From positions 1 through 64,000 of the forward strand of contig DWWP01000015.1 of the NCBI GenBank assembly GCA_019119635.1: DNA of 64,000 nt, given 5' to 3'. The position numbers and the translations under genes are program-made. This DNA comes from Candidatus Dietzia intestinipullorum (GTDB taxonomy: Bacteria; Actinomycetota; Actinomycetes; Mycobacteriales; Mycobacteriaceae). The notes beneath the pieces are model-generated. The model was not told the DNA's origin and searched no databases. It saw only the letters and a list, made by a program, of their open reading frames with translations. Every line of letters begins with the position of its first letter. The first letter of the stretch is position 1. Of the stretch, positions 1 through 64,000 are shown in pieces.

Positions 1-804
1 ATGGATCCCGTCGCGCCTGAACAGCCATCCTCGTGGCTCTCTCCCGAAGCTCGTCCGGGTACTTCCTCGGTGCTGCCATGCTCCTCATCCTCCCGTGGAT
101 TCAGAGCCTCCACCAGACCCGGGGCGATTCAGAGCGCCGTCGCGCAGCAGCTGAGCAGCAGCGAGGTCGTGAAGCTGCCCGACGGGTCCTCGGTCACCAG
201 GGCGGACCTGGCCGCATACACGATGACGCAGAAGATCAGCGAAGAGTTGAAGACGACGACTTCAGCCTCGGCTGACCTCGCCGAGGCCGTCCGTAAGCGC
301 GGCAACGTCCGTATCGACACGGACAAGCTCACCGAGCACGCTGTGAAGGTGCTTGATCAATGTCTGGCGAAGGCTGTCGAGGCTCCAGTCCAGAGGGTCG
401 AGCAGACCGTCGCGGGGCTCGAAGATCGGGTGGGCAGGCTCGGCACTGAGAAGCTCGCTGAGGTGACCGGCCGCGCCCACGAGGTGGTCAGCGCCGTCGG
501 GCGGGCCGAGCGGCGGGTCGAGCGACTCTCGGCGAGGGTCACCTGGGCGACGGTCGGTCGTATGTGCCTTGCCCTCGTCCCGTTCACCGTCGCGTTCATC
601 ATGCTCGCGGGGATGGTCGGCGGGATCACGCAGATGCTCGGCCTCGGGCCACTGCTCGGATGGGCCTGGGACTCGTTCGCCACCGCGAGCACCTGGTGGG
701 CGAAGGGACTCATCGCTCTCGCCGCCCTAGGCGGATGCGCTCTGTTCGGTTGGCTGCTCTGGTGGCTCGGGAAGAAGCTGTACGAGAGCTATCGTGGCTG
801 GTAG
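1..804 (+). CDS. Mobilization-protein-like / hypothetical membrane protein, 5' end uncertain (may extend off the window)
   Basis: ORF with coiled-coil-like middle and two hydrophobic C-terminal segments; next to ArdA and recombinase genes. The N-terminal ~45 aa look non-native, so start or frame is uncertain. Confidence 0.45.
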   Translation: MDPVAPEQPSSWLSPEARPGTSSVLPCSSSSRGFRASTRPGAIQSAVAQQLSSSEVVKLPDGSSVTRADLAAYTMTQKISEELKTTTSASADLAEAVRKRGNVRIDTDKLTEHAVKVLDQCLAKAVEAPVQRVEQTVAGLEDRVGRLGTEKLAEVTGRAHEVVSAVGRAERRVERLSARVTWATVGRMCLALVPFTVAFIMLAGMVGGITQMLGLGPLLGWAWDSFATASTWWAKGLIALAALGGCALFGWLLWWLGKKLYESYRGW

Positions 805-816
805 CCGAGAGAAAGT

Positions 817-848
817 GAGTGCCCCGTAGCCGAAGCTACGGGGCACTC
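817..848. terminator. Perfect 14-bp inverted repeat with CGAA loop, candidate bidirectional terminator
   Basis: gagtgccccgtagc-cgaa-gctacggggcactc between the + strand ORF ending at 804 and the - strand ORF ending at 902. Confidence 0.7.
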
Positions 849-901
849 TGAACTCAGTCGACTTCGGGGTCATCACCGAACAACTCGGCATCGGTGTCGT
901 A

Positions 902-1060
902 TTACCCGAGAAGGGCGCGCTGCTGGCGGATCAGTTCGACGGTTGCCTTGTGCAGGGCGAGCAGGTCATGGAGGTGAGCCTCCTCATCGCCCATCTCGGG
1001 GTTGCCGACCCACCAGCGAAACGATTCGGCGTGGCTGTAGGCGTTGGACTCAGCACTCAT
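902..1060 (-). CDS. Small hypothetical protein (52 aa) downstream of ardA
   Basis: MSAESNAYSHAESFRWWVGNPEMGDEEAHLHDLLALHKATVELIRQQRALLG; ATG at 1060, directly downstream of the ArdA ORF. Confidence 0.5.
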   Translation of the reverse strand: MSAESNAYSHAESFRWWVGNPEMGDEEAHLHDLLALHKATVELIRQQRALLG

Positions 1061-1071
1061 GATCGTTCCCT

Positions 1072-1626
1072 TCACAGGTCCCTGAAGACGTACACGGAGA
1101 TCGCGTCGGCTCGGACAACCGTGTAGTCGTGTTCGAGGTCGCGCGTCCAGGCATCCCAGTTGAAGTAACGCAGAAGCTGTTCCGGGGCGTCCTGCGGGAT
1201 GAGGCCGATCTCCTCGGCGAGGGTCTCGGCGTAGTCCCGGAAGCTGCCCCAGGTTCCGCAGAAGCGCTCTTCGAAGTCGGAAACAGACGGCAGGTCTCCA
1301 GTGCCTTCGGCGACGTAGCTGCCGGAGGCCGTCCAAGCGCACAGAGCATCGCGCTGGTGCTCGGGGACCCCGAGGAGGACACGTGCCCACTCTGCGGCTT
1401 CCGACGGGCTCATCTCGCCCGAGGTGGGGATGTTCTCGTGGTCCATCACCCACAGCTCCTCGCATCCAGGGCGCACGCGATGAGCGCCGCTGTGGACGTC
1501 AGCAAGGGTGACTTCGTCGGCGGTCTCGGCGTCGAACCATTCGCCGACGAGACGAGCGTTGTTGTAGCAGGCGAGGCAGCCGATCCAGGCTCGTGGAGTG
1601 TTGTCGGTGTTCGTTCGGGTGGTCAT
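1072..1626 (-). CDS. ArdA-like antirestriction protein
   Basis: Start at MTTRTNTDNTPRAWIGCLACYNNARLVGEWFDA..., acidic, ArdA-type 'IGCLACYNNARLVGEWFDA' N-terminus. Confidence 0.85.
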   Translation of the reverse strand: MTTRTNTDNTPRAWIGCLACYNNARLVGEWFDAETADEVTLADVHSGAHRVRPGCEELWVMDHENIPTSGEMSPSEAAEWARVLLGVPEHQRDALCAWTASGSYVAEGTGDLPSVSDFEERFCGTWGSFRDYAETLAEEIGLIPQDAPEQLLRYFNWDAWTRDLEHDYTVVRADAISVYVFRDL

Positions 1627-1763
1627 GGCGGGTCTCCTCCGTGGTTGAGGAGAGCGGCGGGCGCGACAGGCAGTCGTGCTCGGTGAATCGACGCGCTTAC
1701 GCCACGTCGCCGCTCTCAAGAGGTCTCCCGGCCACGCTCCGCGTGGCTACCCAACCAGGTGGT

Positions 1764-2855
1764 CTACCTCCAGTTGACGACGACGGACTCGGTCCTGAAC
1801 CCCTTGCGCCCGCGCGGCTGCGGGAGAAGCGTGATCGTGGCGAGGGCGTCGATGGTCTGACGACGGAGGTCAAGTGACGCTTCCCGGAATGCTGCGGCAG
1901 GGTCATCGACGCCCAGGATCGGCGACAGCGCGCCCGCACGGCTTTGCATCAGCCTTTCGGCCTCCAGCTCCTGGATACGCGCTTCTGCAGCGTCCCGTAC
2001 GCGCTTGAGGTCGCGTGCCTCAATGATCTCGGAATCGTAGTCGGCCTCGGCTCGCAGGATGCGCGCCCTCTGGTTGCTGACCGCCGAGTCGATGCCTGCT
2101 GTGTGCGGCCCGCCGTCCGCGACCTCGACCATCACCCTCGCGTCCTTGCGCGCAAGACGCTTGGCGATGACCGTGGTGACGAAGTCGTCGATGGCGGCGC
2201 CCGAGCGGACGATGTGGCCCGCGCACTTGTACCCGCGCGGCGCCCCGGTTACTTTCCTCCCGCACACCTCGCCGGTCTCCTCGTCGGCGTATCCGCACCG
2301 GTAGAGCCCGCTCCCGAGGTGCTTGCGCTTGGTCGAGCCGGATGTGTTCGTCACCCGCTCCGTGTCGTCGAGGACTTGCTGAGCCTTCCACCACGTCTCG
2401 TCGTCGACGATCGGCTCCCACTGCCCTCGGATCGGCTCTCCGGCGTCGTCTCGGAGGATCTGTGCTTTCCACATCCGGCGTCGCTTCCCGTCGGCCTGGG
2501 CGAACTTCGGCGTGTAAGTGCTCAGCGCCGCATAACGCGGGTTGCGCAGGATGCCGAGCACGGTCGAGGGAGACCACGGACCGTCCTCGACGATCGGCCT
2601 AGGTTCGAGGCCCTGCTGCTCGCGGGCGGCGGCGCGCTCGACACTCACGGTGTGCGTGTGCTTGGGCAGTGGTGTGATCCCATCAATCTCCTCGGCGCCA
2701 CTGAGAGCCCGGGCAAGGGAGCGCAGCGACTCGGGGTGCTCGACCCTCGTGAACAGATCGTAGATCGCCCTCACGGCCTCAGCCTCGTGGCGGATTACAT
2801 CGCCGTCTACGGCGTAGCCGAGCGGTCGCATGCCCTTCGGAGCGCGGCCCTGCAT
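1764..2855 (-). pseudogene. Serine recombinase C-terminal part (recombinase domain, zinc ribbon), separated from the N-terminal part by an in-frame TAG
   Basis: MQGRAPKGMRPLGYAVDG... and 'GLYRCGYADEETGEVCGRKVTG' zinc-ribbon-like segment; same frame as 2862..3320. Confidence 0.8.
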
Positions 2856-2861
2856 AGCGCG

Positions 2862-3320
2862 CTAACGCTGGGCTGCAGACTGGCGGGCACTCTTGCGTTC
2901 CATCTCGGCCCGCGCCACAGCCGCCTTGATGCGTGCATACATACGCCCACCGTCGGTGGAGAGGTCCGCGTCACCGTTGGCTGTGACGAGGGCGAGTCCG
3001 CGCAGCTCGGCGGCGTCGATCCAGTCCTCCAGCTGTCGGGGCTGTCGGGTGAGCCTGTCGAGGTCGTAGCAGATGATCGCGTCGAACCGTCCGAGCAGGT
3101 AGTCGGCGACCATGCGGTCGTAGTCCGGGCGGATCGCTGTTCGGTCGGTGGCGCTCTTGGACTGGTCCACGTAGGTCTCGATGACGTCCCAGCGCCGGAA
3201 CTGGGCGAGGTTCTCGCAGTCCTCGCGCTGGCGTTCGATGGCGAGCCCGTCCATCTCGCGGTCCTGCGAGATGCGGAGGTAGATGGCTGCCTTACGGGGC
3301 GCGGTTGACGGCATGTTCAT
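2862..3320 (-). pseudogene. Serine recombinase N-terminal resolvase catalytic domain, ends at in-frame TAG (2862-2864)
   Basis: AAIYLRISQDREMDGLAIERQREDC, 'ICYDLDRLTRQPRQLEDWI', 'AEMERKSARQ' resolvase motifs. Confidence 0.85.
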
Positions 3321-3333
3321 GCATCCAGGCTAC

Positions 3334-3364
3334 CTCCCAGACGTAAGTTGCGTACAGAACTCCA
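3334..3364. repeat. Imperfect direct repeat copy 1, candidate att-like site upstream of recombinase start
   Basis: ctcccagacgtaagttgcgtacagaactcca; 25/31 identical to 8306-8336 at fixed offset 4972. Confidence 0.55.
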
Positions 3365-3375
3365 TTGTATGCGAG

Positions 3376-6300
3376 TTAGAATATTCGCTGTTGTTGAGAA
3401 GTGCTTACCTTCCGGAGACGCGCATAGTTGAGGAGATCAGTCACGGAGGCATTCTTCTTATGCCATTCGTTCACGATGCTCTCCCCGAGCAACACGTATG
3501 CCCACTCCCGACCATCGCGTTGTTCTTCCGGCAACTCATTCACCTGCTCGCACCATGCCAACGCCGCTTTCTGCTTTCGCTGCACGTTCTCGTCACTGAG
3601 CGCCGATTGTGCTTTGGTCTCGACGACGTAGATGGTGAACGGTGTGCGGATGAGGAAGTCTGGCGAGTACTGCGCCGGCATGCCATCGGCTTTCAGGTAC
3701 GGCCGACGAAGAAAATCGTGCCGGTACTCGTGCACCTTGGCCAGGGCTTCGATGCCCGAGTCCTTGTCGGCCCAGCGGATGAAGCGTCGCTCAAGCCCTC
3801 CGCCGTGGGATGGGATCGGCAGTTTCGGATAGATGCACTTGTTGACTTCTTCGGCGGTGCTGCCACGAACCGGGATAGTGGTGACCTCAGACAGTGAGCG
3901 GTGCTGCACCTCGGCGGAAGCCACCACCTGGCTGTCCTGGAGTTCGACGAGCTTGGTGGCGAACGTTCCTGCGATGCTGTGCGCGACGTCGTCAAGCAGC
4001 AGCACGCGCCAGTTCTCTTCGCCCAGCGGGTCGAACTCTTGACCGAATAGGCGGTGACGGATGTAGCTGTCGAGCCAGCCGGTGAGCAGCGGGCGGTACG
4101 CCTGGAGAATTGGGAACTTTGCGTTCTCGTTGTACTTGCTCTGGCTTTTCGTCATCGTCCGGCCGAGCGCCTCGGTGATGCGCGTTGTCATACGCGAGAG
4201 GTAGTCGTTGTAGCCGGTGGCAGTGAGAACGCCGCCATCGACGCGGTAGTCACCGTACTGTGTACCCGTTTCGGCGTCGTGCGAGACGAACCGGTCGCCC
4301 TTGCCAACGGTCTTGATGATCAGGTCGAGCGGATACGGCGACGACGCAAGCTCGAGCGGATTGATGCTCGGCTGGCGCAATTCCTCGTCGGCATCGCGCA
4401 AGATGACAGGAATCTCGAAGTCGTACGCTTGGTAGCCAGGGCGCAGATCAACGTGCTCCAGGTCGCCGGTGGCACCGGTGCTCTCGGCGTCGTCACCGGA
4501 TTCGACCATGAGCCCGCCTCTGAGCAGTTCATCGTAGAAATCGCTGAACGCCGGGTGCTCGACGATGAACAGCACGTCGAAGTAGTTAGTCGGTTCCAGC
4601 CCCTTACTGATGCGCTCCCGAGTCTCCGCCTTAAGCTCGTCGATTGAGGGGTCGCCGCGCCACATCAGGCGCAGGCCCCGCCCAATCGTCTGCTCCAGCA
4701 GGATGGATGCCTGTGACGAGCGCAGCGGCACGATGACTGCGATATTGCTGACGTCGAATCCTTCACGGAGCATGAGCACCGAGACGATGACCTTGGGCTG
4801 CTTGTGCCGGTCGACGTCGAACAGTTTCTCACGGATCGGCTCCCAGTCCTTCGGACCAAGCTCGGCCTTGCGGCCGGAGTCGACACGCAGGATGTCGTCC
4901 TCAGAAAGTCCGGTGCTCTGGAGGTACTCGACGACGTGCGGTGTGACGTTGGTGTCCTCGCAGACCACCAGCAACTTCGGATGCTTGTCCGGATCGGCGT
5001 CGGCGAACTGTTCTTCGAGGATCTGGAGCTTCTTCAGTCCAGCCTGGAGCATGACACGCTGACCGTTCGACAGGCCGGTGACGCGCTTCTGCTCGTCGCG
5101 CTCTGCCTTGAAGTCCAGCGGTAGCGCCGCGATCTCCTTGCGCTTATCGAGCGCAAGCGACTTGACGAGTCCGGCACGCATGGCGGACTTGAGGTCAAAG
5201 TCAACAACGATGTGCGGGAAGTAAGCCTTGCCCTTCGAGCGCCCCGAGCCGACCTCGTTGTAGGGGGTTGCGGAAAAGTCGATCTGGATGAAACGGCGGC
5301 CCTTTGTCGAGGCGATCTCACTCAGGCTCTTCTGCCACTCGACGTCGGTGACCTCATCGGCCTTGCGCACCTCGTGGATGTGGTGTGCCTCGTCGTTGAA
5401 CACGACCAGGTCAGGCAGGTCTTTCAACGCTTGGAGTGGGCCGCCCCGCAGGAACCGCCGGTCCAGCACATCGAGCGCGTTCCCGGCGCTCTTGCCAGGA
5501 GTGACCGGGAAGAAACTCTCGACTGCAGCCTTCGGGTCGATTTCGGCGCCAGGCGCTTCGACCTCGTCATCGTCGAGGAAGTCGGGGTTTTCCTTGCCTG
5601 CGAGTAGATGCCAGTTTGTGATCGCGATCAGGCCCGATCCAGTAACCTTGCGACCGATCTCGGTCTTGGTGACCACAGACGACTGAAGGAACGTGAAGAC
5701 CTGCGTGCGGTAGGTGTCCGGGATAAACAGATCCTGCTGACGGTAGATGTCACTCGTGGCGAAGTCTCGCTCACCATTCTGTTCTTTGCCCTGGAACGAG
5801 TCCAGGAGCCGGTCGTACACGATGAGACCCGGCGCGACGAGCAGGAAGTTGCTGGAGAAGCGCGGATCCTGCGGGTTCGCGAGCTTGTTCAGGTACTGCC
5901 AGACCAGCAGGGCGTTCAGCACCCACGTCTTACCGGTGCCCGTGGCCATCTTCGCTGCATACTTCGGGTGGTCGTGGCGGTCGCGCGTCACCTCGCCGAG
6001 CACACCGCCCTCAAGCATCGCTTCCGGAGCGACTGACTCGAAGAGATCTCGCAGACGAGTCGTGCCGAGAACCTCGTGCGCGTAGATGATGTGGAGGATC
6101 GCGGCGCGTTGTCCAGCGTGGAAGTTCAGCTCACGGAGTTCGCAGTAGTCCTGCTGAAACCAGAAACGCAGCAGTTCGGCCGTCACCGGAGTGACCTGGT
6201 CGAGCAGCTTCGAACCGGTGCCAACGACGATGCCGGGGATCAGCGGGTCAACGGCCGCAGCGAGCCCCTTGGCAAGCGGGAAGTCAGCAAAACCACTCAC
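3376..6300 (-). CDS. Type III restriction enzyme, Res subunit (SF2 helicase + PD-(D/E)XK nuclease)
   Basis: Walker A-like 'ATGTGKTWV', '[11 protein letters not shown]', 'FSATPYN', C-terminal '[19 protein letters not shown]'. Confidence 0.88.
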
Positions 6301-8264
6301 GGCTGCACCTCCACACCCGAGATGACGACTTCAGACTCGAAACCGAACACGTCAACCGCACGAACACAGACTGTGCGCGGACCATCTGCCTGGGGCAGAT
6401 CGAGTACTGCGGTCGTGACGACCCGCAGCTCATCGCCGTCATTTTCGGTGTTGCCCCGATAGTCCTGCCACACCGAGCGGAACACCTCGCCGTCGTAGTC
6501 GGGGTCGACCGCCCAGTACTCAATGAGCGCCAGCGGCTCGGAGTTCATCACATCCTGGAGCTTTGCTCGGTTTGCCTGATCGAGGTTGATCGCTTCTGGT
6601 GACAGCAGTACGTAATTCTGCAGGCTGACCGCCAAGGACTCGCGCTCACCGTCTGTGGTGCGCGCAACGACCTCGGCCTGTAGATATTGCAGGCTCGAGA
6701 AGCGCACATCAGAAGCGAGCCTGTCCGCCCCCTTCTTCTTCAAACGATCGAGCAGATCCGGCGGGATAACCAGCACCTCGAGGTTCGGATCATTGAGATC
6801 GTTGATGTCCTGACCGATGCCAGCAGAGAAGTTCCAGCCGAGCACCACTACTTTGTCGAAGCCGCCCATCTTGACGTCGCGGTACCCCTGTGCGCGTTTC
6901 AACGTGGAAATAGTGGTGAGACGCGATGGGCTGTCCGCATAAACGAGAATGCGCGTGCCGGGCAACCTGCCAAGGCTGCCGTTCACGTTCTCCTCGGGCG
7001 GCAGGGGAAGCGCACCGAAGAGGTCGAGCACGACCTTCGCAAGATCTCCGACACGGAACGAGCGCCCAAGCGTCGAACGTGCTTGCTCCATCTGGTAATC
7101 GCCGATGGCCTGGTAGAGGAACGGCTTCGCGTCCTGGTCGATGAGGCGCTTACGGGTGACCATCACTGCAGGTTTCCCCAGATCGGACACGATCCAGCGG
7201 CGACCACGCTTCTCTGCAGCTGCCGCAGTTGTCCCAGAGCCAGCGAAAAAATCAGCGACGAGCCCCCCTTCGGGACAGGATGCATCGATGATCCGTTCAA
7301 GGAGCTTCTCGGGCTTTTGCGTCGCGTAGTCCGTTCTCTCGTGCGCCTGAGAGTGGAGGAACTGAATGTCCGTCCAGACGTCGGGAGCAACTGTCTTAGA
7401 GCGATCGATGTATACGATTCGCCCGTACTTACTCGTGTCGAGTTTCCCAGCCGCTACCAGCGCATTGACCTTATCGCGATCATAGACGAGCAGCTGACGA
7501 ATCTTTCCGGCGGACGAGTTGACGACGTTGACGTTGTATCCCTTATCCAGCACCGCCTGTTGACTATCGGTCGCATCGACTTCAACGGGAGCAAAAGTAT
7601 ACCGGTCAGATTTCGTGTAAAAGAAGAGCGTGTCGTGCATGTTCTGATATCGACTGCTTCCAGCCGTCCAACGCCTGTAATGCCATACCACTTCGTTTCG
7701 AAAGTGTTCCTTACCGAACACCTCATCCATCACAAGCTTGACGTAGTGTCCGACGTGCCAATCAAGATGAACATAAATAGATCCGGTCTCTGACAAGAGC
7801 TCTCGCATGAGAATCAATCGAGGCACGATCATCGCTAAGTAAGAGGCAGTACCGTCCGCCCACGTGTCCGAGTACGCGAACTGCTCCAGCACGGTCGGCT
7901 TCTGGTCGATCGTTGTGCCCGGCAACGTGATTTTCGTCCGGTAGTCGGCCTTGGAGTCGAACGGCGGGTCGATGTAGATCAGATCGATCTTGCCGCGCAG
8001 GCTTGGCGCTTCCTCGTCGCCTGCGAGCAGCGCGGCCATCGCGAGGAGGTTGTCGCCATAGATCAGACGGTTGGGCATCTCAGACGCGTCGGCACCGTCG
8101 TTACCCCAAAAGTTAAAGCCACCGCGATCCTTCGATGGGATCACGAGCTCACGTGTCTGCAGACTGACACGGTTTCGCCCCTCCAGTTGCTCCAGGATCT
8201 GTACCGCTTGACGCTTACCTGCGGCGACGATGCCGGGAAGCTGCTCCAGTAGGGACTTACTCAT
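6297..8264 (-). CDS. Type III-like site-specific DNA methyltransferase (Mod)
   Basis: '[17 protein letters not shown]' (DPPF) and '[21 protein letters not shown]'; 4-nt overlap with res; SD-like GAGGAGGG upstream of ATG. Confidence 0.88.
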
Positions 8265-8295
8265 GTCCAGCCCTCCTCAGTGAAGTTGATGATAA

Positions 8296-9393
8296 TCACT
8301 TCTTACTCCCAGGCGTTAGTCCCGTCCGGAACTCCACCACGTCGCCGTCGACCATCACGTAGTCCTTACCCTCCATGCGCACCTTGCCCGCGGCCTTGGC
8401 CGCGGCCATCGAGCCCGCGGCGTCGAGCTCGGAGAACGACACGATCTCGGCCTTGATGAAGCCCTTCTCGAAGTCGGTGTGGATCACGCCAGCGGCCTTG
8501 GGGGCGGTGTCGCCCTTGCGGATGGTCCAGGCGCGGGCCTCCTTGGGCCCGGCGGTGAGGTAGGTCTGCAGTCCGAGAGTGTGGAACCCGGCGCGGGCCA
8601 GCCCCGACAGCCCGGGCTCGGTCTGGCCGATGGACTCGAGCAGTTCCATCGCGTCGTCGTCGTCCAGCTCCTGGAGCTCGGCCTCCACCTTGGCGTCCAG
8701 GAACACGGCGTCGGCGGGCGCCACCGCGGCGCTGAGCTCGGCCTTGCGCTCCTCACTGGTGAGGACGGCCTCGTCGGCGTTGAACACGTACAGGAACGGC
8801 TTGGCGGTCATCAGGTGCAGGTCACGGATCAGTCCGCGGTCGATCTCGTCCTGGGCCTGGAACAGCGTGCGCCCGTCCTCCAGGACCGCCTGCGCCTTGC
8901 GGATCTCATCGAGAACCGGCACCAGCGACTTGTCCTTGCGGGAGTCCTTCTCCATCCGCGGGACGGCCTTCTCGACGGTCTCCAGGTCCGCGAGGATCAG
9001 TTCGGTGGCGATCACCTCGATGTCCGCCATCGGGTCCACCTTGCCGTCGACGTGGATGACGTCCGGGTCGTCGAACACCCGCACCACCTGACAGATGGCG
9101 TCGGCCTCGCGGATGTTGGCGAGGAACTTGTTGCCCATCCCCTCACCGGTGCTCGCACCCTTGACGATGCCGGCGATGTCCACGAACGACACGGCGGCGG
9201 GCAGGATCCGCTCGGAGCCGAAGATCTCGGCGAGTCGGCTCAGCCGCGGGTCGGGGAGGTCGACTACACCGACGTTCGGCTCGATGGTGGCGAACGGATA
9301 GTTCGCCGCGAGGGCGTCGTTGTTCGTCAGGGCATTGATCAGGGTCGACTTGCCGACGTTGGGCAGTCCGACGATTCCGAGGGTGAGGCTCAC
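8296..9393 (-). CDS. ychF: Redox-regulated ATPase YchF with altered C-terminus
   Basis: GTG start giving [47 protein letters not shown]-type C-terminus ends [14 protein letters not shown]. Confidence 0.95.
8306..8336. repeat. Imperfect direct repeat copy 2, overlapping the ychF 3' end
   Basis: ctcccaggcgttagtcccgtccggaactcca; 25/31 identical to 3334-3364. Confidence 0.55.
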
Positions 9394-9489
9394 GGTCGGC
9401 CAGTGTACGGATCCCACACCGCCCGCTCACCCCGGCCACCGGCCCGCGATACAACGCACCACCGGGGAACCTCTGTCATCATTGGCGAC

Positions 9490-10992
9490 ATGAGCGACGA
9501 CGCGCGTCCCCAGACCTCGACGGAGACCGACGAACCCTATGTGGACCGGTCAGTCCTTCTCGGGATCGGTGGCCGGTGGATCACCGATTGGGCGCTGCGC
9601 CTGGCGATCATCCTCGTCGCCGGATGGCTCCTCTCCCGGATCGGTGGCGCCCTGTGGGTCGGCATCCTCCCGATCCTGCTGGCCCTGATCATCTCGACCG
9701 TGCTGTGGCCCCCCACCGGCTGGATGACACGGCACAAGGTCCCGGCCTCCCTCGCGGCGCTCGTCTCGGTCGTCGGCTCGCTGGGCGTGGTGGCCGGCAT
9801 CATCGCCCTCATCGCGCCCTCGATCGTCGAACAGAGCGTGCAGCTGGCAGATCAGACCTCGGAGGCGATCAGCAAGGTCCAGGACTGGCTGCGCGGTCCG
9901 CCGCTCAACATCCGCGACGAGCAGCTCGACAACGTGCTCAACCAGCTCAGTTCGACCCTCCAGGACCGGGGCGACCAGATCGCCACCGGGGTGTTCACCG
10001 GCGTGAGCGCGGTCGGCTCCTTTGTCGTCACGCTGGTCCTGGTCCTGGTCCTCACGTTCTTCTTCATCAAGGACGGCCCCAAGTTTCTGCCGTTCGTGCG
10101 CCGGATCGCCGGCCGCAATGCGGGCCGGCATCTCACGGAGGTCCTCACCCGCAGCTGGAACACGCTCGGCGGCTTCGTCCGCACGCAGGCGATCGTGTCG
10201 TTTGTCGACGCCTTCTTCATCGGTCTCGCCCTGGTGATCCTCGGCGTACCGCTGGCCTGGGCGCTCGCGGTGATCACGTTCCTCGCCGGCTTCATCCCGA
10301 TCGTCGGTGCGATCACCGCCGGGGCCCTGGCCGTGCTCATCGCCCTCGTGGCCAACGGGCTGACCACGGCCATCATCGTGCTGGTCGTGATCATCGCGGT
10401 GCAGCAGCTCGAGAGCAACATCCTCCAGCCCCTCCTGCAGTCCCGGGCGATGAACCTGCACCCGGTGGTCGTCCTACTGGGCGTGGCCGCCGGCGGCACC
10501 CTGTTCAACATCATCGGCGCGCTCCTCGCGGTCCCGGTGCTCGCGGTGGCGGCGGTGATCCTGCGATACATCGGCGAGCAGATCGATCTGCGCACCGGCG
10601 ACGTCACGGCCTCCGACCTCGCCTCCGCCACCGACGAGGGGCGTCTCACGGCCTGGCTCGGCGAGATGTCCAGCTCCCGGTTCGCGCCGCTGCGCAAGAG
10701 CAGCAACGCCATCATGGCCGGGCTGATGGACGCCAAGCCGGGCGACCCTCCCGTCAGCGGCGCGACCACGCCGGCGCCGGGCGGGGAGGTCAGCGACACC
10801 CAGCTCGCCGGGGTCGGTGACGACGACGAGTCCACCACCGTGGCGACCGAGGCGACCGCGGGGCGCGCAGTTCAGGCGCCCTCCGACCCCGAGCCCGGTG
10901 GCGAGGAGGACGGCCCGTCCGAGCCCGACGCTCACGCGACGCACCCGCTGCGCCGCTTCGGCCGATTCCTCGCCCGCCGCATGGACGGTTAG
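9490..10992 (+). CDS. AI-2E family transporter
   Basis: Multi-TM protein from MSDDARPQTSTETDEPYVDRSVLLGIGGRW; 'LESNILQPLLQSRAMNLHPVVVLLGVAAGGTLFNIIGALLAVPV' AI-2E signature. Confidence 0.9.
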   Translation: MSDDARPQTSTETDEPYVDRSVLLGIGGRWITDWALRLAIILVAGWLLSRIGGALWVGILPILLALIISTVLWPPTGWMTRHKVPASLAALVSVVGSLGVVAGIIALIAPSIVEQSVQLADQTSEAISKVQDWLRGPPLNIRDEQLDNVLNQLSSTLQDRGDQIATGVFTGVSAVGSFVVTLVLVLVLTFFFIKDGPKFLPFVRRIAGRNAGRHLTEVLTRSWNTLGGFVRTQAIVSFVDAFFIGLALVILGVPLAWALAVITFLAGFIPIVGAITAGALAVLIALVANGLTTAIIVLVVIIAVQQLESNILQPLLQSRAMNLHPVVVLLGVAAGGTLFNIIGALLAVPVLAVAAVILRYIGEQIDLRTGDVTASDLASATDEGRLTAWLGEMSSSRFAPLRKSSNAIMAGLMDAKPGDPPVSGATTPAPGGEVSDTQLAGVGDDDESTTVATEATAGRAVQAPSDPEPGGEEDGPSEPDAHATHPLRRFGRFLARRMDG

Positions 10993-10997
10993 AGTCT

Positions 10998-11471
10998 GTG
11001 GCCGTGGGTACACGAAGGAGCGGCAGAATCCCGGCGGACGAGCGGTCGGTCGTCTCGACGATCCGTGGGATCCCCGCGTGGACCGCGGTGCTCCTCGCTG
11101 TCGCGATCACCCTCTCCGGCGTGGCCATCGACTCCCTCTCGGGAGGACTCGGGGCCGGCTTCATCGTGGCGTTCTTCCTCGGCTGCCTGATCGCGGCGCT
11201 CGCAGTGGCGCGCCATTCGGTGTTCGTGGCCGGGATCCAGCCGCCGATCATCATGGCGATCCTGGTGCCGTTGGCCTACGTGATCGCCGACGTCGGCGGC
11301 GGAGCCGAGTTGTTCTCGCGCACCCAGATCATCTCGGTGGCCCTCCCCCTGGCCACGCGCTTCCCGGTGATGGTCACCACGACCATCGTCGTGGTCGCCG
11401 TCGCACTCATCCGGGCGTTCGTGCTGGAGCCCCGCAGCTCCCGCCGCGCACCGGGTGTCGCCCGCGGCTGA
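10998..11471 (+). CDS. DUF6542-type membrane protein
   Basis: 4-TM actinobacterial protein 'RGIPAWTAVLLAVAITLSGVAIDSL', upstream of ispH. Confidence 0.7.
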   Translation: MAVGTRRSGRIPADERSVVSTIRGIPAWTAVLLAVAITLSGVAIDSLSGGLGAGFIVAFFLGCLIAALAVARHSVFVAGIQPPIIMAILVPLAYVIADVGGGAELFSRTQIISVALPLATRFPVMVTTTIVVVAVALIRAFVLEPRSSRRAPGVARG

Positions 11472-11575
11472 CGCCGCCGCGTCACCGACGACAACGCCCC
11501 CAGCCCGCTCACCGGAACGGTGCGGGATGGGGGCGTGCGTGTCCGGCCCGGCTCGAGCCTGCCGGGCAGGGCGCG

Positions 11576-12550
11576 TCAGGACTTGGTGCGGAGCTCGCGC
11601 GGCAGCGAGAACGTGATGGTCTCCTCCGCCGTGCGCACAGACGAGACGTCGCCGTAGCCGTGCTCGGCCAGCAGGTCGACGACCCCGCGCACGAGGATCT
11701 CCGGCACCGAGGCGCCGGACGTCACGCCGATCGTGTCGACGCCCTCGAACCACGAGGTGTCGATGTCCTTGGCGTAGTCCACGAGGTGCGCGGCCGACGC
11801 GCCCGCCTGCAGCGCCACCTCGACCAGACGGACCGAGTTGGACGAGTTCTCCGACCCCACCACGATCACCAGGTCACACTGTGGCGCCATGGCCTTGACG
11901 GCGCTCTGGCGGTTCTGGGTGGCGTAGCAGATGTCATCGGACGGCGGGTCGATGAGCGTGGGGTACTTCTCCTTGAGGCGGCGGACCGTCTGCATGGTCT
12001 CGTCCACGCTCAGCGTGGTCTGGGAGAGCCAGATGAGCTTCTCCGTATCCACCGGGATGTCGAGCTCGTCCACGGAATCGATGCCGTCGACCAACGTCAC
12101 CACGTCGGGGGCCTCCCCCGCCGTGCCCTCGACCTCCTCGTGGCCCTCGTGGCCCACCAGGAGGATCTGGTAGCCCTCCTTGGCGAAGCGCTTGACCTCG
12201 GTGTGCACCTTGGTCACCAGCGGGCAGGTCGCGTCGAACGTGTTGAGCTGGAGGTCGCGGGCACTGTCGCGGACCGCCGGCGAGACACCGTGGGCGGAGA
12301 AGACCATGTTGGCCCCGCGGGGGGCCTCGTCGGCCTCGTCGACAAAGATCACTCCCTTGTCGGTGAAGGTCTCGACCACGTACTTGTTGTGGACGATCTC
12401 CTTGCGCATGTACAGCGGCGCACCATGCTTTTCCAGGGCTTTCTCCACCGTCTCAACGGCGCGGTCGACTCCGGCGCAATAGCCGCGCGGTTCCGCGAGA
12501 AGCACCCGCTTGGTGGCCGGTTCGGCAATCATGTCGGTCTGCTCGGTCAT
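11576..12550 (-). CDS. ispH: 4-hydroxy-3-methylbut-2-enyl diphosphate reductase
   Basis: '[30 protein letters not shown]', '[11 protein letters not shown]', '[14 protein letters not shown]'. Confidence 0.97.
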
Positions 12551-12619
12551 GGCCCCAGGGTACGGTTCATAATGGGTTTCGACCACGACGCCTCCACGAC
12601 CCCGGGCAGGAAGGTTCCC

Positions 12620-13003
12620 ATGCTCCGTCCTTTCCTCCTCACGCGCGCCTCGATCGGCCTCGCCGCCACCGCCGCCGAGTACACGGCGGCCCTGCCCGGT
12701 CGCGCGGTCGAGGCCGTAGGCCTGCTGCCCGCGGTCCCGGTGCGCCTGGCGGGCGGCCTCGCGCAGTCCTACCTGCACGCCACCCAGACGCTGACGGACC
12801 TCGCGGTCAAGGGGGACAAGGTCATCGCGACCGTGGTGCCGACACGGGCCGACCAGCCGGAATGGGCGACGTTCGACGAGGACGAGACCGACGGGGGCGA
12901 GTCCCCGGACGTGTCCTACGTCGTGTACGGCTCGACCGGCCCGGGGGCCCCCGACGACGATCCCGACGTCCCGACCGGTCGCGTCGGACCGCGCACCCCG
13001 TGA
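12620..13003 (+). CDS. Lipid droplet-associated-like protein upstream of xseA
   Basis: [66 protein letters not shown]; overlaps xseA GTG. Confidence 0.65.
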
Positions 13004-14316
13004 CGACGGGCGCCGCGCGGACGCCCTCGAGCCCGGAGCAGCCGTGGCCGGTGCGCGTCGTCTCCGACCAGATCGCCGGCTGGATCCACCGCCTCGGCAC
13101 CGTGTGGGTGGAGGGGCAGATCACCCAGTTGAGCCTGCGGCCGGGCACGCGCACCGCGTTCCTCACCCTGCGCGATCCCTCCGTGGACAACTCCCTCACG
13201 CTCACCTGCCCGCCCAAGCTCGTCTCCGAGTCCCCCGTCCCCGTGACCGAGGGCAGCCGCGTGGTGGTCCGCGGCACGCCCCGCTTCTACACGGGCCGGG
13301 GCTCGTTCTCCCTCCAGGTCACCGAGATCCGCCCGGTGGGGGTCGGCGAACTCCTCGCCCGGATCGAACGCCTCAAGCAGGCCCTGACCGCCGAGGGACT
13401 GTTCAACCCCAGACTCAAGCGCCCGCTGCCGTTCCTCCCGGGGCGCGTCGGGCTGATCACCGGGCGGGCGAGCGCCGCCGAGCGGGACGTGGTCGAGGTG
13501 GCCCGCAGCCGGTGGCCGGACGTGCGGTTCGAGATCCGCAACACCGCCGTCCAGGGCCCGTCGGCTGTGCCGCAGGTGCTCGACGCGCTCGCCGAGCTGG
13601 AGGCGGACCCGGCTGTCGACGTGATCATCCTCGCGCGCGGCGGTGGCTCCGTCGAGGACCTGCTGCCGTTCTCCGACGAGGCCCTCATCCGCGCGGTCTC
13701 ACGCTGCCGCACCCCGGTCGTCAGCGCGATCGGCCACGAACCCGACTCCCCGCTGTCCGACCTGGTGGCCGACCTGCGCGCCGCCACGCCGACCGATGCG
13801 GCCAAGCGCGTGGTCCCGGACGTCGCCGAGGAGCGCCGCCGGATCGCGGAGGCCCGCACCCGCACCGCCCGCGCGCTGCGCGGATGGGTCGACAGGGAAC
13901 AGCACCAGCTGGCCGCGATCCGGTCGCGACCGGTGATGGCGGATCCGCACGTGCTGGTCGAGGCGCGAGCGGAGATCGTGGACCAGGCCGTGCGGGCGCT
14001 GCGGCGGGAGATCAACCTCGTCGTCGTCACCGAGACCACCTCGCTCGGGCACCTCTCGGCGCGGTTGACCACCCTCGGCCCCGCGGCGACCCTCGCCCGC
14101 GGCTACGCGGTGGTGCAGTCCGTGGCCGGCGAGCACGACGGTCGCGTGGTGTCGTCGATCGACCACGCCCCGGCCGGGTCGCAACTGCGCATCCGGGTGA
14201 CCGACGGCGCGCTGTCGGCCGCGGTTCTCGGCACCACCCCGGCCGCGGGCCGCACCGCCGGCGACACCGATCCGACCACCGATCCCGACGATCCCCACAC
14301 CGAGGAGCAGTCCTGA
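13000..14316 (+). CDS. xseA: Exodeoxyribonuclease VII large subunit
   Basis: '[28 protein letters not shown]', '[28 protein letters not shown]', '[19 protein letters not shown]'. Confidence 0.96.
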
Positions 14317-14543
14317 TGTCCGACGAGCAGACCCCCGTCGCCGAACTCGGCTACGAGCAGGCCCGCGACGAGCTGATCGAGGTGGTCCGGATCCTCGAGG
14401 CCGGAGGGCAGGACCTGGACTCGTCGCTCGCGCTCTGGGAGCGGGGCGAAGAGCTCGCCGCCCGGTGCTCCGAGCACCTCGACGGCGCGCGCACACGCAT
14501 CGACAAGGCCCTCGGCGGGGACGAGAACATGGACGAGGGCTGA
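14316..14543 (+). CDS. xseB: Exodeoxyribonuclease VII small subunit
   Basis: '[48 protein letters not shown]'; overlaps xseA stop. Confidence 0.95.
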
Positions 14544-14557
14544 CCCGGGCGCGGGGG

Positions 14558-15121
14558 TCAGCCCTGCGCGGTTAGCGGTTCGGCGCCCTGCGCCGCTACC
14601 GCGAGCGACTCGAAGTCCGAAGTCGCGGCCGAGCCGGTGACCGCCACGCGGGCGTCACCCAGATCGAGCACCCACACCGGGCGCACGTCGTCGCCGTCGA
14701 AGACGGTCCACTCCTGCCCGTGGACGGGGATCATGCTCCTGTCGGGCCGCGGCCCCCCGTTGAGGTTCCGGAAGGCCTCGAGTGGAGCGTCGGACTGGAC
14801 CAGTTCGACGTAGCTGCGCTCCCCGGTCACCCACCCGACGTGGCTCGACGTGGTGTCCGCGAACCCCTGCACCCGGCCCGAGTTGGACGTCCAGCCCTCG
14901 GGCACCTCGGGCGAGCGGATGGGGAACGGCAGGCTGCGCGCGTCCTGCTCCAGGGATGCCCGGGCGTCGAAGTCCGGGACCGGCCCCTGCTCGGGGCCGG
15001 ACGGGCTGAACGTGCACTGCCCGGCGATCCCGGCGAACGCGGCACAGATCACCAGGAGCACCGCCAGCGACCAGAACATGTCGCGGTTGCCCTGCAGGAT
15101 TCTCGGTTTGGGTTCGGCCAC
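14558..15121 (-). CDS. DUF4245 family membrane-anchored protein
   Basis: GTG start VAEPKPRILQGNRDMFWSLAVLLVICAAFAGIAGQCTFSP; conserved position between xseB and glpX. Confidence 0.75.
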   Translation of the reverse strand: MAEPKPRILQGNRDMFWSLAVLLVICAAFAGIAGQCTFSPSGPEQGPVPDFDARASLEQDARSLPFPIRSPEVPEGWTSNSGRVQGFADTTSSHVGWVTGERSYVELVQSDAPLEAFRNLNGGPRPDRSMIPVHGQEWTVFDGDDVRPVWVLDLGDARVAVTGSAATSDFESLAVAAQGAEPLTAQG

Positions 15122-15265
15122 GGCTGCGAGTATCCCACCCTCCCGCGGCGCGCCCGACGCACGGGCCACGACCAGACCCCCGACGTGGAAGAATGACGTG
15201 CACACCCCACCCGAACCGCGCGCGCTATCGCGCTGTGCGGAGCTGAACGAGGAGCCCGACACCAC

Positions 15266-16267
15266 ATGTCCGACGCCCAACATCCCGACCGAAACCTCGC
15301 CATGGAGCTCGTCCGAGTCACCGAGGCCGCCGCGCTCGCCGCCGGCCGCTGGGTGGGACGTGGCGACAAGATCGGTGGCGACGGCGCGGCGGTCGACGCC
15401 ATGCGTTCGCTCATCGGCACGGTGGAGATGGACGGCACGGTGGTGATCGGCGAGGGTGAGAAGGACGAGGCGCCCATGCTCTTCAACGGCGAGAAGGTGG
15501 GCACCGGCTCGGGCCCCGCCGTCGACGTGGCGGTCGACCCGATCGACGGCACGCGTCTCATGGCCGAGGGACGACCCAACTCGATCGCCGTGATCGCGGT
15601 CGCCGAACGCGGGGCGATGTTCGACCCGTCCGCCGTGTTCTACATGCGCAAGATCGCGGTCGGCCCCCAGGCTGTCGGCCGGATCGACCTGAGCAGGTCC
15701 ACCGAGTGGAACATCCGGTCCGTGGCCGAGGCCAAGAACATCGACGTCGGCGACATGAGCGTGTGCGTGCTCGACCGCCCCCGGCACGCCGAGCTCATCG
15801 CCGAGATCCGCGCCGCCGGCGCCAAGGTGCGTCTGATCATGGACGGCGACGTTGCCGGGGCCGTCGCCGCGGCCAGCGACGACAGCTCCGTGGACATGCT
15901 CATGGGCATCGGCGGCACCCCGGAGGGCATCATCACCGCCTGCGCCATGCAGTGCATGGGCGGCGAGATCCAGGGCCAGCTCTGGCCGGAGTCCGACGCC
16001 GAGCGGCAGAAGGCCGTCGACGCCGGACTCGACGTGGACGCGTTCCTGGGCACGGCGGACCTGGTCAAGGGCGACAACAGCTTCTTCGCCGCCACCGGCA
16101 TCACCAACGGCGACATGGTGCGCGGGGTGAGCTACCGCGCCAACGGCGCCGTCACCCGGTCGCTGGTCATGCGGTCCAAGTCCGGCACCGTCCGCCACGT
16201 CGAGGCGCGGCACCAGATGGAGAAGCTGCGCGAGTTCTCCGCCGTCGACTACGGCCAGGGGGACTGA
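15266..16267 (+). CDS. glpX: Class II fructose-1,6-bisphosphatase
   Basis: '[17 protein letters not shown]', '[22 protein letters not shown]', '[20 protein letters not shown]'. Confidence 0.96.
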
Positions 16268-16292
16268 CCCCCACCGGCCCCGGCCGGTCGCG

Positions 16293-16338
16293 GGCGGGCC
16301 CGCGGTGCCGTGTTGCTGCGCGGCGCCGCGGGCCCGCC
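16293..16338. terminator. 17-bp-arm GC-rich inverted repeat (1 mismatch) between glpX and fumarase
   Basis: ggcgggcccgcggtgcc ... ggcgccgcgggcccgcc. Confidence 0.45.
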
Positions 16339-16351
16339 TACGCTTGCGGGT

Positions 16352-17758
<1,407 letters not shown>

Positions 17759-17781
17759 CGACGGGCCGGCCGGGGCGCCGG

Positions 17782-18384
17782 CTATCCGTCGTGGTCGAGG
17801 ACCCGGACAGCCTCGTCCTCAAGCCGGATCTGGCCGTGCTGGAAGTCGGAGAAGATGATCCCGTCCTCCTCCGTCTCGTCCCCGATCGGCCACCCGAGAC
17901 GCCCGGTGGGGCCCCCGTTCTCTTGGTAGGTCTCCAGGATCCGCCCGCGCACGATGGTCGCCCCGGTGTCCGGGTGCCAGTAGATCTCGCCGTCCCGGAA
18001 ATCCTGCTTCCTGCCGTCGGCGATCTCCTCGGCCGGCGCCACCGGGGCCACCAGGTCCAGGGGCCCGCCCTTGGCCGCGTCGTAGTGACGGTAGATGCCC
18101 ATGGTGGTGGGGTACTCGTCCTCGCCGATCTTCACGACGATCGGGTCCTCCGGGTCACCCCCGGTCGGCACCTCGTCGCTCGTCGCCGGCCCGTCCTGCT
18201 CGGCGTCCGGCGCAGCGTCAGGTGAGGAATCCTGCCCCTGCCCGGTCGCCTGCTCCGCCGCCTGCTCGGAGCCCTGCGCATCGGCGGACATCCCGCCCGG
18301 GGTCTGCTCGCCACAGGCGGTGACCATCACCATGCATGCGAGAGCGACAGGCGGCAGGAGTGCCAGGTGCGTGCGACGAGCCAT
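17782..18384 (-). CDS. LGFP-repeat lipoprotein
   Basis: Signal peptide with lipobox-like 'MVTACG'; 'GGPTGRLGWPIGDE' LGFP-type motif. Confidence 0.75.
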   Translation of the reverse strand: MARRTHLALLPPVALACMVMVTACGEQTPGGMSADAQGSEQAAEQATGQGQDSSPDAAPDAEQDGPATSDEVPTGGDPEDPIVVKIGEDEYPTTMGIYRHYDAAKGGPLDLVAPVAPAEEIADGRKQDFRDGEIYWHPDTGATIVRGRILETYQENGGPTGRLGWPIGDETEEDGIIFSDFQHGQIRLEDEAVRVLDHDG

Positions 18385-18441
18385 GCCCCGAGCATCTCAC
18401 GCCCGGAGTCCCCGTCAGCGCCGTCCGGGATGTTCAGGCGT

Positions 18442-19797
18442 TCAGGCGGCGTGGATCCGACGCAGCGCGCCCGGCTGGGCACCCGGGTGCCCTTCCTCGA
18501 GCATCTCGGTGACGAGCTCGGCGATCGGCGAGCGCTCCGAGCGGTTGAGCGTGACGTGGGCGAACAGCGGATGCCCCTTGAGCTTCTCGACCACCGCCTG
18601 GATCCCGTCGTGCCGGCCGACCCTGAGGTTGTCCCGCTGCGCGACGTCGTGGGTGAGCACCACCCGCGAGCCGGCGCCCAGCCGGGAGAGCACCGTGAGC
18701 AGGACGTTGCGCTCGAGCGACTGCGCCTCGTCGACGATCACGAACGAGTCGTGGAGACTGCGGCCGCGGATGTGGGTGAGCGGCAGGACCTCGAGGATGT
18801 CGCGGTCCATCACCTCGTCGATCACGTTCTCGCTGACCAGGCCTTCGAGCGTGTCGAAGACGGCCTGCGACCACGGCGACATCTTCTCCGACTCGCTGCC
18901 CGGCAGGTACCCCAGCTCCTGGCCACCGACGGCGTACAGCGGGCGGAACACCACGATCTTGCGGTGCCGGCGGCGCTCCAGCACGGACTCCAGGCCCGCG
19001 CAGAGGGCGAGGGCCGACTTCCCGGTCCCGGCGCGCCCGCCGAGGGAGGTGATCCCGACGGACTCGTCGAGCAGGCAGTCGATCGCGATCCGCTGCTCGG
19101 CGGAGCGGCCCCGCAGGCCGAACACCTCGACGTCGCCCCTGATCAGTTTCAGGCCACCGTCGTCGGTGACGCGGGCCAGTGCCGACGACGACTCGGTCTG
19201 CACCCGGACGCCACAGTGCACGGGCGCCTCGGGGTCGAGTCCCGCGGCGCGGGCGGCCAGGGGGGCGACGGCCCCGTCGGAGAAGAGGGAGTCCACCAGT
19301 GGCTGGGTGGCGGGCAGGTCGGTCATCCCGCTGTAGCCGGTGAGGACGACGTCTTGGGCGTGGTACTCGTCGGCGGGGAGCCCGACGGATCCGGCCTTCA
19401 CCCGCAAGGGCACGTCCTTGGAGACCAGGACGGTCTCCGCGCCCTCGGCCCGCAGGTTGAGGGCGCAGGCGAGGATCCGCGAGTCGTTGCCGGTGTTCCG
19501 GAACCCCGCGGGGAGCACGGTCTGATCGGTGTGGTTGAGCTCCACGCGGACCGTGCCGCCCTGCTGGGTCACCGTGAGGTCGCCGTCGAGGCGGCCGTGG
19601 CGCAGGCGGAGGTCCTCGAGGAGCCGGAGCGCCTCGCGGGCGAAGTAGCCCAGCTCCGGGTGCTGACGCTTGGCCTCGAGCTCCCCGATCACCGCGATCG
19701 GCAGGACCACGTGGTGTTCGGCGAAGCGGGTGACGGCCCACGGATCGGACAGCAGAACCGAGGTGTCGAGGACGAAGGTACGAGCGGTGTCGGTCAC
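18442..19797 (-). CDS. PhoH family protein with N-terminal PIN domain (PhoH2-like)
   Basis: PIN-like '[15 protein letters not shown]...[11 protein letters not shown]' then '[20 protein letters not shown]', '[33 protein letters not shown]'. Confidence 0.92.
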
Positions 19798-19929
19798 GGC
19801 GAGCTCCTCGCCCGCGGCACCCGCGGGCGTGTTGGGATGGACCGGTCGGCCCGGGTCGCCCGGTGGCGACGGGGCCGGGTGCCGGCCCCCTCCCGATCGT
19901 CAAGAGCGATCATCGGCTGGGACCTCCCG

Positions 19930-19953
19930 ACGGTCGGCTTCCCCACCGACCGT
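19930..19953. promoter_or_regulatory. 8-bp perfect inverted repeat acggtcgg/ccgaccgt upstream of phoH-like gene
   Basis: acggtcgg-cttcccca-ccgaccgt. Confidence 0.3.
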
Positions 19954-19979
19954 TGACCGTGACGCTACGCCGCAGAGAT

Positions 19980-20004
19980 GTTAATCACATGACTGTGAGT
20001 TAAC
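19980..20004. promoter_or_regulatory. AT-rich imperfect palindrome upstream of phoH-like gene
   Basis: gttaatcacatgactgtgagttaac. Confidence 0.35.
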
Positions 20005-20020
20005 GTGTCATGAATTCCCG

Positions 20021-20473
20021 TCACCCGACCATCAACCGGATCGCCTCGGCCACGAGGGCCGGCCTGTCACCGCCCTCGATCTCCACGGTCACCAGCGTGG
20101 TGAGCTGCGCCCCTGCGGGCTTGCGGGCGAGCGCCGTCAGTTCCACACCCGCGCGCACACGCGAGCCCACGGGGACCGGGGCGGGGAACCGCACCTTGTC
20201 GCTGCCGTAGTTGATCATGGCCGAGAAACCGCGGATGTCCAGGACCTCCTCGACCAGCACCGGAAGCATCGACAGGGTGAGGTAGCCGTGCGCGATGGTC
20301 GCCCCGTACGGTCCGGCCGCCGCGCGTTCCGGGTCCACGTGGATCCACTGGTGATCGCCCGTGGCGTCGGCGAAGGCGTCGATCCGCTCCTGGGTGATCT
20401 CCCACCACGAGCCGTAACCCACGTGCTCACCGATCGACGCCTCGATCTGGTCCAGTCCCTCGAATACCCGCAT
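20021..20473 (-). CDS. MaoC family dehydratase
   Basis: 'ERIDAFADATGDHQWIHVDPERAAAGPYGATIAHGYLTLS' hot-dog/MaoC motif. Confidence 0.92.
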   Translation of the reverse strand: MRVFEGLDQIEASIGEHVGYGSWWEITQERIDAFADATGDHQWIHVDPERAAAGPYGATIAHGYLTLSMLPVLVEEVLDIRGFSAMINYGSDKVRFPAPVPVGSRVRAGVELTALARKPAGAQLTTLVTVEIEGGDRPALVAEAIRLMVG

Positions 20474-20570
20474 CGTGTCCTCCTCGTTCTCGGGGCTCGC
20501 CCCCCGCGGTCGTCGTCAGGCTCGCCCCCACAGTCGTCGTCGGGATGGCCCGCGACGCCCGTGTCAGTGG

Positions 20571-21311
20571 TCAGATGTGCCGCCCGCCGGTGATCTCCAG
20601 GACGGTCCCCGTCATGTAGCTCGACAGGTCGCTGGCCAGGAACAGCACGACGTTCGCGACCTCGGCCGGCTCGGCCGCGCGCCCCATGGGGATCTCGGCC
20701 ATCTTCTCGTCCCACACGTGCTGCGGCATGGCCAACGTCATCGCGGTACGGATCAGGCCCGGTTGCACCGCGTTGACCCGGACTCCGGCGAACGCGACCT
20801 CCTTGGCGGCCGACTTGGTCAGGCCCACGATCCCGGCCTTGGCCGCCGAGTAGTTGGTCTGCCCCACGAGCCCGACCTTGCCGGAGATCGAGGAGAGGTT
20901 GACGATCGCGCCACCGCCGTGTTCCCGCATCCGGGAGGCCGCCGCACGGGTGCCGTTCCAGGTGCCCTTGAGGTGGATCGCGATGATCTCGTCGAACTGC
21001 TCCTCGGTCATCTTCCGCATGGTGGCGTCCCTGGTCACGCCGGCGTTGTTGACAAACACGCCGAGCGGCCCGAACGCGTCCTCCGCCGCGTCGATCACGG
21101 CCTCGACCGCCGATCCGTCGCGGACGTCGCACCGCCGGTACCGCACCACGTCCTCGCCGCCGAGCTCGGCGACCGCCGCCGCGCCGGCCTCGTCGTCGAT
21201 GTCCCCGATCATCACCCGGGCCCCGGCGTCGATGAACGTCCTCGCGATCTCGAACCCGATGCCGCGTGCGGCCCCGGTGATCACGGCCGTGCGCCCGTCA
21301 AGCATCCCCAT
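20571..21311 (-). CDS. SDR family oxidoreductase (3-oxoacyl-ACP reductase-like)
   Basis: '[18 protein letters not shown]', 'VNNAGVT', '[14 protein letters not shown]'. Confidence 0.9.
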
Positions 21312-22554
21312 GGTGTGCGTCCTTCCCTCGTGAGTGCGGGCCCCGGCCGGCCCCGGCCTGGCCGCTCACCGCGTTCGCGCGGCGGATCAGCCCGCCGCCG
21401 ACGATCAGGCGTTGGATCTCGCTGGTCCCCTCGTACAGCCGGAGGAGTCTGATGTCGCGGTAGATCCGCTCGACCGCGACCCCGCGCATGTAGCCGCTGC
21501 CGCCGTGGATCTGCACGGCCAGGTCGGCGACGTCGCCCGCCATCTCGGTGCAGTACAGCTTGGCGGCGGAGGGCGCGATCCGCCGGTCCTCCCCCGAGTC
21601 GTATGCCGCGGCCGTCTCCCGCACCAGCGCACGGCCGGCCGCGACCCCGGCGTACTGGTCGGCGAGCATGGCCTGGACCAGCTGGAAGCCACCGATGGGT
21701 GTGCCGCCCTGCTCGGTGGCGGCCGCGTGCGCGACCGACTCGTCGTGCGCCCGCTGCGCCGCCCCCACCGCCACCGCCGCGATGTGAGCACGCCCGCGGG
21801 CGAGCGAGGTCATCGCGGCGCGGTAGCCGGCATCGACGTCGCCACCTACCAGCGCCGAGCCGGGAACCCGCACGCCCTGCAGAGCGACCTCCGCCGTGAG
21901 GGCGCCCTCCTGTCCCATCTTGCGGTCGGGCGGGCCCACGCTCAGCCCCGGGGCGTCGCCCGGGACGAGGAACACCGCGATCCCCGGCCCGCTCTCGTCG
22001 GCGGGACGGGTGCGGGCGAACACCACGAACAGGTCGGCGAGCGGGGCGTTGGTGATGAACCGTTTGGTCCCGTCGAGCACCCAGTCGTCGCCGTCCCGGA
22101 CCGCCCGCGTGGTGAGGCCGGCCGGGTTCGACCCCGCCCCGTCCTCGGTGAGCGCGAACGAGGCGATCACGCCGCCGGAGGCCAGCCGCGGCAGCCACCG
22201 GTCCCGCTGCTGGTCGGTACCGAAGTTCACCAGGACCTGGCCGGCGATCCCGTTGTTGGTGCCGAAGAGGGAACGCACCGCCAGGCTGGTGTAGCCGAAC
22301 TCCATGGCCAGCTCGACGTCCTGTCGCAGATCCAGGCCCAGTCCGCCCCACCGCTGCGGGATCGCGTACCCGAACAGTCCCATGTCGGCCAGACCCGAAC
22401 GGATGTCCGCAGGGACCTCGTCGGCGTCGGCGATCTCCTGCTCCCGCGGGACGACCGCGGTACGGATGAACCCGCGGGTGGCCGCCACGATGTCCGCGAA
22501 GTCCTCCGCGGACACCTCGGATGTCGCCGCGTCCGCTCGGTCGCGCATCGTCAC
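21298..22554 (-). CDS. Acyl-CoA dehydrogenase
   Basis: '[15 protein letters not shown]', '[22 protein letters not shown]'. Confidence 0.92.
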
Positions 22555-22647
22555 ACCTCTTTCGTCCTCCGGAGGATAACCCCGGGGGACGCGCCGGATG
22601 AGGCATCTCGCGAGCCCCGACCGCGTCCGCGGCGGCCGGGGCTCGGG

Positions 22648-23790
22648 TCAGAGCAGCTCGATGATGGTGGCGTTGGCCTGGCCGCCGCCCTCACACATCG
22701 TCTGCAGTCCGTACTTGACGCCCTGCGCCCGCATGTGGGCGATCATGTCCGACATGATCCGCGCGCCGGAGCCGCCGAGGGGGTGCCCGAGCGCGATCGC
22801 GCCGCCGTTGGGGTTGACCCTGGCCGGATCGGCGCCGGTCTCGGCGAGCCACGCCAGCGGCACCGAGGCGAAGGCCTCGTTGACCTCGAACACCCCGATG
22901 TCGTCGATCGACAGTCCCGACTTCTGCAACACCTTGGCGGTGGCCGGGATCGGGGCGGTGAGCATGATGACCGGGTCGTCGCCGGCCAGCGTGGCGGTGT
23001 GCACCCGCGCGAGGGGCGTGCACCCGTTCCTGGCGGCGGCCTCCTCGCTCATCACCAGGATCGCCGCGGACCCGTCGGAGATCTGCGAGGCGTTGCCGGC
23101 GCTGATGACCCCGCCCTCCTTGAACGGGGTCTTGAGCCCGGCCAGTGCCTCGACCGTGCTCCCCCGCCGGATGCCCTCGTCGGTGTCCATGACGCCGTCC
23201 GGGGTCTGCACGGGGACGATGTGCCCGGCAAAGAATCCGGCGTCCTGCGCCGCGGCCGCCTTGGAGTGTGATGCCACCGCGAACTCGTCGAGCTGGCCGC
23301 GGCCGAAGCCCCACCGCTCGGCGATCATCTCGGCGCCCACGCCCTGGTCGGGGGCGACGCCGTCGTAGCGCTCCAGGAATTTCTCCCCGTAGGGGAACGA
23401 GTCGGAGGAGATGTGCGAGCCCATCGGCACGCGCGTCATGGACTCGACGCCGCCGGCCACCACGACGTCGTGGTATCCGGACTCGACGACGGCGACGGCG
23501 AAGCTCAGTGCCTGCTGCGACGAGCCGCACTGGCGGTCGATCGTCACGCCGTTGACCGTCTCCGGCCAGCCCGCCGACAGTGCTGCCGTCCGCGCGATGT
23601 CGCCGGCCTGCTCACCGCCCTGTGTCACGCAGCCCCAGATCACGTCCTCGACGACGGACGGGTCGACACCCGCGCGCTCGACGAGCCCGTTCAACACGGT
23701 CGCCGACAGGTCGGCCGGGTGGACGCCCGCCAGGCCTCCCTTGCGCTTGCCCACCGCGCTGCGCACGGCCTCCACGATCACTGCACCCAT
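22648..23790 (-). CDS. Thiolase / acetyl-CoA acyltransferase
   Basis: 'VNGVTIDRQCGSSQQALSFA', 'VNEAFASVPLAWL', 'GGAIALGHPLGGSGARI'. Confidence 0.93.
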   Translation of the reverse strand: MGAVIVEAVRSAVGKRKGGLAGVHPADLSATVLNGLVERAGVDPSVVEDVIWGCVTQGGEQAGDIARTAALSAGWPETVNGVTIDRQCGSSQQALSFAVAVVESGYHDVVVAGGVESMTRVPMGSHISSDSFPYGEKFLERYDGVAPDQGVGAEMIAERWGFGRGQLDEFAVASHSKAAAAQDAGFFAGHIVPVQTPDGVMDTDEGIRRGSTVEALAGLKTPFKEGGVISAGNASQISDGSAAILVMSEEAAARNGCTPLARVHTATLAGDDPVIMLTAPIPATAKVLQKSGLSIDDIGVFEVNEAFASVPLAWLAETGADPARVNPNGGAIALGHPLGGSGARIMSDMIAHMRAQGVKYGLQTMCEGGGQANATIIELL

Positions 23791-23844
23791 GTTCTTCTCT
23801 CCTTGATCCGGTCGTCCCCCGACGATTGTCTGTACATCCTGGTA

Positions 23845-25050
23845 TCAGCCGACGTAGGGCGGCGTGCGGCGGAGTTCACCGCGCGCGATCGTCCGGCGGT
23901 GCACCGCATCGGGCCCGTCGACGATCCGCAGTGCGCGCGCCCACGCGTAGAAGTACGCGAGCGGGGTGTCCCCGGAGACGCCCGCGCCGCCGAATATCTC
24001 GATGGCCCGGTCGATCACCGTGCACGCCACCCGGGGCGCGATCACCTTGATCGCCGAGATCTCGAAGCGCGCGTCCTTGGCGCCGACGGTGTCGATCATC
24101 CAGGCGCAGTGCTGTACCTGCAGCCGCGCCTGGTCGATCTCGATCCGCGAGTTGGCGATGTGTTCCTGCACCACACCCTGCTCGGACAGGTACCCGCCGA
24201 ACGCGTGGCGGGATTTGGCGCGGTCGACCATCAGTGCCAGCGCGCGCTCGGCCATGCCGATCGCCCGCATGGCGTGGTGGATGCGGCCGGGCCCCAGGCG
24301 GGCCTGGGCGATCGCGAAGCCGGCGCCCTCGTCGCCGAGCAGGTTCTCGGCGGGCACCCGGACGTCGTCGAACACGAGCTCGCAGTGCCCGTGCTGGTCC
24401 TGATAGCCGAACAGGGGGAGGTTGCGCTCGATGGTCAGCCCCGGGGTGTCCCGCGGCACGAGGACCATCGACTGCTGCCGGTGGGTCTCGGCGTCCGGGT
24501 CAGTCTTGCCCATGACGATGAGGATCTCGCAGCGCGTGTCTGCCACGCCGGTGATCCACCACTTGCGGCCGTTGATCACGTACTCGTCGCCCTCGCGGCG
24601 GATCACCGTCTGGACGTTGGTCGCGTCGGAGGACGCGACGTCGGGCTCGGTCATGGCGTACGCCGAGCGCATCGTGCCCTCCTTGAGCGGCTCGAGGTAC
24701 TCGGCCTTCTGCGCGTCGGTGCCGAACAGGTGGAGGGTCTCCATGTTGCCGGTGTCGGGCGCCTGGGAGTTGATGGCCTCGGGCGCGATGACGGGCGACC
24801 AGCCGGTGATCTCCGAGACCGAGGCGAACTCGAGGTTGGAGATGCCGGACCACTCGGGCAGGAAGAGGTTCCACAGCCCGCGGCGGCGGGCCTCGTCCTT
24901 GAGGTCCTCCATCACCGGCGGGTAGGCGTTGTCGCCGTGCTCGCGCAGGTACTCGCGCCACACCGGCTCCGCGGGGAACACATGCTCACGCATGAACTCC
25001 CACATGTTCTCCTGCAGCTCCACGCTGCGCTGGCTGTATGCGAATTCCAT
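23845..25050 (-). CDS. Acyl-CoA dehydrogenase
   Basis: 'AMTEPDVASSDATNVQT', 'EYVINGRKWWITG', 'EIFGGAGVSGDTPLAYFYAWARALRIVDGPDAVHRRTIAR'. Confidence 0.93.
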   Translation of the reverse strand: MEFAYSQRSVELQENMWEFMREHVFPAEPVWREYLREHGDNAYPPVMEDLKDEARRRGLWNLFLPEWSGISNLEFASVSEITGWSPVIAPEAINSQAPDTGNMETLHLFGTDAQKAEYLEPLKEGTMRSAYAMTEPDVASSDATNVQTVIRREGDEYVINGRKWWITGVADTRCEILIVMGKTDPDAETHRQQSMVLVPRDTPGLTIERNLPLFGYQDQHGHCELVFDDVRVPAENLLGDEGAGFAIAQARLGPGRIHHAMRAIGMAERALALMVDRAKSRHAFGGYLSEQGVVQEHIANSRIEIDQARLQVQHCAWMIDTVGAKDARFEISAIKVIAPRVACTVIDRAIEIFGGAGVSGDTPLAYFYAWARALRIVDGPDAVHRRTIARGELRRTPPYVG

Positions 25051-25093
25051 GGTTCTACTCCTGTCGAGGGCGAAGTGGGTGTCGGTTAGCGCG

Positions 25094-25933
25094 TCAGTGC
25101 ATGGTCATGCCGCCGTCGACGGTGAGGGTGGTCGCGGTGATGAACGACGCCGCGTCCGAGGCCAGGAAGACGAGGGCGGCGTCGAGCTCGGGCTGCAGCC
25201 CGAGCCTGCCGAACACGGTGCTCGACGTGATGTCGTCGAGCATGGGCGCGGGGATCTCGTCGGTCATCTCGGAGGCGAAGTACCCGGGAGCCAGCGCGTT
25301 GACGCGGATCCCCCGCCTGCTCCCCCACTGCGCCGCGAGGTCGCGGGTCAGCCCGAGCACCGCGGCCTTGGTGGCCGAGTACGCGGCCTGGGGCGCGAAG
25401 CCGGCGGTGAGCCCCAGGACGCTGGCGATGTTGACGATGCTCGATCCCGGCCCCATCACGGCAGCGCACTCCTTGGCCGCCCAGTACGCACCGCTCAAGT
25501 TCACGTCCACCACGGAACGGAACTGCTCGGGGCTCTCCTTGAGCGCGGGCACAGCGGTCCCCAGTCCGGCGTTGTTGACCAGGATGTCGAGACGACCGTG
25601 CTCCTCCGTCGCGGCGCGGGCCATGGCCGCGCACTGCTCGGGGTCGGCCACGTCGCAGCTCACGGTGGAGGCGCGCCCTCCGGCGCCCCGGATCTCGTCG
25701 GCGAGCGCCTCGAGGCGCTCCTTCCTGCGGGCGGCGAGCACGACCGTCGCCCCTGCCGAGGACAGAGCGCGGGCGAAGCCGGCGCCCAGCCCTGACGAGG
25801 CGCCGGTGACGATCGCGACCCGGCCGTCCAGACGGAACCGGTCGAGAACCGGGACGCGGGCGCCGGAGACGTCGCCCGTGCGGGGATCCACGGGCGCGGG
25901 CTGGTCGGTCATGTACTCCTCCATCGCGGTCAT
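25094..25933 (-). CDS. SDR family oxidoreductase
   Basis: 'AIVTGASSGLGAGFARAL', 'VNNAGLGTAVPALKES', 'YSATKAAVLGLTRDLAAQ'. Confidence 0.9.
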   Translation of the reverse strand: MTAMEEYMTDQPAPVDPRTGDVSGARVPVLDRFRLDGRVAIVTGASSGLGAGFARALSSAGATVVLAARRKERLEALADEIRGAGGRASTVSCDVADPEQCAAMARAATEEHGRLDILVNNAGLGTAVPALKESPEQFRSVVDVNLSGAYWAAKECAAVMGPGSSIVNIASVLGLTAGFAPQAAYSATKAAVLGLTRDLAAQWGSRRGIRVNALAPGYFASEMTDEIPAPMLDDITSSTVFGRLGLQPELDAALVFLASDAASFITATTLTVDGGMTMH

Positions 25934-27006
25934 GCTCCGCGGGTGTCGAGAATCGAGTGGCCGTATTCGACCAGCTCACGGATCTGCGGGCCGATGTCGC
26001 CGAAGTCCTGACCCGCCATGTCGCCGGCCTCGGAACGGGTGGCCACCCCCTGGGCGATCGCGGCGAACTTGAAGGTGGCGAATCCCAGGTACCAGGGCAG
26101 CTCCTCCGGGTCGGTGCCGGTGGCCGCGCAGTACCGGTCCAGCAGCCGCCGCGGCCCGGGCCACCCCGGCCCGGTGGTCAGGCTCGGGATGAGCGGCACC
26201 TCCGGGCCGTCCGGATCGCCCCAGTACAGGACCGTCTGGGCCAGGTCCGCCACCGGGTCACCGAGGGTGGACAGCTCCCAGTCGAGGATCGCCTTGATGC
26301 GTCCCGGGTCGTCGGGGTCGACCACGCAGTTGTCCATGCGGTAGTCACCGTGGATGATCCGCGACGACGGCGAGGTGGGCATGTCCTGTCGGAGCCGCTC
26401 CGCGAGCACGGGGAGCCGGTCTGCGCGGACGGAGTCGGTGGCCTTCTCCGACTGGCCCAGCCAGCGCCTCAGCTGTCGTTCCAGATAGCCGTCCGGGCGA
26501 CCGAGGTCCCCCAGCCCCACGGCGTCCTGGTCGACGGCGTGGAGCGCGACCAGCGCGTCGATCTGGGCGTCGGCCATGGCGGCCTTGTCGTCGTCGTCCT
26601 CGGCGTAGCCCTCCGGCAGCCGGTCGCGGATGACGTGGCCGTCCACCTTCTCCATCACGTAGTACGGCACCCCGAGATCCTCCCCGGAGGTCTCGCTGAG
26701 CAGGATCTTCGCGACCGGGACGTCGGTCGATGCCAGCCCCTGCTGGATGCGGGCCTCGCGGGCCATGTCGTGCGCGCTGGGCAGGAGGTCGCCGGTGGGC
26801 GGCCGGCGCAGGATCAGTTCGCCGGCGTCGGAGCGCAGGGTGAAGGTGAGGTTGGACTTGCCGCCCGCGATGAGTTCGGCGGTGAAGTCGGTCCAGGCCC
26901 CCTCGCCCGTGGCGGCGGCGATCCTGGGGCCGACGAGGTCGGGGCGGAGCAGTTCGTCGACGGGGAGATCGGTGGTCTGTGCGTCTGGGTCTGTCATCAG
27001 CCTCAT
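25930..27006 (-). CDS. Phosphotransferase (APH) family protein, acyl-CoA metabolism type
   Basis: 'GGKSNLTFTLRSDAGELILRRPP', 'IIHGDYRMDNCVVDPDDPGRIKAILDWELSTLGDP'. Confidence 0.9.
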   Translation of the reverse strand: MRLMTDPDAQTTDLPVDELLRPDLVGPRIAAATGEGAWTDFTAELIAGGKSNLTFTLRSDAGELILRRPPTGDLLPSAHDMAREARIQQGLASTDVPVAKILLSETSGEDLGVPYYVMEKVDGHVIRDRLPEGYAEDDDDKAAMADAQIDALVALHAVDQDAVGLGDLGRPDGYLERQLRRWLGQSEKATDSVRADRLPVLAERLRQDMPTSPSSRIIHGDYRMDNCVVDPDDPGRIKAILDWELSTLGDPVADLAQTVLYWGDPDGPEVPLIPSLTTGPGWPGPRRLLDRYCAATGTDPEELPWYLGFATFKFAAIAQGVATRSEAGDMAGQDFGDIGPQIRELVEYGHSILDTRGA

Positions 27007-27042
27007 CCTCGCAATTCGTCAGCGGTCGGGGTTGTCATCTGC

Positions 27043-28386
27043 CTAGTCCTGGCCGACCCGGTGCAGGTCGCCGCCCTTTGTCTCCTTCATGAGCGCCGTC
27101 GCGATGACGGTGCAGACGCAGAGCGCGATGATGTAGGCGCTGATCATCCAGTAGACGTCCCACTGGATGAACGGGGCGTTGAGGTACGGCGCGCTGCCGC
27201 CGAAGACCGCGACGCTCAGGGAGTAGGCGAACCCGATGCCGGCCGAGCGCATCTTGGTGGGGAACGCCTCGGACATGAACGACGAGAGGATCGAGCCGGC
27301 GGCGGCGACGAAGGTCATGGCGATCAGCGAGGCCACGAAGAGGGTCCACGGCTCGTCCGTGATCATCCCCATGAGCGAATGCGTGGTGAGGATGGTGCCC
27401 GCGGCGAAGATGTAGATCACCGGGCGGCGGCCGATCTTGTCCGAGAGCAGGCCCCACAGCGGCAGGGTGCACAGGGCGACCAGCTGGCTGGCGAAGATCG
27501 CCCAGAACGCGCTGCCCGAATCCATGTCCTGCTGGGTGATGGCGAACGTGGAGGCGTACGAGCTCCAGGTGTAGTGGGCGACGGTGATGCCGGAGACCAT
27601 GGCCACGACGAGGGCGATGGCGCGGGCCATCCGGCCCTTGGAGAACGTCACGACCGGGGAGTCCTGGTCCGCGGCGGCGACGGTCTCGGCCTTGTCGAAC
27701 ACGTCCGACTCCTCCATGCCCGCACGCAGGTACAGGACGAAGAGCGCGAACACCGCACCGAGCCAGAACGGGATGCGCCAACCCCACTCGCCGACGGCGG
27801 ATTCGGAGAGCACCTCGGTGATACCGCCGCCGATGCCGTAGGCGATCACGGTGCCGCCCATGATGGCGACAAAGACGAGGCTCCCCCACATGCCGCGACG
27901 GTGCGGGGGCGCGATCTCGGCGACGTAGCTGTACGCGGTGGCGGACTCGCCGCCGTGCGCGAACCCCTGGACCATCCGGCACAGCAGGAGCAGCAGGGAG
28001 GCGAAGACGCCGAGCGTCTCGTAGCTGGGCAGCAGGCCGATGAGCAGGCTCGCGCTGGCCATCATGAGCATCGTGAAGATGAGGACGTACTTGCGGCCCT
28101 TGACGTCGGCGACGCGGCCGAACACGATCCCGCCGAGCGGACGCATGAGGAAGCCGACCGCGAACACGGCCAGGGTGGCCAGGAGCGCTGAGACCGGGTT
28201 CTCGTTGTTGAACATCACGGCGGCGATGTACGGCGCGAACACCGCATACGCGGTCCACTCGTACCACTCGAACAGCTGCCCGGTGGTGCTGGCGGCCAAT
28301 GAGCGGAGGGCGTTGGTGTTGCCGCGCGTGGACTGCGTCGGGCTTCCCTCTGCGGGCAGGTCGGGGTGGGAGGTGGCCTCGGCCAT
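27043..28386 (-). CDS. MFS transporter, metabolite:H+ symporter (MHS) type
   Basis: 'GQLFEWYEWTAYAVFAPYIAAVMF', 'GFLMRPLGGIVFGRVADVKGRK', 12-TM pattern. Confidence 0.9.
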   Translation of the reverse strand: MAEATSHPDLPAEGSPTQSTRGNTNALRSLAASTTGQLFEWYEWTAYAVFAPYIAAVMFNNENPVSALLATLAVFAVGFLMRPLGGIVFGRVADVKGRKYVLIFTMLMMASASLLIGLLPSYETLGVFASLLLLLCRMVQGFAHGGESATAYSYVAEIAPPHRRGMWGSLVFVAIMGGTVIAYGIGGGITEVLSESAVGEWGWRIPFWLGAVFALFVLYLRAGMEESDVFDKAETVAAADQDSPVVTFSKGRMARAIALVVAMVSGITVAHYTWSSYASTFAITQQDMDSGSAFWAIFASQLVALCTLPLWGLLSDKIGRRPVIYIFAAGTILTTHSLMGMITDEPWTLFVASLIAMTFVAAAGSILSSFMSEAFPTKMRSAGIGFAYSLSVAVFGGSAPYLNAPFIQWDVYWMISAYIIALCVCTVIATALMKETKGGDLHRVGQD

Positions 28387-28434
28387 GTCGATTCCCTTCG
28401 GGGTGGGTTCAGGAGCTGTGAGGGCGGGGGCGGT

Positions 28435-30105
28435 TCAGGAGCTGCGGGAGGGGCTGTGCTCGTCGCGGAGTTCGCGACGACGGATCTTGCCGGTCTGGGT
28501 CTTGGGCAGTTCCGCGACCACGTGGACCTCGACCGGGCGCTTGTAGGCGGCGAGCCTGGAGCCGGCGAAGGCGATCAGCTCGTCCTCCGTGGCGGCCCGG
28601 CCGGCCTTGAGGGAGGCGAAGGCGACCACCTTCTCGCCGCGGTACTCGTCGGGGAGCCCGACGACGGCGGCCTCGAAGACCGCGTCGTGCTCGTACAGTG
28701 CGTCCTCGACCTCGCGAGGCCAGACCTTGTAGCCGGAGGAGTTGATCTGGTCCTTGAGCCTGTCCACGAGGTAGACCCACCCGTCGGAGTCCATGACGGC
28801 GACGTCCCCGGTGTGGAGCCGGCCGCCGGGCATGGTCGACCGCGTGGCCTCCTCGTTGCGCCAGTAGCCGGAGACGATCTGCGGCCCGGACAGGACCAGC
28901 TCGCCCTGCTCGCCGGGGCTGACGGTCCGGCCGTCGAGGCCCACCACCTGTGCGTCGATCCCCGGCAGCGGGACCCCGATGGACAGCGTGCCGCTCGACT
29001 CGTCGACGGGCGCTCGCGCCCCGGGCGGCACGGCGATGACCCCGGAGGTCGTCTCGGTCATCCCGTAGCCGTTGTGGATGTAGTGCCCGAAGCGCTGCCG
29101 GAAGCGGTCGACGGTCGATGGCGGGATCGGCGCCCCGCCGCTGTAGAGCGTCTTGACCGAGGCGAAGTGCTCCGGCCCCGCCTCCTCCAGTCGCATCAGC
29201 GCGTTGTAGGCGGTGATCGACCCGATCGTGTAGGTGACGCCGTGTTCGGAGAACGCGTCGAGCGTGACCTCGGGCCGGAAGCGTCCGGCGAAGACGAGCG
29301 TGGCGTCCTCGATGAGCCCGAGGGTCGCGTTGATGACCGCGCCGGTGATGTGGAACAGCGGAGCGATCGCCAGGACGACGTCGCCGGGCACGACCCCGAC
29401 GAAGTCGGCGAAGCTGCGGGCCACGGCCGCGACGTTGGCGTGGGAGTTCATCGCGCCCTTGGGCGGGCCGGTCGTCCCGGAGGTGTATGTCAGAAGTGCG
29501 AGATCGTCCGGGGAGATCGTGACGGGCTCCGGGCTCCGCCCCGCGTTCTCGCTGATGACGGTCATCAGGTCGCCGTCAACCGAGGCGTCCACCGTCTGGC
29601 CGGGGGCGAACGCCCGGGGGTCGTTCCTGGTCTGCAGATCCCGTTCGCTGGTGCTCAGGATCCAGCCGGCGCGGGTCCCGGCCACGCTGTCGCGGATCGC
29701 GGGCACGTCCGCGTCGGTCGCGATGATCCCGACGGCACCGGAGTCCTCGACCGGCATGCGCAGTTCGCGGCCGAAATACATGGGGTTGAGCACCACCGCC
29801 GCGGCGCCGATCTTCCACAGCGCGAGCATGGCGATCGCGTATTGCGGGACGTTCTGCAGGTGGATGCCGACGTGCTCGCCGGACCCGACGCCCCGGTCCT
29901 GCAACGCTGCGCCGAGCGCGTCGGACATCCGGTCGACCTCGCGCGCGGTCAGGGCCGTGTCGAAGTAGGCGATGGCGACGCGGTCGGGCGCGGCGTCGAC
30001 CCGGCGGCGCCACGCCTCGACCAGCGATGTCGGCTGCAGCACGGCACTCTCGTCGAGGCCCGGGCGGTACAGCGCCCGCCACGGACGCGACTCGTCTCGG
30101 GTCAT
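28435..30105 (-). CDS. Acyl-CoA synthetase (AMP-dependent ligase)
   Basis: Start MTRDESRPWRALYRPGLDE; 'LLTYTSGTTGPPKGAMNSH', 'NGYGMTETTS', 'RLKDQINSSGYKVWPREVE'. Confidence 0.93.
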   Translation of the reverse strand: MTRDESRPWRALYRPGLDESAVLQPTSLVEAWRRRVDAAPDRVAIAYFDTALTAREVDRMSDALGAALQDRGVGSGEHVGIHLQNVPQYAIAMLALWKIGAAAVVLNPMYFGRELRMPVEDSGAVGIIATDADVPAIRDSVAGTRAGWILSTSERDLQTRNDPRAFAPGQTVDASVDGDLMTVISENAGRSPEPVTISPDDLALLTYTSGTTGPPKGAMNSHANVAAVARSFADFVGVVPGDVVLAIAPLFHITGAVINATLGLIEDATLVFAGRFRPEVTLDAFSEHGVTYTIGSITAYNALMRLEEAGPEHFASVKTLYSGGAPIPPSTVDRFRQRFGHYIHNGYGMTETTSGVIAVPPGARAPVDESSGTLSIGVPLPGIDAQVVGLDGRTVSPGEQGELVLSGPQIVSGYWRNEEATRSTMPGGRLHTGDVAVMDSDGWVYLVDRLKDQINSSGYKVWPREVEDALYEHDAVFEAAVVGLPDEYRGEKVVAFASLKAGRAATEDELIAFAGSRLAAYKRPVEVHVVAELPKTQTGKIRRRELRDEHSPSRSS

Positions 30106-30129
30106 CGTTGGCCTCCGTTCCTTCGCCTC

Positions 30130-30147
30130 ACCGAACGATCGCTCGGT
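30130..30147. promoter_or_regulatory. Candidate TetR-family operator, near-perfect 18-bp palindrome
   Basis: accgaacgatcgctcggt in the divergent intergenic region of acyl-CoA synthetase and TetR genes; 16/18 symmetric positions. Confidence 0.65.
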
Positions 30148-30229
30148 CTGTTGTAGTGTTGCGTGAGACACACCACATGTCAAGCGCGGGATGCCGACGT
30201 TGACGCGACGATCGAGGAGAATCCATCCG

Positions 30230-30859
30230 ATGAGCGAGTGGCGAGAGTTCGGACCCGACAGCCTGTCCCCACCGCTCCGGGCTGCTCTGGGCGTGTTTGC
30301 GCAGCACGGATACCACGGCGCCTCGATCCGGAGCATCGCCGAGGCGGCCGGATTGTCGGTGCCCGGTCTCTATCACCACCACCGGTCCAAGCAGGCGATC
30401 CTGGCGGCCGTGGTGGATGCCGCGATGCGGGAGATGATCGAGCACACCAGCGCGGCCGTCGATGACGCCGGGGAGGATCCCGTGTCGCGCTTCGAGAACC
30501 TGGTGGAGTGCCTGGCCCGCTTCCACATGGCCCGGCGTGACCACGCGTTCGTGGCGTCCACCGAGATGCGGAGCATGGCGCCCGACGTCCGGGCCCATCA
30601 CATCGGTCAGCGCGACCGCCAGCAGGCGATGATCGAGGAGACCATCCGGGACGGCGTCGCCTCGGGCGAGTTCTCGTGTGCGTACCCGGAGGACGCCGCC
30701 CGGGCCATCGCCTCCCTGTGCGTGGCGATCGCGACCTGGTACCGGCCGGACGGCCCCGCGACCGCCGACGAGGTGGTGGCCCGCCATCTGGGGTTCGCCC
30801 GCGGCATGGTCGGCGCCGAGACGACCGCGCCCGCCGGGCCCCCCGGAGCGCGCTCCTAA
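30230..30859 (+). CDS. TetR family transcriptional regulator
   Basis: 'ALGVFAQHGYHGASIRSIAEAAGLSVPGLYHHHRSKQAILAAV' HTH; divergent to catabolic cluster. Confidence 0.92.
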   Translation: MSEWREFGPDSLSPPLRAALGVFAQHGYHGASIRSIAEAAGLSVPGLYHHHRSKQAILAAVVDAAMREMIEHTSAAVDDAGEDPVSRFENLVECLARFHMARRDHAFVASTEMRSMAPDVRAHHIGQRDRQQAMIEETIRDGVASGEFSCAYPEDAARAIASLCVAIATWYRPDGPATADEVVARHLGFARGMVGAETTAPAGPPGARS

Positions 30860-31593
30860 CGACGCCGCCGGCGCCGCCCCGTGTCCCGCGGACTCCGCCC
30901 CGCCACCTGCGCACCGCGCTGCGATCGCGCCCCGGCCTTCGCCGCCGCCTTGTCCCGAGCGTTGCGCTTTGCCGCCGGCGCCTCAGCCCCGCCGCGGGAC
31001 GTCGACGCGGTGCGCCCGCGGACGATCCCCACGAACTCGTCGATCAGCTCGTCGCCCTCGCGAGCGGGCGACCACGCGATCCCCATCCGCGTGGCCCGTA
31101 CGCCCTCCAGGGGCCGCTCCACCACGTCACGGCGGCTCAGCGAGCGGGCGTACGGCAACGGCAGGACCAGGAGACCGGCCCCGGCCGCGACCACGTCCAC
31201 GGCCCCCGAGACCTCGTCGATGCTCGCGGAGACCGCGTCGACCGGGTCGAGCCACCGCTCGCCCTCGAGGTCCGCCGGGGTCAGGGTCGCGAACGCCGCG
31301 AGCGGGTGGTCCTTCTCCGCGAGCACCGCCATCGTCTCGGTGTACAGCGGCACCCTGAGCAGACCGGGCGGGGCGGACCTCGGGGCGTCGCCGGGCTCCC
31401 GCAGGAAGAGCACGTCGAAGCCGTGGTCCCCCGAACTCTGGGCCAGCCCTGATCGCGGATCACCGACGCGGCGCGCCGAGACCGGCACGTCGGGGCGGCG
31501 TTCGCGCCAACGGGTCAGCCACTTGTCGGGCTGGACGCCGGGGACGAAGCCGACGCGCAGGCGGGGGCCGGTGCCCGCGCTGTGATCGGTCAT
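30856..31593 (-). CDS. LysR-type substrate-binding domain protein lacking HTH, basic C-terminal tail
   Basis: 'LRVGFVPGVQPDKWLTRWRERRPDVPVSARRV' periplasmic-binding-like fold; tail ends RSPRDTGRRRRRR; no N-terminal HTH. Confidence 0.75.
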   Translation of the reverse strand: MTDHSAGTGPRLRVGFVPGVQPDKWLTRWRERRPDVPVSARRVGDPRSGLAQSSGDHGFDVLFLREPGDAPRSAPPGLLRVPLYTETMAVLAEKDHPLAAFATLTPADLEGERWLDPVDAVSASIDEVSGAVDVVAAGAGLLVLPLPYARSLSRRDVVERPLEGVRATRMGIAWSPAREGDELIDEFVGIVRGRTASTSRGGAEAPAAKRNARDKAAAKAGARSQRGAQVAGRSPRDTGRRRRRR

Positions 31594-31625
31594 CGGCCCC
31601 CGCCCGTCGTCCCGCGTCGCGGCTC

Positions 31626-32930
31626 TCAGCCCAGGATCTGCCAGTCCTCCAGCCCCTCGTACAGCGGCTTCGCCTTGGCGAGGACGCTCACGCGGTCGCG
31701 CAGCGCGGCGACGTCGGCGTCCTTCCCGCCGGCCAGCGCGGTGCCGATGACGTCGGCGACCTCGCGGAACTCCTCGGCCCCGAATCCGCGGGTGGCCAGC
31801 GCCGGGGTCCCGATCCGCAGGCCCGAGGTGACCATCGGCGGGCGCGGATCGAACGGCACGGCGTTGCGGTTGACCGTGATCCCCACCTCGTGCAGGAGGT
31901 CCTCCGCCTGCTGGCCGTCCAGCTGCGAGTTCCGCAGGTCCACCAGCACGAGGTGGACGTCGGTGCCGCCGGTGAGGACGGAGACGCCCGCGTCCGTGCA
32001 GTCCTGCTCGGTCAGCCGCTCCGCGAGGATCCGAGCGCCCTCCACCGTCCGCTGCTGGCGCTCACGGAACTGCTCGGTGCCGGCGATCTTCATGGCGGTG
32101 GCCTTGGCCGCGATCGCGTGCATGAGCGGGCCGCCCTGCTGCCCCGGGAAGACGGCGGAGTTGAGCTTCTTGAACAGCTCGAGGTCGTTGGTGAGGATCA
32201 TGCCCGAGCGGGGCCCGCCCAGCGTCTTGTGCACCGTCGTGGACACGACGTCGGCGTACGGCACCGGGCTGGGGTGCAGGCCCGCGGCCACCAGGCCCGC
32301 GAAGTGGGCCATGTCCACCCAGAGCTTGGCGCCCACCTCGTCGGCGATCGCGCGGAACGCCGCGAAATCCTGGGTGCGCGGGTAGGCGGACCACCCGGCG
32401 ATGAGGACGTCCGGCTTCTCCGCCAGCGCCATCTCGCGGACCGTGTCCATGTCCACCTGCATGGTCTCCGCGTCGACCTCGTAGGCCACCACGTCGTAGA
32501 GCTTGCCCGAGAAGTTGAGCTTCATCCCGTGCGTCAGGTGGCCGCCGTGTGCCAGCGACAGTCCCATGATCTTGGAGCCGGGAGCGGCCAGCGCCATGAG
32601 CACGGCGGCGTTGGCCTGCGCGCCCGCGTGCGGCTGCACGTTGGCGTACTTCGCACCGAAGACCTCCTTGGCGCGGTCGCGCGCGAGGTTCTCCACCACG
32701 TCCACGTGCTCACAGCCGCCGTAGTAGCGACGCCCCGGATAGCCCTCGGCGTACTTGTTGGTCAGCACCGACCCCTGCGCCTGGAGCACCGAGCGCGGCA
32801 CGAAGTTCTCCGAGGCGATCATCTCGAGGGTGTCCCGCTGCCGGGCCAGCTCGCCCGCCATCGCCTGGGCGACCTCCGGGTCCAGCTCGGACAGAGAGGC
32901 GGAGAACACGTCGGTATTCGGGTCGGTCAT
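31626..32930 (-). CDS. glyA: Serine hydroxymethyltransferase
   Basis: '[46 protein letters not shown]', '[18 protein letters not shown]'. Confidence 0.97.
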
Positions 32931-33097
32931 CGGTGCAGCTCCTCGCGTGTGGGCGTTCGCGACGGGGATCACGGGCAGGCCACTGAACACCTCGTCGTCG
33001 TCGACCCTCAGTCTAGTGCCCCCGCACCCGGGCTCCGCTTCCGCGTGATCGCCTGCCACAATCAGCGCATGGACTACGGCACCCCGAGGGCTCGGCC

Positions 33098-34030
33098 GTG
33101 AGCAGACATTCCGGCGACTACTCCCCCTACGTCGAGTTCGACCGTCGCAGCTGGCGACGCCTCCGACGCGCGATGCCCATGGTGCTCACCGAGCATGACC
33201 TCGAGGGGCTGCGCGGACTGGGCGAGCACCTGGACCTCGACGAGATCGCGGAGATCTACCTCCCCCTCAGCCGGCTCATCCACCTCCAGGTGGCCGCGCG
33301 GCACCGGCTCTTCCAATCCACGAACCTCTTCCTCGGCGAGGCCGAAGACGCCCCGATGCCGTTCGTGATCGGGGTGGCCGGCTCCGTGGCGGTGGGCAAA
33401 TCCACCTCCGCGCGTGTGCTGCGGGCACTGCTCACCCGGTGGGACTCCCACCCCCGCGTGGACCTCATCACCACCGACGGCTTCCTCTACCCCAACCGCG
33501 AACTGCAGCGTCGGCAGATCATGCACCGCAAGGGCTACCCGGAGTCCTACGACCGCCGGGCCCTGCTGAGGTTCGTCACCGAGGTCAAGTCCGGAGCGCC
33601 CGTCGTCCGCGCGCCGGTGTACTCGCACACCAAATACGACATCGTCCCTAACGAGCACATCGAGGTCCGGCGCCCGGACATCCTCATCGTCGAGGGACTC
33701 AACGTCCTGCAGACCGGTCCCCGGCTCATGGTGTCGGACCTGTTCGACTTCTCGCTCTACGTGGACGCCAAGATCGACGACATCGAGAACTGGTACATCG
33801 AGCGGTTCCTCGAGTTGCGCAGCACATCCTTCTCGAACCCGCACTCGCACTTCGCGCACTACGCCGACCTGTCCGACCAGGCGGCCCGACTGGCCGCGAG
33901 CGAGATCTGGAACTCCATCAACCGGCCCAACCTCGTGGAGAACATCCTGCCCACGCGGCCGCGCGCGACCCTGGTACTGCGCAAGAACTCCGACCACTCG
34001 ATCCAGCGCCTGCGCCTGCGCAAGATCTGA
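33098..34030 (+). CDS. coaA: Type I pantothenate kinase
   Basis: '[32 protein letters not shown]', '[18 protein letters not shown]', '[13 protein letters not shown]'. Confidence 0.97.
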
Positions 34031-34138
34031 GCCCGCGCGGCGGCCCTGGGCAAGGCCGTCCTCCAGGGATTCGGGGCGTCACGTGCCGGCTACCTCATCG
34101 CCGGCTTCGAGGTCCCGCACACGCACATCCACGTCTTC
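34031..34138 (+). pseudogene. HIT-family protein fragment directly after the coaA stop
   Basis: Frame of coaA continues: [39 protein letters not shown]; contains HTHIHVFP. Confidence 0.65.
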
Positions 34139-34150
34139 CCCGCCAACCCC

Positions 34151-34205
34151 GACCCTCGCGGTGCGCTGCCGGATTGGTCCAATCCGCCAGCGCACCGCGA
34201 GGGTC
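34151..34205. repeat. 55-bp palindrome, 27-bp arms (26/27 matched) with 1-nt centre
   Basis: gaccctcgcggtgcgctgccggattgg-t-ccaatccgccagcgcaccgcgagggtc. Confidence 0.85.
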
Positions 34206-34311
34206 CGCGTACAAACCCGCAACGCGCCCCGGAGGGTGCCACTCCAGCGCGCTCGCCGCCCCCGCACTGACCGAAACCCGTGACAATCGTTGACGCCCCC
34301 GTCGGTCCAAT

Positions 34312-34335
34312 GGTTAACTACTCGAGTAACTAACC
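34312..34335. promoter_or_regulatory. Candidate GntR (YtrA-like) operator
   Basis: ggttaactactcgagtaactaacc, 10 of 12 base pairs symmetric, just upstream of GntR gene. Confidence 0.55.
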
Positions 34336-34350
34336 GACCAACCGAAGGGG

Positions 34351-34722
34351 GTGGCGCCCGTGGATGACGGCAGACCGCTCTTCGTGCAGATCGCCGTACA
34401 GATCGAGGCCTCGGTCCTGGACGGCTCCCTCGCGGAGGGCGAACGCGCGCCGTCGACCAACGAACTCGCGAGCTTCCACCGCATCAATCCGGCCACCGCG
34501 GCCAAGGGGATCAATCTCCTCGTGGATCGCGGCATCCTCGTCAAACGTAGAGGCCTGGGGATGTTCGTCGCCGAGGGTGCCCGGGACCTATTGCGAGGAG
34601 AACGACAGCAGCGCTTCGCGGATCACTTCGTCGCCCCGATGCTCGCCGAGGCCCGTGCCATCGGGCTGAGCCCGGAGGACGTCGTCGACCTGATCCGCAC
34701 CCACCAACCACTTCCCCGGTGA
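34351..34722 (+). CDS. GntR family transcriptional regulator (YtrA-like)
   Basis: 'PLFVQIAVQIEASVLDGSLAEGERAPSTNELASFHRINPATAAKGINLLVDRGILVKRRGLGMFV'. Confidence 0.9.
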   Translation: MAPVDDGRPLFVQIAVQIEASVLDGSLAEGERAPSTNELASFHRINPATAAKGINLLVDRGILVKRRGLGMFVAEGARDLLRGERQQRFADHFVAPMLAEARAIGLSPEDVVDLIRTHQPLPR

Positions 34723-34736
34723 AGGAGAAGGCGTCC

Positions 34737-35678
34737 ATGAACAACGCCGTCGAGGTCACAGACCTCACACGCAGACACAAGTCCTCCATTGCACTCGACG
34801 GCGTGAGCGTGTCGCTGCAGGACGGGGTCATCCACGGCCTTCTCGGCCGCAACGGCGCCGGCAAGACCTCGCTCATGTCGATCGCGTCAGGCCAGGACTG
34901 GCCCACCTCGGGCACGGTCACGGTCTTCGGCGACCGCCCACACGAGAACGAACACGTACTCCCCCGCATCTGCTTTGTCCGCGAGGACCAGAAGTACATC
35001 GAGGACTCGTACGCACGCCACGCGTTCGCGGCAGCCGCCATGGCCTTCCCGAATTGGGACGAGGCTTTGGCCGACCGCCTGGCCCGGGACTTCGGGATTC
35101 CGCAGAAGACGCGCATCAAGAAGATGTCGCGTGGCCAGCGGTCGGCGGTCGCGGTGACCATCGGGATCGCCTCCCGCGCCGACGTCACCTTCTTCGACGA
35201 GCCCTACATGGGCCTGGACGCCGTCGCCCGGCAGTTGTTCTACGACCGACTGCTCTCCGACTACGCCGAGCACCCCCGCACCATCGTCCTGTCCTCCCAC
35301 CTCATCGACGAGATCGCGCACCTGATCGAGAACGTGGTGCTCATCGACCGCGGCCGGATCATGCTCGACGAGCCTGTCGACGAGCTGCGGGGACGCGCGG
35401 TCACGCTCATCGGCGCCGAGGACACCGTCCGCGAGCTCACCGACTTCCGGCAGGTCCTGCACTCCGAGTCCCTGGGCCGCATGGCCAGGACCACCGTGCT
35501 GGGCGCGCTGGAGGATCACGAGCAGGAACGCGCCCGAGCCCGCGGGGTCGAGGTACTCCCGGTGTCCCTGCAGCAGCTGATCGTCCACCTGACGTCCGGC
35601 GCCGGAACCGACGGGTCGGAGCCCGGTGACGCGGCGGCAGCCCATCTCACCCGCACTGACTCGGAGGTCGCATCATGA
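34737..35678 (+). CDS. ABC transporter ATP-binding protein
   Basis: 'LLGRNGAGKTSLMSIASG', 'MSRGQRSAVAVTIGIASRADVTFFDEPYMGLD'; gaaggag SD-like upstream. Confidence 0.93.
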   Translation: MNNAVEVTDLTRRHKSSIALDGVSVSLQDGVIHGLLGRNGAGKTSLMSIASGQDWPTSGTVTVFGDRPHENEHVLPRICFVREDQKYIEDSYARHAFAAAAMAFPNWDEALADRLARDFGIPQKTRIKKMSRGQRSAVAVTIGIASRADVTFFDEPYMGLDAVARQLFYDRLLSDYAEHPRTIVLSSHLIDEIAHLIENVVLIDRGRIMLDEPVDELRGRAVTLIGAEDTVRELTDFRQVLHSESLGRMARTTVLGALEDHEQERARARGVEVLPVSLQQLIVHLTSGAGTDGSEPGDAAAAHLTRTDSEVAS

Positions 35679-36448
35679 GCGCCACCACCACCGCCGGCCC
35701 GGCCGCCGGCACCGCCCCCGCCACGTGGGCGTCGCGGATCCCGGCCGCGTTCCGGCTACAGTTCGTCGTCTCCAGCAACTTCCTGTTCGTCCCCGCCGTC
35801 GTGTTCGTTCTGGTCTGGGCGATCGCGATCGGGGTCACACTGTGGGTCCACGAGCTCGCCGACGGTCGCGTTCCGGCCGAGGAGCCGATGTACGGCGGCG
35901 CCTCCCAGGCCGCGGTGTGGACGCTGGGGTTCATGGCCGCGTACACGGTCACGCAGACACTGCCGTTCGCCATGGCGCTCAGCTTCAGCCGCCGGACGTT
36001 CGTCGTGGGCGCGTACCTGGCGTTCGCGGCGGTGTCGGTGGGATTCGGCGTGGCGTACACAGCCGCAGCCTGGATCGAGCGGGTGACCGACGGGTTCGGC
36101 ATCCACGCCTACCAGTTCGACCTGCCGTTCATGACCGCCGGTCACGGCCTGCCCGGGGCGGGCCTGCTCGCCGCGACGCTGACCTTCGCTGTCATGGTCG
36201 TGGCCTTCCTTGTTGCCGCGGTGTTCCGTCGCGTCTCGGTCCTGAGCTTCTGGACACTGACCATAGCGATCGGGGCCGCGCTCGCCGCGGCGGTGCTCCT
36301 GCTGGTCCAGAACGTCGGATGGTCCGCGATCGGGGAATGGTTCACGGCGCAGACGGCGCTGACCGGCTCGGCGTACTTCCTCGGTGTCGCCGCGGTCGCC
36401 GCCGTGCTCGGATACCTGGCCCTGCGCAGGGCGACCCCGGTGAGCTGA
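35675..36448 (+). CDS. ABC transporter permease-like membrane protein
   Basis: 6-TM protein, 4-nt overlap with ATP-binding gene. Confidence 0.75.
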   Translation: MSATTTAGPAAGTAPATWASRIPAAFRLQFVVSSNFLFVPAVVFVLVWAIAIGVTLWVHELADGRVPAEEPMYGGASQAAVWTLGFMAAYTVTQTLPFAMALSFSRRTFVVGAYLAFAAVSVGFGVAYTAAAWIERVTDGFGIHAYQFDLPFMTAGHGLPGAGLLAATLTFAVMVVAFLVAAVFRRVSVLSFWTLTIAIGAALAAAVLLLVQNVGWSAIGEWFTAQTALTGSAYFLGVAAVAAVLGYLALRRATPVS

Positions 36449-36467
36449 CGGGCACCGCCGTACCCGG

Positions 36468-37544
36468 CTACTGCGGCGCCGCGCAGATCGCCCCGGGCGG
36501 CACACCGCGGCGACGCAGTTCGCGCTCGGCCCGCTCGAGCCCACCGTGTTCGAGGGCGGCCAGCGTGCTGCGGCCGGACCAGACCGGGCGCCCGAAGCGG
36601 CTCACCTCGACGTCCAGCTCACTGGCCAGGTGCTCGATCGCGCCCGCGGTGTTGCGCCCCTCCGACGGCAGTGGCACGGGCAGGACGTGGGCCCGCCCGA
36701 GCGGTGCCCGGCCGGTCACGCGGACCCGCCAGCCGTAGCCGCGCCCGTCGAGCAGCCAGTGGTCGTCGGCCACGTCGGCCCTCACCGGGGACAGGCCCGG
36801 GTTGCCCAGCCGCAGGACCCGCCCGTCGGGCAGTCGCACCACGAGTGCGGTCACCTCGGTGTGCACCGGCCCGGCGTAGACCTGCCCGCCGGCGAACGCC
36901 ACGACCGCCCCCGGATCGGCGAACCCGTGCGCCTGCCCCCACCACCACGAGCCCGGGAACCCCTCGCGGCCCCAGTTCTTCTCGCCGTAGACGTCGGCAC
37001 CGTCGAACTCCCACCGCTCGCCGTCGAGCTCGGCCCAGCCGCGTGCGGACCCGCCAAGCAGCCACGGGTGCCAGTACTGGTTGAGCCCCGGGATCACCTG
37101 CGCCGCGCTCGAGCCACCGACCAGCGGGTTCGGCCAGGGCACCGGGTCGGTCACCGTCACGTGCAGCCGCGCGCCCTCGCCCAGGTCCACCCGCACCCCG
37201 TCGGCGTCGTAGTGGAACAGCTCACCGGACCGGGCGCCCAGCCTGTCGGGGTCGGCCCAGCCGTGCGGCGCGGCCTCGACCCGCAGGGACGACGACAGAG
37301 GTGACGACGACGAGGTCCGCGCGCCCTCTCCCGCAGCTCCGCCGATCGCGTGCGACCCCAGCCCGAGCGTGGCCCAGTGCCCCTCCGGCCCCCGGTTGAC
37401 GCCGATGAGCGCGATCACGACCCGCCCGCGCTCGTGATCGGTCACCCGGAGGAAGTAGCCCTCCATCGCCACCCCGTGCGCGCGCAGCGGGTCGCCGAGG
37501 GGCGGGTCCGCCCCGCTCGCTCGGTAGCGTCGCACCAGGCTCAT
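36468..37544 (-). CDS. Tocopherol cyclase-like family protein
   Basis: 'GLNQYWHPWLLGGSARGWAELDGERWEFDGADVYGEKNWGREGFPGSWWWGQAHGF'. Confidence 0.75.
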   Translation of the reverse strand: MSLVRRYRASGADPPLGDPLRAHGVAMEGYFLRVTDHERGRVVIALIGVNRGPEGHWATLGLGSHAIGGAAGEGARTSSSSPLSSSLRVEAAPHGWADPDRLGARSGELFHYDADGVRVDLGEGARLHVTVTDPVPWPNPLVGGSSAAQVIPGLNQYWHPWLLGGSARGWAELDGERWEFDGADVYGEKNWGREGFPGSWWWGQAHGFADPGAVVAFAGGQVYAGPVHTEVTALVVRLPDGRVLRLGNPGLSPVRADVADDHWLLDGRGYGWRVRVTGRAPLGRAHVLPVPLPSEGRNTAGAIEHLASELDVEVSRFGRPVWSGRSTLAALEHGGLERAERELRRRGVPPGAICAAPQ

Positions 37545-37738
37545 GCCCCAACCGTCGCACAGTCCGGGCGGCCTCTCCATCGAAAAGACGGTTCCGCAGG
37601 CCCGCCTCCCGGGCGACCTGTGTGAGACGCCCTTCTGGACGGGCGGCTCGACCTGGACGGGGCGTTTCCGGCCGACTGTGGCGGCACATAGGGTGGAGCC
37701 GTGAACCTCTCCCGCCCCGCACTCCCGGACCCCACCGC

Positions 37739-38230
37739 ATGACCGCCGCGCAGACCGGACTCGGCCTGCGCCCACCACGTGAGCGCGTGGACCTTCGCTG
37801 CCGGCGCTGGTGGACGGCACAGGTGGCGATCTGGATGGTGGCGCCCGTCCCGGTCCTGCTCGTGGCGACGTTCTTCACGCCCGTGTTCGTCCTGGTCGCC
37901 GCGATCTGGGTGGTGGCGGCCATCGCCGCGCTGGTCGTGGTGCCCCGCGTGCGGTGGGCGATCCACCGCTGGGAGGCCACCGACCAGGCCATCTACAGCC
38001 GTAGTGGCTTGTTCTGGGAGGAGTGGCGGGCCGCTCCCCTGTCCCGGGTCCAGACGGTCGACAAGACGCGCGGGCCGCTGCAGCGGCTGTTCGGACTGGC
38101 GACGGTCGTGGTGACCACGGCCTCGTCCAAGGGCGCGGTCCGCATCAGCGCCCTGGACGCCGACGCGGCCGAGGAGATGGTCGACCGACTCACCCTGCTC
38201 GCCGAGGACGACCAGCGGGACGCCACATGA
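37739..38230 (+). CDS. PH (bPH2/YdbS-like) domain membrane protein
   Basis: 'IYSRSGLFWEEWRAAPLSRVQTVDKTRGPLQRLFGLATVVVTTASSKGAVRISALD'. Confidence 0.85.
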   Translation: MTAAQTGLGLRPPRERVDLRCRRWWTAQVAIWMVAPVPVLLVATFFTPVFVLVAAIWVVAAIAALVVVPRVRWAIHRWEATDQAIYSRSGLFWEEWRAAPLSRVQTVDKTRGPLQRLFGLATVVVTTASSKGAVRISALDADAAEEMVDRLTLLAEDDQRDAT

Positions 38231-39807
38231 GCCGGCCGGCAGAACCGCCCTGGACACCCGCCGACCCCGCCGGGGCCCCCGCCGATCCTCCTGCGGGACC
38301 GTGGCGCGCGCCCACTGGTCCCACCCGTGCGCCCGACGATCCCACCGAGGACTGGCGGCGTCTGGACCCGCGCACCATCTCCGCGTCCGCCGTCCTCGCC
38401 GCGGGCGCCCTGGTCGTCGCCGCGGTCCCCGTCGGGCTCGGCCTGCTGCTCGGCGGCGTCGGCATCGGCTGGGTGCTGCTGTGGACGATCGGCGGGGTGC
38501 TCCTGGGCTCCGCGGCGACCGCGGTAGCCGAGGCGATCCGTCTGGCCGTCACCGGCTACCGCGTCGACGCGCACCGCATCGACCGGCGTGTCCGGTTCCT
38601 GTCCAGCACCACCAACAGCATCTCCACCGGCCGGGTGCGCAACGTCGAGATCACCGCCGACGTGGTCCAGCGCCGGCTGGGGATCGCCACGGTCAAGCTG
38701 GCCAGCGGAGAGACGGACGGCTCTCGCCTCACGCTGGCCGCGCTGGATCGCGCCACGGCCGAGGAGCTGCGCACCCACGTGCTGGCCGGGCGCGCCGGGG
38801 CGGAGACCTCCGAGATCGCCCGACTGGACCCGGGCTGGGTCCGCTACGCCCCCGCGAGCCTGATGACGCCGCTGTTCGGTCTCGTCGGCATCGGCCTGGT
38901 ATTCCAGGTGGCGAGCTGGTTCAACGCCGTCCCCGCACTGGTGGACTGGGTCTGGGAGCGGATCGGCACGCTGCCGTGGGCGCTCATCGGCGTGGGCGGC
39001 GTGGCCCTGGCCGCGGTGGTCGGGGTGGTCACCTCGGTCGTGATCTTCGTGGAGAGCTGGTGGGGCCTGCGCCTGGACCACCACCGGGACGGCTCCCTCG
39101 AACTGCGGCGCGGCCTGCTGGTGGGCCGGCACACCTCGTTCGACGGCACCCGGATCCGCGGCGCCACGTTGTACGAACCGCCGGGTTTTCGCGCCCTGGG
39201 CGCCGCCCGGCTCGACGTGATCGCCACGGGCGTCGGCACAGGTAAGGACGAGAGCGGCAAGCAGAAGCAGAGTCCGGCGTTGATCCCCGCCTCGCCGCGC
39301 GATGTGCCCGCGGGGGTGGCCGCGACGGTCCTCGGCGAGCCGGTCCCCACCCTGTTCCGCGCGCATCCCCCCGCGGCCCGACGACGACGAGCCGTCCGCG
39401 CACTCGCCGCGACCCTGGCGCTCACGGTGCTCGGCCTCGTGCCCGCGCTTATCTGGCCGTGGCTGTGGTGGGTCCCGGTGGCGGTCCTCGCGGTCAGCTC
39501 GGCCGTGGCGGCCTGGGTGGTGATCGATAACTACCGCGGCCTGGGCCACGCGACCACCGACTCCACGGTCGCGCTGCGGAAGGGCTCGGTCCTGCGTGGC
39601 ACCGACCTGTTGCGCCGGGAGGGCGTGCTGGGCTGGAATCTGCGGCGCACCCCGTTCCAGAAGCGGGCCGGGCTGGTGACCATGGTGGCCACCTCCGCGG
39701 GCGGGACCGGGGCGTTCCGCCTCCCCGACGTGGGCGAGGGCGACGCCCGCGGCATCGCGGCGACCGCCGGGGACGTCTGGGAGCACCTCCGGGAACCGCA
39801 GGCCTGA
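38227..39807 (+). CDS. PH (YdbT-like) domain membrane protein
   Basis: Repeated 'RRVRFLSSTTNSISTGRVRNVEITADVVQRRLGIATVKLAS' modules with TM pairs; 4-nt overlap with upstream gene. Confidence 0.85.
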   Translation: MSRPAEPPWTPADPAGAPADPPAGPWRAPTGPTRAPDDPTEDWRRLDPRTISASAVLAAGALVVAAVPVGLGLLLGGVGIGWVLLWTIGGVLLGSAATAVAEAIRLAVTGYRVDAHRIDRRVRFLSSTTNSISTGRVRNVEITADVVQRRLGIATVKLASGETDGSRLTLAALDRATAEELRTHVLAGRAGAETSEIARLDPGWVRYAPASLMTPLFGLVGIGLVFQVASWFNAVPALVDWVWERIGTLPWALIGVGGVALAAVVGVVTSVVIFVESWWGLRLDHHRDGSLELRRGLLVGRHTSFDGTRIRGATLYEPPGFRALGAARLDVIATGVGTGKDESGKQKQSPALIPASPRDVPAGVAATVLGEPVPTLFRAHPPAARRRRAVRALAATLALTVLGLVPALIWPWLWWVPVAVLAVSSAVAAWVVIDNYRGLGHATTDSTVALRKGSVLRGTDLLRREGVLGWNLRRTPFQKRAGLVTMVATSAGGTGAFRLPDVGEGDARGIAATAGDVWEHLREPQA

Positions 39808-39886
39808 CCCCGCCCGAGGGCAGGCCGGGCGGCGCCCGGGGCCGGCCGCCCGTCGTCCGGGGACGAGCCGCGCACCGCCCTCGGGC

Positions 39887-40558
39887 TCAGTCGGCGTCGG
39901 TGGGGCGCACGTCCGTCGCCGGGTCGAGCTTGCGCAGGAGGCTCGGCGCGAGCTCCTTCTGGTCGATCTCGGCGAGCAGGCGGCGCGCCTCGTCGTCGTC
40001 GACCCCCTCGAAGATCCTCCCGATGGTCACCCCGTGCGCGGGCACGGAGACCACGGTGACCTCGTCGCCGGCCGAGACCGGCCCGGCGGCGAGCACGCGC
40101 GCGTACGCGCCCGGGCGGCCCTCCTCGGTGAACCGGCGCACCCACCTGGGGCGCTCGACGCGGCGGGCGAACGTCTGGCACGGGATGCGCGGCGTGGTGA
40201 TCTCCAGGGTCGGCCCCGCCGCACCCACCCGGAGCACCGTCCCGATCACCAGGCGCGAGGTGTCCACGTCGTCGAGGCGGAGGTTCTCACCGAAGTAGCC
40301 GGGCGGGATGGGGCCGCCGAATTCCCCGGACCAGGGCGCGACATCGGAATCCGACAGGAGGTAGACGGCCTTCCACGGCCCGCCGTGGTGCTCGCGGTCC
40401 GCCTGGACGTCGCCGTGCAGGCCGTACTCGCGGACGTGCACCGGCCCCTCGACCGGGCGCTTGTCGATCGCCGTCACTCCGACTCGCCCGCTGTCCGGGA
40501 GCAACTGCTCCACCACGCACACCGAGCGCACCGCGAACGACTGCCCTGCTGTGGTCAT
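39887..40558 (-). CDS. MOSC domain protein
   Basis: 'GLHGDVQADREHHGGPWKAVYLLS', 'GYFGENLRLDDVDTSRLVIGTVLRVG', 'EITTPRIPCQTFARR'. Confidence 0.9.
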   Translation of the reverse strand: MTTAGQSFAVRSVCVVEQLLPDSGRVGVTAIDKRPVEGPVHVREYGLHGDVQADREHHGGPWKAVYLLSDSDVAPWSGEFGGPIPPGYFGENLRLDDVDTSRLVIGTVLRVGAAGPTLEITTPRIPCQTFARRVERPRWVRRFTEEGRPGAYARVLAAGPVSAGDEVTVVSVPAHGVTIGRIFEGVDDDEARRLLAEIDQKELAPSLLRKLDPATDVRPTDAD

Positions 40559-41322
40559 TTGCCGAATCTCCTGTTCCGCGCGCCGTAGTCCCGCAACGCC
40601 CGCAGAAAATCCACGCGGCGGAACGACGGCCAGTACGCCTCGGTGAACCAGATCTCCGAGTACGCGCTCTGCCACAACATGAAGCCGGACAGTCGCTGTT
40701 CCCCGGAGGTGCGGATCACCAGGTCGGGATCCGGCTGCCCGGAGGTGTACAGGTGCTCGCCGATCGCCTCGACGGTGATCCCCTCGACCAGTTCCGCACC
40801 GGTCCTGCCCTCCGCGAGCAGCCGCTCCACCAGGTCCCTGGCGGCGTCGGCGATCTCGTGCCGGCCCCCGTACCCGATCGCCACGTTGACCTTGCACCCC
40901 GGCCGGCCCGCGCTGGTGCGCTCGGCCGCCTGGAGTCGCTCGGCCATCCAGTCGGGCAGGATCTCCGGGCGACCGACGGGCCGCACCTCCCAGTTGCGTT
41001 CGGGGCCGGTGATCTCGTCCACCACGTCCGCGATCACCTGGAGCAGCTCGTCGATCTCCTGCTGGTCGCGCGCCAGGTTCTCGGTGCTCAGCAGGTAGAT
41101 GGTGACCACCTCGACGCCGAGCTCGTCGCACCAGCCCAGCATCTCGGCGATCTTGACGGCCCCCGCCCGGTAGCCCTGGGCGACGTCGGTGAAGCCGGCC
41201 TCCTTGGCCCACCGCCGGTTGCCGTCCGCCATCACGGCGACGTGCCGGGGCAGCCTGGACTCGTCGAGCGAGGCGCGCAGGCGTTTCTCGTAGAGCGAGT
41301 ACAGAGGATGGGAGGCGACCAC
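40555..41322 (-). CDS. Isoprenyl (cis-prenyl) transferase, UppS family
   Basis: 'PRHVAVMADGNRRWAKEAGF', 'DLVIRTSGEQRLSGFMLWQSAYSEIWFTEAYWPSFR'. Confidence 0.95.
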   Translation of the reverse strand: MVASHPLYSLYEKRLRASLDESRLPRHVAVMADGNRRWAKEAGFTDVAQGYRAGAVKIAEMLGWCDELGVEVVTIYLLSTENLARDQQEIDELLQVIADVVDEITGPERNWEVRPVGRPEILPDWMAERLQAAERTSAGRPGCKVNVAIGYGGRHEIADAARDLVERLLAEGRTGAELVEGITVEAIGEHLYTSGQPDPDLVIRTSGEQRLSGFMLWQSAYSEIWFTEAYWPSFRRVDFLRALRDYGARNRRFGK

Positions 41323-41331
41323 GCGGAGATT

Positions 41332-42414
<1,083 letters not shown>

Positions 42415-42516
42415 GGCGTTCCAGCTCCTGGTGCTCTCGGTGCGACGGGCCGGATGCCGTGGTCCCTCGGTGCCCTCGACCGCACCCGGGCCCGCCTGGT
42501 TCTTCCAAATGGCGGA

Positions 42517-42542
42517 AGGCGGCGACCATGTGGTCACCGCCT
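42517..42542 (-). promoter_or_regulatory. Stem-loop (11-bp stem, one G-U) in DAHP synthase leader
   Basis: RNA 5' AGGCGGUGACC-ACAU-GGUCGCCGCCU 3'. Confidence 0.5.
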
Positions 42543-42569
42543 CTGGGCTCCGGGTGTCGGGACGTCCGT

Positions 42570-42647
42570 CTAGCGGACGCGTGCGCTCGCGGCGCGGGCT
42601 CCACCCGGAGCCCACATAAAGCGCCAATATGCGCGAGCGTTCGACAT
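42570..42647 (-). CDS. Candidate attenuator leader peptide (25 aa) upstream of DAHP synthase
   Basis: MSNARAYWRFMWAPGGARAASARVR*; GGTGGA SD-like 4 nt before ATG; aromatic cluster YWRFMW. Confidence 0.55.
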   Translation of the reverse strand: MSNARAYWRFMWAPGGARAASARVR

Positions 42648-42792
42648 GCGATCCACCGTAGCAGGGATCCGCCGTGCGCGCCGTCGACGGTCGGAGGGCC
42701 CCACGGGTGACGGGGAATACCATCGCCGTCCCTTTTGTTTGACATGTCAGCAAGTTAGGATGAAGCACGACAACCGACGGAAGGCCATCACC

Positions 42793-44043
42793 ATGCAGTT
42801 CGGAATCTTCTCCATCACCGACATGACCCCGGACCCCCACACGGGGCGGGTACCCACCGAACACGAGCGGCTCGAGCAGGTGGTGGACTACGCGGTCCAG
42901 GCCGAGCAGGTGGGCCTCGACGTCTTCGCCCTGGGCGAGCACCACAACCCGCCCTTCGTCACCTCCTCCCCCACCACCACGCTGGGCTACATCGCGGGCA
43001 GGACCTCGGAGATCCTCCTGTCCACGGCGACCACGCTGATCACCACCAACGACCCGGTGAAGATCGCCGAGGACTACGCCATGCTGCAGCACCTGTCCGG
43101 CGGCCGCGTCGACCTGACCATGGGACGCGGCAACACCGGCCCGGTCTACCCCTGGTTCGGGCAGGACATCCGCGAGGGCCTGCCGCTGGCCATCGAGAAC
43201 TACGACCTGCTCCACCGGCTGTGGCACGAGGACGTGGTGAACTGGGAGGGCAAGTACCGCACACCGCTGCAGCAGTTCACGTCCACCCCGCGGCCGATGG
43301 ACGGCGTCGCACCGTTCGTGTGGCACGGCTCCATCCGCTCGCCACAGATCGCCGAGCAGGCCGCCTATTACGGCGACGGCTTCTTCCACAACAACATCTT
43401 CTGGCCGATCAGCCACACCAAGCAGATGGTGGAGCTGTACCGGCGCCGCTACGAGCACTACGGCCACGGCGCGGCAGACCAGGCGATCGTCGGCCTCGGC
43501 GGGCAGTTCTTCGCGCGCGCCAACAGCCAGGACGCCGTGGACGAGTTCCGCCCCTACTTCGACAACGCCCCCGTCTACGGCCACGGCCCGTCGATGGAGG
43601 ACTTCACCGCGCAGACCCCGCTCACCGTGGGATCCCCGCAGCAGGTGATCGACCGCTACATGACCATGCGCGAGCACGTCGGCGACTTCCAGCGCCAGAT
43701 GTTCCTCGTCGACCACGCGGGCCTGCCCCGCAAGACGGTCATGGAGCAGATCGAGATCCTCGGTACCGAGATCGTCCCGGTCCTGCGCCGCGAGCTGGAC
43801 GCCCTGCGCCCGGCCCACGTGCCGGAGGGTCCGACGCACGCGGCGCGCGTGGCCGCCCGGGACGCCGACCTGGCAGCGTCCGGCGAGCCCGCCTACTCCG
43901 ATGCCTACCGCTTCGGCACCGGCGACAACTGGACCGGCCTGACCGTCGAGGGGGGCCGGCGCGCCCGCGAGGAGTCGCTCGCCCGCGCCCGTCGTTCCGA
44001 GGCCCGCCTGTCGGAGGCGCCGGCCGGAAAGGAGACCAAGTGA
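42793..44043 (+). CDS. LLM-class (luciferase-like) flavin-dependent monooxygenase
   Basis: 'MQFGIFSITDMTPDPHTGRVPTEHERLEQVVDYAVQAEQVGLDVFALGEHHNPPF'. Confidence 0.92.
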   Translation: MQFGIFSITDMTPDPHTGRVPTEHERLEQVVDYAVQAEQVGLDVFALGEHHNPPFVTSSPTTTLGYIAGRTSEILLSTATTLITTNDPVKIAEDYAMLQHLSGGRVDLTMGRGNTGPVYPWFGQDIREGLPLAIENYDLLHRLWHEDVVNWEGKYRTPLQQFTSTPRPMDGVAPFVWHGSIRSPQIAEQAAYYGDGFFHNNIFWPISHTKQMVELYRRRYEHYGHGAADQAIVGLGGQFFARANSQDAVDEFRPYFDNAPVYGHGPSMEDFTAQTPLTVGSPQQVIDRYMTMREHVGDFQRQMFLVDHAGLPRKTVMEQIEILGTEIVPVLRRELDALRPAHVPEGPTHAARVAARDADLAASGEPAYSDAYRFGTGDNWTGLTVEGGRRAREESLARARRSEARLSEAPAGKETK

Positions 44044-44720
44044 GCAACGCACGACGCCTGAACCTGGTGGTGGTGTCGGCCGGCACGTCGGTGCCCTCGA
44101 GCACCCGCATGCTGGCGGACCGTCTCACCACGGACACCCGTGACGCCCTCGAGCGGGGCGGGCAGGAGGTGTCCACGACGGTGCTCGAGGTCCGCGAGCT
44201 GGCCCACGAGGTCGTCGACGCGACCATCACCCGATTCCCCGGTGAGAGTCTCAAGGCCGCGATCGACGCCCTCGGCAGCGCGGACGGGATCATCGCCACG
44301 ACGCCGATCTACAACCAGTCGTTCTCCGGCCTGTTCAAGTCCCTGTTCGACGTGGTCGAGCCCGGCACCCTCGCCGGTGTCCCGGTGGCGCTCGGCGCGA
44401 CCGGTGGGACGGCGCGGCACTCGTTGGCGATCGACTACGCGCTCCGCCCGATGTTCGCCTACCTCAAGGCGGACGTGGTCCCCACCACGGTGTTCGCCGC
44501 ATCGGAGGACTTCGGCGCGGTCACCACGACCGCGGACGAGGACTCCCTGGGGGCGCGCACGGGGCGCGTCGGCACCGAGCTCGCCGACTACATGCTGCGG
44601 TTCGCCGGCGTCACCGCCGGTGCGGTGGCCCCGACCCGCGCCGACGGTGGATCCGGCAGGAGGACCGACGACGACGAGTTCGGCGACTTCGTCCCGATGG
44701 GCGACCTCCTGGGTCGCTGA
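44040..44720 (+). CDS. NAD(P)H-dependent FMN reductase
   Basis: 'LVVVSAGTSVPSSTRMLADRL', 'ADGIIATTPIYNQSFSGLFKSLFDVV'; overlaps LLM gene. Confidence 0.92.
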   Translation: MSNARRLNLVVVSAGTSVPSSTRMLADRLTTDTRDALERGGQEVSTTVLEVRELAHEVVDATITRFPGESLKAAIDALGSADGIIATTPIYNQSFSGLFKSLFDVVEPGTLAGVPVALGATGGTARHSLAIDYALRPMFAYLKADVVPTTVFAASEDFGAVTTTADEDSLGARTGRVGTELADYMLRFAGVTAGAVAPTRADGGSGRRTDDDEFGDFVPMGDLLGR

Positions 44721-44724
44721 ACGG

Positions 44725-45060
44725 TCAGTGCGGCTGGCTCTCGGGCCCGGGCTCGCTGCCCGACCCCGCGGCGTCGACACCCGCCCGGTCGGTGCCCTCA
44801 TCGGCCAACTGGTCCGGCTCGGGATTGTCGGCGTCGAAGCTGTCCGGCAGGTTCTTGATGCGCTTGTTCATATTCCGCACCAACAGCACGGTGGCGATCA
44901 TCAGCAGCAGGACCAGGGGGATGCCGATCGGCGAGGCCTTGCCGAACTCCGGGCCCATCGGCCCGTCGTTGTAGCCGGGCGTCCCCGGCGACTGGTGCTG
45001 GGCGAGGACCATCGACGCCTCGTGGGCGAGGATCTGGACGTCCGGTCCCAGGCTGGTCAT
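44725..45060 (-). CDS. Small membrane protein downstream of mca
   Basis: Single TM '[32 protein letters not shown]'; overlaps mca stop. Confidence 0.7.
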
Positions 45061-45980
45061 CGCGCGTCCTCACTCGTGCTCGGGCCGACGGGGAGATCGA
45101 CGTTCGGGTCGACCCCCTCGAACAGGTCTGCCTCGTAGTCTCCCTCAGCCCGCTCCGGTACCGCCACCCGGCTGGCCGCGAGCTCAAACTCCTCGGTGGG
45201 CCAGACCCGCTGCTGCATCTCGACCGGGGCGGCGAAGAACCAGCCGTTGGGGTCGATCTGGGTGGCGTGCGCGAGCAGGGCCAGGTTGCGCTGCTCGAAG
45301 TAGGCCGAGCATTCGACCTGCGTGGTCACGCGCTCCATGACGTCGGGCCGGCCCCGCCACCGGGAGAGCATCTCCTCGAAGTGCCGGACCCCGTCGCGGG
45401 CGTACAGCTCGTCGTCCAGCAGCTCGAGACGACGCCGCGGGAAGCCGTGCGTGTAGTACACCTTGGCCACCGCCCACGGCTCACCCGCATCGGGGAAGCG
45501 CGACGGGTCCGCCGCGGCCTCGTATGCGGCCATCGACGCCGTGTGCACCTTGAGGTGGTCCGGGTGCGGGTACCCGCCGTTCTCGTCGTACGTGATGAGG
45601 ACGTGCGGGCGGAACTCCCGGATCCGGGCCACCAGGGCGCGGGTGGCCACCTCGTCGTCGACGAGCGCGAAGCACCCCTCCGGCAACGGGGGCTTGGGGT
45701 CGCCCTCGGGGAGCCCGGAATCGATGAAGCCCGTCCAGTGGTGTGCCACACCGAGCACCGATGCCGCGCGGGCCATCTCGCGGCGCCGCACCGCCGGGAG
45801 GTCGGCGACCACGTCCGGGCGATCCATCGCGGGGTTGAGGATGCTCCCGGCCTCGCCACCCGTGCACGTCTCCACCAGGACGCGCACGCCCTCGGCGGCG
45901 TACCGTGCCATGGTCGCCGAACCTTTCGACGACTCGTCGTCGGGGTGCGCGTGCACCGCCATGAGCCGCAAACCGGCCAT
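45057..45980 (-). CDS. mca: Mycothiol S-conjugate amidase
   Basis: '[49 protein letters not shown]', '[16 protein letters not shown]'. Confidence 0.95.
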
Positions 45981-46139
45981 CGTCACACCTGTCGTTCCTG
46001 GAAGTCGATTCGGTTGGACGCCGGCGCCACACTCGCCACGAGAGGGCGCGCGTCCGCGTCTGCCCACCATTCTATGGTCGCGCCGCCGTCACGCGCCCCC
46101 GGCCCGCCCCCCACCGCCACCCCGGATACTCTTGTGGGC

Positions 46140-46598
46140 ATGAACGAGCCGAGGTCGGACGCCGGGTCACCGCCCCCCACGCCCCCGCCCGGCAGGTACG
46201 ACGCCGAACGCCCCCTCGGCTCGACGCTCATGGGCAAGTCCCTGGCCGTGTTCCTCGGCGTGCTGGTCCTCGCGCTCGTGGTGGCCGCCGCGTTCGCGGT
46301 CTACCGGATCACCTCGACCCCCTCCATCACAGGTGAGCAGATCGGCGTCGACGTGATCGACGACGAGCGCACCGACATCGTCATCGACGTGACCCGGGAC
46401 GAGCCCGAGACGGCCGTCTACTGCATCGTCCGCGGCCTGGACTCCGGCAAGGGCGAGCTCGGCCGTCGCGAGGTGTACGTCCCGCCGTCCGAGCACACCT
46501 CGGTGCGCATCGAGGCGCCCATCGCCACCACCGAGCGCGCCTATATCGCCGATGTCTACGGCTGCGGCGCGGACGTCCCCGACTACCTGCGCCGATGA
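46140..46598 (+). CDS. DUF4307 family membrane protein
   Basis: Single TM then 'VDVIDDERTDIVIDVTRDEPETAVYCIVRGLD'; between mca and greA. Confidence 0.8.
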   Translation: MNEPRSDAGSPPPTPPPGRYDAERPLGSTLMGKSLAVFLGVLVLALVVAAAFAVYRITSTPSITGEQIGVDVIDDERTDIVIDVTRDEPETAVYCIVRGLDSGKGELGRREVYVPPSEHTSVRIEAPIATTERAYIADVYGCGADVPDYLRR

Positions 46599-46672
46599 CC
46601 GCCCCCGTGTGACCCACGCCTCGCCGGCGAGACGGCCCGCAGGTCACGGCTGTGTTAGCATCGGCGCATCAG

Positions 46673-46701
46673 CACGGCTCCCTTTCGTGGGGCCGTGTTT
46701 T
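46673..46701 (+). terminator. Hairpin + TTTT in greA leader, candidate attenuator
   Basis: cacggctcc-ctttcgt-ggggccgtg-tttt; 9-bp stem 50 nt upstream of greA ATG. Confidence 0.6.
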
Positions 46702-46750
46702 GCGTCCGCCACCTGTGCGGGCGCGTACCGCAGACAGATTGGAGCGCCCC

Positions 46751-47248
46751 ATGGCCAACGACTCGCAGGTCACCTGGTTGACCCAGGAATCTTTCGAGCG
46801 CCTCACGGCGGAGAAGGAGGCGCTGATCGCCAATCGTCCCGCGATCGCGTTCGAGATCAACGAGCGGCGCGAGGAGGGCGACCTCAAGGAGAACGCCGGC
46901 TACCACGCCGCGCGTGAGCAGCAGGGCCAGGAAGAGGCCCGGATCCGGCAGCTCGACGACCTGCTGGCCACGGCCCAGGTCGGCGAGACTCCCACCGAGT
47001 CCGGCGTCGCGCTGGTCGGCTCCGTGGTCCGCGCCTACTACAACGGCAAGCAGGACACCCAGGAGACCTTCCTGCTGGGCACCCGTGGCGAGGGCTCCGG
47101 CAAGGACGATCTGGAGATCTACTCGCCCGACTCGCCGCTGGGCCAGGCCATCCTCGGGGCCAAGGTCGACGAGACCCGCGAGTACACGGCACCCAACGGC
47201 AAGACGGTCTCCGTCACCGTCGTCACCGCGGAGCCGTACCACAGCTGA
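46751..47248 (+). CDS. greA: Transcription elongation factor GreA
   Basis: '[52 protein letters not shown]'. Confidence 0.97.
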
Positions 47249-47378
47249 CCGCAGCGCACACCGGGTCGGCAGTCGGTCCCGCAGATCGCGGGGCCGGCCT
47301 CCGACCCGGTGGTACGTTCAGTCACGGATAACGGGCCCCGGCCGGGGCCCGACAGCGCCGGCAACGCAGGAGACGCAC

Positions 47379-49607
47379 GTGTCAGACGGTTCCCACGACA
47401 GGCCCGACGGACCGGCCCCGAAGATCGAATCGGCGGCCGCCCGGGTCCTGGGGCCGGCCCTGCGCACGGGACAGTCGCCGTTCGAGGACGGCCTCTACAC
47501 CTGGACCCCCGAGGTCGCCGAGGAACTGGCCCGCCGCCTCGACGCCGACCCCGCGGAGGAGTCCGGCGACTCGAGCCGGTCGCCGGTCATGCAGGCCCTG
47601 CACGACCAGCTCGAGGGCGCGCCCCGGCCGGTGATCCTGCTGGCCGCCGAGCTCCTCTACGTGCAGCAACTCCCCCTGTCCACGGTGACCGCGCGGCTCA
47701 AGCGTGGCCGGGTCCGCGACGTGCTCTCGTGGATGCCCGACGCGCCGGGGATCCCCGCGGAGCTGGACGCCGCCCTCGGCGAGAAGGGCCCGCTCACCGG
47801 CGGACTGGGGTTCAACGTGCAGATGCGCGAGCACCTGCGGTGGCTCTGCGCCTTCGTCATCCACTGGGCCGAGCTCGACGCCGCCGAGCGCGACGCCGCC
47901 CTCACCGACCCGTGGGAGTTCCAGCGCGCCGCACGGTCGACCCCCGGAGACTGGCGCGCCATCCGCTACAGCCTGCAGTACCTGACCTGGCCCGGGTACT
48001 TCCAGCCGATCGTCAAGCACGACCACAAGACCCGGATCCGCGACGCCTTCGCCGACCTCATCGGCGGCCCCGCCGGGATCGACGAGCTGGACATCGAGCA
48101 GGACCTGCACCGCATCTCCGAGATCCTCTCCGCCCAGGTCGGGCACCCCGTGGACTGGTACCGCGGCTCGGTGGCCACGCAGTGGCAGCGGCACCGCGAT
48201 GACCACTCCCGGCGCGCCTGGCTCGTGCGCCCGGGTCGGGGTGGGGCCGGCCGCTCCGGCCAGTGGCTCACCCAGAACCGCATAGCCCTGCCCGCCTCGC
48301 ACCTGCCCCGCATCCCCGCACACGCGAGCCGCCTCGAGGTCTCGCAGGCCGTCGAACAGGGCTACCCACACCTGGACTACCAGGCGCGCTTCCAGCTCAC
48401 CGCCGAGCTGCACACCTTCCTGTCGCGGATGAACCCGCAGGACGTGGTGGCCACGGTCGCCGACGCCACCCTGCACCTGGGCACCCTCACCGACGACCTG
48501 GGGTACGTGGAGGACGGCGGACAGCAGCTCGAACGGTCGGTGCGCTGGAGCTCCGCGACCCTGACCCTGGACGAGCTGCCCAGCCCGATCTCCGAGCTCA
48601 TCGGCGAGCCGGGCACCGTCGTGGACCTCACCGACGGCCTCGACGCGCTGTTGGCGGTGATGCACCCCGGCCGGCATTCTGCCGAGTCGCAGGTGGCCGA
48701 GGCCCCCGCCGCCGGCACCGTGCCCACCCTGCCCGCGGTCACCGACGACCTCGCCGACGGCCTGCACATGCCCCGCGAGGAGCTGCAGCAGTTCGTCGAC
48801 GTGCTGCAGCAGCGGCAGCAGATCGTGTTCTACGGCCCGCCCGGCACCGGCAAGACGTACCTGGCACAGGAGCTCGCGCGGTTCCTCGCGGGGCCCGACG
48901 ACCCGAGCCGGGTGCAGCTGGTGCAGTTCCACCCCAGCTACGCCTACGAGGACTTCTTCGAGGGCTACCGGCCCACCCTCACCGAGTCCGGGCAGCCGGG
49001 TTTCGCGCTGCAGGCCGGGCCGCTGCGCCGCCAGGCCGCCCGCGCGACGTCGGATTCGGGTCGCGAGCACCCGAGCTTCCTCATCATCGACGAGATGAAC
49101 CGCGCCGACCTCGCGCGCGTGTTCGGCGAGATGTACTTCCTGCTGGAGTACCGCGACCGCACGGTGCTGCCCCAGTACAGCCCGGAGTCGTCGTTCCGGC
49201 TCCCGCGCAACCTGTTCATCATCGGGACCATGAACACGGCCGACCGGTCCATCGCGATGGTCGATGCCGCCATCCGCCGCCGGTTCGCCTTTGTCGAGCT
49301 GCACCCGGACGCCCCGCCGGTGGCGGGCGTGCTGCGGCGCCACCTCGCGGCGGCCGGGGCCGACACAGAGCCCGCAGAGCTGCTCGAGGCGCTCAACTCC
49401 GAGATCGACGACTCCGACCGCGACCTGCGCATCGGGCCGTCGTACTTCATGAAGCCCGAGGCGACCGGGCCCGGCGGGCTCGAGGCGATCTGGCGCTACG
49501 ACCTGCTGCCGTTGCTCGAGGAGCACTACTACGGGCGCATGTCCCGCGCCGAGGTCCACGAGAGGTTCGGCCTGGCCACCCTGCGCCGGAAGATCGGGCG
49601 GGCATGA
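47379..49607 (+). CDS. McrB-like AAA+ NTPase
   Basis: 'IVFYGPPGTGKTYLAQELARFL', 'FLIIDEMNRADLARVFGEMYFLLE', 'GTMNTADRSIAMVDAAIRRRFAF'. Confidence 0.9.
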   Translation: MSDGSHDRPDGPAPKIESAAARVLGPALRTGQSPFEDGLYTWTPEVAEELARRLDADPAEESGDSSRSPVMQALHDQLEGAPRPVILLAAELLYVQQLPLSTVTARLKRGRVRDVLSWMPDAPGIPAELDAALGEKGPLTGGLGFNVQMREHLRWLCAFVIHWAELDAAERDAALTDPWEFQRAARSTPGDWRAIRYSLQYLTWPGYFQPIVKHDHKTRIRDAFADLIGGPAGIDELDIEQDLHRISEILSAQVGHPVDWYRGSVATQWQRHRDDHSRRAWLVRPGRGGAGRSGQWLTQNRIALPASHLPRIPAHASRLEVSQAVEQGYPHLDYQARFQLTAELHTFLSRMNPQDVVATVADATLHLGTLTDDLGYVEDGGQQLERSVRWSSATLTLDELPSPISELIGEPGTVVDLTDGLDALLAVMHPGRHSAESQVAEAPAAGTVPTLPAVTDDLADGLHMPREELQQFVDVLQQRQQIVFYGPPGTGKTYLAQELARFLAGPDDPSRVQLVQFHPSYAYEDFFEGYRPTLTESGQPGFALQAGPLRRQAARATSDSGREHPSFLIIDEMNRADLARVFGEMYFLLEYRDRTVLPQYSPESSFRLPRNLFIIGTMNTADRSIAMVDAAIRRRFAFVELHPDAPPVAGVLRRHLAAAGADTEPAELLEALNSEIDDSDRDLRIGPSYFMKPEATGPGGLEAIWRYDLLPLLEEHYYGRMSRAEVHERFGLATLRRKIGRA

Positions 49608-50914
49608 CGACGACCTCGACGGACCCGGCGGTGTCGGAGTCCCTCGAGTTCGACGAATTCGATCGGCGCGGCGGACTCGTCACCCTGAGCTGGGAGGGCG
49701 CCCAGCGACTGTCGCAGACCGGGCTGGTGGAGGTCCTGCCGTCGGGACGCGACACGTGGCGGCTGCTGCCCAACGGCCGCGTCGGGTCCGTCAAGGTCGA
49801 GGGCCTGTCCGTGAGGGTGCTGCCCGCGGCCAGCCTCGGCCTGACGCAGCTGTTCTTCCTGCTCGACCACGCGGCCGACGACCCGTTCCTCGGCTCGGCC
49901 GTGCCCGCGCGGGACGACGACGAGCTGTGGATCTCCGTGGCCGAATCCCTGGCGGCGCTCGCCCATGCCGCCCTCGCCGCCGGGCCCCTGCGCGGCTACC
50001 GCCGGGTCGACGAGGCCCTCACCACGGTGCGTGGGCGGATCCGGCTGGGCGACCAGATCCGCAGGCATCCGGGGATGACGCTCCCCCTGGAGGTCACCTA
50101 CTCGGAGTTCACCCCGGACATCGCCGAGAACCGCATCCTGCGCACGGCCGCGCACCGCCTGCAGTTCCTGCCCGACCTGCCCGACACCACCCGGCGACGC
50201 CTGGCGATGGTGGACGCCCGCCTCGCGGAAGCCACCCTCATCGGCCAGGGCGCCCCGGTCCCCCAGTGGACACCGACGCGGCTCAACGCCCGCTTCCAGG
50301 ACGCTCTCGCGCTCGCGGACCGGATCGTGCGGAGGATCTCCGTCGAGGTCGAGGACGGGCACGCCTCGTCGGCGGCGTTCGTCACCGAGATGCCGTCACT
50401 GTTCGAGCGGTTCGTCGCCGCCGAACTGACGGCCGTCCTCGATGGGCCGGGCAGCCGACTGCTCGCCGATCCCGTCGTCAACCTCGATTCCGGTTCCGAG
50501 GACGACGGCGAGCCCTCCACCGGACGTCACCGCGCGCCCTCCGACGGCGACCACATCCCCGTGCGCACCGGGCTGGTGTACGAGGTCGACGACGAACCCG
50601 TCACGACCTTCGTCGCCACCTACCCCACCGATCGCCGGGCCCGCGCGGCCGACCACTACCGACTGCTCGCCGCCTGCACGGCGCTCGGCGTGGACCGCGC
50701 CTACCTGGTCTATCCCGCCCAACGCCGGGGTGACACCCCGCTGCCGCGGCGGATCGTGCACACCGACATCTCGATCATCGAATACCCCGTCGACCTCTCG
50801 GGCGGGCCCGCCGCGAGCCGCGCGGCTATCGTCGAACTCGCCGGGCAGGCGCGCGATCTCGCCACCGCACCCACCGCCCGGCACCGGAGACAGGGGAGGA
50901 GACACGCTCGATGA
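49604..50914 (+). CDS. McrC-like protein with apparently degenerate nuclease motif
   Basis: Second gene overlapping McrB by 4 nt; 'TPDIAENRILRTAAHRL' and 'ADHYRLLAACTALGVDRAYLVYP' McrC features; PD...DxK replaced by TG...ATYP. Confidence 0.82.
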   Translation: MTTTSTDPAVSESLEFDEFDRRGGLVTLSWEGAQRLSQTGLVEVLPSGRDTWRLLPNGRVGSVKVEGLSVRVLPAASLGLTQLFFLLDHAADDPFLGSAVPARDDDELWISVAESLAALAHAALAAGPLRGYRRVDEALTTVRGRIRLGDQIRRHPGMTLPLEVTYSEFTPDIAENRILRTAAHRLQFLPDLPDTTRRRLAMVDARLAEATLIGQGAPVPQWTPTRLNARFQDALALADRIVRRISVEVEDGHASSAAFVTEMPSLFERFVAAELTAVLDGPGSRLLADPVVNLDSGSEDDGEPSTGRHRAPSDGDHIPVRTGLVYEVDDEPVTTFVATYPTDRRARAADHYRLLAACTALGVDRAYLVYPAQRRGDTPLPRRIVHTDISIIEYPVDLSGGPAASRAAIVELAGQARDLATAPTARHRRQGRRHAR

Positions 50915-52104
50915 GTCAGCCCGGTGAGCCGGCGAAGCGCATCATCGTCAACCTCGCGTTGGTTGCGGCGGGGACCGCCGGCGCCTCCCGCGGGGCCTAC
51001 GAACTGCTGACCCAGCAGGCCCGGATCGCCCGCAGTGTGATCCCCAAGCCCACGTCGCGCCCCTACGACGGCGACGGCCTCTACCGGCCCGGCGCCGTGC
51101 GCGCGGCACCGTGGCGCCCGGGGATGGAGTGCGACGTCCACATGATGATCTTCGGCGATTCCCTGGCCGCCGGCCTGGGCGCCGACTCCCCCGACGAGCT
51201 GCCCGGCGTGCTGCTGGCCCGTGGCCTCGCCGAGGAGTCCGGACTGAACGTGCGGCTGAGCATCAAGGCGATCGTCGGCGCCACCTCCAAGGGGCTGGCC
51301 GGGCAGATCGAGGCCATGCAGATCGCGCGTGGTCAGCCCGATATCTCCGTGATCCTCATCGGCGGCAACGACATCACCTCCCGCAACGCGATCGGCCCCT
51401 CGGCACGGCGTGTGGGCGAGGCGGTGGCGGCGCTGCGCCGCGAGGGGTCCCTGGTCGTGGTGGGCACGTGCCCGGACCTGGGGATCATCAAACCCGTCCC
51501 CCAGCCGCTGCGGTCGGTGATGGCAGCGCTCAGCCGCCGACTCGCGGCCGCGCAGACCGTCCGGGTCCGCAGGGCGGGCGGCGTGCCCGTGTCGCTGGCC
51601 GAGACGCTGTCGCCCGAGTTCCACAAGCGCGGCGAGAGCCTGTTCTCCCCCGACCGCTTCCACCCCAACTCCGACGGGTACGAGCTCGCCGCCGGCCTGC
51701 TCCTGCCGGCCGTGTGTACGACGCTGGGCGTCTGGGACGAGCCGCAGGAGCCGGAAGCCCCCGGCCCGGAGGCTCAGGAAGCGGAGGCGGAAGCGCGGGA
51801 GGCTCAGGAGGCGGAAGCGCGGGAGTCGGAGGGCTCCGGCTCCGACGTCGTTCCCGACGACGAGGACTCGACGCCTGACGAGCCGCGCGGCACCGTCGTG
51901 ATGCGCCTCACGCGCCGTCTCACCGAGTTCGTCCGCGCCCACGAGGACGCGGACGGAACCCCGGAGGAGTCCGCCCTGCATAATGAGGATGTGGACGGCG
52001 ACCCCGAGAGCACCGGGGACGCCCGCGAGGCGGCGGACACGCTCCGCCGCCGGAGCCGGATCCTGCGCAGGGACCCCTCACCGCGGGACCCCGATGACAG
52101 CTAG
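50911..52104 (+). CDS. SGNH/GDSL-family hydrolase
   Basis: 'MMIFGDSLAAGLGA', 'ISVILIGGNDITS', 'DRFHPNSDGYELAA'; N-terminal hydrophobic segment. Confidence 0.9.
   Translation: MSQPGEPAKRIIVNLALVAAGTAGASRGAYELLTQQARIARSVIPKPTSRPYDGDGLYRPGAVRAAPWRPGMECDVHMMIFGDSLAAGLGADSPDELPGVLLARGLAEESGLNVRLSIKAIVGATSKGLAGQIEAMQIARGQPDISVILIGGNDITSRNAIGPSARRVGEAVAALRREGSLVVVGTCPDLGIIKPVPQPLRSVMAALSRRLAAAQTVRVRRAGGVPVSLAETLSPEFHKRGESLFSPDRFHPNSDGYELAAGLLLPAVCTTLGVWDEPQEPEAPGPEAQEAEAEAREAQEAEARESEGSGSDVVPDDEDSTPDEPRGTVVMRLTRRLTEFVRAHEDADGTPEESALHNEDVDGDPESTGDAREAADTLRRRSRILRRDPSPRDPDDS
51769..51825 (+). repeat. In-frame direct repeat encoding EAQEAEAEAREAQEAEARE
   Basis: gaggctcaggaagcggaggcggaagcgcgg / gaggctcaggaggcggaagcgcgg. 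Confidence 0.6.
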
Positions 52105-52146
52105 CCACCCCACACACAGCACCCACATGACACGAAGGAGCTCTCC

Positions 52147-53367
52147 ATGCCGGAAGCCGTGATCGTCTCGTACGCCCGCTCCCCGATCGGCCGCGCCAAC
52201 AAGGGGTCCCTCGCGGGCATCCGCTCGGACGACCTCACCGCGCAGATGGTCAAGGCCGCGCTCGACAAGGTCCCCTCGCTCGATCCCACCCAGATCGACG
52301 ACCTCATGCTGGGCAACGGCCTGCCCGGCGGCGAGCAGGGCTTCAACATGGCCCGCGTCGTCTCCGTGCTCGCCGGCATGGACACCGTCCCCGGTACCAC
52401 GGTCAACCGCTACTGCTCGTCGTCGCTGCAGACCACCCGCATGGCCATGCACGCCATCAAGGCCGGTGAGGGCGACGTGTTCATCTCGGCCGGTGTCGAG
52501 ACCGTCTCCAACTTCGCCAAGGGCACCTCGGACCACATCCCGGACACGCACAACCCCGTGTTCGCCGACGCCGAGGCCCGCACCGCCGCGCGCGCCGAGG
52601 GCGGCGCCCCCACGTGGACCGACCCGCGCGAGGACGGCCTCCTGCCCGACGTCTACATCCCCATGGGCCAGACCGCCGAGAACGTCGCCCAGATGACCGG
52701 CATCACCCGTGAGGACCAGGACCACTGGGGCGTGCGCTCGCAGAACCGCGCCGTCGACGCCGTCGAGCGCGGCCACTTCGCCAATGAGATCACCCCGGTC
52801 ACCATGCCCGACGGCACCGTCGTGACCGCCGACGACGGCCCGCGGCCCGGCACCACCTACGAGAAGGTCTCGCAGCTCAAGCCGGTCTTCCGCCCCGACG
52901 GCACCGTCAACGCCGGCAACTGCTGCCCGCTCAACGACGGCGCCGCCGCCCTGGTGATCATGTCCGACGTCAAGGCCAAGGAGCTCGGCCTCACGCCGCT
53001 CGCCCGCGTCGTGTCCACCGGCGTCTCCGGCCTGTCGCCCGAGATCATGGGCCTCGGCCCGATCCAGGCCGTCAAGAACGCCCTGAAGATCGCCGGCAAG
53101 CAGGTCTCCGACATCGACCTGTTCGAGATCAATGAGGCGTTCGCCGTCCAGGTCCTCGGCTCCGCGCGCGAGCTCGGCATCGAGGAGGACAAGCTCAACA
53201 TCAACGGTGGCGCCATCGCTCTGGGCCACCCCTTCGGCATGACGGGTGCCCGCATCACCGCGTCGCTCCTCAACAACCTGCAGGCCGAGGACAAGCAGTT
53301 CGGTGTCGAGACCATGTGTGTCGGCGGCGGCCAGGGCATGGCGATGGTGCTCGAGCGCCTCAGCTGA
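52147..53367 (+). CDS. Thiolase / acetyl-CoA C-acetyltransferase
   Basis: 'TVNRYCSSSLQTTRMAMHAIKAGEGD', 'INEAFAVQVLGSARELG', 'GGAIALGHPFGMTGARI'. Confidence 0.95.
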   Translation: MPEAVIVSYARSPIGRANKGSLAGIRSDDLTAQMVKAALDKVPSLDPTQIDDLMLGNGLPGGEQGFNMARVVSVLAGMDTVPGTTVNRYCSSSLQTTRMAMHAIKAGEGDVFISAGVETVSNFAKGTSDHIPDTHNPVFADAEARTAARAEGGAPTWTDPREDGLLPDVYIPMGQTAENVAQMTGITREDQDHWGVRSQNRAVDAVERGHFANEITPVTMPDGTVVTADDGPRPGTTYEKVSQLKPVFRPDGTVNAGNCCPLNDGAAALVIMSDVKAKELGLTPLARVVSTGVSGLSPEIMGLGPIQAVKNALKIAGKQVSDIDLFEINEAFAVQVLGSARELGIEEDKLNINGGAIALGHPFGMTGARITASLLNNLQAEDKQFGVETMCVGGGQGMAMVLERLS

Positions 53368-53452
53368 CTCCGCGCCCGCGGCGCCGACGCGCCCCCGGCC
53401 CCAGGCCTCCGGTTCCTGGCCCCGGCCCCGGGCCTCCGGCGCCCGATTGAGA

Positions 53453-53504
53453 AGAGCGTCCCGCTCACCCCGCCTCACAGGCAGGTGAGCGGGACGCTCT
53501 TTTT
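53453..53504 (+). terminator. Strong intrinsic terminator (17-bp perfect stem, T-run)
   Basis: agagcgtcccgctcacc ... ggtgagcgggacgctcttttt. Confidence 0.93.
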
Positions 53505-53666
53505 GCTGCACCCCGCGGTCCCGCTGATCTTCCACTGCACTCCCGGGGCTTTAGCCGCAGGCCCAGGTCCGTCGGCGCACGCCCTACTCCCCGCCATCGC
53601 ACCTATGCGGCATCCGCGTCGGCGGCATGATGCTCGATCCGAGCTCTACGAGACCGCCCCGACGGG

Positions 53667-53730
53667 TGTGCACTCTCGAGGTCGACCACGCCGACCCCAA
53701 GCGGCCTGCGGTCGACCTCGAGAGCGCACA
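53667..53730. repeat. Intergenic inverted repeat, 21-bp arms (1 mismatch), 22-nt loop
   Basis: tgtgcactctcgaggtcgacc ... ggtcgacctcgagagcgcaca. Confidence 0.85.
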
Positions 53731-53792
53731 ACCTGCCTGGCCGCCCGCTGCGAACGGCCCCCACGCTGCAAGCGGGTCCTTCCCGGAAAATG

Positions 53793-53832
53793 CCGGCGGC
53801 CCCGCCTCCGGGGATGGAGGCGGGGCCGCCGG
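53793..53832 (-). terminator. Intrinsic terminator for Bax1-like gene (17-bp perfect stem)
   Basis: ccggcggccccgcctcc-ggggat-ggaggcggggccgccgg; on - strand followed by GCATTTTCC. Confidence 0.8.
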
Positions 53833-53872
53833 ATGTTCGGGCTGTGCTACTGCTGCGGAGCAGCCGCGCGGG

Positions 53873-54730
53873 TCAGTCGCGGAAGTAGCTCATCAGACGC
53901 AGGATCTCGACGTACAGCCAGACCAGCGTCACGGTCAGGCCGAGCGCCACGCCCCAGGCGGACTTGGCGGGAGCGCCGGCCCGCACCAGACGGTCGGCGT
54001 TGTCGAAGTCCAGCAGGAAGCTGAAGGCGGCGAGGCCGATGCACAGGAGGCAGAAGCCGATCGCGATGGGGCCACCGTCGTAGAGCGGGTTGGAGCCACC
54101 GGTGAAGAAGCTCAGGACGATGCTGCCGAGGGCGGCGAAGAGCACACCCACGATCCCGGCCGTGATGAACCGCGTGAACTTGGGCGTCACGCGGATCGCG
54201 CCGGTCTTGTAAACCACGAGCATGCCCACGAACACGCCGATGGTGCCGAGGATCGCACTACCGACGGCACCGAGGATGGCGCTGCCCTGCACACCATCGC
54301 CAACGGTGAAAAGGTACGTCGCTGCCCCGACGAACAGCCCCTCGAATGCGCCGTAGGTCAGCGTGACGGGCGCGGAGTCCATCTTGCGGCCGAAGGTCGC
54401 GATGAGGACCGTGATCAGACCGCCGATGCCGCCGACCAGAAGGAGCGGCATCATCAGGCCAGGGTTCGTGGAGATGAGGTAGAACGCGACCACACCGACG
54501 ATGCTGAGCAGGCCCAGGGTGATGGCGGTCTTGGTGACGATGTCGTCGATCGTCATGGGGCGCGTCTCGTCACCGGACTGCGGGTGGGCCTGCGGGGCGG
54601 CGAAGCCCCCGCCCTGCTGGCCGTACTGGCCCTGGTGGAAGGCGGCCCGGCCGGCGCCACCGAGCTGGGTGGCTCCTTGGGCGCTCGACTGTGACAGTGA
54701 GCTGAAGACCGGGTTGCTGCTAGTGCGCAT
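53873..54730 (-). CDS. Bax inhibitor-1/YccA family membrane protein
   Basis: 7-TM pattern; 'RVTPKFTRFITAGIVGVLF', 'LDFDNADRLVRAGAPAKSAWGVALGLTVTLVWLYVEILRLMSYF'. Confidence 0.92.
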   Translation of the reverse strand: MRTSSNPVFSSLSQSSAQGATQLGGAGRAAFHQGQYGQQGGGFAAPQAHPQSGDETRPMTIDDIVTKTAITLGLLSIVGVVAFYLISTNPGLMMPLLLVGGIGGLITVLIATFGRKMDSAPVTLTYGAFEGLFVGAATYLFTVGDGVQGSAILGAVGSAILGTIGVFVGMLVVYKTGAIRVTPKFTRFITAGIVGVLFAALGSIVLSFFTGGSNPLYDGGPIAIGFCLLCIGLAAFSFLLDFDNADRLVRAGAPAKSAWGVALGLTVTLVWLYVEILRLMSYFRD

Positions 54731-54989
54731 CGGGGTCCCTTCGAGAGTGTCGGGGAAGGTCGATCGTCGAGTGTCCCCGCCGGGTCACCGACGACTCACT
54801 CGTAGTTGTACAACGCGCGGGACCACCTGAGTGTTCCCGCTGTTGTCACCCATTCTGCCTGAGAAATCGTCGACCGTGGGTGGCACACCTCCCCACTTGA
54901 CTAGTGTCAGGTTCATTGACGGGCAGTGCGCGGTCCCCGCGACCACCGCACGGACCGCCGGCGGATACCGACGAGGCAAGGGATGGGCG

Positions 54990-56558
54990 ATGACGCAGGA
55001 CAACATGGAGTTCGACGGAGAGTACGACGTGATCGTGGTGGGCTCGGGCGTGGCCGCCCTGTTCGGCGCGGCCGCCGCCACCTCGCGCGGGCTGACCACC
55101 TGCGTCGTCGAGAAGACGGACCGCTTCGGCGGCACGTCGGCATACTCGGGCGGCGCGGTCTGGCTACCGGGCAACCAGATCCTCGCCCGGGACGGTCTCG
55201 ACGACTCGGTCGAGCGGGGCCTGGAGTATTTCCGCGCGGTGGTCGGCGACCGGACCGACGACGACCTGCAGCGCGCGTTCCTCCACACGGGCCCGCGCGT
55301 GGTGGAGTTCCTCACGGACACCCTCGGCATCCCGACGCGCTACCAGCCGTTCCCCGACTACTTCGACGCCCCCGGCCGCCAAGACGCGGGACGGGCGATC
55401 TTCCCCAAACCAGTCCGAGGGGACGAGGCGGGCGAGCGGCTCCACGACATCCGTCGGGCCGTCCCCGCGGACCAGTTCGGTGCGCCCGAGGACACCCGCA
55501 GGCTGGAGGGCGGCCGGGCATGGGTGTGGCGTCTACTCCTCGCGCTCGACGCCACGGACAGGGCCGACCTGCGCCTGAACACCGCCGCGCGGGAGCTCCT
55601 GCGCGACGCCGACGGCCGCGTGGTGGGGGTCCGGGTCCACGACGACGACGGCGAGCACCGGCTCGCCGCCCGCAAGGGGGTGCTCCTGGCGGCGGGCGGC
55701 TTCGAGCGGTCCCCCGACCTCCGCAGGCGCCACCAGCAGATGCCCACGTCCGACTGGTCCGCCTCCCACCCGGAGACCGGATCCGGGGACGCCGTCCGCA
55801 TGGTCGAGGGGGTCGGCGCGGAGCTGGACCTGCTCGACCAGTCGTGGTGGTGCCCCGCGACGCTCTTCCCCAACGGGCACGCCGCGTTCACGCTGGGATT
55901 CCGCTCGGGGATCATCGTGGACGGCACCGGACGCCGCTTCGCCGACGAGCTCCTGCCGTACGACCAGATGGGCAGGCAGATGCGCGCGCGGATAGCGGCG
56001 GGTGCGGGCGAGGAGTTCTGGTTGGTGTTCGACGACGCCGAGCGGGGCCGCTTCCCCGCGATCTGCGTGCCGGAGCCGGAGGCGGACGACCTACGCGCTG
56101 CCGGGCTGTGGCACTCGGCCTCCACCATCGAGGAGCTCGCCGGCCACATCGGGCTCGATCCCTCTGCCCTCACCGACACCGTCGAGCGGTTCAACGCCTT
56201 CGCCGCCGCGGGCCGCGACGAAGACTTCCATCGCGGGGAGGACCCGTACGGCCGCTACTTCCTCAGCGCCTCCACGCCCGAGGAGTGCGTCCGTCCGGTG
56301 GGCGGCGAGACGGTCCACGCCGTGCGCCTGGTGCTGGGTGACCTCGGCACCAAGGGTGGGGCCGTGATCGATCGCGACGGGGCCGTGCGCCGTGCGGACG
56401 GGTCGACGGTCCCGGGCCTCTACGCCGCCGGCAACTCCTCGGCCTCGGTCTCCGGCGAGGCGTACCCGGGGCCCGGCGTCCCGCTCGGCTCGGGCATGGC
56501 CTTCGCGTTCCGCGCCGTGGCGCACATGGCCGGAGAGCCCCTGCCGCTCGAGGGTTAA
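54990..56558 (+). CDS. FAD-dependent 3-ketosteroid delta-1-dehydrogenase-like protein
   Basis: 'YDVIVVGSGVAALFGAAAATSRGLTTCVVEKTDRFGGTSAYSGGAVWLPGN', 'GLYAAGNSSASVSGEAYPGPGVPLGSGMAFAFRA'. Confidence 0.9.
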   Translation: MTQDNMEFDGEYDVIVVGSGVAALFGAAAATSRGLTTCVVEKTDRFGGTSAYSGGAVWLPGNQILARDGLDDSVERGLEYFRAVVGDRTDDDLQRAFLHTGPRVVEFLTDTLGIPTRYQPFPDYFDAPGRQDAGRAIFPKPVRGDEAGERLHDIRRAVPADQFGAPEDTRRLEGGRAWVWRLLLALDATDRADLRLNTAARELLRDADGRVVGVRVHDDDGEHRLAARKGVLLAAGGFERSPDLRRRHQQMPTSDWSASHPETGSGDAVRMVEGVGAELDLLDQSWWCPATLFPNGHAAFTLGFRSGIIVDGTGRRFADELLPYDQMGRQMRARIAAGAGEEFWLVFDDAERGRFPAICVPEPEADDLRAAGLWHSASTIEELAGHIGLDPSALTDTVERFNAFAAAGRDEDFHRGEDPYGRYFLSASTPEECVRPVGGETVHAVRLVLGDLGTKGGAVIDRDGAVRRADGSTVPGLYAAGNSSASVSGEAYPGPGVPLGSGMAFAFRAVAHMAGEPLPLEG

Positions 56559-56607
56559 CGATATGTCGTTGACATTCGCGAGATCAGCGACGCGCTGCGG
56601 CGCGGCC

Positions 56608-56648
56608 GCAGGGCGTCTGCAGGGCGTCTGCAGGGCGTCCGCGGGGCG
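56608..56648. repeat. 11-bp tandem repeat (about 3.7 copies) gcagggcgtct
   Basis: gcagggcgtct gcagggcgtct gcagggcgtcc gcggggcg. Confidence 0.8.
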
Positions 56649-56722
56649 ATTTCCCGGAACAGCTATGTCGGCGGCCCCGGTGGGATATAAGTGACATCCA
56701 ACACTGTGGAAGTGGTGGGCGC

Positions 56723-58003
56723 GTGGGCAAGGCGATCAGGACACCGATGGCGGCGCTCCTCGTCGTCGTCATGGCGCTCTCCCCCGGCGCGGCCTCGGCC
56801 GCGGTCGGCGGTTCACCCGTGGCCAGCGCCGTGCCGGTCACCGCACCGGAGGTCGTCGAGGACAACCCCCACGGCGAACACAGCGGGGGCTTCGCCTCCG
56901 CACTGCCCACAGATTCTGCGACGCTGCGGGCCGCGCTCGAGCGGGCCCGGGCGTCTGGTGCCGCGCCGCATGCCTACGGGACGGTGACGCGCCAGTACTG
57001 GCTGGCAGTGGGCGCCGAGAACGCCGGGATCGACCTCGAGCAGTGGGACCCCGAGCGCGGACTCACCGCGAACCTCGACACCGTCGACAAGGTGTACGTG
57101 AACTACCTGCGGCTCGCGAATTCGCGACCGGACTACTACTGGGCCGGCATGGCGGGACTCGCGGGGATGTCGTTCGCGGCCGGATTCTGGGACCTCGACG
57201 AGATCGGCCGGCTGCTCACGGTGCCGGCCGTGCATCAGATGGGGCTCGCGGTCGGCGGCGCGCTCGACGACCTGCCGTGGCAGCTCGCGCGCGACATGCC
57301 CAGGGACCTCCACCTGCTGGCCACCGTCGGCCCCACGCTCACCCGGGCGGACATCGACTGGTACCTGCACCGCCTGCTGGTGATGCAACGGCACATCTTC
57401 ATGGACATGATCCCGCTCCACGAGGCGTACGCGGCCGAGGGGATGCCCGCGGTCGAGGAGCTGGCGGCGAGCGGGGCGTACGACGACTACGTGATCGACG
57501 CCTGGCGGATGCTCGACGCCGGTGGCGCCGCGGACCTCGCCGAGGCACTGGTGCGGATGGCCTCGCGGGAACAGAACCAGATCATCGCGGATCAGTGGGA
57601 TGCCACCGCGGCGGGCCACGACCCCGGGGCGGCCGCGGGCCGCGGGGCCGTCGGGCGGGTGCTCACCTACATCACCACGGTCGGCGGCAGCCCCGACATC
57701 CCGGGCGCGCGCAGTCTGGGGCGGTTCCGCCCGCTGACCGTGCGCGCGCAGGTGGACGGGCAGCCGATGGCGGTCCACACTCCCCTGCCCGCGTTCAACT
57801 GGGCCGACCGCGAACCGCGGTGGGAGTACATCGAGCAGGAGCTCGTGCCGCGCCACCGCGAGCTGGTCCAGGACCGGCCCGCCGAGGCGCAGCAGGTGCT
57901 CGGCGTGGAGTTCCGCGAACGTGCCGAGCAGAACCGGATCCTGCAGCGACTGCCGCAGTTCATCGCGGAGATGACGAACGGCTGGGTGGTCACTCCGGAC
58001 TGA
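56723..58003 (+). CDS. Secreted protein of unknown function
   Basis: Signal peptide 'MAALLVVVMALSPGAASAAVG'; no recognised family. Confidence 0.75.
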   Translation: MGKAIRTPMAALLVVVMALSPGAASAAVGGSPVASAVPVTAPEVVEDNPHGEHSGGFASALPTDSATLRAALERARASGAAPHAYGTVTRQYWLAVGAENAGIDLEQWDPERGLTANLDTVDKVYVNYLRLANSRPDYYWAGMAGLAGMSFAAGFWDLDEIGRLLTVPAVHQMGLAVGGALDDLPWQLARDMPRDLHLLATVGPTLTRADIDWYLHRLLVMQRHIFMDMIPLHEAYAAEGMPAVEELAASGAYDDYVIDAWRMLDAGGAADLAEALVRMASREQNQIIADQWDATAAGHDPGAAAGRGAVGRVLTYITTVGGSPDIPGARSLGRFRPLTVRAQVDGQPMAVHTPLPAFNWADREPRWEYIEQELVPRHRELVQDRPAEAQQVLGVEFRERAEQNRILQRLPQFIAEMTNGWVVTPD

Positions 58004-58086
58004 GGCGTGGGCGTTTCCGCGGCAGCGCGCGATCGACCCGGAGCAGCACCGAGATGATGCGACCCAGGTGACGGGGGCACGCCCCG

Positions 58087-58908
58087 TCAGGCCAGCGCGA
58101 CCTTCCGGTTCCACGAGCGCGCCGTCCGCCAGGCGCAGAACGCCAGCAGCAGGCCCATGGGCACCAGGAAGCCGAGGGGCATCACCTCACCGTCGGTGGC
58201 CCCGGCCGCCATCTCCCCCAGCACGTGGAAGGAGACCACCCCGACGGTGTCGCCGTCCATCCCCACGCCGAACGGGATGACGACCATGCCGATGAACGAC
58301 GCGACCTGAATACAGATGTAGAGCACCACGAACACCACGACCGGGCCGGCCGGCCCCATGCCGGCGAAGCGGCTCTCGTGACCCACGGACACGGCGAAGT
58401 AGTAGTAGATCGGCCAGATCAGGAACGAGGCGACCATGAGCACGGCGCCCACGACGATCATCCACACCGGGGCGACCTCTCGGATGGTGGACCAGAAACC
58501 ACCGAGCTCGGTGAGCGACGGCGTGTTGATCTGCCCCTGGAGCGACACCGCCCACCAGGCCGCCAGGCCGAGCACGACCGTGAGCACCAGCGCCGCGAAC
58601 GACGCGATGATCGCCCACGCCAACTTGGCCCGGAAGATGGTCGCCCCTCGCGCCGGGATCGAGTGCGTGAAGTAGCCGGTGCGGCCGTACCCCGACCGCC
58701 AGTAGTCCGCGGTCAGCAGGAGCTGCGTGGCCGGGACCAGGACGAACAACCCGAGCATGGCGAGCAGGACCCCCAGCTCGGACAGGAGCGGCCACCCCGT
58801 GGCAGCCAGCAGAGCGCCCAGGATCACGACCAGCGCGAGGATCCCGAACAGCATCCCGAGCGTGCCGCGCGTGCGCAGCCATTCGTGCTTGAGCAGTGTG
58901 GTGGTCAT
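58087..58908 (-). CDS. ABC transporter permease-like membrane protein
   Basis: Multi-TM ORF overlapping ATP-binding gene by 4 nt. Confidence 0.8.
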   Translation of the reverse strand: MTTTLLKHEWLRTRGTLGMLFGILALVVILGALLAATGWPLLSELGVLLAMLGLFVLVPATQLLLTADYWRSGYGRTGYFTHSIPARGATIFRAKLAWAIIASFAALVLTVVLGLAAWWAVSLQGQINTPSLTELGGFWSTIREVAPVWMIVVGAVLMVASFLIWPIYYYFAVSVGHESRFAGMGPAGPVVVFVVLYICIQVASFIGMVVIPFGVGMDGDTVGVVSFHVLGEMAAGATDGEVMPLGFLVPMGLLLAFCAWRTARSWNRKVALA

Positions 58909-59624
58909 CGGTACGTCTCCCTAAAGATCTGATCGAGGCTGGCTGCGTGCGTGCCGCGCAGGTCGTCGGCGTCGCCCTGCAGCTGGACGCGGCCGTGGCG
59001 CATCATCACCACGGCGTCGAGGATCGGCTCGAGGTCGTGCACCAGGTGCGTGGAGATCAGCAGGAGCGAGTCCTCGGACAGGGTGCGCAGGATGCCGTCG
59101 AGGATGAGCTGCCGGGCGGCCGGGTCGACGCCCGAGATGGGCTCGTCGAGCAGGAACACCCGCGCGTCGCGGGACATGGCCAGTGAGATCTGCACCTTCT
59201 CGCGCATGCCCTTGGACATCTCCTTGAGCCTGCTGGTCTCGGAGAGCCCGAAGAACCCGATGAGGTCACGCGCCTTCTCGACCTGGAAATCGGCGAAGAA
59301 GTCGCGGTACAGCTCCAGGCAGTAGCTCACCCGCGCGGCGTCGGGCAGGAAGCTGGTGTCGGACAGGAAGGACACGAGCGCCTTGGACCGCGGCCCCGGC
59401 TCGTGTCCGCCGATCCGCACCTCGCCCTCGTATCCGGAGAGCACGCCGGCGAGGATCTTGAGCAGCGTGGTCTTGCCGCAGCCGTTCTCGCCCAGCAGAC
59501 CCACGACCTGCCCGGGCCCGAGCGAGACGTCGAACCCGTCGAGGGCGGCGATGCTGCCGTAGCGCTTGGTCAGGCCGGTCGCCTCGACGAGCGGGGCTGC
59601 GAGCGGGCTGGTGGATTCGCTCAT
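58905..59624 (-). CDS. ABC transporter ATP-binding protein
   Basis: 'LLGENGCGKTTLLKILAGVL', 'LKEMSKGMREKVQISLAMSRDARVFLLDEPISGVD'. Confidence 0.93.
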   Translation of the reverse strand: MSESTSPLAAPLVEATGLTKRYGSIAALDGFDVSLGPGQVVGLLGENGCGKTTLLKILAGVLSGYEGEVRIGGHEPGPRSKALVSFLSDTSFLPDAARVSYCLELYRDFFADFQVEKARDLIGFFGLSETSRLKEMSKGMREKVQISLAMSRDARVFLLDEPISGVDPAARQLILDGILRTLSEDSLLLISTHLVHDLEPILDAVVMMRHGRVQLQGDADDLRGTHAASLDQIFRETYR

Positions 59625-59625
59625 G

Positions 59626-60039
59626 TCAGGCTCCTCCGCGGTCCGGTACGTCAGTGGTGTGGTGGTCATGTCCGTCCTGCCTCTCGCCGTTCCATCTCTC
59701 CTCCAGAAGTTCGCGCGCCCGGGAGCGCTCCATCTTCAGTCCGCGGGCCCGGCGGATGAACTCGTCGGCGGCATCACTCGCGAGCTCGGCGCGCGTGGAG
59801 TCGATGCGCTCCTCGCTTCCGGTGACGAACCGGCCGCTCGCCCGTTCTGACCTGCACAGTTCGCGTCGCTCGAGTTCGGCCAGCGCGCGTTGCGCGGTGT
59901 TCGGATTGACGCCCAGGTCGGCCGCCAGCTCCCGGACGCCGGGCATCTTGCTGCCCGCCGCCCACTCCCCGGTGACGATGCGTCGCGAGAACTCCTCGAC
60001 GAGCTGCATCCAGATCGGGGATGAGGTGTCGAACTGCAT
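59626..60039 (-). CDS. GntR family transcriptional regulator (YtrA-like)
   Basis: 'SSPIWMQLVEEFSRRIVTGEWAAGSKMPGVRELAADLGVNPNTAQRALAELERRELCRSER'. Confidence 0.92.
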   Translation of the reverse strand: MQFDTSSPIWMQLVEEFSRRIVTGEWAAGSKMPGVRELAADLGVNPNTAQRALAELERRELCRSERASGRFVTGSEERIDSTRAELASDAADEFIRRARGLKMERSRARELLEERWNGERQDGHDHHTTDVPDRGGA

Positions 60040-60060
60040 CGGCGCCCCCGTCCGTGTTGG

Positions 60061-60080
60061 TGTATTAGTACCTTAATACA
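60061..60080. promoter_or_regulatory. Candidate GntR operator tgtatta-N6-taataca
   Basis: tgtattagtaccttaataca, perfect 7-bp arms, just upstream of GntR start. Confidence 0.65.
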
Positions 60081-60163
60081 GTGACACGACGAGGCGTCGA
60101 GGTCAAGAGTTGCCGGGTCAGGAGCGGGCGCCCGCCCACCCCCGCGAGCGCACACTCACCCGA

Positions 60164-60218
60164 TCGACCGCGTTTCTGGAGGCATCGGCCGAGTAGCCGT
60201 CACCAGAAACGCGGTCGA
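60164..60218. repeat. 16-bp perfect inverted repeat tcgaccgcgtttctgg / ccagaaacgcggtcga
   Basis: Arms 60164-60179 and 60203-60218. Confidence 0.8.
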
Positions 60219-60290
60219 CTTTCACGATTCGCGGTCGATACTCAAAGTTCGCGGTCGGTTCTCGCGGTTCGCGGTCGATCAGCAGACGGA
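60211..60290. repeat. 20-bp period repeat array with gcggtcg(a/g) core
   Basis: gcggtcg at 60211, 60231, 60251, 60271. Confidence 0.75.
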
Positions 60291-60437
60291 GCGGGGCGGC
60301 GGACGCAGCGGGTGCGGCGGGGGCGGCGGACGCAGCGGACGCAGCGGGGACGGCGGGCGGCGGACGGAGCGGGGGCAGCAGGTGCGGCGGGGGCAGCAGA
60401 TGCGCCGGTCGGAGCAGGCCGTCGACCCGCGATGGGG

Positions 60438-61628
60438 TCACGCCTCGTATGCCGCCGTCTGCTGGGCCGACCACCCCGGCCCGCGCAACAGGTGCGAGAC
60501 GCGATCCCGCCACGTCCGCGCCCTGAAGACATCCCGGGCGATGCCCGCCCACTCGTGCGTGGCGATCCGCAGCGGGCTGAACGTGTCGATGTTCGTCGTG
60601 AGCCCGTAGACCACCTGGTCCGCCTCCGGCTCGAACGTGCCGAACAGGCGGTCCCACAGGATGAGGATGCTCCCGTGGTTGCGGTCGAGGTACTCGCGGT
60701 TGCTGCCGTGGTGCACCCGGTGGTGCGCGGGCGAGTTGAACACCTTCTCGAGCGGCCCGATCGAGCGGATGACCTCGGTGTGGATCCAGAACTGGTAGAT
60801 CAGGTTGACGGCGCGGGCGTCCTGGACGAGCGCGGGCCGCACGCCGAGCAGCGACAGCAGGCCGTACGGCACGGAGATGGTCAGCGCCTCGGCCACGGGC
60901 TGCCGCAGGGCGGTCGAGAGGTTGTAGCGCTCGCTAGAGTGATGCACGACGTGCATGGCCCACAGCCAGCGACTCTCGTGGTCGAGGCGGTGGTTCCAGT
61001 AGTAGAGGAAGTCCCAGCCGAGGATCGCGACCGCGTAGGCGAGCGGTCCCTTCCCTAGGTCGAACGGGCTGAGCCGGAACAGCTTCCTGCTCGCGGTCTC
61101 GGCGCTCCACAGCGTCGACACGGTGACGACGGTCGAGGCGAGCGCGGTGACCGCCGAGCTCCCGGTGATCCGGCGCAGTGCCGGCGGGAGCATGTGCTGG
61201 GCGTCCGGAACGGCCCGCTCGTCGTCGTCGCCCCCGAGGTCAGCATCGGATGCCCCGATCCGGGGGCTCGACGACGACAAGGTGCCCGCATCGAGCAGCC
61301 CGGTCGTCCGGGTGCGTCGCACGACGTCTCCCACGGTCGCGATGCCGGCGCCGGCCAGCGAGAGCCCCATAAGCACTGTGGCGTACCGGCCGGTGCGCGG
61401 TGTGACCGGGGCGAGCAGCGCACCGGTGATGTACGGAGCGACCAGGCTGCCCACGCCCATGGTGAGGCTGGCCATGGTGTCGGCGAACTCGTAGTCGCCC
61501 GCACGCCTCCCGCCGACCGGGTGGCGTCGCTGCCACGCGAACTCACCCGCCATCGCGGCGACGAACCCCGGGACGGCAAGGACCGTCAGATCAACCTTCA
61601 CACGGTCCAGGATAGTGACAAGCGCCAC
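60438..61628 (-). CDS. Sterol desaturase / fatty acid hydroxylase family protein
   Basis: His boxes 'HRLDH', 'HVVHHSS', 'HRVHHGSN' and TM segments. Confidence 0.92.
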   Translation of the reverse strand: MALVTILDRVKVDLTVLAVPGFVAAMAGEFAWQRRHPVGGRRAGDYEFADTMASLTMGVGSLVAPYITGALLAPVTPRTGRYATVLMGLSLAGAGIATVGDVVRRTRTTGLLDAGTLSSSSPRIGASDADLGGDDDERAVPDAQHMLPPALRRITGSSAVTALASTVVTVSTLWSAETASRKLFRLSPFDLGKGPLAYAVAILGWDFLYYWNHRLDHESRWLWAMHVVHHSSERYNLSTALRQPVAEALTISVPYGLLSLLGVRPALVQDARAVNLIYQFWIHTEVIRSIGPLEKVFNSPAHHRVHHGSNREYLDRNHGSILILWDRLFGTFEPEADQVVYGLTTNIDTFSPLRIATHEWAGIARDVFRARTWRDRVSHLLRGPGWSAQQTAAYEA

Positions 61629-61717
61629 TACTCATGCTCACGAATCGGGGGGGGAGTACCGACTCGCACACCGCGACGGCTCTCCCCAGCGCGAACCGCG
61701 GCTCCTGACGCTGTCGA

Positions 61718-63211
61718 TCAGGCCTCCGCCTCGGCCGCCTCCTCGGCGAGCGCCTCCGCCACCGGAGCCTCGGTCTGACCGGTGTTGCGGAGGAACCACA
61801 CCCCCACCACGGTGATCAGCGAGATGGCGGCGCCGGCGATCAGGGCGTTGTGGACGCCGTTCATCTGCGCGCCGAGCTCGTCCCCGCTCTCGGCGCCGGC
61901 GACCTGGCCGAGCGTCATCACCGTGATGAACAGGGCCGTGCCGGAGGCGGCGGCGACCTGCTGCAGCGTGGTGAGCAGCGCGGAGCCGTGCGAGTAGAGG
62001 TGCGGCGGGAGCGAGCCGAGCGCCGACGTCATGAGCGGCGAGAAGAGCAGGGCCAGACCCACGGTCAGGGTCACGTGGAAGGCCACCACCATGCCGAGCG
62101 ACGAGTCCGCGCCGAGGGTCGTCATCCCCCACAGGCCCGCGGACGCGAGGATCGATCCGGGGATGATCAGGGGGCGCGGGCCGACCTTGTCGTAGAGGCG
62201 ACCGACAAACCAGCCGAGAACGCCCATCACCAGCCCGCCGGGCAGCAGCACGAGGCCGGCCTCGAGCGTGGTGGAGCCGAGCACCTGCTGCATGTAGATC
62301 GGCAGCAGGATCAGGACGCCGAACAGCGACATCATGGCGATGAGCATGAGCACCAGCGCCACGGTGAACGTCGGGGACGCGAACGCCCGCACGTCGAGGA
62401 GCGCGTTGTCCTTGAGCGCGAGCTGGCGCCACACGAACACCGAGAGCGAGAGTGCGCCCACGATCACGGGGATCCACGGCGAGATCAGGGCATTGCCCAT
62501 CGCGGCCTCGCCGATCGAGCTCAGGCCGTAGATCAGGCCGGCGAACCCGAGGGCGGACAGGACGCCCGAGAAGATGTCGAGCGGGACCTCGCGGGTCTCG
62601 GTGACGTTGCGGATCAGGGCGCCGCCGGCGACCAGGGCCAGCACCGCGATCGGCAGGACCGACCAGAACATCCAGCGCCAGCTCAGCGAGTCCAGGACCA
62701 CGCCGCCGACGGTCGGGCCGATGGCCGGGGCCACGGCGATGACGATCGAGATCACGCCCATGGTCCGGCCTCGACGGTCGGCGGGCACCACGTTGAGCAC
62801 GGTGGTCATGAGCAGCGGCATCATGATCGCGGTGCCGACGGCCTGGACCACGCGGCCGGCGACGAGCATCGGGAACACCACCGCCAGCGAGGCCAACACG
62901 GTGCCTGCGGTGAACGTGCTCATCGCGATGATGAAGACCGTCCGCAGCGGCAGCCGCACGAGCATCCACCCCGTGAACGGGATGACCACGGCCATCGTCA
63001 ACATGAACGCGGTGGTGAGCCACTGCGCGGTGGCGGCGGTGACCTCGAACTCGACCATCAGGTCGGGAAGCGCCACCGACATGATGGTCTCGTTGAGGAT
63101 CACCACGAACGCGGCGGCCACGAGCAGCGCGATCAGTCGGATGGTGGCGCCGGGCAGGGGCGCGGAGTCCGCGGCGCTGGTGCGATCGGCGGCTGTGGAC
63201 TGAGACGTCAC
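61718..63211 (-). CDS. MFS transporter, DHA2 (EmrB/QacA) type
   Basis: 'LNETIMSVALPDLMVEFEVTAATAQWLTTAFMLTMAVVIPFTGWM', 14-TM pattern. Confidence 0.93.
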   Translation of the reverse strand: MTSQSTAADRTSAADSAPLPGATIRLIALLVAAAFVVILNETIMSVALPDLMVEFEVTAATAQWLTTAFMLTMAVVIPFTGWMLVRLPLRTVFIIAMSTFTAGTVLASLAVVFPMLVAGRVVQAVGTAIMMPLLMTTVLNVVPADRRGRTMGVISIVIAVAPAIGPTVGGVVLDSLSWRWMFWSVLPIAVLALVAGGALIRNVTETREVPLDIFSGVLSALGFAGLIYGLSSIGEAAMGNALISPWIPVIVGALSLSVFVWRQLALKDNALLDVRAFASPTFTVALVLMLIAMMSLFGVLILLPIYMQQVLGSTTLEAGLVLLPGGLVMGVLGWFVGRLYDKVGPRPLIIPGSILASAGLWGMTTLGADSSLGMVVAFHVTLTVGLALLFSPLMTSALGSLPPHLYSHGSALLTTLQQVAAASGTALFITVMTLGQVAGAESGDELGAQMNGVHNALIAGAAISLITVVGVWFLRNTGQTEAPVAEALAEEAAEAEA

Positions 63212-63388
63212 GGGTCGTCCTTATGGGGAATTCGTACTGCGGTAAGGGTGCAAAACCAGGGGCGACGCCACGCCGCGCACACCGGACGCACGCAATCTAC
63301 ACGAACACTCCCGGCCGACGCCCGTCAAGTGACCAGCATTACCGCGCGACATCGCCTGCGGCAGCGGACCGCTCCCCCAACCGGGACG

Positions 63389-64000
63389 TCAGGACGGTGA
63401 CGGGAGCAGAGCCGTGCGTCCGCCGTCGAGCACGATGATCTCCCCCGTGAGGAATCCGGCCTTCTCGCTCGCGAGGAAGACAGCCAGGTCGCCCACGTCG
63501 GTGGGGCGCCCGGTCCGGCCGACCGGATGGAGGGCCGCGAGTGCCGCGCGCGCAGCCACCGGGTCGGGGTTCGAGTCGAGGTAGGTCTCGCTGAGGTCCG
63601 AATCGATCCACCCCGGCGCGATGGCGTTGCACCGGATGCCGTCGGAGCCCAGATCCACGGCGAGGGCACGCGTCATGCCGTGGATGCCGGCCTTGCTGGC
63701 GCAGTAGGCCGCGTGCTGGGGGTTCGCCCCCAGCCCCTCGATCGACCCGATGTTGATGATGCTCCCGCCGCCCCGCGCCGTCATCAGCGGTGCGACCGCC
63801 CGGGCCAGGAACAGGGGCGCCTGCAGGTTCACCGCGGCCATGAGTTGCCATTCCTGCGGCGTGATCTCGGCCAGGGTGCGCTCGAACATGATCCCGGCGT
63901 TGTTGACCGCGATGTCCACCCCGCCGAAGCGCTCGACGACCTCGTCCACGGCGTGCGGGATCGCCGCGGGGTCGCCGAGGTCGGCGACGATCCCGGCGAC
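63389..64000 (-). CDS. SDR family oxidoreductase, truncated by window end (N-terminus missing)
   Basis: 'GVDIAVNNAGIMFERTL', 'YCASKAGIHGMTRALAVDLGSDGIRCNAIAPGWIDS'. Confidence 0.88.
   Translation of the reverse strand, partial: VAGIVADLGDPAAIPHAVDEVVERFGGVDIAVNNAGIMFERTLAEITPQEWQLMAAVNLQAPLFLARAVAPLMTARGGGSIINIGSIEGLGANPQHAAYCASKAGIHGMTRALAVDLGSDGIRCNAIAPGWIDSDLSETYLDSNPDPVAARAALAALHPVGRTGRPTDVGDLAVFLASEKAGFLTGEIIVLDGGRTALLPSPS

Follow-up and report, generated by a model that had tools for sequence, protein, structure and literature searches.

The window (the whole stretch of DNA that was analysed, 64,000 nucleotides) belongs to a Dietzia genome with an assembly of 2.95 Mb, whose closest named relatives are D. 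aerolata and D. alimentaria. Its minus strand carries a gene for a class I (aroFGH type) 3-deoxy-7-phosphoheptulonate (DAHP) synthase at positions 41332–42414, with GTG 42414 as start codon (TIGR00034, 493.7 bits, cut-off 173.2). The next gene downstream on that strand encodes an isoprenyl transferase (40555–41322; NF011403, 385.3 bits, cut-off 348) and, as the two genes are 9 nt apart, it is probably co-transcribed with the DAHP synthase gene. Upstream of the latter lies the ORF MSNARAYWRFMW... (42647–42570, minus strand), which runs from ATG 42647 to a stop codon at 42570 and encodes the leader peptide MSNARAYWRFMWAPGGARAASARVR. An initial sequence-only reading had proposed this ORF as an aromatic leader peptide upstream of DAHP synthase; its sequence, coordinates and peptide proved to be exact, and the TIGR00034 match confirms the identity of the gene. 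A divergent gene on the plus strand, from 42793 onwards, encodes a CE1758-family FMN-dependent luciferase-like monooxygenase (TIGR04036, 692 bits), the starts of this gene and of the leader being about 145 bp apart. A second DAHP synthase, of class II, is encoded elsewhere in the same genome (L001), and no aromatic leader is present in the region just upstream of it.

The leader reads Y-W-R-F-M-W around the sensor codons TAT TGG CGC TTT (42629–42618, minus strand). When the 1283 ORF readings of 8–45 codons in the window were compared, only this ORF, in three nested start readings, contained at least four F, W or Y within six residues. The remark that TAT and TTT are rare codons in this DNA also stands: non-redundant leaders use TAT:TAC for Tyr at 62:1 and TTT:TTC for Phe at 53:7, whereas the DAHP synthase genes located behind the leaders, which served as the reference for codon bias, show 6:278 and 8:409. 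The aromatic run is kept among relatives. YWRFMW is present in 20 further loci of the genus Dietzia (L083–L102), and one divergent locus (L103) has YWFS.

A -10 promoter box, TACGGT, is located at 42655–42660 on the minus strand, and the predicted transcription start is at or adjoining the leader ATG. A TANNNT motif precedes the leader start codon by 6–8 nt in 64 of 70 loci (7 nt, n = 48; 6 nt, n = 13; 8 nt, n = 3), the background frequency of the motif being 0.12% per position. As this distance is 6–7 nt in 61 of the 70 loci, the transcript probably begins with the leader start codon, and the leader mRNA would then be leaderless. It follows that the sequence GGTGGA, pointed out upstream of the ATG in the initial reading, is not a Shine–Dalgarno sequence; it corresponds instead to the end of the -10 box (42660–42655) plus its spacer. 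Leaderless leader peptides have been described in S. lividans (PMC8079986).

Downstream of the sensor codons, the RNA includes a series of segments with alternative partners, all on the minus strand. Segment A (TGGGCTCCGGGTG; 42602–42614), which codes for W-A-P-G, can pair with segment B (GGAGCCC; 42596–42602) to give a local hairpin at 42596–42613, or with segment C (CACCCGGAGCCC; 42545–42556), in this case through nucleotides 42602–42613. Hairpin D, with 11 bp, follows at 42517–42542. These three structures had been pointed out from the sequence, and comparison bears them out: the swap test for A:B gives p = 0.0002, and A:C and D show strong covariation across relatives. Paired cells for A:C and D together amount to 95.1% on the unfitted MAFFT alignment and to 97.6%, compared with 86.6% in shuffles, for 101 distinct rows on the alignment fitted to the model; slid-partner controls give 24.7–54.2%. 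Both sides changed in 18 of the 22 pairs. The sequence GGCTCCGG codes for A-P-G in most leaders (APGG) and for G-S-G in L189 and L279, and this use of two reading frames indicates that the RNA, and not the peptide, is conserved. An extension of A:C into D by means of GCTTT:AAGGC was considered by eye and dropped.

Further conserved alternative helices (C:E, E:F and F:G) extend beyond the region covered by the sequence-only reading, up to the ribosome-binding site of the DAHP synthase gene. They were spotted by eye downstream of D and tested afterwards. Segment E (GGCGGGCCCGGGTGC; 42482–42496) can pair with C or with segment F (...CACGGCATCCGGCCCGTC; 42444–42469), and F is in turn complementary to segment G (42406–42429), which comprises the Shine–Dalgarno sequence AGGAG (42429–42425) and the GTG start codon (42414–42412); the F:G duplex is predicted at -25.6 kcal/mol. 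The swap test was run on 54 loci; partners were permuted only inside each clade, and the zones did not overlap. The p values obtained are 0.0001 for A:C, 0.0002 for C:E, 0.0001 for E:F and 0.0001 for F:G, the helix that covers the ribosome-binding site. Six other combinations (A:E, A:G, C:F, C:G, E:G and L:C) were not significant in this test, and two pairs that had not been predicted gave weaker signals (A:F, p = 0.025; leader:E, p = 0.003). For C:E, comparison with dinucleotide-shuffled downstream DNA gave a mean z of -1.57 over 66 loci, with a Fisher p of 3.6e-21 that is uncorrected for kinship, and C types and E types correspond to each other across loci. Kinship among the sequences inflates every count given here, and the permutation within clades lessens this inflation but does not abolish it. 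Comparison of sequences supports the leader, the sensor codons and the -10 box, and likewise A:B, A:C, D, C:E, E:F and F:G as helices.

Across nine Dietzia genomes, A plus B and C are invariant (mean column identity 1.00 in both cases) and D reaches 0.97; outside the segments, identity is 0.56 upstream and 0.67–0.71 in the linkers. Homologous leaders and RNA occur across the Actinomycetes upstream of class I DAHP synthases, the leaders being present in versions such as YWRF..APGGA, RWYQRF, RYPYF, RWYAYF and YFWFSRPAPGG. The loci include some recorded as Mycobacterium, Mycolicibacterium, Williamsia, Gordonia, Rhodococcus and Nocardia, among others, and also as Amycolatopsis, Streptomyces, Catellatospora, Glycomyces, Isoptericola and Arthrobacter. 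Gene starts behind the leaders were assigned by script, and L147 and L149 were excluded because theirs were wrong. Two covariance models with rough E-values were used for the searches. Model R1, built from 21 loci, has matches in 54 of 399 genomes at the level of the order and in 65 of 396 at the level of the class, some of these matches being due to chance; the broader model R2 has matches in 66 of 121 genomes from family f31 and in 45 of 119 from another order, the weak matches including chance hits. In a phylum-wide sample, the sole match outside the class (L286) is false and corresponds to a tRNA plus a terminator. Hits L174, L175, L177–L179, L204, L207–L216 and L268–L276, and likewise L282, L283 and L286, were treated as chance matches, because neither a gene for DAHP synthase, the chorismate mutase fusion or tyrosyl-tRNA synthetase (TyrS) behind them nor a recognisable leader was found; ordinary terminators or tRNA regions would account for them. 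When region 42390–42700 was searched against Rfam 15, no family was found at the gathering score, nor any up to E = 1. Loci with the YFWFSRPAPGG leader type (L015, L018, L019, L022, L028, L029, L033 and L034, from Rhodococcus, Nocardia and Amycolatopsis) fall outside both models, and in them a C-like segment seemingly continues into the D hairpin.

The codon content of the leaders is matched to the gene that they are predicted to control. Among 100 distinct leaders upstream of DAHP synthase genes, Tyr is present in 99, Phe in 98 and Trp in 84. All three occur together in 81, so that a leader containing the three aromatics, initially regarded as distinctive, is the usual situation. In genome family f31, the same attenuator RNA precedes a gene for a fusion protein in which a chorismate mutase domain is joined to a partial DAHP_synth_1 region (Pfam). 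The leaders are of a Phe/Tyr type, exemplified by MNRSFAFIEPAPGSRS (loci L192, L194, L195, L197–L203, L205, L206, L219, L221–L233 and L235–L246); of 24 such leaders, all contain Phe, 16 Tyr and one Trp. As they all come from one family, shared descent confounds their poverty in Trp; Trp is present in two of the three DAHP synthase leaders recovered within f31. The attenuator is also found, rarely, before the gene for TyrS (L189/L260, G777:C21; L264, G925). These leaders have a single Tyr each, as in VLTRRVYPNGSGVSRSPARP, and the A and C segments of the two TyrS copies differ in a compensating manner (GGCTCCGG/CCGGAGCC versus GGCTCTGG/CCAGAGTC). Genome G777 has both a DAHP synthase copy and a TyrS copy, each with a different leader.

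We consider it likely that the element is a ribosome-mediated attenuator that senses how far the aromatic tRNAs are charged and regulates the class I DAHP synthase through the chain A:C/C:E/E:F/F:G; the stalling, the direction of the response and the effect on translation are parts that we infer. Transcription would begin at the leader ATG and the leader would be translated leaderless. If Tyr-, Trp- or Phe-tRNA were short, the ribosome would stall within TAT-TGG-CGC-TTT, just upstream of A; A would then pair with C, E:F would form, and G, with the ribosome-binding site and start codon of the DAHP synthase gene, would be left open. If the tRNAs were charged, the ribosome would reach the leader stop codon and A would be either in the local A:B hairpin behind the ribosome or masked. 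C would then pair with E, F would be free for G, and the DAHP synthase start would be hidden. D would be a constant hairpin between C and E which, where followed by a U-tract, could also terminate or pause transcription. The initial proposal of a ribosome-mediated attenuator with A:B and A:C as alternatives is supported in that part. A simple antiterminator/terminator switch does not fit the window copy, because D does not compete with A:C and lacks a U-tract. The proposal that the stalled ribosome covers the shared segment is not supported either: A begins 15 nt past the Tyr codon of YWRF and, from this geometry, a stall at the Tyr or Trp codon would leave A exposed.

Folding predictions were compared for RNAs with a ribosome stalled at the Tyr codon and with a ribosome at the stop codon. 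In 59 loci and before G is made, the stalled state gives A:C at 0.88 and 12.1 bp of E:F, and the finished state gives C:E at 0.52 and 5.6 bp of E:F; E:F is higher in the stalled state in 45 loci and lower in 2. When full RNAs are folded, F:G goes from 7.3 bp (stalled) to 10.1 bp (finished). The predicted switch is nearly complete in some loci, such as L110 (0.2 versus 14.0 bp of F:G). At the window locus F:G is strong in both states (14.8 versus 16.1 bp); equilibrium switching would therefore be slight, and the switch would depend on a co-transcriptional order in which E:F forms before G. To open the ribosome-binding site costs 8.4 kcal/mol in the stalled state and 9.2 kcal/mol in the finished state (p = 0.003), with 23 loci in the expected direction, 8 in the opposite one and a difference of 0.6 kcal/mol at the window locus. 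As this effect is modest at equilibrium, the output would require co-transcriptional folding or another step. The mean unpaired probability at the Shine–Dalgarno sequence shows no clear change between the two states. The translational output is the weakest link of the proposed mechanism.

The finding that D is predicted in both states (0.78 and 0.80) bears on classical transcription attenuation, the most probable of the alternatives, although an unlikely one. Stalling would in this case also make A:C, D would be an intrinsic terminator with controlled read-through, and E, F and G would be secondary. That D has a U-tract in several relatives is in keeping with this explanation, as is the failure to see E-F-G by eye in Corynebacterium, and a review presents aroR of C. 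glutamicum as controlling transcription (PMC11802643). However, D and A:C have no sequence in common, D is predicted alike whether or not the ribosome stalls, and in Dietzia it has no U-tract, the terminator scan of the window copy being negative. Moreover, E, F and G covary downstream of D, which would call for frequent read-through of D. The terminator scan is positive in L110 and L219. In some clades D may act on RNA polymerase as a pause site or terminator, and the U-tract found in several of them argues for a termination output there.

The composition of the spacer between the leader stop codon and C (42% C and 8% T in 59 loci) would suit a Rho-dependent mechanism in which, once the leader is translated, the bare C-rich stretch loads Rho, and A:C or a stalled ribosome hides it. 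We hold this to be very improbable, as the spacer is just about 12 nt long and E:F and F:G would be left unexplained. Arrest by the nascent peptide, with the conserved APGG stalling the ribosome alone or with an effector, would agree with the apparent conservation of YWRF..APGG as protein. Nevertheless, APGG is replaced by ALEG in Arthrobacter-type leaders and by GSG, from another frame, in L189 and L279, with the RNA pairing retained, and sensor content tracks the pathway branch, so that such arrest seems a shade more improbable still. That the leader is a chance ORF in an untranslated region, its conservation reflecting RNA or promoter structure only, has practically no likelihood: no point in its favour was found, and it is opposed by the codon bias (62:1 and 53:7), by amino acids that match the gene and by start codons located at the predicted transcription start.

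The known system closest to the window element is the aroR-aroF attenuator of Corynebacterium glutamicum, reported by Neshat et al. 2014. As in the window, an aromatic-codon leader lies there directly upstream of the DAHP synthase gene, and Corynebacterium loci match the same covariance model as Dietzia and carry A, C and D in an unchanged order. The residues differ, Phe-Tyr-Phe being reported for aroR and Y-W-R-F-M-W being found in the window leader; Corynebacterium leaders such as MRMWRFYFSKAPEAETS contain the reported F-Y-F. Inspection of the Corynebacterium loci by eye revealed no E, F or G. Since A, C and D are shared, the window element is best regarded as akin to aroR, with E, F and G as an added chain. 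The earlier mention of aromatic leader attenuation in C. glutamicum agrees with published work, in which aroR is located upstream of aroF. By the accounts in PMC11802643 and PMC4046766, the AroR leader with Phe-Tyr-Phe precedes aroF, which is raised under Phe limitation; the former describes a response to Phe and not to Tyr limitation. That review terms the attenuation transcriptional, and another source terms it translational (PMC7356990).

At the window locus, the features of a classical attenuator are found in part: the leader has codons for the pathway end products, but neither sequence shared by antiterminator and terminator nor a U-tract terminator is present. In E. coli trpL the terminator overlaps the antiterminator; D of the window does not overlap A:C, and the last helix of the window element covers the ribosome-binding site. 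In translation attenuators of the ermC type, leader stalling frees a Shine–Dalgarno sequence held in a hairpin, a drug being sensed with four segments. The window element would likewise free a ribosome-binding site upon stalling, although the signal would be tRNA charging and there would be one more switching step. The trp leader attenuators, trpL1 of Streptomyces lividans (PMC8079986) included, resemble it in pathway-product codons and alternative hairpins, and the S. lividans leader is leaderless. Mycobacteria reportedly have short ORFs that respond to cysteine (Canestrari et al., 2020, cited in PMC13236596); likened here by their description, these are also leaderless amino-acid-sensing ORFs of actinomycetes, but with a polycysteine leader. 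According to a comparative study of Actinobacteria from 2005, phenylalanine and tyrosine operons are not preceded by conserved RNA structures (PMC1262725). In the open-access literature, experimental knowledge of such a device was found for Corynebacterium only, and earlier descriptions may exist.

Chances appear evenly balanced that these elements make up a new Actinomycete RNA family in which stalling is relayed via four mutually exclusive helices and the rare-codon sensors have been adapted in evolution to the controlled gene (Trp/Tyr/Phe with DAHP synthase, Phe/Tyr with the chorismate mutase fusion, Tyr with TyrS). If the mechanism holds, the aromatic attenuator studied by experiment in C. 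glutamicum would be one form of a regulator that is widespread in Actinomycetes and whose sensors can be exchanged, the leaders would be a clear case of selection for rare Tyr and Phe codons as sensors, and the relay by which a stalled ribosome acts on a start site over 200 nt distant could be put to the test. Aromatic amino acid synthesis begins with DAHP synthase, which is also a target of metabolic engineering in Actinomycetes.

An additional small hairpin, CGTCCG-CTAGA-CGGACG (42563–42579, minus strand), judged by eye only, has the stop codon of the leader within its loop. Some compensating changes can be seen by eye among the Dietzia sequences, and similar stop-codon hairpins appear to be present in the f31 and Corynebacterium loci.
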